Shown here: in pieces, positions 1 through 34,977 of the stretch | How positions within the stretch are numbered: the first letter of the stretch is position 1 | Layout: each line of letters starts with the position of its first letter | Notes under the pieces: generated by a model | What the model was told of the DNA's origin: nothing | What the model saw: only the letters and a program-made list of their open reading frames with translations | Database searches by the model: none | Position numbers and translations under genes: made by a program | NCBI GenBank assembly: GCA_021804825.1 | Contig: JAJZGX010000005.1 | Coordinates: 17,501-52,477, forward strand | Source of the DNA: Pseudomonadota bacterium | GTDB taxonomy: Bacteria > Pseudomonadota > Alphaproteobacteria > Rhizobiales > Beijerinckiaceae | Length of the DNA stretch: 34,977 bases | Direction: 5' to 3'

Positions 1-522
1 CAGACGGGCGAAGACGCCGCGCCCGGCGATTTCGGCGATGATTTCCTTGAAACCTCCCGCCGTGCCTTCGCTGAGCGACAGCACTTCGACCCTCCAGCCG
101 TGGGTTTCGGCATAGCGTTGATACATGCGGAAAAGATCGCCAGCGAACAGGGCCGCTTCATCGCCGCCCGTTCCGGCCCGGATTTCGAGAATGGCATTGC
201 CATCATCGGCGACATCCTTGGGCAGCAGCGCCTGGCGCAACGACAGTTCAAGGTGGTCGCGCTCGACTGCCAGCCCGGCCCGCTCGTCGCGCGCCATGGC
301 GATCAGATCGGGATCGCTGGCATTGTCCGCCAGAATGGCATCGAGGCCATCCAGTTCTTCGGCTTTTTTGCGCAGGGCGGCAATGGCGGCGACAACATCA
401 TCGAGCCCGGCCAGTTCGCGCGCCATGTCGCCATAGCGGGCGGGGTCGGGCAGAGCCGTCATCTGGTGGGTGAGAGCCGCGTGGCGGCGCAAGATCAGAT
501 CGAGTTTTTCATCAGGAAGCAT
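1..522 (-). CDS. prfA: Peptide chain release factor 1, N-terminal part (3' end outside window)
   Basis: This is the first 174 codons of release factor RF1, which recognises UAA and UAG stop codons in the ribosomal A site and triggers peptide release. The visible part starts MLPDEKLDLILRRH, followed by the helical N-terminal region and the start of the PCRF domain, including RAGTGGDEAALFAG (about residues 114-127) and the segment FRMYQRYAE. The frame is open to the window edge, so the codon-recognition loop and the GGQ catalytic motif lie outside. RAGTGGDEA is shared with RF2; the N-terminal sequence and length fit RF1 better. The ATG at 520-522 is the natural start. It lies downstream of the universal stress gene on the same strand, separated by a strong hairpin. 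The adjacent gene is usually prmC, which cannot be seen here. Confidence 0.93.
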   Translation of the reverse strand, partial: MLPDEKLDLILRRHAALTHQMTALPDPARYGDMARELAGLDDVVAAIAALRKKAEELDGLDAILADNASDPDLIAMARDERAGLAVERDHLELSLRQALLPKDVADDGNAILEIRAGTGGDEAALFAGDLFRMYQRYAETHGWRVEVLSLSEGTAGGFKEIIAEIAGRGVFARL

Positions 523-537
523 GGCTTGGCTTTAGCA

Positions 538-576
538 GGGGCAGCGCTGCAACGGCAATGGCCGCTGCGCTGCCCC
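538..576 (-). terminator. Hairpin between the stress-protein gene and prfA
   Basis: Perfect 10-base arms GGGGCAGCGC (538-547) and GCGCTGCCCC (567-576) enclose a second small stem CGGC/GCCG. It lies just past the stop codon of the universal stress gene and 15 nt before the prfA start. No T-run follows on the minus strand, so it is either an imperfect intrinsic terminator or an mRNA-stabilising or processing structure. Confidence 0.5.
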
Positions 577-589
577 CATCGGCCCGGCA

Positions 590-1423
590 TCAATGCGCCA
601 TCAGCACGGGCAGGCGGCCCCATCGGAAAAAATCACGGGTGACGCCGCCGAGCACGAATTCACGCAGGCGCGAATGGCCATAGCCGCCCATGACCAGCAG
701 ATCGGCATCGGTGGCGTCGGCATGGGCCATCAGCGATGTTGCGACGCCCCCGGGTTTCAACGCAATGACATCCACCGTCACGGTGCAACCATGCCGGGTG
801 AGATGGGCGGCGAGGTCGGTGCCGTTGGCATTGTGGCTGATGTCCTTCTCGCCCGTCACGGCCACCACCCGCACCATATCGGCCGCGCGCAGCAGCGGCA
901 TGGCATCGCGCACCGCACGGGCCGCAGCGGTGCTGCCATCCCACGCGACTTGAATATGCTTCGGCAGCTTGCTGTTCCAGGTGCCCGGCACCAGCAACAA
1001 CGGGGCACCGCCGCCCATCAGCAGGTCAATCGCCATATCCCGCTGCAGTGGCGCGTCCTTTTGCGGGGTTTGCATGATCGTGAAGTCACTGAGGCGGGCG
1101 ACATTCAGAAAATAGGGCCGCAGCGGCACATAAGGATCGGCGAAAATCTTGGTCTCGACGATGACCCCCAGCCTGCCACCTTCGGTTTTCAGGCGCTGCC
1201 GGAGTTTTTCGGCCTCGTCATGAAGCTTTTCATTCTGCGCTTCGCTGGCCAGAACCACTTCGGGAACCGGCGCTTCATAGGGAATGATCATCGGCGGAAC
1301 CCCGACCGCCACATTCAGCCTGGCACCGGAAGCCTGCGCCAGCGCCAAAGCGAAATTGGTCACGCCCGGCTGTTCGGCTTCACCCTCGAGGACGATGGCC
1401 AGTGACAATGTTGCAAGTTTCAT
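590..1423 (-). CDS. Universal stress protein (UspA family), tandem-domain form
   Basis: A 277-residue UspA-type protein with two tandem Rossmann-like domains, about residues 1-140 and 150-277. The second domain ends with GGYGHSRLREFVLGGVT, a close variant of the ATP-binding G-2X-G-9X-G(S/T) signature, followed by the typical tail LPVLMAH. The first domain has a weaker signature. Proteins of this kind are cytoplasmic and respond to starvation, redox or low-oxygen stress; the exact client is not predictable. ATG is at 1421-1423 with AGGAG six bases upstream. That site sits inside the palindrome CCTGTGCACAGG (1432-1443), which could fold over it. It is transcribed alone, with a hairpin downstream. 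Family assignment is firm; the physiological role is inference. Confidence 0.9.
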   Translation of the reverse strand: MKLATLSLAIVLEGEAEQPGVTNFALALAQASGARLNVAVGVPPMIIPYEAPVPEVVLASEAQNEKLHDEAEKLRQRLKTEGGRLGVIVETKIFADPYVPLRPYFLNVARLSDFTIMQTPQKDAPLQRDMAIDLLMGGGAPLLLVPGTWNSKLPKHIQVAWDGSTAAARAVRDAMPLLRAADMVRVVAVTGEKDISHNANGTDLAAHLTRHGCTVTVDVIALKPGGVATSLMAHADATDADLLVMGGYGHSRLREFVLGGVTRDFFRWGRLPVLMAH

Positions 1424-1431
1424 GACAGGCT

Positions 1432-1443
1432 CCTGTGCACAGG
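1432..1443 (-). promoter_or_regulatory. 12-bp palindrome covering the Shine-Dalgarno of the stress gene
   Basis: CCTGTGCACAGG is a perfect palindrome directly upstream of the ATG at 1423. The last three bases of the palindrome form the first half of the AGGAG ribosome-binding site. It could be an operator or could mask the ribosome-binding site in RNA. Seen directly; function inferred. Confidence 0.4.
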
Positions 1444-1539
1444 CACCTGCGGAGCACGTCCCCGGAGTGCCTACATCAATGACCTATTCATCAGTTCGTG
1501 TGCCCACAAGTGGCAGATTGGCGCAGGTGCGGCTTTAAT

Positions 1540-2181
1540 TCAGGCGGCCTTGCGTGGCAGGCTATGCTGAAAGCGCTGCGCCGCCTGCGGGTGCAGCAGA
1601 TTGAGGCTGCGTGAAGTGCCATCAGGCTGCAGAGTCATGGTCTTGATCTGCCATTGGCCATGCTGCATTTCGGCATGCACGGCAATTTCGCCATGGCCCA
1701 GAGGCCCTTTGGCGTTCACCGAAATATCGGCCGTGCCGACGCCGCCGAGGCCCTCTTTGATGGATATTGACGGCCAGCCAAAGGTGATGGGTGTCCCCAG
1801 CGTCAGTTTGGCAGATGGATTTGCCCTGATCGTGGCCGTGGCCAAGTCATAGACCTGGCTGTGGGACAAAACATGGTAAAGCGAGCCCATCATGGTGATG
1901 ACAGCGAGAATAATCAAAAACCCCGCCCGCGCCCAATTGCGTTGAACACGCTTGAAATCCTCGAAACTGGCCCAGCTATGATTTCGCCATGCCCAAACAT
2001 TGCCTTTCGCACCCAGTACAAACGGCATGAACAGGCCAATTGGCGGCACGAAGGTGAGCAGGCCGATCCAGGTGTTGTTGCCGATGCTCCAGACCCAGTT
2101 GAGCAAAAAAGCGCCCCAATTCCAGCGGCGCAGATAGGCGGCCTGATCGGCATCGAGGGGATCGGTGGGCGCTTTGGGCAT
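1540..2181 (-). CDS. Coa1-like membrane protein with N-terminal two-helix region
   Basis: A 213-residue protein. It begins with a polar stretch, then WNWGAFLLNWVWSIGNN and a hydrophobic pair (about residues 20-60) resembling small DUF2628-like inner-membrane modules. A further membrane helix (WARAGFLIILAVITMM, about 82-98) is followed by a roughly 110-residue extracytoplasmic domain. That domain (LTLGTPITFGWPSISIKEG, then GTADISVNAKGPLGHGEIAV) resembles the Coa1/Tim21 fold of cytochrome oxidase assembly factors. No oxidase genes are nearby, so a role in respiratory-complex assembly is only suggested by the fold. The ATG at 2179-2181 is preferred because AGGAG lies six bases upstream; a TTG at 2199 lacks such a site. 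The gene stands alone between the stress gene and cmk. Confidence 0.72.
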   Translation of the reverse strand: MPKAPTDPLDADQAAYLRRWNWGAFLLNWVWSIGNNTWIGLLTFVPPIGLFMPFVLGAKGNVWAWRNHSWASFEDFKRVQRNWARAGFLIILAVITMMGSLYHVLSHSQVYDLATATIRANPSAKLTLGTPITFGWPSISIKEGLGGVGTADISVNAKGPLGHGEIAVHAEMQHGQWQIKTMTLQPDGTSRSLNLLHPQAAQRFQHSLPRKAA

Positions 2182-2247
2182 TTGCGTCTCCTGATTCAAT
2201 TCGGCTGCGGCGCCCTTAAGATGATGGAGCGCGAGTTGCGGGGAAAG

Positions 2248-4359
<2,112 letters not shown>

Positions 4360-4366
4360 CCTCTGG

Positions 4367-4798
4367 TCAGAAGGGTTTCACCACGACCAGAATCACGATG
4401 AGGATCATCAGCACGGTCGGAACTTCATTGATGATTCGAAAAAACCGCTCGGATCGCTGGTTGTTGTCGGCTGCGAAATCCTTGGACATTTTGGAAAACC
4501 AGCCGTGCATGCCCGACATGATCACCACCAGCATCAGCTTGGTATGCAGCCAGGGCGCGAGAAAATAGCCCGCTTGCCACGCCATTGTCAGCCCGGTGAG
4601 CCACACCACGATCATGGCCGGCAGGGCAATGTAGCGCAGCAGACGGCGCTCCATCAGCTTGAAGGTTTCTGATTGAGCCGAACCCTTGGCAGCGCCGACA
4701 TGGTATACAAACAGACGTGGCAAGTAGAGCATTGCCGCCATCCACGAGATCACAGCAATAATATGCAGGGCCTTGACCCAAAGATACCAACTCGCCAC
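4367..4798 (-). CDS. hemJ: Protoporphyrinogen IX oxidase HemJ (UPF0093)
   Basis: A 143-residue integral membrane protein of the HemJ family, which oxidises protoporphyrinogen IX to protoporphyrin IX in bacteria lacking HemG or HemY. Four membrane spans are visible: WYLWVKALHIIAVISWMAAML, LLRYIALPAMIVVWLTGLTMA, LAPWLHTKLMLVVIMSGMHGW and VPTVLMILIVILVVV. Conserved features include the early His in ALHIIAVISW, LPRLFVYH, and HTKL with MHGWFSK. GTG 4796-4798 is chosen because AGGAG lies seven bases upstream; a TTG at 4804 is only one base from that site. It follows hemE by 11 nt on the same strand, which supports a heme operon. Confidence 0.92.
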   Translation of the reverse strand: MASWYLWVKALHIIAVISWMAAMLYLPRLFVYHVGAAKGSAQSETFKLMERRLLRYIALPAMIVVWLTGLTMAWQAGYFLAPWLHTKLMLVVIMSGMHGWFSKMSKDFAADNNQRSERFFRIINEVPTVLMILIVILVVVKPF

Positions 4799-4809
4799 AA
4801 TCAAACTCC

Positions 4810-5832
4810 TCAGAAACCTCGAACCCGTTTGAGCATTTGCTCGACATGGGCGATGGGGGTGGGTGGCAAAATGCCGTGACCAAGATTGAATATATGTCGA
4901 CGCCCGGCGAAAGCCTCAAGGATGATATCCACGGCGCGATCCAATGCTGCGCCGCCGGCCAGCAGCGCCAGCGGATCAAGATTGCCCTGCACGGTCACAT
5001 GCCGCGGCAAGTGCTGGCTGAGCCAAAGCGGGTCAGCCGCCGTGTCAATGCCGATGGCCTCTGCGCCCAAATTTTCTGCAAGGCCAACAACCCGCGTGCC
5101 AACGCCGCGCGGAAAGGCAATTATGGGAGTTTTGGGGTGGCGGGTGCGCAGACCGGCAATGATTCCTTGCATCGGGATTTCACACCAGGCCTCAAACTCG
5201 CCCGGTGGCAAAACTCCCGCCCAGGAATCGAAGATCTGGACGGCATCGACGCCGGCTTCAATCTGCGCATCGAGCCAATCAATCGAGGCTGCCACCAGCC
5301 GATCGATCAGTCTGGCGAACAATGCCGGCTGTTGATAGGCCAGCACCCGCGCCGGGGCCTGATCGGGCGTGCCGCGTCCTGCCACCATATAGCTTGCCAC
5401 CGTCCAAGGGGCACCGCAAAAACCAATGAGTGCCTTGTCATCGGCCAGTTCTGCACGCACCCGGCGCACGGTTTCGAGCACGGGTGCCAACCGCGTCAGA
5501 TCGAGGTGATCATGCAGGCAGGCAAGCCCGGCCTCGTCGGCTATGGGCTCAAGGCGCGGCCCCTCGCCGGTCTCGAAACTGACCCGCTGGCCCAGCGCAT
5601 CCGGCACCACCAGAATATCGCTGAACAGAATCGCGGCATCAAAGCCGAAACGCTTCACCGGCTGCAAGGTCGCCTCGGCGGCGAGGTCAGGATTGTAGCA
5701 AAAATCCAAAAATGATGGCGCTTTAGCGCGCAGAGCGCGATATTCCGGCAGGTAGCGTCCGGCTTGCCGCATCATCCATATCGGTGGCGAGGAATGACTG
5801 CGGCCCGAGAGCGTTTCAAGAAATTTCCGCAA
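4810..5832 (-). CDS. hemE: Uroporphyrinogen decarboxylase (TTG start)
   Basis: A 340-residue enzyme that decarboxylates uroporphyrinogen III to coproporphyrinogen III. The N-terminal signature PIWMMRQAGRYLPEYR (about 17-32) and FSDILVVPDALG (about 70-81, with the catalytic Asp72) are present, followed by GFCGAPWTVASYM, DSWAGVLPP and the C-terminal FNLGHGILPPTP. The frame has no ATG or GTG between its upstream stop and TTG 5830-5832, so TTG is taken as start, with a GGGGG stretch upstream. An ATG at 5834-5836 is out of frame and opens a six-codon ORF ending inside hemE. Removing one base would make that ATG the hemE start. hemJ follows 11 nt downstream, and the upstream gap is the candidate replication origin, as in other alphaproteobacteria. 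Confidence 0.95.
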   Translation of the reverse strand: MRKFLETLSGRSHSSPPIWMMRQAGRYLPEYRALRAKAPSFLDFCYNPDLAAEATLQPVKRFGFDAAILFSDILVVPDALGQRVSFETGEGPRLEPIADEAGLACLHDHLDLTRLAPVLETVRRVRAELADDKALIGFCGAPWTVASYMVAGRGTPDQAPARVLAYQQPALFARLIDRLVAASIDWLDAQIEAGVDAVQIFDSWAGVLPPGEFEAWCEIPMQGIIAGLRTRHPKTPIIAFPRGVGTRVVGLAENLGAEAIGIDTAADPLWLSQHLPRHVTVQGNLDPLALLAGGAALDRAVDIILEAFAGRRHIFNLGHGILPPTPIAHVEQMLKRVRGF

Positions 5833-5964
5833 CCATGGCCCCCGCTCTAAAAAAACTTCCTTGAATCTTTTTATTACGGACTCTTGTTAGAGCACCCTTT
5901 TGCGTTAATCCAGCCGCCTGCACAGCTTAAACAGTTTTAATGCCAGGCGGTCGCGCGGGCGAAG

Positions 5965-6011
5965 TTTTCAACATCGTGTTGACAATTTTTGAACATCAAG
6001 CAAATTCAACA
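5965..6011. repeat. Four DnaA-box-like 9-mers (NNNTNAACA)
   Basis: Plus strand: TTTTCAACA at 5965-5973, TTTTGAACA at 5987-5995 and AATTCAACA at 6003-6011. Minus strand: TTGTCAACA at 5977-5985. Start spacings are 12, 10 and 16 nt. The first and third sites in map order differ from TTWTNCACA only at position 6. The cluster overlaps the promoter at 5989-6017. Confidence 0.5.
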
Positions 6012-6017
6012 TATTAT
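5989..6017 (+). promoter_or_regulatory. Sigma-70-type promoter reading into the PPRP gene
   Basis: TTGAAC (5989-5994) and TATTAT (6012-6017) are separated by exactly 17 nt. A start near 6024 would give a leader of roughly 205 nt before the GTG at 6232. A second, perfect -35 hexamer TTGACA lies at 5979-5984, but no good -10 is paired with it. Confidence 0.6.
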
Positions 6018-6064
6018 GAGTGCGCTCGGAAAGTCTTGAACCTTGCATAAGGACTCTGACCCCA

Positions 6065-6073
6065 TAATCCACA
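6065..6073 (+). promoter_or_regulatory. Putative DnaA box
   Basis: TAATCCACA differs from the consensus TTATCCACA only at the second base. It lies inside the hemE-PPRP gap. Confidence 0.5.
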
Positions 6074-6135
6074 ATTTCCCACCGCTTCTGAAGCGTCTGA
6101 TGTCACATGGGGATGGATTGCCGCGACTATCCGCC

Positions 6136-6144
6136 TTTTGCACA
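6136..6144 (+). promoter_or_regulatory. Putative DnaA box (relaxed consensus)
   Basis: TTTTGCACA matches TTWTNCACA at all nine positions. It lies in the hemE-PPRP gap, 62 nt downstream of the TAATCCACA site. Confidence 0.45.
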
Positions 6145-6231
6145 GGGCTGGTGGCGCGCAGACCGGCTTCTCCCATCTTCCCACAAAGAGCCAGACGTGG
6201 TTTGTGAAGAGCGGGGACAAGGGGTCACAAC

Positions 6232-7065
6232 GTGAGTCGGAATTATTTTCATCTGCACCTCGTGTCGGACTCGACCGGTGAAACGCTGATCGCCATTTCG
6301 CGCGCTGTTGGGGCGCAGTTTCAGGGCATTGGTTCCATCGAACATATTTATCCGCTGGTGCGCAATAAATCCCAGCTCGAGCGGGTGTTTCGTGAAATCG
6401 AAGCCTCGCCCGGCATTGTGCTGTTCACGCTGGTTGATGCTGATTTGACGGCGCTGCTGGAGGCCGCCTGCCGCGAACTCGGCTCGCCCTGTCTCTCGGT
6501 GCTGCAACCCATCCTCGGGCTGTTCAACGCCTATCTTGGCACGGCAGCGACGCCGCGTCCGGGCGCGCAACATCTGCTGAATGCCGATTATTTCAAGCGC
6601 ATCGACGCGCTGAATTTCACCATGATGCATGATGACGGCCAACAGCACGAGCATCTCGAGGAAGCCGATATTCTTCTGCTGGGCATCAGCCGGACGTCAA
6701 AGACTCCCACCAGCATCTATCTTGCCAATCGCGGCTACAAGACGGCGAATGTGCCGCTGGTGCCCGGCGTTCCCTTGCCATCGGGCGTCACCACCGTGCG
6801 TCGGCCGCTGATTGTCGGGCTGGTGGCCTCGGCGGAGCGGATCATTCAGATCAGGCAAAATCGCTTGCTGTCGCTGAATGCCGATCATGAAACACCCTAT
6901 GTCGACCGCATGGCCGTCAATGAGGAAATCGCGCATTCGCGCCGTCTTTTTGCGGAACACGGCTGGCCGGTCATTGATGTCAGCCGCCGCTCTATCGAGG
7001 AGACGGCCGCGGCGGTGATTGATCTTTATGGCGCGCACCGCATGAAATTCATGGTGCAGGCATGA
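6232..7065 (+). CDS. PEP synthase/PPDK regulatory protein (kinase-pyrophosphorylase, DUF299)
   Basis: A 277-residue member of the DUF299/PPRP family. These bifunctional enzymes inactivate pyruvate phosphate dikinase or PEP synthase by ADP-dependent threonine phosphorylation and reactivate it by phosphate-dependent dephosphorylation. The N-terminus [13 protein letters not shown] and the P-loop [11 protein letters not shown] (151-161) with [18 protein letters not shown] are diagnostic, as is the C-terminal [16 protein letters not shown]. The start is GTG at 6232 with AAGGGG seven bases upstream. Which dikinase it controls cannot be told here. It is the first gene of a plus-strand run with maf (4-nt overlap), coaE and dnaQ, and sits next to the candidate origin as its homolog does in Caulobacter. 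Confidence 0.94.
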
Positions 7066-7682
7066 GCGGCGGGGCCTTCTGGTGCCATGACCTTCCGCTG
7101 GTTCTGGCTTCACAAAGCGCGACGCGGCGGCAGTTGCTGGAATCGGCCGGTTTGACACCGCAGGTGGTATCACCCGATGTCGATGAGCGGGCACTGGAGG
7201 CGAGCATCGCGACATCCGAGCCCGTCGCGCTCGCGAAGGGGCTCGCCAGTGCCAAGGCGGCGGAGGTCGCCGCGCGTCATCATGGGCAAATTGTGATCGG
7301 TGCCGACCAATTGCTGGTTCTGGGCGGCAAATTATTGCACAAGCCCAAAGACAGAGCGGCCGCGAAAGCGCAGCTGATGGCGCTGTCGGCGGGACATGCC
7401 CATGAACTCATTTCGGCAGTCGCGGTGTTTCGTGATGCCAAGTGCCTCTGGGTGCAGGCGAGCGTGGCGCGGCTGCGCATGCGCAAGCTGAGCCAAGCCT
7501 TCCTCGAGCTTTATCTCGACAAGGTCGGCGATCAGGCCATGCGCAGTGTCGGGGCCTATCAGATCGAGGGCTATGGCATTCAGCTGTTCGACCATATCGA
7601 AGGCGATCACGCGACCATTCTCGGGCTGCCGCTGCTGCCCTTGTTGGACTTTCTGCGCGAAGCGGGTTTCATGATGTCATGA
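7062..7682 (+). CDS. maf: Maf-family nucleotide pyrophosphatase
   Basis: A 206-residue Maf protein, a house-cleaning NTP pyrophosphatase acting on non-canonical or selected nucleotides. Visible motifs are [19 protein letters not shown] near the N-terminus, [10 protein letters not shown] (the position of the catalytic Asp), [13 protein letters not shown], and the C-terminal [19 protein letters not shown] with [11 protein letters not shown]. The GADQ form, rather than GADT, is usual for this alphaproteobacterial clade as I recall it, so I would not infer a changed substrate. ATG 7062 overlaps the PPRP stop by four bases. In many alphaproteobacteria aroE follows; here coaE follows after only 26 nt. 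Confidence 0.93.
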
Positions 7683-7708
7683 TCTATGGCGGGACGAGGG
7701 CCTGAACC

Positions 7709-8293
7709 ATGCTGATTCTGGGGCTTACCGGTTCAATCGGCATGGGTAAATCGACGACGGCGGCGCTGTTCCGGGAAGCCGGTGTGCCGGTTCATGATTC
7801 TGATGGCGTGGTGCATCGGCTTTATGCTGGTGAAGCCGCGCCGCTGATCGAGGCGGCCTTTCCGGGCACCACGGGCCCACAGGGGGTCAACCGCACGGCA
7901 TTGGGGCAGGCGGTGCTGGGCAATTCTGCGGCATTGCGGCGTCTCGAGGCGCTGATCCACCCGCTGGTCGCAGGCCAGCGCGATTTGTTTCTGAGCGCGC
8001 AGCGCCGCAACGGCAGGGCGCTGGTCGTGCTCGACATTCCCCTGCTGTTCGAGACCGGCGGCGAAGCGCTGGTCGATGTCATCGTCGTCGTCAGTGCGCC
8101 GAAATCTGTGCAAAAGGATCGGGTCATGGCGAGGCCGGGCATGAGTTCGGCGCGGTTCGAGGCCATAATGGCGCAGCAACTCTCCGATGGTGAGAAGCGT
8201 CGCCGCGCCCATGTCGTCCTGGACACCGGGAGCGGGATTGAGCCAACCCGTCGCGCGGTGCAGAGGCTGCTGCGCGCTCTAGCCGGACAGTGA
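7709..8293 (+). CDS. coaE: Dephospho-CoA kinase
   Basis: A 194-residue kinase catalysing the last step of coenzyme A synthesis, phosphorylation of the ribose 3'-OH of dephospho-CoA. The P-loop GLTGSIGMGKST (5-16) is followed by VPVHDSDGVVHRLY, the substrate-binding HPLVAGQRD segment, and LVVLDIPLLFETG, all characteristic. Then comes VIVVVSAPKSVQKDRVMAR, the lid with its arginines. ATG 7709 has GAGGG eight bases upstream. It is separated from maf by 26 nt and from dnaQ by four, so it belongs to the PPRP-maf-coaE-dnaQ operon. Confidence 0.95.
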   Translation: MLILGLTGSIGMGKSTTAALFREAGVPVHDSDGVVHRLYAGEAAPLIEAAFPGTTGPQGVNRTALGQAVLGNSAALRRLEALIHPLVAGQRDLFLSAQRRNGRALVVLDIPLLFETGGEALVDVIVVVSAPKSVQKDRVMARPGMSSARFEAIMAQQLSDGEKRRRAHVVLDTGSGIEPTRRAVQRLLRALAGQ

Positions 8294-8297
8294 AGTC

Positions 8298-8978
8298 ATG
8301 CGTGAAATCGTGCTTGATACCGAAACCACAGGCCTCGATCCGCAGAAGGGCGACCGGCTGGTTGAAATTGGCTGTGTCGAGGTGGTCAATCTGATTGCCA
8401 CGGGCAAGACCTGGCATCGCTATTTCAATCCGCAGCGCGACATGCCTGACGGCGCGTTTCAAGTGCATGGATTGTCTGAGGAATTTCTAGCCGACAAGCC
8501 GTTGTTTGCGGCAGATTGCGATGAATTTCTGGCGTTTGTCGGCGATGCGCAGCTGGTGATCCACAATGCCGAATTCGACATGCGCTTCCTCAATGCGGAA
8601 TTGGCGCGGATCGGCAAGCCGCTTCTTGACGTGGCACGGGTCACCGACACTCTGGCTCTGGCACGCCGCCGTTTTCCGGGCATGCCCAACAATCTCGATG
8701 CGCTCAGCGCGCGGCTTGGCGTCGATACGTCGAAACGCTCCAAGCACGGGGCCTTGATCGATGCGGAAATTCTCGCGGATGTTTATGCCGAGTTGACCGG
8801 CAAGCGCCAGACGGCGCTGGGCCTGGCGAGTGTGGTTGAGGCGGCGGTGCATGTCGGCAAGACCAGACGCCGCGAGCCGCTGCCATCGCGCCTGACAGAA
8901 GCCGAGCGCGCGGCCCATGCCGCCTTTGTTGCGGAAATGGGCGAAGCTGCGCTCTGGCGGCATTATCTCGAAAAGTGA
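8298..8978 (+). CDS. dnaQ: DNA polymerase III epsilon subunit (proofreading 3'-5' exonuclease)
   Basis: A 226-residue DnaQ, the proofreading subunit of the replicative polymerase core. The DEDDh exonuclease motifs are clear: Exo I IVLDTETTGLDP (residues 4-15, metal-binding Asp and Glu), Exo II VIHNAEFDMRFLNAEL, and Exo III KHGALIDAEILADVY with the catalytic His and Asp. The remaining roughly 50 residues form the tail expected to contact the polymerase alpha subunit. Its stop codon lies inside a strong hairpin shared with convergent secB. It is the last gene of the PPRP-maf-coaE-dnaQ run. A dnaQ gene near oriC agrees with the origin assignment. Confidence 0.95.
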   Translation: MREIVLDTETTGLDPQKGDRLVEIGCVEVVNLIATGKTWHRYFNPQRDMPDGAFQVHGLSEEFLADKPLFAADCDEFLAFVGDAQLVIHNAEFDMRFLNAELARIGKPLLDVARVTDTLALARRRFPGMPNNLDALSARLGVDTSKRSKHGALIDAEILADVYAELTGKRQTALGLASVVEAAVHVGKTRRREPLPSRLTEAERAAHAAFVAEMGEAALWRHYLEK

Positions 8979-9006
8979 CGGCGAGAAGCGTGGCTTCAGC
9001 CGTCAC
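8975..9006. terminator. Hairpin between convergent dnaQ and secB
   Basis: GTGACGGC (8975-8982) pairs with GCCGTCAC (8999-9006). Inside it, GAAGC and GCTTC form a further 5-bp stem with a GTG loop, so the 32-nt segment folds almost completely. The dnaQ TGA is within the left arm. Symmetry suits bidirectional termination, although no T-run follows on either side. Confidence 0.6.
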
Positions 9007-9016
9007 ATGAGCGCTG

Positions 9017-9514
9017 TTATTGCGGGCGCTGCAGGGTGGGTGCTGCGCCGGCGTCCTGCTGGTTCTGTGCGTTCTGCAGGTAGAGCGCGTGAAAATCGAT
9101 CGGGTCGAGAAACAGCGGCGGGAACCCGCCAGAGCGCACGGCGTCGGCAAGGATCTGCCGGGCGAAGGGGAACAGCAGGCGCGGGCATTCGATCATCACG
9201 ATCGGGTGCAGTTGCTCTGCCGGGAAATTCGTCAGGCGGAACAAACCGGCATAATCGAGCTCGAACTTGAACAATGCGTCGGCGCCTTCGCCAGCCGAAC
9301 CTTCGAGCAGGAGATTGACCTCAAAATCGGTCTCGCTCACTTGCTTGGCACCGACATTGACCTGGATCGAGATATTCGGGCCTTTTTCCTGCGGTCCCAG
9401 CGAGCGCGGCGCATTGGGGTTCTCGAAGGACAGATCCTTGGTATATTGCGCCAGGGCCTGCAATTGCGGCGCCGAAGCCGAGGGGGCGGCACCATTGGCC
9501 GGATTATCGTTCAT
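9017..9514 (-). CDS. secB: Protein-export chaperone SecB
   Basis: A 165-residue SecB, the tetrameric cytoplasmic chaperone that holds preproteins unfolded and hands them to SecA. The core runs from [20 protein letters not shown] through [39 protein letters not shown] and [18 protein letters not shown] to [18 protein letters not shown], matching alphaproteobacterial SecB along its length. The N-terminal 15 residues and the Gln-rich tail are low-complexity. Transcribed alone, convergent with dnaQ and downstream of fxsA on the same strand. dnaQ-secB-fxsA-Tim44 order is typical for Rhizobiales. Confidence 0.96.
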
Positions 9515-9634
9515 GTCAGTCCCTATGGTCAGAATGGAGCGTCAATTCGCGTCGTGATGCGCCTTCACCAGCGCTGCGCGAACGCGCGTTGCGGTATCAC
9601 GGAAACGCAACCCTCACAAGCTTGTTGCTGGCGC

Positions 9635-10105
9635 TCAGTTGTCGCGCGGTTCGCGCGGTCGCGGGCCTGGCTCCACGTGTGACCACTCATGCGGCGCAAG
9701 GTCGATCATGCCGGGCGCTGCCCGCCGCTGCGCCATGGCACCAAAGCGCTCGGCCAGCATCTGGCGCAGCGAGGGTGCGGACAGCGCCATGCCGACAAGG
9801 TCAGAGACAAAGCCCGGCACAATCATGAACAGGGCGCCGAGTGCCGCCAGCATGCCGTGCAGCATCACACCATCGGCTGGCGTGTCACGCTCCAGAACGC
9901 GGCGCAGGTGCTGGCCAGCCTGAAGGCCAAGCGAACGCAGCAATCGGAATCCGACGAGGCTCACCACGACTTGCAGCAAAACAGCGCCCAGCCAGCCGAT
10001 CTGGTGAACGACAAACATGAACGTGACTATTTCAGCCAGCGTCCAGATCAAGAAACCTATGAGCAGGAGCGGTGGACGCCGTTGGGGCTGATCATTCAGC
10101 ATCAT
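9635..10105 (-). CDS. fxsA: FxsA family membrane protein
   Basis: A 156-residue inner-membrane protein of the FxsA/UPF0716 family. In E. coli, FxsA overproduction relieves F-exclusion of phage T7; its normal function is unknown. Membrane segments LLLIGFLIWTLAEIVTFMFVV (about 13-33), WLGAVLLQVVVSLVGFRLL (about 38-56) and MLAALGALFMIVPGFVSDLVGMAL (about 85-108) are visible, followed by a charged cytoplasmic tail. The family signature is the E in LIWTLAEI and the PGFVSDLVG segment. Start ATG is at 10103-10105; the next codon is also ATG. It is divergent from the Tim44-like gene across a 159-nt gap holding repeats. Confidence 0.9.
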   Translation of the reverse strand: MMLNDQPQRRPPLLLIGFLIWTLAEIVTFMFVVHQIGWLGAVLLQVVVSLVGFRLLRSLGLQAGQHLRRVLERDTPADGVMLHGMLAALGALFMIVPGFVSDLVGMALSAPSLRQMLAERFGAMAQRRAAPGMIDLAPHEWSHVEPGPRPREPRDN

Positions 10106-10124
10106 CGCAAAATTGCTTTCAACT

Positions 10125-10159
10125 TGGCGTCATTGCCATGTTATGGCGTCAAATGACGC
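10125..10159. repeat. TGGCGTCA repeats in the fxsA / Tim44-like divergent promoter region
   Basis: TGGCGTCA occurs at 10125-10132 and 10144-10151, 19 nt apart. The second copy forms a dyad with TGACGC (10154-10159). It is an operator-like arrangement between two divergent genes. TATGAT hexamers at 10163 and 10168 are possible -10 elements for the plus-strand gene. Confidence 0.4.
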
Positions 10160-10264
10160 TTATATGATATGATGAAGGCACGGTCTCAGTGCAAGGTCGA
10201 ACCGGCAGGTATGGTTGGCGGTGCATATTTGACGCCCCGCTGTCGGCAATTTGGGAACGAGTAG

Positions 10265-10963
10265 ATGACAACGTTGATTTTGGCGGCCGTGGCCGCGTTC
10301 GTATTGTGGCGCCTGTGGCTGGTGCTGGGCTATCGCACCGGCAATGAGCCGCCGCCCGGCAATTCGTTTCCGCGCGTCTTGCCCCGCGATCTGGCTGGCG
10401 CCAGCCAGGGTTCGAACATCACTGTGCTGCCCGGCGCGGCACCGGCACCCGTCCAGCAACCGGCGCTCGCTGATCCTGCGCGCTGGCAGGCCTATGCACA
10501 GCCCGAATCGGCGCTGTGGGAAGGGCTTGATGCCATTGCCGCCCGCGACCCCGGTTTTGACCCCAAGGCCTTCCTGCAAGGTGCACGCGTGGCTTATGAA
10601 ATGATCGTCAAGGCCTTTGCTGAAAGCGACCGCAAAACGCTCAAGAACCTGTGTTCGGCAGAGGTTTACAACGATTTTGCGCGTAATCTGGACATGCGTG
10701 CGGCGGCTGGCGAGGTCAATTCTCTGACCTTCATATCGCTCGACAACCAAAAGATCACTCATGCGCAAATGCAGGGTAATAGCGCGCAGCTGACGCTCGA
10801 AATCGCGGCGGAAATGATCACCGTGACCCGTGACAAGGCGGGTGCCGTTGTCGCCGGTAGTGCGGATGCCATCCATCATGCGCACGACACATGGACCTAT
10901 GCGCGGGATGTCACCGCTCGCGACCTCAATTGGCGGCTGGTCGCTACCGGGCCGCAGGGCTGA
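10265..10963 (+). CDS. Tim44-like (TimA-type) membrane-associated protein
   Basis: A 232-residue protein with one N-terminal membrane anchor (about residues 4-23), a Pro-rich linker, and a C-terminal Tim44-like domain. The domain is recognisable from DPKAFLQGARVAYEMIVKAFAESDRKTLKNLCSAEVYNDF and the ending DTWTYARDVTARDLNWRLVAT. In mitochondria Tim44 tethers Hsp70 to the import channel; the bacterial relatives are periplasm-facing or membrane-bound proteins of uncertain role. ATG 10265 is used, with only a weak upstream purine stretch. Its TGA is followed immediately by the mltA start, so the two are probably translated together. The Tim44-like/mltA/Smr order is widely kept in Rhizobiales. Confidence 0.9.
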   Translation: MTTLILAAVAAFVLWRLWLVLGYRTGNEPPPGNSFPRVLPRDLAGASQGSNITVLPGAAPAPVQQPALADPARWQAYAQPESALWEGLDAIAARDPGFDPKAFLQGARVAYEMIVKAFAESDRKTLKNLCSAEVYNDFARNLDMRAAAGEVNSLTFISLDNQKITHAQMQGNSAQLTLEIAAEMITVTRDKAGAVVAGSADAIHHAHDTWTYARDVTARDLNWRLVATGPQG

Positions 10964-12061
10964 TTGCTGTGCAACGCGGGGGCGCTTGTGGGTTTTCATG
11001 CAGATCTGGCAGCCCGACTCGCGGCCAAGGGTGCAGAGCTCACTGAGAGCGACTGGGCGGCCATGCCGCCTGCCGCGAGCGCCGAGGCGCTTGCTTTCGT
11101 CAAGGTTTGGGCGCGTCAGGCCGTGGCCGTTGCCGAAGGTCGTGCAGCGCTGCGCGAGGCGGTAGAGCCTGATTCTGCCTTTGTGTCATTTTGCCACAGG
11201 CTTATGAGCAGCCGGCTGCCCGATAGTCAGACGGCGGCGCGGCGCTGGCTCGAAACGCATTTCCAGCCGCATCACATCCTGACTGAGGCTCCAGGTGGCA
11301 TGGGCTTTCTTACGGGCTATTATGAGCCGGAAGTGCCGGGAACCTTGCAACCCGCGAGCCGAGCCTCGACAGCCTTGCGGGCGCGGCCTGCGGATCTCGG
11401 CACGCTGGTGCCCTACCCGAGCCGCCGCGAGATCGAAGCGCGGGCACCGACACCGGGCGAGGCCGTCGTCTATGTGACGGATCGTGCCGAAGCCTTCCTG
11501 ATTCAGGTGCAAGGCTCGGCGCGCGTGGTCTTGCCCGACGGCCGCCGCCTGCGCCTGACCTATGCCGGGCGCAACGGTCGCCCCTATACCTCGATCGGAC
11601 GCCTGCTGATCGAGAGCGGTGCCATTGCCGAGCGCGACATGTCGCTGGCCACCCTCAAGCACTGGCTGCGTCACGCTGGGCTCAGCGAGGGCGAGGCCGG
11701 TGCTGTGTTGCTGCAACGCAATGAATCATTTGTATTTTTTGCCATCGACGATAGCCTGCCTGACAGCGCTGGGCCTGTCGGAGGTGCGGGCCTGCCGCTG
11801 GTGCCCTTGGTGTCGATCGCAGTTGACCGCACGCTGTTCAGCTATGGCCTGCCCTTCATCATCGAGGCCGAACTGCCATGGCGTTCGCCCCAACCGGAGC
11901 CCTTCCAAAAGCTGATGCTGGCGCAGGATACCGGCTCGGCCATTGTCGGCCCGGCGCGGGCCGACATATTCTTCGGAACAGGGGCAGGCGCTGGTGCCCG
12001 CGCTGGAGATATCCGGCACCCGGCACGTTTCAGCGTGTTGCTGCCCAAGGGGTTGGCGTGA
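10964..12061 (+). CDS. mltA: Membrane-bound lytic transglycosylase A (MltA)
   Basis: A lytic transglycosylase that cleaves peptidoglycan to give 1,6-anhydromuropeptides. The MltA domain is visible from GFLTGYYEPEVPG through VPYPSRREIEARAP, AFLIQVQGSARVVLPDGRRLRLTYAGRNGRPYTSIG and PLVPLVSIAVDR. The C-terminal 3D region LMLAQDTGSAIVGPARADIFFGTG carries the catalytic Asp (about residue 322). The start is unsure: TTG 10964 directly follows the stop of the previous gene, while GTG 10988 has a GGGG stretch just upstream. Neither start gives a signal peptide or lipobox, so export is not explained by the sequence. It overlaps the Smr gene by one base (TGATG). Confidence 0.92.
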   Translation: MLCNAGALVGFHADLAARLAAKGAELTESDWAAMPPAASAEALAFVKVWARQAVAVAEGRAALREAVEPDSAFVSFCHRLMSSRLPDSQTAARRWLETHFQPHHILTEAPGGMGFLTGYYEPEVPGTLQPASRASTALRARPADLGTLVPYPSRREIEARAPTPGEAVVYVTDRAEAFLIQVQGSARVVLPDGRRLRLTYAGRNGRPYTSIGRLLIESGAIAERDMSLATLKHWLRHAGLSEGEAGAVLLQRNESFVFFAIDDSLPDSAGPVGGAGLPLVPLVSIAVDRTLFSYGLPFIIEAELPWRSPQPEPFQKLMLAQDTGSAIVGPARADIFFGTGAGAGARAGDIRHPARFSVLLPKGLA

Positions 12062-12660
12062 TGGCCCATGAGGATGGCGGGACCTATCGGCGCGGCCAGC
12101 GCCACCTGCGACCCGAAGAAATCGACCTGTGGTTGCAGGTGGTCGCCAAGGTCAAGCGCCGCAGCGGCGCGAAGTTACCACTTGCACCGACCTCGCAGGC
12201 TTTGGCGCATAAGCCCGTTGCGGCCAAGCCGGGCCTCGCCAAACCGGCGCAGCCGCGTTTCGTGACAGAGCCCTATCAAGCTGCGCCGCCGGCGCATCCG
12301 GCTTCGCGGGGCAACCATTTGCCGACGCTCGATGCGCCGCTGCGCAAGCGACTCAAGCGCGGTCGGGCCGAGATCGAAGGGCGGCTTGATCTTCACGGTA
12401 TGCGCCAGGAGCAGGCGCATCAGACTTTGCGGCATTTCATCATTGGTGCCCAGGCGCGTGGTGCGCGGGTGGTGATGGTGGTGACCGGCAAAGGTGGCAG
12501 CATGGCGAGCGATGCCCACGAGCGCGGCATCCTGCGCCGCATGACGCCGCTATGGCTGCAGGCTGCCGATCTGCACCCGCTGATCATCGGCATCGAAGCG
12601 GCGGCGCCGCACCATGGTGGCGAGGGGGCGCTCTACATTCATTTGCGTCGTCGTGCTTGA
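12061..12660 (+). CDS. Smr domain protein
   Basis: A 199-residue protein. The N-terminal half is basic and Pro/Ala-rich (about 30-90), with RHLRPEEIDLWLQVVAKVKR at the start. The C-terminal Smr domain begins at LDLHG (109-113), with MRQEQAHQTLRHFI and the VVMVVTGKGG motif (about 137-146), ending in GALYIHLRRR. Smr domains bind or cleave nucleic acid; MutS2-type Smr domains are endonucleases, and stand-alone ones have been linked to ribosome rescue and RNA cleavage. The role here is unknown. ATG 12061 overlaps the mltA stop by one base and has AAGGGG upstream. A GTG at 12058 is the adjacent alternative. Confidence 0.9.
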   Translation: MAHEDGGTYRRGQRHLRPEEIDLWLQVVAKVKRRSGAKLPLAPTSQALAHKPVAAKPGLAKPAQPRFVTEPYQAAPPAHPASRGNHLPTLDAPLRKRLKRGRAEIEGRLDLHGMRQEQAHQTLRHFIIGAQARGARVVMVVTGKGGSMASDAHERGILRRMTPLWLQAADLHPLIIGIEAAAPHHGGEGALYIHLRRRA

Positions 12661-12718
12661 CCAGCCCTGGCCCGCAATGCCAAGGCCTGTCCGCACTTAG
12701 TTCCAAGAAAGCCCGATT

Positions 12719-13702
12719 ATGTCCACCAAATTTGATGTTCTTGCCATTGGCAACGCCATTGTCGATGTTATTGCCCGCGTTGATGATGATTTCTTGATCC
12801 GCGAAAATATCCTCAAAGGCGGCATGACGCTGATTGACGAGCAACGCGCGGCCCACCTGCTGACTGAGGCGCCGCAACCCGTCATGATGTCGGGAGGTTC
12901 TGCCGCCAATACGATTGCGGGCATTGCCGGATTCAAGGCGCGCGCCGCCTATATCGGCAAAGTGCGGGATGATGCGCTGGGCGCGGATTTCGCCCGCGAT
13001 ATTCATGCGCAGGGTGTCGTTTTCCATACCTCGCGCGCCACCGCTGGGGCTGCTACCGCGCGCTGTTTCGTGATGGTCACGCCCGATGGTCAACGCTCCA
13101 TGTGCACCTATCTTGGTGCCTGCCAGAACCTGACCGAAGCCGACGTCATCGACGAGGACGTTGCCGCCGCCGGGATCATTTATCTTGAAGGCTATCTGTG
13201 GGATCCGCCCGCGGCCAAGCAGGCTTTTGTCAAGGCCTCCCGCCTTGCGCATGCCCACAAGCGCCGTGTGGCGCTGAGTCTGTCGGACGCATTTTGCGTC
13301 GAACGCTATCGCGGCGAGTTTCTCAATCTCATGCGCACCGGTCTGGTTGACATTGTTTTTGCCAATGATGCGGAAGTCAAATCGCTCTACCAAACCGACA
13401 ATCTTGCCGACGCGCTTGCGGCTCTGCGTCAGGAAAATTGCCTGACCATCGTGACGCATGGTGCCGCAGGCTCGCATGTCATCGCTGCTGCCGAAATCAC
13501 CTCGGTGCCAGCTTCACCGGTGCCGCATGTGATCGATACCACCGGTGCCGGCGATCTCTATGCGGCCGGCTTCATGCTCGGCCTTGCACAAGGCCGCGAT
13601 CATGGCACCTGCGCCAGGTTGGGCGGCGCGGCAGCGGCGGCCATCATTCAGCAGATTGGTGCAAGGTTACCGACAAACCTGCGTGAGCAGGTTTTGGCCT
13701 GA
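12719..13702 (+). CDS. PfkB-family sugar kinase, adenosine kinase-like
   Basis: A 327-residue ribokinase-superfamily enzyme. The N-terminus FDVLAIGNAIVDVIARVDDDFL, the MSGGSAANTIAGIAGFKARAAYIGKV segment (PfkB signature 1), and HVIDTTGAGDLYAAGFMLGL (signature 2, anion hole and catalytic Asp) are clear. Close alphaproteobacterial relatives are annotated as adenosine kinase, which converts adenosine and ATP to AMP and ADP. The real substrate could be another nucleoside or sugar, and the sequence alone does not settle it. Only a weak AAGAAAG precedes ATG 12719. It sits 58 nt after the Smr gene and may be transcribed with it. Confidence 0.88.
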   Translation: MSTKFDVLAIGNAIVDVIARVDDDFLIRENILKGGMTLIDEQRAAHLLTEAPQPVMMSGGSAANTIAGIAGFKARAAYIGKVRDDALGADFARDIHAQGVVFHTSRATAGAATARCFVMVTPDGQRSMCTYLGACQNLTEADVIDEDVAAAGIIYLEGYLWDPPAAKQAFVKASRLAHAHKRRVALSLSDAFCVERYRGEFLNLMRTGLVDIVFANDAEVKSLYQTDNLADALAALRQENCLTIVTHGAAGSHVIAAAEITSVPASPVPHVIDTTGAGDLYAAGFMLGLAQGRDHGTCARLGGAAAAAIIQQIGARLPTNLREQVLA

Positions 13703-13760
13703 GTCGACCTCTTGATTTCGGAACATTTTGGCGCATCTTGGAGTGATCCGGAGCGCCACA

Positions 13761-14348
13761 ATGGTCAAATGCCGCCGTTCAACCTTGATGCGAACAGCCT
13801 TGGGCTTGGTGCTTCTGACCATGAGCACGGGGCCGCTCAGCGCTGCGGCCGATGTGCTGTCAGCGGCCATCACACCAGCCAATACCCGCATCGGCTTTAC
13901 CATCAACGGCATTGGCTGGCCCCAGACCAAGGGCATCTTTGCTGCCTTCAGGGGCCGGTTGCGGGTAGATTTTGCCAATCCGGCGAAGAGCTTTGTCGCG
14001 GTCAAAATCCAAGCCGCCTCGGTTGACGCCGGTGGAAGCTCGATCACCGCCTATATCAGGAGTTCGGCCATGCTGGATGTTGCACAGCATCCTGTCGTGG
14101 ACTTTCGCTCGACATCGGTGCGCCGCACCGGCGCGCAGACTGTGGCGCTAACGGGCCTGTTGTCGTTCTTCGGGGCGGTGCACCCGGTGACTTTCACTGT
14201 CCGGGTCTTGTCGAAGCCGGGGCAGCGCCCGCTTGCCTTCGTCGCGACGGGTGCCATCCAGCGCTCGGCATTCGGTTTCAATTCCGGCCAGCCGCTGATT
14301 TCCGACACCGCCCGGATCACCATCGCCTCCATAGGTCGCGGGCTGTGA
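13761..14348 (+). CDS. yceI: YceI family periplasmic lipid-binding-like protein
   Basis: A 195-residue exported YceI-like protein. A signal peptide is visible (basic start MVKCRRSTLMR, hydrophobic core TALGLVLLTMS, likely cut near LSAAA, about residue 28). The YceI lipocalin-like beta barrel follows: TRIGFTINGIGWPQTKGIFAAFRGRLRVDF, SVDAGGSSITAYIRSSAMLDVAQHPVVDFRST, and the C-terminal ISDTARITIAS. Structurally known members bind polyisoprenoids such as quinones. ATG 13761 is chosen because GGAG lies seven bases upstream and it gives a proper signal peptide; a TTG at 13728 is less likely. Its stop overlaps the next GTG by four bases, coupling it to a cytochrome b561, a pairing also seen in E. 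coli (yceI-yceJ). Confidence 0.9.
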   Translation: MVKCRRSTLMRTALGLVLLTMSTGPLSAAADVLSAAITPANTRIGFTINGIGWPQTKGIFAAFRGRLRVDFANPAKSFVAVKIQAASVDAGGSSITAYIRSSAMLDVAQHPVVDFRSTSVRRTGAQTVALTGLLSFFGAVHPVTFTVRVLSKPGQRPLAFVATGAIQRSAFGFNSGQPLISDTARITIASIGRGL

Positions 14349-14881
14349 GCGACCGCCCGCGCTGGAGCCGGGCACAGCGCTGGAGCCATCAGCTCTCCGG
14401 CGCCGTCATTCTGGCAGCTCTGGTCAGCGCCATCGCCATGAACCGGCTGGTCAGCGATCAGGGCCTGCGATTCACGCTGTATCAGGTGCATAAGACGCTC
14501 GGTATTGTCGCCCTCGTCCTCGTGCTGTGGCGGATCGGCTTGCGCTGGCGTGCGGTCTTGCCGGAGCCGATCAGCCCCGCTTGGCAAAACGCCTTGTCGA
14601 TCGGCACGCACCGGCTGCTGTACGGATTGATTTTTGTTATTCCGCTCACGGGCTGGGCGTTGATATCGGCTTCGCCGCTGAAAATCCCGACGCGGATATT
14701 CGGGCTGCTGCCCCTGCCAGATATGCTGCCGACGAGCTTGCCGCTGTATCTGGCCTTGCTCAAAGCCCATGCCTGGCTCGGCTGGGCGCTGGGCGCGGTG
14801 CTGGTGCTGCATGTCAGCGGCGCACTCGCCCACATCCGTGACGGCACCTTCGCCTCGATCTGGCGCGAAGGCAAGGGGTGA
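14345..14881 (+). CDS. Cytochrome b561 family protein
   Basis: A 178-residue four-helix membrane cytochrome with two b-type hemes expected. Helices: LSGAVILAALVSAIAM, LGIVALVLVLWRIGLRW, LYGLIFVIPLTGWALIS and AWLGWALGAVLVLHVSG. Candidate heme-ligand histidines lie in RWSHQLSG, YQVHKTLG, THRLLYG and LKAHAWLG/LVLHVSG. Members shuttle electrons between quinones and periplasmic acceptors, including superoxide for the CybB type. GTG 14345 overlaps the yceI TGA by four bases (GTGA), so co-expression with the quinone-binding-type YceI is likely. No partner oxidoreductase is next to it. Confidence 0.88.
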   Translation: MSDRPRWSRAQRWSHQLSGAVILAALVSAIAMNRLVSDQGLRFTLYQVHKTLGIVALVLVLWRIGLRWRAVLPEPISPAWQNALSIGTHRLLYGLIFVIPLTGWALISASPLKIPTRIFGLLPLPDMLPTSLPLYLALLKAHAWLGWALGAVLVLHVSGALAHIRDGTFASIWREGKG

Positions 14882-14917
14882 GTTTGGCAGAGGCTGCAGC
14901 GGCCGAGGGCCGTTGAG

Positions 14918-15541
14918 CTAGCTCTCAAGCACCTGCTTTGAAGCCACGGTGGAATCGGCATTCAGGCGGTAAACCAGTGGCACGCCGGTGGCGAGTTCCA
15001 TGCTGGGAATGGTCGCCGGGGTGAGGTTGTCGAGTACCATGACCAGCGCCCGCAACGAGTTGCCATGGGCGGCAACCAGCACCCTCTTGCCCGCGAGCAC
15101 CGCCGGCAAAATCTGCTGGCAATAATAGGGTAGCACCCGCGCCACCGTATCGCGCAGGCTCTCGCCGCCGGGCGGGGCAATGTCATAGGAGCGGCGCCAC
15201 AGATGCACCTGATCTTCGCCCCATTTTTTCCGGGCATCATCCTTGTTGAGCCCTGCGAGATCGCCATAATCGCGCTCGTTGAGCGCTTGATCAGCGATGG
15301 TGGCGAGGCCTGACTGGCCGAGCTCAGCCAGAGCCAGTTGCAATGTGTGCTGGGCGCGCACGAGATCGGAAGTAAAGGCCTGATCGAAGTGCAGCCCAAG
15401 CCTGGCCAGCCTTTGCCCGGCTGCCTTGGCTTCTTCAATGCCTTGCGGCGTCAAATCCGGATTGCGCCAGCCGGTAAACAGGTTCTTCAGGTTCCAATCA
15501 CTTTGACCGTGGCGAACCAGCACCAAAAGGTGATCCATCAT
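14918..15541 (-). CDS. gpmA: 2,3-bisphosphoglycerate-dependent phosphoglycerate mutase
   Basis: A 207-residue dPGM, interconverting 3- and 2-phosphoglycerate through a phosphohistidine. The signature [18 protein letters not shown] (His11 phosphorylated) and GERD-type region [43 protein letters not shown] are complete, and [13 protein letters not shown] holds the second catalytic His. It is shorter than the roughly 250-residue E. coli enzyme but typical for alphaproteobacteria. ATG 15539-15541 with AAGG five bases upstream, or the next ATG, can be the start. It follows dapB by 21 nt on the same strand; dapB-gpmA is a common rhizobial pair. Confidence 0.95.
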
Positions 15542-15562
15542 TGCTACCTTCTCGTTGAAATC

Positions 15563-16378
15563 TCAAGATTCTTTCAGGCCCAGCACGTCGAGCATATCGT
15601 AAAGGCCGGGCTTTCTTGCATGGCCCCAGAGTGCGGCCCGCAAGGCACCGGCTGCAAACAGGCTCCGGTCTTCGGCGCGATGGGTGAGTTCGATGCGCTC
15701 GCCCGCACCGGCGAAAATCACGGTGTGGTCACCGACGACGGAGCCGCCGCGCAGGGTCGCAAAGCCGATGTCGCCGGATTTGCGCGCGCCTGTGTGGCCA
15801 TCGCGCTGACGCACGGCATGTTCTGCCAGCGTGATCTGGCGTCCGGTTGCCGCGGCCTCGCCGAGCATCAGGGCGGTTCCCGAGGGCGCATCGACTTTCA
15901 TGCGATGGTGCATTTCCAGAATTTCTATGTCGAAATCGGCACTGAGTGTGCGCGCCACACGCTCGACCAGCGCGGCCAGCAGATTGACCCCAAGGCTCAT
16001 GTTGCCCGAGCGGATGATCACGGCATGGCGTGCCGCAGCGCGGACATGCTCAAGGTCGGTGTCGCTCATGCCGGTGGTGCCAAGCACATGCACAATCCGC
16101 GCCTGTGCGGCATATTTCGCCAGCGTCACACTGGCGGCGGGCACTGTGAAATCGATGATGCCATCGGCATGCAACATCGCCTCCAGCGGGTCGGACGAGA
16201 TCGTGACGCCGAGTTTCCCGCAGCCGGCCAGCAGCCCGGCATCCTGCCCAAGCGCAATGGAGCCCGGTGCCTCAAGGGCGCCGCTGAGCTTGACACCGGG
16301 GGCATCATGGATCGCCTTGGTCAGCATCCGTCCCATGCGCCCGGAAGCGCCTGCTACGACAAGCCGCAAGTCTGTCAC
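15563..16378 (-). CDS. dapB: 4-hydroxy-tetrahydrodipicolinate reductase
   Basis: A 271-residue reductase of the lysine/diaminopimelate pathway. The NAD(P)H-binding [13 protein letters not shown] is at the N-terminus. [43 protein letters not shown] and the family signature [21 protein letters not shown] (catalytic His pair and Lys) follow. The C-terminal [30 protein letters not shown] is typical. The open frame extends to 16546, but GTG 16376-16378 is taken as start: GGAGG is ideally spaced and the encoded protein starts right at the Rossmann fold. It is divergent from the agmatinase-type gene and upstream of gpmA. Confidence 0.95.
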
Positions 16379-16441
16379 AAAACCCTCCTCTGATTGCGCT
16401 AAGTCTATAGAACGATGCTGTGGCAATGAAAAGCGTTGCGC

Positions 16442-16457
16442 GCAAGCCAAGGCTTGC
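16442..16457. promoter_or_regulatory. Dyad in the dapB / agmatinase-type divergent gap
   Basis: GCAAGCC-AA-GGCTTGC, with perfect 7-base arms, lies in the 152-nt gap between the divergent starts. It is a candidate operator. No promoter there is convincing; TATAGA on the dapB side is a weak -10. Confidence 0.35.
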
Positions 16458-16530
16458 ATCGCCATCATGCCTTCACTATGCCGTGGCTCACGCCATTTGG
16501 GCCAACAACAACATGGAAAGTCATGGGTAA

Positions 16531-17529
16531 ATGCCCGTTGTGACACCGCTTGACGAAAATTTCCTGCCTGTTTCAGGCTTTGTCGTGCCCCGCTTTGCCG
16601 GTCCCTCGACCTTCATGCGGTTGCCGTTGCTGAACCGCGACGAGGCTGTGGCCCGCAAGGTCGACATTGGCCTGATCGGTGTGCCCTGGGACAATGGCAC
16701 GTCCAATCGTTCCGGGGCGCGGCACGGCCCGCGCGCCTTGCGCGATGCTTCGACCATGGTGCGGATGTTCAATCAGGCGACCGGAGTGCACCCGTTTCAT
16801 GTTGCCCGCTGCGCCGATCTCGGCGATGCCCCCGTCAACCCCGTGGATTTGATGGATGCGCTGGCGCAACTGACCGCGTATTTTGCCGATATTGCAGCGC
16901 GCGGGATCGTGCCGCTGTCGTTCGGAGGTGATCATTTGACCAGCCTGCCGATCTTGCGGGCGCTGGGGCGACATGCGCCGCTGGGCATGATTCATTTTGA
17001 TGCGCATACCGATTTCTACGACACTTATTTCGGTGATTTTCGCTATGCCCATGGCACGCCATTCCGCCGCGCGGTGGAGGAGGGCCTGCTGGATCCGCGC
17101 CGGATCGTGCAAATCGGCCTGCGTGGCACCAGCGTGACGGGCGAGGATGTCGAATTTGCCCGGTCGCGCGGCGTGCGCATGTTCTTCATCGAAGAGGTCA
17201 TGGAACTGGGGCCTGAAGCGGTCATGCAGCAGGCCCGCGCCGTGGTTGGTGACGCCCCCACCTATGTTTCCTTCGATATTGACGTGATCGACCCCTCGCA
17301 GGCTCCCGGTACAGGCACGCCGGAAATCGGCGGCATTAGCACATTCATGGCCCAGCAGATGCTGCGCGCCCTCGCGGGCCTCAATCTCGTCGGTGCCGAC
17401 CTTGTCGAAGTGTCCCCGCCCTTCGACGTCAACGGCCTCACCGCCTGGACTGGTGCGAGCCTCGGGTTTGAAATACTCTGCCCGTTGGCTCTCGCCGTGG
17501 CGCGGGCGCGCACTACATCGGTGGGCTAA
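16531..17529 (+). CDS. speB: Agmatinase-type ureohydrolase
   Basis: A 332-residue binuclear manganese ureohydrolase. All metal-binding motifs are present: SFGGDH (His135), [10 protein letters not shown] (Asp157, His159, Asp161) and [23 protein letters not shown]. The N-terminal [23 protein letters not shown] and the C-terminal [29 protein letters not shown] fit agmatinases, which release urea from agmatine to give putrescine. Related guanidinopropionase or guanidinobutyrase activity cannot be excluded, so the symbol is provisional. ATG 16531 has GGAAAG upstream. It is followed after 34 nt by the dienelactone hydrolase gene. Confidence 0.85.
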
Positions 17530-17546
17530 TTGCGGATTATCGCAAT
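17529..17546 (+). other. Small inverted repeat at the end of the agmatinase-type gene
   Basis: ATTGCG and CGCAAT (6-bp arms) enclose GATTAT, overlapping the last base of the stop codon. The dienelactone hydrolase ribosome-binding site AAGGG lies just beyond. It could be a weak terminator or an RNA structure between the two genes. Confidence 0.25.
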
Positions 17547-17563
17547 CGCAAAGGGTTTATTTC

Positions 17564-18235
17564 ATGGGACATCAGATAGAACTTGCTACTGCCGATGGCA
17601 CCAGCATCGCTGCCTACCGCGCCGCGCCAACGGGAAAGCCCAGGGGTAGCGTGGTAATTTTGCAGGAAATCTTCGGGGTCAACGCGCACTTTCGCTCAGT
17701 CGCCGATCGTTATGCCGCAGATGGCTATCTTGCCATCGCGCCGGCCCTGTTTGATCGCGCCGAGCGCGGTGTCGAGTTGGGTTATGATCAAGAGGGGCGG
17801 GAAAAGGGTTTTGCCCTGCTCAAAGCCATCGAACCGGCCAAAACCATGCTTGATATTCAAGCGGCCATCACTGCGGCGCGCGAGGCCGGAAGCGTCGGAC
17901 TGGTGGGATTTTGCTGGGGCGGAACGCTGGCCTTTGCGGCGGCCTGCCATCTCACCGGCCTTGATGCGGCGGTGGGGTATTATGGCGGCGGCATCGCTGG
18001 GCGTTTGCAGGACAAGCCGAAAATTCCGCTGATGCTGCATTTTGGCGACACGGATCAGAGTATTCCGCTCAGCGATGTCGAAAAGGTTCGCGTCGCGCTT
18101 CCGCAAGTGCCGGTTTATGTCTATCATGCCGGCCATGCGTTCAATCGCGATGTTGCGCCAAGCTATGACAAGCCCAGCGCCGATCTGGCGTTGGAACGCA
18201 CTAGGGGATTTTTGGCAGAGTCCATGAAAGTTTGA
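17564..18235 (+). CDS. Dienelactone hydrolase family protein
   Basis: A 223-residue alpha/beta hydrolase of the dienelactone hydrolase family. VVILQEIFGVNAHFRSVADRYAADGYLAIAPALFDR is the typical N-terminal half. The nucleophile elbow is GFCWGG (Cys117), the acid is probably in FGDTDQSIP (about 162-164) and the base is His191 in YHAGHAFNRD. Dienelactone hydrolase itself acts in chlorocatechol breakdown, but no aromatic-degradation genes lie nearby, so the true substrate is unknown. ATG 17564 with AAGGG upstream is preferred over a longer reading frame starting at 17393, which has no homologous sequence before this point. A strong hairpin follows it. Confidence 0.87.
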   Translation: MGHQIELATADGTSIAAYRAAPTGKPRGSVVILQEIFGVNAHFRSVADRYAADGYLAIAPALFDRAERGVELGYDQEGREKGFALLKAIEPAKTMLDIQAAITAAREAGSVGLVGFCWGGTLAFAAACHLTGLDAAVGYYGGGIAGRLQDKPKIPLMLHFGDTDQSIPLSDVEKVRVALPQVPVYVYHAGHAFNRDVAPSYDKPSADLALERTRGFLAESMKV

Positions 18236-18244
18236 AACGAGGTT

Positions 18245-18266
18245 GCACAGCCTCGCAAGGCTGTGC
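18245..18266 (+). terminator. Hairpin after the dienelactone hydrolase gene
   Basis: GCACAGCC (18245-18252) and GGCTGTGC (18259-18266) form a perfect 8-bp stem with a TCGCAA loop, nine nt past the stop codon. The following CCTTGT is only weakly T-rich. It probably separates this gene from lptB. Confidence 0.55.
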
Positions 18267-18364
18267 CCTTGTAACGGGATGGCATTTTGTGTTGAAAGGG
18301 GTTGGTTGATCGAAAATGACAAGGCAGGGCTTTGTTGGTCAGGAACTCCTCGAAACGCAATCTC

Positions 18365-19243
18365 ATGGCGCGGCTTTGGCCGCGTCGTCTCGAGGGCGCA
18401 TCCGCAAATCCAGAAACAGCGAGGGGTATTCCTCCGGAGCTACTCCCGCTTGATCTCAATGCATCTTTCGACAAGCCGGTGTCGGCCTTGAGCCCAGCGC
18501 CGGGCGCAGCCTTGGAAGGCCAGGGTATTTTGGGGGCCTTCAACCTCGGCAAGTCCTATGGACTGCGCCAAGTGGTGAAGGACGTCAGCCTGCACGTGCG
18601 CCAAGGCGAGGCCGTGGGCCTGCTCGGCCCCAATGGCGCGGGCAAGACCACGGTTTTTTACATGATCACCGGCTTGCTCCACCCCGACAAGGGGCTGATC
18701 AGTCTTGAAGGGCACGATGTCACGGCACTGCCGATGTACCGGCGGGCGCGGCTTGGCATTGGTTATCTACCGCAGGAAGCCTCGATTTTTCGCGGCCTCA
18801 GCGTGGAAAACAACATACGCGCCATTCTCGAAGTGACCGAGCCGAACCGCGACCTGCGCGAACAGCGGCTCGAACAATTGCTCGATGAATTCGACATCAA
18901 GCGCTTGCGCACATCTCCGGCCATGGCGCTGTCGGGGGGCGAGCGGCGTCGCTGCGAAATCGCCCGGGCGCTGGCCGGCAATCCGGTGTTCATGCTGCTG
19001 GATGAGCCCTTTGCAGGCATTGATCCGATTGCGGTCGGCGATATCCAGAGTCTGGTGCGCCAACTCACGACCCGCGGCATCGGCGTGCTGATCACCGATC
19101 ACAATGTTCGCGAGACACTCGGGTTGATCGACCGCGCCTATATCATTCATTCGGGCCATGTTCTTACCGAAGGCACACCGGCCGAAATTGTCGCCAACCC
19201 TGAGGCACGACGGCTCTATCTCGGCGAAAGCTTCCGCATGTGA
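18365..19243 (+). CDS. lptB: LPS export ABC transporter ATPase LptB
   Basis: A 292-residue ABC ATPase of the LptB2FGC machine that drives lipopolysaccharide from the inner membrane to the Lpt bridge. Walker A GPNGAGKTT is at about 88-96, the Q-loop is in GIGYLPQEASIFRGLSVENNIRAIL, the signature LSGGERRRCEIARAL at about 189-203, Walker B VFMLLDEPFAGIDP and the switch ITDHNVRETL. The match to LptB, rather than to LivF-type ATPases, is good. An N-terminal extension of about 55 residues precedes the domain. ATG 18365 lacks a good ribosome-binding site; TTG 18332 with AAGG seven bases upstream is the alternative and adds 11 residues. rpoN follows, as usual, but lptC and lptA do not precede it. Confidence 0.93.
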   Translation: MARLWPRRLEGASANPETARGIPPELLPLDLNASFDKPVSALSPAPGAALEGQGILGAFNLGKSYGLRQVVKDVSLHVRQGEAVGLLGPNGAGKTTVFYMITGLLHPDKGLISLEGHDVTALPMYRRARLGIGYLPQEASIFRGLSVENNIRAILEVTEPNRDLREQRLEQLLDEFDIKRLRTSPAMALSGGERRRCEIARALAGNPVFMLLDEPFAGIDPIAVGDIQSLVRQLTTRGIGVLITDHNVRETLGLIDRAYIIHSGHVLTEGTPAEIVANPEARRLYLGESFRM

Positions 19244-19374
19244 GGTGATGGCAGGTTCTTAACCCTGTGGGGATTTACGGACCCCTGAGGCTGGCATCAT
19301 TGCAAATATTCGTCTAAGCAAGAACTGGGCCGTTTGTTGTTTTCAGGCTCCGATGCGTCTTTTCGAGTTTGCTG

Positions 19375-20904
19375 ATGGCCATGTCACCTCGCCTTGTCAT
19401 GCGCGCCAGCCAGTCGCTGGTCATGACGCCGCAACTGCTGCAGGCCATCCGCCTCTTGCAGTTTTCGAGTGCTGAACTGGCGACATTTGTCGATGCCGAA
19501 CTGGAGCGCAACCCGCTTCTGGAGCGCATCGATACCAGCGAAGCGCCGCTGAATGATACGAGTTTCGAGGCCGCGGAACCGCAAACTGCCGTTGATTGGG
19601 CCAGCACGACCATCGAAACCGATGCGGGGCGGCTGGCGGAAAATCTTGGAACGGGCCTCGAAAATGCTTTTGAGCCGGATGCGGCACCGGCGCGCTTGCA
19701 AGATCCCTTCACCTCCAGCCAGCCGCTCACCACGGGGCAATGGTCGCAGGGTAGCGGCGCGGGAAGCGCCCAGGCTCAAGACATTGAAGCCTTTGTTCCC
19801 GAGACGATTTCCTTGCAGGAACATCTGCAACGGCAATTGGCTCTGGCAACCAGTGACCCGCTCGACAGGGCGATTGGTCAGGTGCTGATCGATGGCATTG
19901 ACGAGGCTGGCTATCATGCAGAACCTTTGAGCGAAATCGGTCTGCGGCTGGGCGTTTCGGGGCAAAAGGTCGGGCAGGTGTTGAAACTGGTGCAGGGTTT
20001 TGAGCCCGCCGGGATTGCGGCGCGTGACCTTGCCGAATGTCTGGCGCTGCAATTGATCGAGCGTAATCGCTTTGATCCGGCAATGCAGGCGCTGGTTGCG
20101 AATCTGCCGCTGCTCGCCAAGCGTGAATTTGGCCAGTTGCGTCGGCTTTGCGGCGTTGATGACGGCGACCTCGCCGACATGATCGGTGAAATCCGGCGGC
20201 TTGATCCCAAGCCCGGCCGTGCCTTTGCTTCGACACCCATGGCCCCTGTTATCGCCGATGTGCTGGTGAGCGCCGCCTCTGATGGTGGCTGGCAAGTGGA
20301 ACTGAATCAGGATGCGCTGCCGAAATTATTGGTGAACCAGACCTACGCTGCCCGCATCTACCGCGGCGGCGCTGCCGAACACGACCGGCTGTTCATCAAC
20401 AATTGCCTGCAAACGGCGACGTGGCTTACCAAAAGTCTGGAACAGCGCGCCAAGACGATTCTGAAAGTGGCCACGGAAATCGTTCGCCAGCAGGACGGCT
20501 TTCTCACCTACGGCATTGCGCATTTGCGTCCGCTCAATCTGAAGACGGTAGCCGCCGCCATCAGCATGCACGAATCCACAGTCTCGCGCGTGACGGCCAG
20601 CAAATATATGGCGACGCCGCGTGGCTTGTTCGAGCTGAAATATTTCTTTACCGGCGGCATTGCCTCGGGTGACGGACGTGAAGCGCGCTCGAGTGAAGCT
20701 GTGCGGCACCGTATTCGCGAGTTGATCGACGCTGAATCGGTCGAGGACGTGCTTTCCGATGACGCGCTGGTGGCGCGGCTCAAAGCCGAAGGCGTCGATA
20801 TCGCCCGGCGCACGGTCGCGAAATATCGTGAAAGTCTGCGTCTGGCTTCCTCCGCGCAACGGCGGCGTGAAAAGCGCGCCCTGACGTCCAGACGCGCTTC
20901 ATGA
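19375..20904 (+). CDS. rpoN: RNA polymerase sigma-54 factor
   Basis: A 509-residue sigma-54, which directs RNA polymerase to -24/-12 promoters activated by bacterial enhancer-binding proteins. Region I is MSPRLVMRASQSLVMTPQLLQAIRLLQFSSAELATFVDAELERNPLLERI, followed by an acidic region II. The core-binding region includes SLQEHLQRQLALA, and the C-terminal part has the HTH (KTVAAAISMHESTVSRVTASKYM) and the RpoN box ARRTVAKYRE (477-486). ATG 19375 is preferred; TTG 19369 and ATG 19381 are possible. The 131-nt gap from lptB has only small inverted repeats. The usual hpf and ptsN do not follow; a yejA-type gene starts 36 nt later. Confidence 0.95.
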   Translation: MAMSPRLVMRASQSLVMTPQLLQAIRLLQFSSAELATFVDAELERNPLLERIDTSEAPLNDTSFEAAEPQTAVDWASTTIETDAGRLAENLGTGLENAFEPDAAPARLQDPFTSSQPLTTGQWSQGSGAGSAQAQDIEAFVPETISLQEHLQRQLALATSDPLDRAIGQVLIDGIDEAGYHAEPLSEIGLRLGVSGQKVGQVLKLVQGFEPAGIAARDLAECLALQLIERNRFDPAMQALVANLPLLAKREFGQLRRLCGVDDGDLADMIGEIRRLDPKPGRAFASTPMAPVIADVLVSAASDGGWQVELNQDALPKLLVNQTYAARIYRGGAAEHDRLFINNCLQTATWLTKSLEQRAKTILKVATEIVRQQDGFLTYGIAHLRPLNLKTVAAAISMHESTVSRVTASKYMATPRGLFELKYFFTGGIASGDGREARSSEAVRHRIRELIDAESVEDVLSDDALVARLKAEGVDIARRTVAKYRESLRLASSAQRRREKRALTSRRAS

Positions 20905-20940
20905 TGCACGCCGAATTCGAGACCATCCGAAGGAGCCCTG

Positions 20941-22806
20941 ATGCACCACCCTAGCCGCCGCGACGCCCTGAAAACCTCCGCTGCCGCTGCGCTGGCGGCC
21001 ACGGCTTGGCCCGCGCTGGCCGCACCTGTCGCCATGGGCGCGGAAGTCCATGGCATGTCGAGCTTTGGCGATCTCGCCGAGCCTGCCGACTTCAGCCACT
21101 TCAATTATGTCAACCCGGCGGCCCCTAAAGCCGGCACGCTGGTGATCCAGCTCACCATTACCACGGGCAATCAGGCCTTCGATACGTTCGACACGCTGAA
21201 TATCTATGTTTTCAAAGGTAATGGCGCGGCGGGCATGGATTCAACCTTTGATACGCTGATGGCTGGCTCAGCCGATGAGCCCGACGCCCTCTACGGCCTG
21301 TTGGCGCAAAGCGTCGCCATCAGTGCCGACAAGCTCACCTACCGCTTCCGCCTGCATCCGAAGGCCCGGTTTCATGATGGCAGCAAAGTCACGGCCGCTG
21401 ACGTGGCGTTCTCGCTCAACATTCTGAAAACGCAAGGGCATCCGTCTTTGCGCATTCCGCTTGATAAAATGACCGGCGCCCATGCGGAAGGCGATGACAT
21501 TGCCGTGGTCACACTCGATCCGAGGCGCTCGCGCGACTTGCACCTGTTTATTGCAAGTTTGCCGATATTTTCCGCAGCCTGGTGGAAGGGTCGCGATTTT
21601 CAGGCCTCGACGCTTGATGCCCCGCTCGGCTCCGGGCCTTACAAAGTGCGGCGCTTCGATGCCGGCCGAAGCATCGAATTTGCGCTGGTTCCGGACTATT
21701 GGGGCAAGGATCTGCCGGTGAATGTCGGCCAGAATAATTTTGCCACCGTGCGTTATGAATATTTTCGGGATCGCACCGCTGCCTTTGAGGCTTTCAAGGC
21801 CGGAACATTGAATTTTCGTCAGGAATTCACGGCCAAAATCTGGCACACGAGCTATGATTTTCCTGCGATTGCGTCCGGCGCGGTGAAGCATGAGGCGCTG
21901 CATAGTGGTCGTGCGGTGCCAACCCAGGGGTGGTTTTTCAACACCCGGCACCCAGTGCTGGCCAATCGACAGGTGCGCGAAGCCATAGGGTTGCTGTTTG
22001 ATTTTGAATGGACAAACCGCACCATCATGTATTCGAGCTACAAGAGGCTCGTCTCGCTGTTCCAGAATTCGCAGATGATGGCGCTGGGCAAGCCCGATGC
22101 GCAGGAATTGGCTTTGCTTGAACCATTTCGCGCCAGGCTTGACCCTGCGGTTTTCGGCGATGCCTATGTGCCACCAATCTCGGATGGCACGGGCTCGGAT
22201 CGCACCTTGCTGCAGCAAGCCAATAACATGCTGCTGAAAGCTGGATGCACGCGGCGGGGCGCGGCATTGCTGGATCCGCAGGGCGCGCCGCTGAAGCTGG
22301 AATTTCTCGATTCCAACCCGGCTTTGCAGCCCCATACCGAGCCGTTCATTGCCAATCTGCGCCGCCTCGGCATTGATGCCTCGGCCCGCATCGTCGATGT
22401 TGCGCAATATCAGCAGCGCTTGAACCATTTCGATTTTGACATAATCGCGCTTGCCCAGAGCGGCTCGCTGACGCCCGGCGATTACATGCGCGTGCAATAT
22501 GGTTCCGCCGCTGCCAAGACCCCCGGTTCGCAGAATTATTCCGGCATCGTCGATCCCGTGCTGGATGCGTTGATCAGCCGCATCGCCGATGCAAAGGATC
22601 GTGGATCGCTGACGGTCGCCGCCAGAGCTTTCGACCGGGTGTTTCGCGCAGGGCATTATTGGGTGCCGATGTGGTACACGGACGTGCTGTGGTTTGCGTG
22701 GCGCAACGAGTTCGATCGCCCGGCGCAGCAACCCAAATTCGATCCCGGTGCGCCCGGCACCTGGTGGTGGGATGCCACCAAAGCAGCAGCCCTGGCGGGG
22801 AAGTAA
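20941..22806 (+). CDS. Tat-exported ABC transporter substrate-binding protein, YejA type
   Basis: A 621-residue family 5 extracellular solute-binding protein. A twin-arginine signal is visible (SRRDALK at 5-11, alanine-rich core, likely cut near residue 28). The mature start HGMSSFGDLAEPADFSHFNYVNPAAPKAGTL is characteristic of YejA, the binding protein for microcin C and other peptides. LTYRFRLHPKARFHDGSKVTAADVAFSL and the C-terminal AGHYWVPMWYTDVLWFAWRNEFDRP complete the pattern. ATG 20941 has GAAGGAG five bases upstream. The permease and ATPase genes yejB, yejE and yejF, which normally follow, are absent here: two dyads and then ilvD come next. The substrate is uncertain. Confidence 0.88.
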   Translation: MHHPSRRDALKTSAAAALAATAWPALAAPVAMGAEVHGMSSFGDLAEPADFSHFNYVNPAAPKAGTLVIQLTITTGNQAFDTFDTLNIYVFKGNGAAGMDSTFDTLMAGSADEPDALYGLLAQSVAISADKLTYRFRLHPKARFHDGSKVTAADVAFSLNILKTQGHPSLRIPLDKMTGAHAEGDDIAVVTLDPRRSRDLHLFIASLPIFSAAWWKGRDFQASTLDAPLGSGPYKVRRFDAGRSIEFALVPDYWGKDLPVNVGQNNFATVRYEYFRDRTAAFEAFKAGTLNFRQEFTAKIWHTSYDFPAIASGAVKHEALHSGRAVPTQGWFFNTRHPVLANRQVREAIGLLFDFEWTNRTIMYSSYKRLVSLFQNSQMMALGKPDAQELALLEPFRARLDPAVFGDAYVPPISDGTGSDRTLLQQANNMLLKAGCTRRGAALLDPQGAPLKLEFLDSNPALQPHTEPFIANLRRLGIDASARIVDVAQYQQRLNHFDFDIIALAQSGSLTPGDYMRVQYGSAAAKTPGSQNYSGIVDPVLDALISRIADAKDRGSLTVAARAFDRVFRAGHYWVPMWYTDVLWFAWRNEFDRPAQQPKFDPGAPGTWWWDATKAAALAGK

Positions 22807-22838
22807 TCAGGGCGATCACCAAGCGGCGGACAAGCGCA

Positions 22839-22873
22839 GTGCCACGTGTGGCACAAGGCGCCCAAGTTGGGCG
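22839..22873 (+). terminator. Two adjacent hairpins downstream of the YejA-type gene
   Basis: GTGCCAC-GT-GTGGCAC (22839-22854) is followed after four bases by CGCCCA-AGT-TGGGCG (22859-22873). They lie 33 nt past the stop codon. No T-run follows, so they may be a terminator or operator sites. The rest of the 295-nt gap before ilvD shows no clear gene or promoter. Confidence 0.4.
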
Positions 22874-23101
22874 GGGCTTACAATTATGTTGCAAAATTGC
22901 CACGCTGCACAAGGATCGCACGACAGCCTGCCAAATAGGCAATTTACGCCCCTTTTCAGCCATAAAGCACGCGCGTTAAGAGGGGGTAATTTCCGATTGA
23001 TAAGGATTTTGGCGCAAGAATCGGTGCACCGCGCAAAAATGCCGTGTGCGCCGCAAATGGGCCGGTCTGGACGCGTTGAAATAGATTGAAAGTGGAGTGC
23101 C

Positions 23102-24832
23102 ATGGACGCCCGTAATTTCGACAAGAAGAAACTGCCCAGCCGTTACGTCACAGAAGGCCCTGCTCGCGCGCCGCACCGCTCCTATCTTTATGCCATGGGT
23201 CTGACCCGCGAACAGATTCACCAGCCGCTCGTAGGCGTCGCCTCCTGCTGGAATGAAGCCGCACCCTGCAATATATCGCTGATGCGCCAGGCTCAGGCCG
23301 TGAAGAAGGGCGTGTCCGCCGCTGGTGGCACGCCGCGTGAATTTTGCACGATTACCGTTACTGACGGCATCGCCATGGGCCATCAGGGCATGAAATCCTC
23401 GCTGGTGTCGCGCGATCTGATCGCCGATTCGGTGGAACTGACCATGCGCGGGCATTGTTATGATGCGCTGGTCGGCCTTGCTGGCTGCGACAAATCACTT
23501 CCGGGCATGATGATGTCGATGGTGCGTCTCAACGTGCCGTCGATTTTCATTTATGGCGGGTCGATTCTGCCAGGCAATTTCCGTGGCCAGCAGGTTACCG
23601 TGCAGGATTTGTTCGAAGCTGTGGGCAAGCATTCGGTCGGCGACATGTCGAGCGAAGACCTCGATGAACTCGAGTCGGTCGCCTGCCCGTCCGCCGGTGC
23701 CTGCGGCGCGCAATTTACGGCCAACACCATGGCGACCGTGTCGGAAGCCATCGGTCTGGCGCTGCCCTATTCGGCGGGCGCGCCGGCCCCTTACGAAATT
23801 CGTGACCGGTTTTGCATGACCGCTGGCGAGATGGTGATGGATCTCATTGCCCGCAACATCCGCCCGCGCGATATCGTCACCTTGAAGGCGCTCGAAAACG
23901 CCGCAACCGTGGTGGCCGCATCGGGCGGCTCGACCAATGCCGCCCTGCATCTGCCCGCCATAGCGCATGAATGCGGCATCAAGTTTGATCTGTTCGACGT
24001 CGCCGAGATTTTCAAGCGCACGCCCTATATTGCCGATCTCAAGCCTGGCGGACGCTATGTTGCCAAGGACATGTTCGAGGCCGGCGGCATCCCGCAGCTC
24101 ATGAAAACCCTGCTCGATCACGGTTTCCTTCATGGCGATTGTATGACTGTGACCGGTCGTACAATTGCCGAAAACATGGAGCAGGTAAAATGGAACGTGC
24201 ATCAGGATGTTGTGCGTCCGGCCAATAAACCGCTCAGCCCGAATGGTGGCGTTGTTGGACTGAAAGGCAATCTCGCGCCCGAAGGGGCGATTGTGAAAGT
24301 TGCAGGCATGACGACGGAACAGTTGAAATTTTCCGGCCCGGCCCGCTGCTTCGACACGGAAGAAGAATGTTTTGAGTGCGTGCGCAAGCGTGGCTACAAG
24401 CAAGGTGATGTTTTGGTGATCCGCTACGAAGGGCCGCGTGGCGGGCCGGGCATGCGCGAGATGCTAGCGACGACTGCCGCGCTTTATGGCCAAGGCATGG
24501 GCGACAAGGTGGCGCTGATTACCGATGGGCGCTTCTCGGGTGCTACACGCGGATTCTGTGTCGGTCACGTCGGGCCGGAAGCGGCTGTCGGTGGCCCCAT
24601 CGCCTTGCTGCAGGACGGCGACATCATCGATCTTGATGCCATCAATGGCACGCTTTCCGTGCGCCTCAGCGCGGACGAACTGGCGGCCCGGCATGCAAGC
24701 TGGAAGCCGCGAACGACTGATTACGGCTCGGGGGCGATCTGGAAATACGCTCAAGTGGTGGGTCCCGCCGTCAATGGCGCGGTCACGCACCCTGGGCATG
24801 CAGGAGAGACGCATGTCTATGCGGATATCTGA
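23102..24832 (+). CDS. ilvD: Dihydroxy-acid dehydratase
   Basis: A 576-residue dehydratase that makes the 2-keto acid precursors of valine, isoleucine, leucine and pantothenate. It is of the IlvD/Edd family. Candidate Fe-S ligands are Cys56 ([10 protein letters not shown]), Cys129 ([10 protein letters not shown]) and Cys201 (SAGACGAQ). Their 73- and 72-residue spacings match [2Fe-2S] dihydroxy-acid dehydratases. [28 protein letters not shown] and [21 protein letters not shown] are family signatures, and the last argues for IlvD over Edd. ATG 23102 has GGAG five bases upstream. Its last 20 nt overlap the next gene, suggesting coupled translation. Confidence 0.95.
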
Positions 24833-25652
24833 TCAAGCCTCGCTTGCCGGTGCGTTTGTTGTCGGGCTGTGCATGGCACTTCCCGCATTCGCGCTGGACG
24901 GCTCAACGACTCCGGCCAACAAGCCATTGGCGCTGCCAGGGCATTTCCGCAACAATGAAGACGCGCTCCAGCAGGGGCTGAAAGCCGATCAGGCAGGAAA
25001 TGTGCCTTTTACCCTGAAGGCTCTTGGCTATGCTGCGGCCCACGGACAATCCATCGCCCGATGGAAATTGGCGCATATGTATGCCGATGGCGAAGGCGTG
25101 GATCGGGACGATCTGAAAGCCTTTCATTATTATCGCGATATTATTACCTCTTATCGGCAAAGTGATAATGACGGGCGTGACCGCGCGGCGGTTTCAAGCG
25201 CCTATGTCGCCCTTGGGGCCTATTTGCTGCGCGGAATTCCCGGCACGAATGTCAAGCGCGACCCGCACATGGCGATGCGGATGTTTCAGGTGGCGGCGAC
25301 GGTGTTCCGCAACCCGGACGCGCAATATAATCTGGCGCAGATGTTCCTGAATGGCGAAGGCGTGGCGCATGATCCACGGCAGGCTGCCGGATGGCTCAGC
25401 CTTGCGGCGGCCAAGAACCACTGCGCAGCCCAGGCGCTTCTGGGACGAATTTTGTTCAATGGCGGCCATGATGTGGTGCGCCAGCGCGCCAAGGGCCTGA
25501 TGTGGCTGATGCTGGCACGCAAAGGCGCTATCGATCCGGTCAAGGATGGCTGGATCATCGCGCTCTATGACAAGGCCATGGCGGCGGCGTCCGATGATGA
25601 TCGCCAGGCGGCTTTGGCCTATCTTTCCGATCGCAAGCACCGCATCAATTAA
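24813..25652 (+). CDS. exoR: Exported Sel1-repeat protein, ExoR-like
   Basis: A 279-residue periplasmic Sel1-repeat protein. A signal peptide ([17 protein letters not shown], cut probably after ALPAFA at residue 27) precedes several Sel1 repeats. These include [51 protein letters not shown] and [22 protein letters not shown]. The segment [17 protein letters not shown] and the general layout closely resemble rhizobial ExoR, the periplasmic inhibitor of the ExoS/ChvG sensor kinase that restrains exopolysaccharide synthesis and promotes motility. No chvG/chvI is visible here. ATG 24813 has AGGAGA five bases upstream and lies inside ilvD. Its end overlaps convergent xthA by eight bases. The ExoR call is from recalled similarity, so the symbol is provisional. 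Confidence 0.78.
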
Positions 25653-26421
25653 GTTTGATCCGAAGGGGCACATGGTCTGAAGGTTTTTCGCCTTCGCGCA
25701 TCGCCCGGTCGATGACAACACTGACAAGCCTGTCGGCCGCTTGGGCGGAGAGCAAGGCGTGGTCGATACGAATGCCGTTGTTGCGCTGGAATGCACCGGC
25801 CTGATAATCCCAGAATGTATAGAGCCCGGGTTCATCCGAGACCGCCCGCAGCGCGTCGGTCAAACCAAGATTGAGCAATTGGCGAAATCTTTCCCGGGTT
25901 GCGGGCAGAAATAGCGCGTCCTCCAGCCATTGGCTCGGGTCCTTCGCGTCCGCGCTTTCCGGAATGACGTTGAAATCACCCGTCAGGACAAGCGCTTCCT
26001 CGTAGCGCAACAACTCACGGGCATGGCGGATCAGGCGCTCCATCCAGGCCAGCTTGTAGGCGTATTTGTCGGTTCCTGCCGGATTGCCATTGGGCAAGTA
26101 AAGGCAGCCGACGCGCACCACCCCGCGCTCGTCGGGGATTACAGCTTCCACATAGCGGCTCTGTTCGTCCGCATCATCACCGGGCAGGCGACGCACGACG
26201 TCCATAGGCCTCGTCGAGAGAATGGCGACGCCATTAAAGCCCTTCTGCCCATGCACCGCGCAATTATAGCCCAAGGCTTCGATTTCAGCGCGCGGAAATG
26301 CCTCATCCACGCATTTCAGCTCCTGAAGGCACATGACTTCGGGATGCACGTCTTCGAGATATTTCAGCAGGTGCCCCAGCCGCTGGCGCACTGAATTGAC
26401 GTTCCAAGACACGATTTGCAT
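25645..26421 (-). CDS. xthA: Exodeoxyribonuclease III / AP endonuclease
   Basis: A 258-residue ExoIII-family enzyme for base-excision repair, cutting 5' of abasic sites and removing 3' blocking groups. The four-layer EEP fold motifs are complete: IVSWNVNSVRQRL at the start, CLQELKC (metal-binding Glu), GYNCAVHGQKGFNGVAILS, LYLPNGNP, LTGDFNVIPE, TFWDYQAGAFQRNNGIRIDHALLS and the final [10 protein letters not shown] with the catalytic Asp-His. Length is normal. Start is ATG 26419-26421. Its 3' end overlaps the convergent exoR-like gene by eight bases, so no spacer exists for a terminator between them. The lipid A acyltransferase gene lies 50 nt upstream on the same strand. Confidence 0.96.
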   Translation of the reverse strand: MQIVSWNVNSVRQRLGHLLKYLEDVHPEVMCLQELKCVDEAFPRAEIEALGYNCAVHGQKGFNGVAILSTRPMDVVRRLPGDDADEQSRYVEAVIPDERGVVRVGCLYLPNGNPAGTDKYAYKLAWMERLIRHARELLRYEEALVLTGDFNVIPESADAKDPSQWLEDALFLPATRERFRQLLNLGLTDALRAVSDEPGLYTFWDYQAGAFQRNNGIRIDHALLSAQAADRLVSVVIDRAMREGEKPSDHVPLRIKLN

Positions 26422-26471
26422 GGCAAGCCCTCAAAAGCGCTGACGCATCCCTGCACGTCAAAGCCCAATTT

Positions 26472-27323
26472 TCAACCCCAGCGCCGCTGCGCCCACATCC
26501 ACTGCGATGGAAAGGCGCGAATATCCGCTTCGAGGGCATTTTGAATCGCCTGCGTAAGCTCGCGAATGTCGCCATCGCGGTCAGGCGTGTAAATCAACGG
26601 AATCTGGGTCAGGCGCAGGGTGAAGCGCACATGCGGCAATCGCACCATGGTGGCCACAAACAAGGGGCGCTGATACTGCCGGGCGACCAGTGCCGGAAAG
26701 CCGGAAGTCGGGGCCGGGCGCCCGAAAAACGTCGTCGGCACGCCATCGTGCATCGGCATGTCGGCCATGATGAATAAAGCGCCGCCATCGCGGACATGGC
26801 GCAGCATTTTACGCGCGCCCTCGCCGTCTTTTGGCCAGACGCCACCGCCGTTGACCGCCTGCCGCATTTTCAAGATCGCGGCATCGACCAGCGGGTTATG
26901 GGCTTTTTGATAGATTCCGGCCGGTTTCATGCCCAAATTGGTGGCGGGCAGGCCGCCAAGCTCCCAATTGCCGATATGGCCGAAGCAGAACACGCCAGCC
27001 CCGCCTTGCGCTGCGATTCTGGTCAGCACGTCGGGCTGTTGAAGACTGATTCGTCCTTCGCGAGCGATATCGGCCATGCGGAAAGCCTCGGCAAAAGTGC
27101 GCCCGAGATTTTCCCACATCTCGAGCAATATTGCCTCACGCGCGGCGGCGGAAAGCTCCGGCAAGGCCGCGGCAATATGCTGGCGCGCCCGCCGGTGACG
27201 CTTGAGGCGCGGCGCGATCAGCCGCCAGAGCTTGCCGCTGAAATCGGAGGCGTGCTCGACCGAAAGCGCGCTGAACAGTGCCCCCACCAGGCGAAAGCCC
27301 AGATATTCGATGCGGTATTTCAT
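26472..27323 (-). CDS. Lipid A biosynthesis acyltransferase (LpxL/HtrB family)
   Basis: A 283-residue membrane-anchored acyltransferase of the LpxL/LpxM family, adding secondary acyl chains to lipid A. The N-terminal hydrophobic segment IEYLGFRLVGALFSAL is followed by ENLGRTFAEAFR and the catalytic HX4E motif in FGHIGNWELGG (His116, Glu121). YQKAHNPLVDAAILKMR, MADMPMHDGVPTTFFGRPAPTSGFPALVAR and the C-terminal FPSQWMWAQRRWG are typical. ATG 27321-27323 is taken as start because family similarity begins there; a TTG at 27386 would add 21 unrelated residues. The ribosome-binding site is poor either way. It sits between moeA and xthA on the same strand. Confidence 0.9.
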   Translation of the reverse strand: MKYRIEYLGFRLVGALFSALSVEHASDFSGKLWRLIAPRLKRHRRARQHIAAALPELSAAAREAILLEMWENLGRTFAEAFRMADIAREGRISLQQPDVLTRIAAQGGAGVFCFGHIGNWELGGLPATNLGMKPAGIYQKAHNPLVDAAILKMRQAVNGGGVWPKDGEGARKMLRHVRDGGALFIMADMPMHDGVPTTFFGRPAPTSGFPALVARQYQRPLFVATMVRLPHVRFTLRLTQIPLIYTPDRDGDIRELTQAIQNALEADIRAFPSQWMWAQRRWG

Positions 27324-27447
27324 GCTGATTGACGGGCGTCGCGCCGAAATCAGCGACGAAGCAGAGTCATGCCGAGGTGATGTCAAGCCGCTAGGCTCCG
27401 CTCATTTGCGCCGGGCATCTGAATCAACAAGGCTCATTCTCCATGAC

Positions 27448-28683
27448 CTACAGGCCTGCCTCGAGCCGTATGATACGGCAGGCATCGCCCTTCTTGCCCG
27501 CAGGCGCGTGGGGCGCCCGCACCAAAAGGCATTGCGCCTCGGCGAGTACCCGCAGCATGGAACTATCCTGCACGCCAAATGCCGTGACAACGGGTAGATT
27601 TTCACCGTTCACCTGCCAGGTGGCGCGCACATAATCCTCCCGCGCATCATTGGCGGCAATGTCCGCCCCGAGCACGCCTGCCACCGATATATCGCTGCCG
27701 GCCTTGATGTCCCCACTCAAGGCCCGCACCAGCGGTTGCAAAAACAAATGGCCACACACGATCGACGAGACCGGATTACCGGGAAGGCCAAGAATATGCA
27801 TCGCCCCGAGGCTGCCGTGGATCAGCGGTTTGCCGGGCCGCATGGCGATGCGCCAGAAATGCAGGTCCATGCCTTCACGGGTCAATGCCGATTTCACGAG
27901 GTCATGATCACCGACCGATGCGCCGCCCAGCGTCACCAGCACATCGGCTTTGGCGGCGCGCGCCGCAAGAATGCCGCTCTCGAGCGCCGCAAAACTATCT
28001 TGCGCGATACCAAGATCAATCGGCTCGCCTCCGGCAGCCAGCACATGCGCGGCAATGGCGAATGAGTTGGAGGCGACAATCTGATCGGGCCCCGGCTTCG
28101 TGCCCGGACGCACCAATTCATCGCCTGTCGCAAGAATTGCAACGCGCGGACGCCGCACCACCGGCACATGGCCGTGGTTCATTGCCGCTGCCAAAGCCAG
28201 TTCTGGCGCACCCAGTCTGCGTCCGGCCTTGAGCAATATCTCGCCGGTCGAGAAGTCGAGACCGGCGGCGCGCACGCTGCGGCCAGAAGTCACCGGCTGC
28301 TGGAGGCTGATTTGGTCGCCGTCGCGGGTTACCAGCTCCTGCATCTGCACGGCGTCGGCGCCGGGTGGCACAATCGCCCCGGTGAATATTCGCACGGTTT
28401 CGCCGCGTTGCAGCACGCCGTCATAGCGGTGGCCAGCCGAAGATGTGCCGATCACTTTCAGCAGTTGCGTCGGATCGGTGCCGTCCAGGGCGTTGAGGGC
28501 GTAACCGTCCATGGCGGACACCGGCTCTGGCGGCTGCGTGCGTGTGCTGGCAAGATCAAGCGCCAGCGTGCGCCCCCACGCCTCGGCGAGGGCCAATTTT
28601 TCGGTCTCGAGCGGCCGCGCCCGCTCCAGCACGCCTGCCAAAGCCTGCGCAACGCTGATCAACTTCGCCTCATCCACGCGCAT
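27448..28683 (-). CDS. moeA: Molybdopterin molybdenumtransferase
   Basis: A 411-residue MoeA, which inserts molybdate into adenylylated molybdopterin to form the molybdenum cofactor. Motifs: [95 protein letters not shown] (MoaB/Mog-like domain), [12 protein letters not shown] and [10 protein letters not shown], then the C-terminal beta domain. Full length. Its start overlaps moaC by 14 nt. It is the last gene of the trp-moa run; about 125 nt separate it from the next gene, the lipid A acyltransferase. Confidence 0.95.
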
Positions 28684-29158
28684 CAGCTTTCAGCCATGTT
28701 CCCGATTTGCCGCCTCGCTTCATATCGAGGGCGATGTTCTCGATCCGCATCCCGCGATCCACGGCCTTGAGCATGTCGTAGATCGTCAGGCAGGCGATGC
28801 TGACCGCCGTCAGCGCTTCCATCTCGACGCCGGTCTGGCCGGAAACCTTGACCTTGGCCACAACGTTGAAACCCGGCAATTCAGGATCTGCAACAATATC
28901 CACCTTCAAGCTGGTGATGGCCAGCGGATGGCAGAGCGGGATCAGTTCATGGGTGCGTTTGGCGGCCATGATGCCGGCAATCCGTGCCGTGCCGAGCACA
29001 TCGCCCTTTTTGGCCTGACCCGCCATGGCCAGTTGCAGCGTCGCGGCCTGCATGACCACTCGCCCGCTGGCGCTGGCCTCACGCGCGGTGACATCCTTGG
29101 CGCCCACATCGACCATATGCGCTTCGCCCTGCGCGGTGATATGGCTGAGGGCGCTCAT
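28670..29158 (-). CDS. moaC: Cyclic pyranopterin monophosphate synthase
   Basis: A 162-residue MoaC, which works after MoaA to form cyclic pyranopterin monophosphate, the first stable molybdopterin precursor. The whole family pattern is visible: [95 protein letters not shown]. The start ATG 29156-29158 forms an ATGA overlap with trpC; a longer open frame exists upstream but is part of trpC. It overlaps moeA by 14 nt, so the trp and moa genes are read as a single unit. Confidence 0.96.
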
Positions 29159-29964
29159 GACAGCGCCAGTTCCTTGCCAGTGATCAGATGATGTGCCGCC
29201 TTGGCGACATCGGGGCTGCGCATCAGGCTCTCGCCCACCAAAAAGCTGGAAATCCCTGCCTGGTGCAGCCGCAGGCAATCCTGATGTGACGAAATTCCGC
29301 TCTCGCTGATGATGATACGGCCTGCCGGCACCTTGCGGGCCAAAGCCTCGCTGGTTTCAAGCTTGACCTCAAAGGTGCGCAAATCACGGTTGTTGATGCC
29401 AATCAACCGGGTCTCCAAGCTCAAGGCGCGGTTCAGTTCGGCCTCGTCATGCACTTCGACCAGCACATCAAGGGTCAGATCATGCGCGGCTGCGTTCAGC
29501 GCCCGCGCTTCCGAATCACTGACGGCGGCCATGATGATCAAAATGCAATCTGCTCCCCAGGCGCTGGCTTCATAGACCTGATAGGGATCAAAAAGGAAAT
29601 CCTTGCGCAGCACAGGCAAGGGGCACGCGGCTCGCGCTTGCGCCAAAGCTTCGGCGCTGCCCTGAAAGGAAGGGCCATCGGTCAAGACCGAAAGACACGC
29701 CGCGCCGCCCCTGTGATAGGCAGCGGCGAGCTTGGCCGGGTCGAAATCTGCACAGATCAGGCCTTTCGAGGGGCTGGCTTTCTTTATTTCAGCGATGAGC
29801 GCCACGCGGCTCACATCATGCTTGGCCTCGATGGCTTTGACAAAGCCGCGCGGTCGATCGCGTTTGGCAATGCGGCGTTCGAGCGATGTCATCGGCACGG
29901 CGACTTTGGCAACCGCAATTTCCTTGCGCTTGTAAGCCTCAATCTTTTTCAAGATATCACTCAT
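29155..29964 (-). CDS. trpC: Indole-3-glycerol phosphate synthase
   Basis: A 269-residue TIM-barrel enzyme that cyclises CdRP to indole-3-glycerol phosphate. [43 protein letters not shown] holds the catalytic Lys-Ser-Pro stretch. [55 protein letters not shown], and [13 protein letters not shown] with [14 protein letters not shown] complete the pattern. It is stand-alone, not fused to TrpF. It overlaps trpD and moaC by four bases on each side. Confidence 0.96.
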
Positions 29965-30986
29965 GCCACCTCCATCTCATTCGAGGCCCGCACCAATTCT
30001 GCCAGTGTCGAGCGGGCTGCGCCGTTGTCGAGCGCATGGGCCGCCATGGCGACTCCCGCTTTGAGATCAGCTGCCTTGCCAGCGACCACCAGCGCCGCGG
30101 CGGCATTGAGCAGGGCAATGTCGCGATAGGGCGAGGGGGCGCCATCGAGCACAGCCCGCAGCGCCGCGGCATTATGGTCGGGATCGCCGCCCTTCAGGTC
30201 AGCCAGGCTGGCGCGCGGCAGGCCGGCGTCCTCAGGTGTGATCTCGAAGCTTCGTATCACGCCACTTTCCAGCGCCACGACATGGGTCACGCCGGTGGTT
30301 GTCAGTTCATCCAGCCCATCTTCGCCATGCACCAGCCAGACACGCTCACTGCCCAGCGTGCGAAGCACATGCGCAAGAGGTTCAAGCCAGCTTGCGGAAA
30401 ACACGCCGAGGACCTGGCGTTTGACACCAGCCGGGTTCGACAAGGGGCCGAGCAGATTGAAAATCGTGCGGGTGCCGAGTTCAGCGCGCGCTGGGCCGAC
30501 ATGGCGCATGGCGGCATGGTGGGTCTGGGCCATCATGAAGCCAATGCCGGTCTCGGCGATGCAGCGTGTTACATCGGTGGGATTGAGGCCGATCTTCACG
30601 CCAAGGCTGCTCAGAACGTCGCTGGATCCGGATTTTGACGATGCGGCGCGGTTGCCATGTTTGGCGACCTTCACCCCGCAAGCGGCCACAATGATCGCCG
30701 CCAGCGTCGAGACATTGAACGAGCCGTGGCCATCGCCGCCGGTGCCGACAATGTCGATGGCGTCAGGATCGGTCACGACCCGCAGCATTTTGGCGCGCAT
30801 GACGCTGACCGCGCCGACGATCTCGGCGACGGTCTCGCCGCGCACGCGCAAAGCCAGCAGAAAGCCGCCCATTTGGGCAGGCGTCACTTCGCCGGAAAGC
30901 AGCATGTCGAAAGCCGCCTCGGCCTCGCCACGTGTGAGACTGGCACCGGTAGCGACCTGGGCAAGGAGCGGCTTGAATTGATCCAT
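29961..30986 (-). CDS. trpD: Anthranilate phosphoribosyltransferase
   Basis: A 341-residue enzyme transferring phosphoribose from PRPP to anthranilate. The N-terminal helical domain ([37 protein letters not shown]) is followed by the PRPP-binding [17 protein letters not shown] (78-94), [37 protein letters not shown] and [19 protein letters not shown]. All catalytic and metal-binding segments are intact. ATG 30984-30986, 15 nt after the trpG stop. It has a 4-nt overlap with trpC. Confidence 0.96.
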
Positions 30987-31001
30987 GCTTCGCGAGGCCC
31001 C

Positions 31002-31607
31002 TCAGGCTGTCATACGGTGATGTGCGTTCCACACCTGCGCCATTCCCAGAAAATTGCCAAGTATCTTGTGGCCAAATTCCGAGGCGATGCTTTCTGGGTG
31101 AAATTGCACGCCATGCACCGGGTGGCTGCGATGGCTCAGACCCATGATCACGTTGCTTTCGGCCCGCGCGGTGATTTCGAGGCAGGCAGGCAGGCTCGCC
31201 TCATCGACGACCAGCGAATGATAGCGCGTCGCCTTGAACGGCCTGTCAATCCCGGCGAACAAGCCGCGCGGCACGGCGGTGATCGAAGATAATTTGCCGT
31301 GCATCGGCATGTTGGCGCGCCGCACCACGCCGCCATAGACCTGGCCGATCGCCTGATGGCCGAGGCAGACCCCCATGATCGGGATATGGGCGCCGGCCCG
31401 CTCGATCAAGGCGCAGCAGATCCCGGCTTCGTCGGGTGTGCCGGGGCCTGGCGACAGCACGATGGCGTCGGGAGACTGGCGCATGAGGTCGTCAACACTG
31501 ACCGTATCATTACGCATGACTTTGACGTCCGCCCCCAGCGCCCCGAAATAATGCACGAGGTTAAAGGTGAAGCTGTCATAATTGTCGATCAGCGCGATAC
31601 GCATCAT
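31002..31607 (-). CDS. trpG: Anthranilate synthase component II (glutamine amidotransferase)
   Basis: A 201-residue class I glutamine amidotransferase supplying ammonia to TrpE. LIDNYDSFTFNLVHYFGALG, VLSPGPGTPDEAG, the nucleophile elbow GVCLGHQAIG (Cys81) and VHGVQFHPESIASEFGHKILGNFL (catalytic His/Glu) are complete. It might also serve para-aminobenzoate synthesis as PabA, but the position between trpE and trpD supports the trp role. ATG 31605-31607 with GAGG eight bases upstream is chosen; ATG 31602-31604 is adjacent. A longer frame to 31796 only shadows trpE. The 76-nt trpE-trpG spacer is the largest gap in the run. Confidence 0.95.
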   Translation of the reverse strand: MMRIALIDNYDSFTFNLVHYFGALGADVKVMRNDTVSVDDLMRQSPDAIVLSPGPGTPDEAGICCALIERAGAHIPIMGVCLGHQAIGQVYGGVVRRANMPMHGKLSSITAVPRGLFAGIDRPFKATRYHSLVVDEASLPACLEITARAESNVIMGLSHRSHPVHGVQFHPESIASEFGHKILGNFLGMAQVWNAHHRMTA

Positions 31608-31683
31608 GCCGCGAGCCTCAGTGAACATGAGCCTGTTATTCGGGCGAAAGCCGTTCGAGGTCAAGTGTGCTCTCGCCCGTGCC

Positions 31684-33201
31684 TCACTGGCCGCGTTTGG
31701 GGGCGGTGGCGAAGCGGACGGCCTCCTCGGCGGCGCGAAACTGCGCCATCGCTTTGTTGACGCATTCCATTTGCTCGGAAGCGGCATTGGAATCATGCAC
31801 GATTCCGGCTCCAGCCTGCACGTGCATCACGCCGTTCTTGACCAGAGCGGTGCGCATGACAATGCAGGTATCCATTTCGCCGGAGGCGCCAAAATATCCA
31901 ATGCAGCCGCCATAAATGCCGCGCCGATCGGTCTCGAGTTCATCGATGATCTGCATCGCCCGCACTTTGGGCGCCCCCGAAACCGTGCCAGCCGGAAAGC
32001 CGGCCGCGAGCGCGTCGATCACGTCATGGCTGGGGCCAAGCCTGCCTTCAACGTTGGAGACGATGTGCATGACGTGGCTGTAGCGCTCGACAAAAAACTG
32101 GTCGGTCACCTGAACGCTGCCGATTTCGGCGACCCGGCCAACGTCATTGCGGCCAAGGTCGAGCAACATCAGATGTTCGGCACGCTCTTTTTCGTCGGCC
32201 AGCAATTCGCGCTCGAGCGCGGCATCGGCCTGAGGTGTCGCACCGCGCGGTCTGGTGCCGGCAATGGGGCGAATGGTAATGACGCTGTCTCTGGCCCGCA
32301 CAAGAATTTCCGGACTGGAGCAGACAATCTGGAAGCCGCCAAAATCGAGATAGCAAAGATAGGGTGAGGGGTTGATGCGCCGCAACGCGCGATAAAGCGC
32401 AAATGCCGGCAAGGTGAACGGCGCGCTGAATCGCTGCGACAGCACTACCTGAAAAATATCGCCCGCCGCAATATGCTCCTTGGCCGCCGCCACCATGTCG
32501 AGAAAGCGCGGCTCCGGCGTGTTCGACACAGGCCTTGCGGCGCTCATCAGCGGATCATCGCCACCGCTTTGGTGGGCCAATGGCCCTTCCAGCGTCGCCA
32601 CGGCGGCTTCCAGCCGCTCGACCGCGCCAGCATAGGCTGCGGCGGCAGAGGTCCCCGCGTGCGGGCGCACCGGCGCGAAAAGATGGATTTCATCACGCAC
32701 CGTGTCAAAGACCACCATCAATGTGGGTCTGATCATCAGCGCGTCCGGCACGCCAATCGAATCGTGCTTGGGCTCTGCCAGGCGCTCCATCTGGCGCACC
32801 ATTTCATAGCCTAGGTAGCCGAACACGCCTGCCGCCATCGGCGGTTGGCCGGGCATCGGCGCAATCGTCGATTCAGCGATGAGTTCACGCAGCGAAACCA
32901 GGCTCGAAGCTGCACAGGGCACAAAGGCGTCGCGATCACGCAAGGCATCGCGGTTGATTTCGGCTTGTGCGCCTCTCGCCCGCCAGATGATGTCGGGATC
33001 GAGGCCGATCATCGAATAGCGGCCGCGCGCCGCATTGCCTTCCACCGATTCCAGCAGAAAGACATTGCCCTGTCGGCCTGCTGACAGCTTCAGAAAGGCC
33101 GATACCGGCGTTTCGAGATCGCCGACCAGACGCGTCGTCACCAGTTGTGCTGCGCCGCCGTCATAGACCGCGGCAAATGTCGCAAAATCAGGACTGGTCA
33201 T
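31684..33201 (-). CDS. trpE: Anthranilate synthase component I
   Basis: A 505-residue chorismate-utilising enzyme that forms anthranilate with TrpG. The LLES element of the tryptophan feedback site is at 49-52. The catalytic half holds AAGDIFQVVLSQRFSAP, ALRRINPSPYLCYLDFGGFQIVCSSPEILVR, ITIRPIAGTRPRG, LLADEKERAEHLMLLDLGRNDVGRV and AGFPAGTVSGAPKVRAMQIIDELE, followed by YGGCIGYFGASGEMDTCIVMRTALV. It is not fused to TrpG, unlike the TrpE(G) of some Rhizobiaceae. Its ATG overlaps the ppiD stop by four bases, leaving no room for a leader-peptide attenuator directly in front. Confidence 0.96.
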   Translation of the reverse strand: MTSPDFATFAAVYDGGAAQLVTTRLVGDLETPVSAFLKLSAGRQGNVFLLESVEGNAARGRYSMIGLDPDIIWRARGAQAEINRDALRDRDAFVPCAASSLVSLRELIAESTIAPMPGQPPMAAGVFGYLGYEMVRQMERLAEPKHDSIGVPDALMIRPTLMVVFDTVRDEIHLFAPVRPHAGTSAAAAYAGAVERLEAAVATLEGPLAHQSGGDDPLMSAARPVSNTPEPRFLDMVAAAKEHIAAGDIFQVVLSQRFSAPFTLPAFALYRALRRINPSPYLCYLDFGGFQIVCSSPEILVRARDSVITIRPIAGTRPRGATPQADAALERELLADEKERAEHLMLLDLGRNDVGRVAEIGSVQVTDQFFVERYSHVMHIVSNVEGRLGPSHDVIDALAAGFPAGTVSGAPKVRAMQIIDELETDRRGIYGGCIGYFGASGEMDTCIVMRTALVKNGVMHVQAGAGIVHDSNAASEQMECVNKAMAQFRAAEEAVRFATAPKRGQ

Positions 33202-34977
33202 TGTTGCGCCGGCACGTTGGCACCGATGGTTTTGGCGACCACTTCGGCATCGATCTTCACGCCCTGCTGCGCCTTGAGGGCGTCAACATATTCACGCGCC
33301 ACATCATTGCCGATGGCCGCCTGCAACTGCCGGGTCACCGAGGCTTTCAGCTTCGCATCGGTGAATGGCGGCACCAGCGCATCGAGCACCTTGAACACAG
33401 CCCAGCCCTTGCCCGGTTCGGGGGCCGAGCTTGCTTGTCCGACATGGACATTGAACACCTGCGCGGCGATCGAGGCACCCAGATCTGGCGTACCTTCGCG
33501 CTTCACATCGGCAACGTGCAGCACCGGCAGATTGCCGTTGGCTTTGGCAAGGTCAGCCAGAGTGGCGCCCTTGTTGAGTTGCGCGACGAGCGCCATCGCC
33601 TTGGCCGAGAGCGCCTTGTCGATCTGGTCGTTCTGCCAGCTGGTCAGCACCAAAGGACGCACCTGCGCCAGGCTGCGCTGGTGTGCCGGATCCACGCTTT
33701 TCAGTTCAAACCACTCGATGCCGCCACCCTTGGTGGTGATGGTCTCGTTATCGACACCCACAGCAGTGTCGAACACGGCCCTGAGCAAGGCGCTGCCGGG
33801 TTCCAGCCCGGCGACCGGTTTGCCTGCGGGGTCTTTACCGGCGGCATCGATAGCATCCACAGTTCGTGCCTTCAGGCCCACAGCAGCAGCGGCATCTGCC
33901 AGATCCTTGCCATTGGAGCGGGCGTCCTCGATCTTGTCGTGGAGCGTTTGCAACTCTTTGCCGGCGGCCTCCTTGGCAAGCACGGCCTTGATCGCCGGGG
34001 CCACTTCGGCATAGGGCACGATCGACTTGGGCACGATTTTGGCGACATGAACCAGCGCATAGCCGATCAGATTCTTGATCGGCGCGCTGGTTGCGCCCTC
34101 CGCCAGACTGAACGCCGCCTTGTCGATTGCGGGCAGAAGCGTGCCCTGCTTCACAAGGCCAAGGTCGTAATCAGCGGGCGAGAGCTTGCGCGCGGCGGCG
34201 ATGTCCGTGAAGCTGGTTCCGGCGGCGATCTTGGCAGCGGCGGCGGTCGCGCCGGCTTCTGTCTTGAATGTGATCTGCTGCACCTGACGCTGCTCGGGCT
34301 TGGTATAAAGTCGCGCCTTGTCAACCTCATAGCGCGGCTTGGCTTGCGCATCCGGGATGACGATGGTTTTCTGCAATTGCCCGGGCTCCAGATCAAGCAT
34401 GACGAGCTTGCGATATTCCGGCGCGGCCCAGGCGCTGGCACGCGGCGCAAAATAAGCCGCCAATTGCTTGTCATCCGGGGCCCTGATGGTGCCGGCGGCC
34501 GCCTTGGGCAGCAGAATATAATCAATGCTGCGCGTTTCGTTGACGGCGCGGTTGATAACGTCCAGCCATGACACCGGGGTGCCGAAATTGGCGGTCAGCG
34601 CCGAGAGAATCTGGCCATGCAGCAGGGCTTGGCGCTGCTTCAGCGCAAACGTGTCCTCGTTCATGCCGTTGTTTTGCAGGAAATTCTGGAACAGGTTGGG
34701 ATCGAACTTGCCGCCCGCACCGGCAAATTGCGGTGCGTTGGTCACTGTGGTCGCCACTTCGGCATCCGAGACCGCGAGCCCAAGTCTTTTGGCTTCGCCA
34801 TCCATCGCCGCCTGATCAACCAGCACGGCCATGACCTGCTTGTCGACCCCCTGGCTCACCGCCTCGGTGGTGGTGACGCTGTGTTTGGCTTTGGCGCTCA
34901 TCGCCTGCAATTGCTTGGCAAAGGCATCGCGCAAGGCGGTGTCGTCGATTTTTGTCGATCCTACCGTGGCGACCGTC
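33198..34977 (-). CDS. ppiD: Periplasmic folding chaperone PpiD, C-terminal part (5' end outside window)
   Basis: At least 592 residues of a SurA/PpiD-type peptidyl-prolyl isomerase, open to the window edge, so the N-terminal membrane anchor is not visible. The SurA_N-like region (ALRDAFAKQLQAM, then VDKQVMAVLVDQAAMDGEAKRLGLAVSDAEV and FDPNLFQNFLQNNGMNEDTFALKQRQAL) precedes a parvulin domain around YTKPEQRQVQQITFKTEAGA to LGLVKQGTLLPAIDKAAFSLAEGATSAPIKNLIGYALVHVAKI. Two later repeats of similar type follow. PpiD sits at the inner membrane near the Sec translocon and assists folding of exported proteins. It overlaps trpE by four bases, as in many Rhizobiales. Confidence 0.92.
   Translation of the reverse strand, partial: TVATVGSTKIDDTALRDAFAKQLQAMSAKAKHSVTTTEAVSQGVDKQVMAVLVDQAAMDGEAKRLGLAVSDAEVATTVTNAPQFAGAGGKFDPNLFQNFLQNNGMNEDTFALKQRQALLHGQILSALTANFGTPVSWLDVINRAVNETRSIDYILLPKAAAGTIRAPDDKQLAAYFAPRASAWAAPEYRKLVMLDLEPGQLQKTIVIPDAQAKPRYEVDKARLYTKPEQRQVQQITFKTEAGATAAAAKIAAGTSFTDIAAARKLSPADYDLGLVKQGTLLPAIDKAAFSLAEGATSAPIKNLIGYALVHVAKIVPKSIVPYAEVAPAIKAVLAKEAAGKELQTLHDKIEDARSNGKDLADAAAAVGLKARTVDAIDAAGKDPAGKPVAGLEPGSALLRAVFDTAVGVDNETITTKGGGIEWFELKSVDPAHQRSLAQVRPLVLTSWQNDQIDKALSAKAMALVAQLNKGATLADLAKANGNLPVLHVADVKREGTPDLGASIAAQVFNVHVGQASSAPEPGKGWAVFKVLDALVPPFTDAKLKASVTRQLQAAIGNDVAREYVDALKAQQGVKIDAEVVAKTIGANVPAQQ

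Follow-up and report, generated by a model that had tools for sequence, protein, structure and literature searches.

The chromosomal origin of Caulobacter crescentus (i.e., Cori) is flanked by hemE and COG1806 (PMC1914354), and in Hyphomonas neptunium the marker frequency peaks close to hemE (PMC6650430). In Sinorhizobium meliloti, CtrA is conserved but does not bind the origin, which lacks CtrA motifs (PMC4433202). According to a review, the origins of Caulobacter species, and possibly that of R. prowazekii, are the only ones in which CtrA sites have been seen (PMC4468827).

We analyzed a 34,977-nucleotide stretch of DNA (hereafter, the window; G000:C86:17501-52477) from a Beijerinckiaceae (Hyphomicrobiales) draft assembly of 2.78 Mb in 163 contigs. 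On the basis of sequence comparisons, the gap between hemE and the PPRP gene at positions 5833 to 6231 is very probably the chromosomal oriC. The locus and Caulobacter Cori have the same boundary genes and spacers of similar size, and both contain DnaA boxes and an AT-rich element (PMC1914354); however, Cori contains five sites for CtrA and one for IHF, while the window lacks an intact CtrA site and any IHF match. The chromosomal origin of S. meliloti shares the gene order and the lack of CtrA motifs but differs in that close relatives of the window carry a CtrA-type motif. The Rickettsiales (i.e., Wolbachia and Ehrlichia) likewise have hemE-flanked origins with reduced or absent CtrA sites while keeping CtrA (PMC1914354); these are obligate intracellular bacteria, whereas the contrast described here falls within one genus with genomes of 2.8 to 3.3 Mb. 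Hyphomonas neptunium also starts replication near hemE, with parAB approximately 7 kb from hemE (PMC6650430, PMC7200025), but CtrA binding beside its origin has been shown (PMC7200025), while the motif of the window appears decayed. Thus, the hemE-type alphaproteobacterial origin is known, and the window would add a further member; the unusual part is the putative loss of the CtrA-type site. The features of the locus are as follows.

4810 to 5832, minus strand: hemE (uroporphyrinogen decarboxylase), left boundary; TIGR01464, 392.9 bits (cut-off, 302.95)
5833 to 6231, no strand: very probable oriC, the divergent hemE/PPRP intergenic region of 399 bp; skew, boxes, and conserved spacer
5846 to 5876, plus strand: likely DNA-unwinding element; nearest-neighbour stability rank 1 (i.e., least stable) among 30-bp windows in the 35 kb
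5968 to 5983, plus strand: TCAACATCGTGTTGAC, putative decayed CtrA-type site; aligned with the TTAA-N7-TTAA of relatives, best central match with 2 mismatches
6065 to 6073, plus strand: DnaA-box-like TAATCCACA, 1 mismatch to TTATCCACA; the aligned column is box-like in relatives
6136 to 6144, plus strand: DnaA-box-like TTTTGCACA, 2 mismatches to TTATCCACA; same sequence in L002
6177 to 6185, plus strand: weak PPRP-proximal box CTTCCCACA, 3 mismatches; the column reads TTGTCCACA, CTATCCACA, or TTATCCACA in relatives
6232 to 7065, plus strand: PPRP (pyruvate, phosphate dikinase regulator; COG1806/DUF299), right boundary; NF003742, 333.6 bits
7062 to 7682, plus strand: maf; TIGR00172, above cut-off
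7709 to 8293, plus strand: coaE; TIGR00152, above cut-off
8298 to 8978, plus strand: dnaQ; TIGR01406, above cut-off

The original prediction, made from the sequence of the window, had named this gap as an oriC candidate partly because of its flanking genes. The coordinates are correct (hemE, on the minus strand, ends at 5832; PPRP, on the plus strand, starts at 6232; 399 bp lie between them), and family models confirmed all five flanking genes (i.e., hemE on one side and PPRP-maf-coaE-dnaQ on the other). Such models also identified HemJ, aroA, and cmk to the left of hemE and, after dnaQ, secB and fxsA on the minus strand, followed by Tim44, MltA, and Smr proteins. Gene arrays diverging from the gap had been described as well, and all six genes on the left face left, while the majority of those between 6.2 and 25 kb face right (exceptions, secB, fxsA, a phosphatase gene, and one unnamed ORF). 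The claim that this is the longest gap in the window probably holds: the sole longer space among the gene calls contains a His_Phos_1 gene, and a rival gap near 24.8 to 25.2 kb is possibly of similar length, the start of a Sel1 gene there being unsure. No Rfam RNAs or tRNAs were detected across the window. The PPRP protein is 97% identical to that of JAGXAM010000007.1, and the nearest named records are Hyphomicrobiales/Beijerinckiaceae metagenome-assembled genomes. Across 83 loci, the divergent hemE/PPRP spacer is kept at 336 to 676 bp; the loci of relatives were chosen by PPRP similarity, and the frequencies given here are values for this sample rather than order-wide values for the Hyphomicrobiales.

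The two box-like words that had been reported, TAATCCACA and TTTTGCACA, are present at the positions claimed for them. A further cluster of related 9-mers (5965 to 6011) stood only in part, in that TTTTCAACA (5965) and TTGTCAACA (5977, minus strand) lie within two mismatches of TTATCCACA and the other members do not. In total, the gap contains 4 sites within 2 mismatches of TTATCCACA, whereas dinucleotide shuffles predict 0.96 (P = 0.01). It holds no perfect TTATCCACA box and a single site with 1 mismatch; thus, its boxes are weak. Across the family, 98 boxes carry no more than 1 mismatch, compared with 5.9 expected (84 gaps, including one duplicate); in relatives, boxes are located most frequently 25 to 100 bp before PPRP, on both strands. 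By a simple box score, the gap was the best 400-bp window of its own 52-kb contig, and the corresponding gap was the best in 133 kb of the congener G002, in 155 kb of the congener G001 (score, 21, versus 8 for the runner-up), and in 380 kb of G011, a complete genome from the family. No rival cluster of canonical boxes was found: the 2.78-Mb assembly contains 16 exact copies of TTATNCACA, never in close pairs (the count covered canonical boxes only), and this word is rarer than its reversed control (24 occurrences). The gap of G001 (L085) has the appearance of a far stronger origin, with four boxes of at most 1 mismatch and two TTAA-N7-TTAA sites, and the origin sequence has therefore changed quickly within the genus.

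The gap had also been described as AT-rich, and its AT content is 50%, compared with 39% for the window. The likely unwinding element contains GAATCTTTTTATTA (5863 to 5876), which we take to resemble the 13-mers of the Escherichia coli oriC. Words of the GATCTT/GAATCTT/GATTCTT type are concentrated in the hemE-side 20% of the 83 spacers. Together, duplex stability, these words, and the box positions point to a layout with a melting element by hemE, a central segment, and boxes toward PPRP. No IHF site (WATCAN4TTR, at most 1 mismatch) was found in the gap, and IHF matches were not enriched in relatives (5 of 83 gaps versus 3 of 83 controls); GANTC was not enriched either, with 3 occurrences in the gap, near the approximately 1.6 expected by base count. 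Elsewhere in the window, a second very unstable AT-rich stretch lies at 25092 to 25172, near the Sel1-repeat gene with the unclear start.

The central segment is where the window departs from many of its relatives. TTAA-N7-TTAA, which is the CtrA-site consensus (PMC1914354), occurs in 33 of the 83 gaps, while each other spacing from 0 to 15 occurs in at most 2, and 22 of the 36 sites are positioned at 40 to 50% of the gap length. The alignment of relatives has a TTAAC-N6-TTAAC-like sequence in the middle of the gap, and G011 carries four TTAACN6TTAAC sites in 4.2 Mb, one of them in the hemE/PPRP gap. A central motif is present in 30 of the 83 loci, and its distribution on the PPRP tree requires at least 17 changes, compared with 24.7 for shuffled labels; therefore, the motif is clustered, yet was often gained or lost. 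TTAA-N7-TTAA is absent from the gaps of the window and of the two nearest species (L002/G002 and L003/G003), while the congener G001 retains its two copies and carries TTAACTTTTTGTTAA at the counterpart of positions 5950 to 6000. At the aligned position, TCAACATCGTGTTGAC corresponds to TTAAC-N6-TTAAC with two changes, which leave TCAAC-N6-TTGAC; it is also an inverted repeat, TCAACA-N3-TGTTGA. Positions 5965 to 5983 may thus represent a decayed CtrA site instead of, or in addition to, DnaA boxes. Since close relatives carry the CtrA-type motif, we interpret its absence from the window as a local loss, and the three-species clade of the window appears to have lost a central motif that is often seen in its relatives.

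The motif of the relatives could alternatively be a CtrA-controlled promoter element of hemE or PPRP rather than a part of origin control, in which case its loss from the clade would carry no information on replication. We regard this as somewhat unlikely. In its favour, the gap is a divergent promoter region, and promoters are the usual location of CtrA sites. Against it, seven loci in which hemE was not found (L022, L023, L024, L031, L034, L036, and L091) retain the motif 217 to 262 bp before PPRP, an arrangement that would still permit control of PPRP. In the two of these loci that were inspected (L022 and L034), hemJ and then rho are the neighbours.

The placement of the origin itself was evaluated by strand asymmetry. 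By the original prediction, a minimum of the cumulative GC skew near this gap would count as support, and such a minimum was found within the limits of a draft genome; the 163 contigs preclude a whole-chromosome skew, and the 52-kb contig was used instead. That contig has its cumulative G-C minimum at C86:24,295 (window position 6795, within PPRP, which starts at C86:23,732), at a distance of 0.56 kb from the gap; for cumulative T-A, the minimum is at C86:23,355 (window position 5855), within the gap. The left arm of this skew is thin evidence, because the 5,000 bases of C86:12,501-17,500 read N. For G002, the skew of the 133-kb contig reaches its minimum at 8,010, 0.58 kb from the PPRP start at 7,432, and then climbs steadily for 125 kb. 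In G001, the skew falls steeply along the left arm to the gap and is then nearly flat to the right, which counts against the placement. Twenty samples of the complete G011 genome (4,235,448 bp) showed the skew switching sign at approximately 650 to 840 kb and back at approximately 2.6 to 2.7 Mb, and 380 kb of contiguous sequence placed the minimum at 706,594, approximately 3 kb from the gap (PPRP, 702,575 to 703,402). For G022 and G010, the GC skew was too noisy to place an origin, and we substituted the strand bias of GGGNAGGG, an FtsK-type motif, as a strand marker. The switch in G022 fits an origin near 5.16 Mb and a terminus near 2.6 Mb (PPRP at 5.17/5.35 Mb). In G010, the switch is near 1.25 to 1.31 Mb, approximately 100 to 150 kb from hemE-PPRP (PPRP, 1.15 Mb; parB, 1.24 Mb), and this offset on G010:C1 suggests a rearrangement or a displaced origin.

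The partition gene parB is located 11 to 45 kb from PPRP in G001, G002, G011, and G022; thus, parB rather than dnaA lies near the gap. Near parB, parS-like 16-mers (TGTTTCACGTGAATCA and similar sequences) occur on the origin-proximal contigs, at 46398, 46421, and 52069 of the reversed G002 contig and at 65078 and 70821 of G001:C13. Skew by itself resolves only to a few kilobases, and the switch in G010 is nearer parB than PPRP, as would be seen if the true origin were in a neighbouring gap of the origin-proximal region (e.g., beside parAB) and the hemE gap were merely linked to it. Nevertheless, we consider this very improbable: the hemE/PPRP gap is the top box window in four of four stretches, its structure is kept in 83 loci, the Caulobacter origin has been experimentally mapped to hemE-COG1806, and the G010 offset could be explained by a later rearrangement. 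Although dnaA-linked origins are common in other phyla and the gap also has to contain the hemE and PPRP promoters, an origin at or near dnaA, with the hemE gap as merely a conserved divergent promoter region, is almost certainly wrong and was rejected on the basis of the skew and box scans, since dnaA is on a separate contig (C151) in the genome of the window, the G011 skew passes dnaA (near 535 kb, 170 kb from the minimum) without turning and turns at approximately 704 to 707 kb, the dnaA neighbourhoods of 14 genomes have zero or one near-perfect box apiece, dnaA in G010 (position 79) is within a region of steady GGGNAGGG bias rather than at a switch, and parB is closer to PPRP than dnaA.

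CtrA is encoded in the genome (G000:C122) and is 81% identical to a Caulobacter CtrA probe (used solely for the search), and its C-terminal DNA-binding domain is the same as that of relatives; a gcrA gene is also present. The DnaA domain IV motif GGRDHTTVLHAV is unchanged in the clade of the window. An altered specificity of CtrA or DnaA as the cause of the degenerate sites was therefore rejected, both the CtrA DNA-binding domain and the domain IV motif being unchanged in the clade. A CtrA-type motif, TTAACCGTTTATTAA, precedes the dnaA match by approximately 530 bp in G000:C151 (L299) and in G002 (C2:91460-91475; L296). A TTAA-N7-TTAA of this type upstream of dnaA was absent from the other genomes of the same genus and family that were checked; the more distant G054 has a similar motif at position -922 of dnaA. 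The occurrence before dnaA in G000 and G002 represents one lineage only and may be due to chance. It is conceivable, but improbable, that the origins of Beijerinckiaceae and other Hyphomicrobiales were ancestrally controlled by CtrA via one central site and that the clade of the window moved this control to the dnaA promoter. If true, such a shift from oriC to the dnaA promoter would mean that replication control was rewired naturally within a single genus.

The assignment of the gap as oriC, which bears out the original prediction, rests on its position at the turn of the skew, the excess of boxes, the low stability of the duplex, synteny, and conservation among relatives, and the parB linkage agrees with these lines of evidence. 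We have high confidence in the reading as a whole (i.e., a hemE/PPRP-type oriC with DnaA acting on degenerate boxes, melting beside hemE, and a decayed central CtrA-type site). DnaA binding, the place of melting, and initiation are inferred from the Caulobacter and E. coli models, and the effect of losing the CtrA-type site is likewise an inference. DnaA would bind the degenerate PPRP-side boxes at 6065, 6136, and 6177, melt the AT-rich element at 5846 to 5876 beside hemE, and load the replisome, and two forks would then depart along the leftward and rightward gene arrays. Because the central CtrA-type site appears decayed, the clade probably has a weaker direct CtrA block on initiation, or none.

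With the origin placed, growth rates in this group of uncultured bacteria can be estimated from coverage, and their genomes can be oriented. The presence of a CtrA-type motif at a conserved position in origins of Hyphomicrobiales conflicts with the statement of the review that CtrA sites are limited to origins of Caulobacter and, possibly, R. prowazekii (PMC4468827). Furthermore, the repeated loss of the motif supplies natural pairs for testing the purpose of direct CtrA control of initiation.
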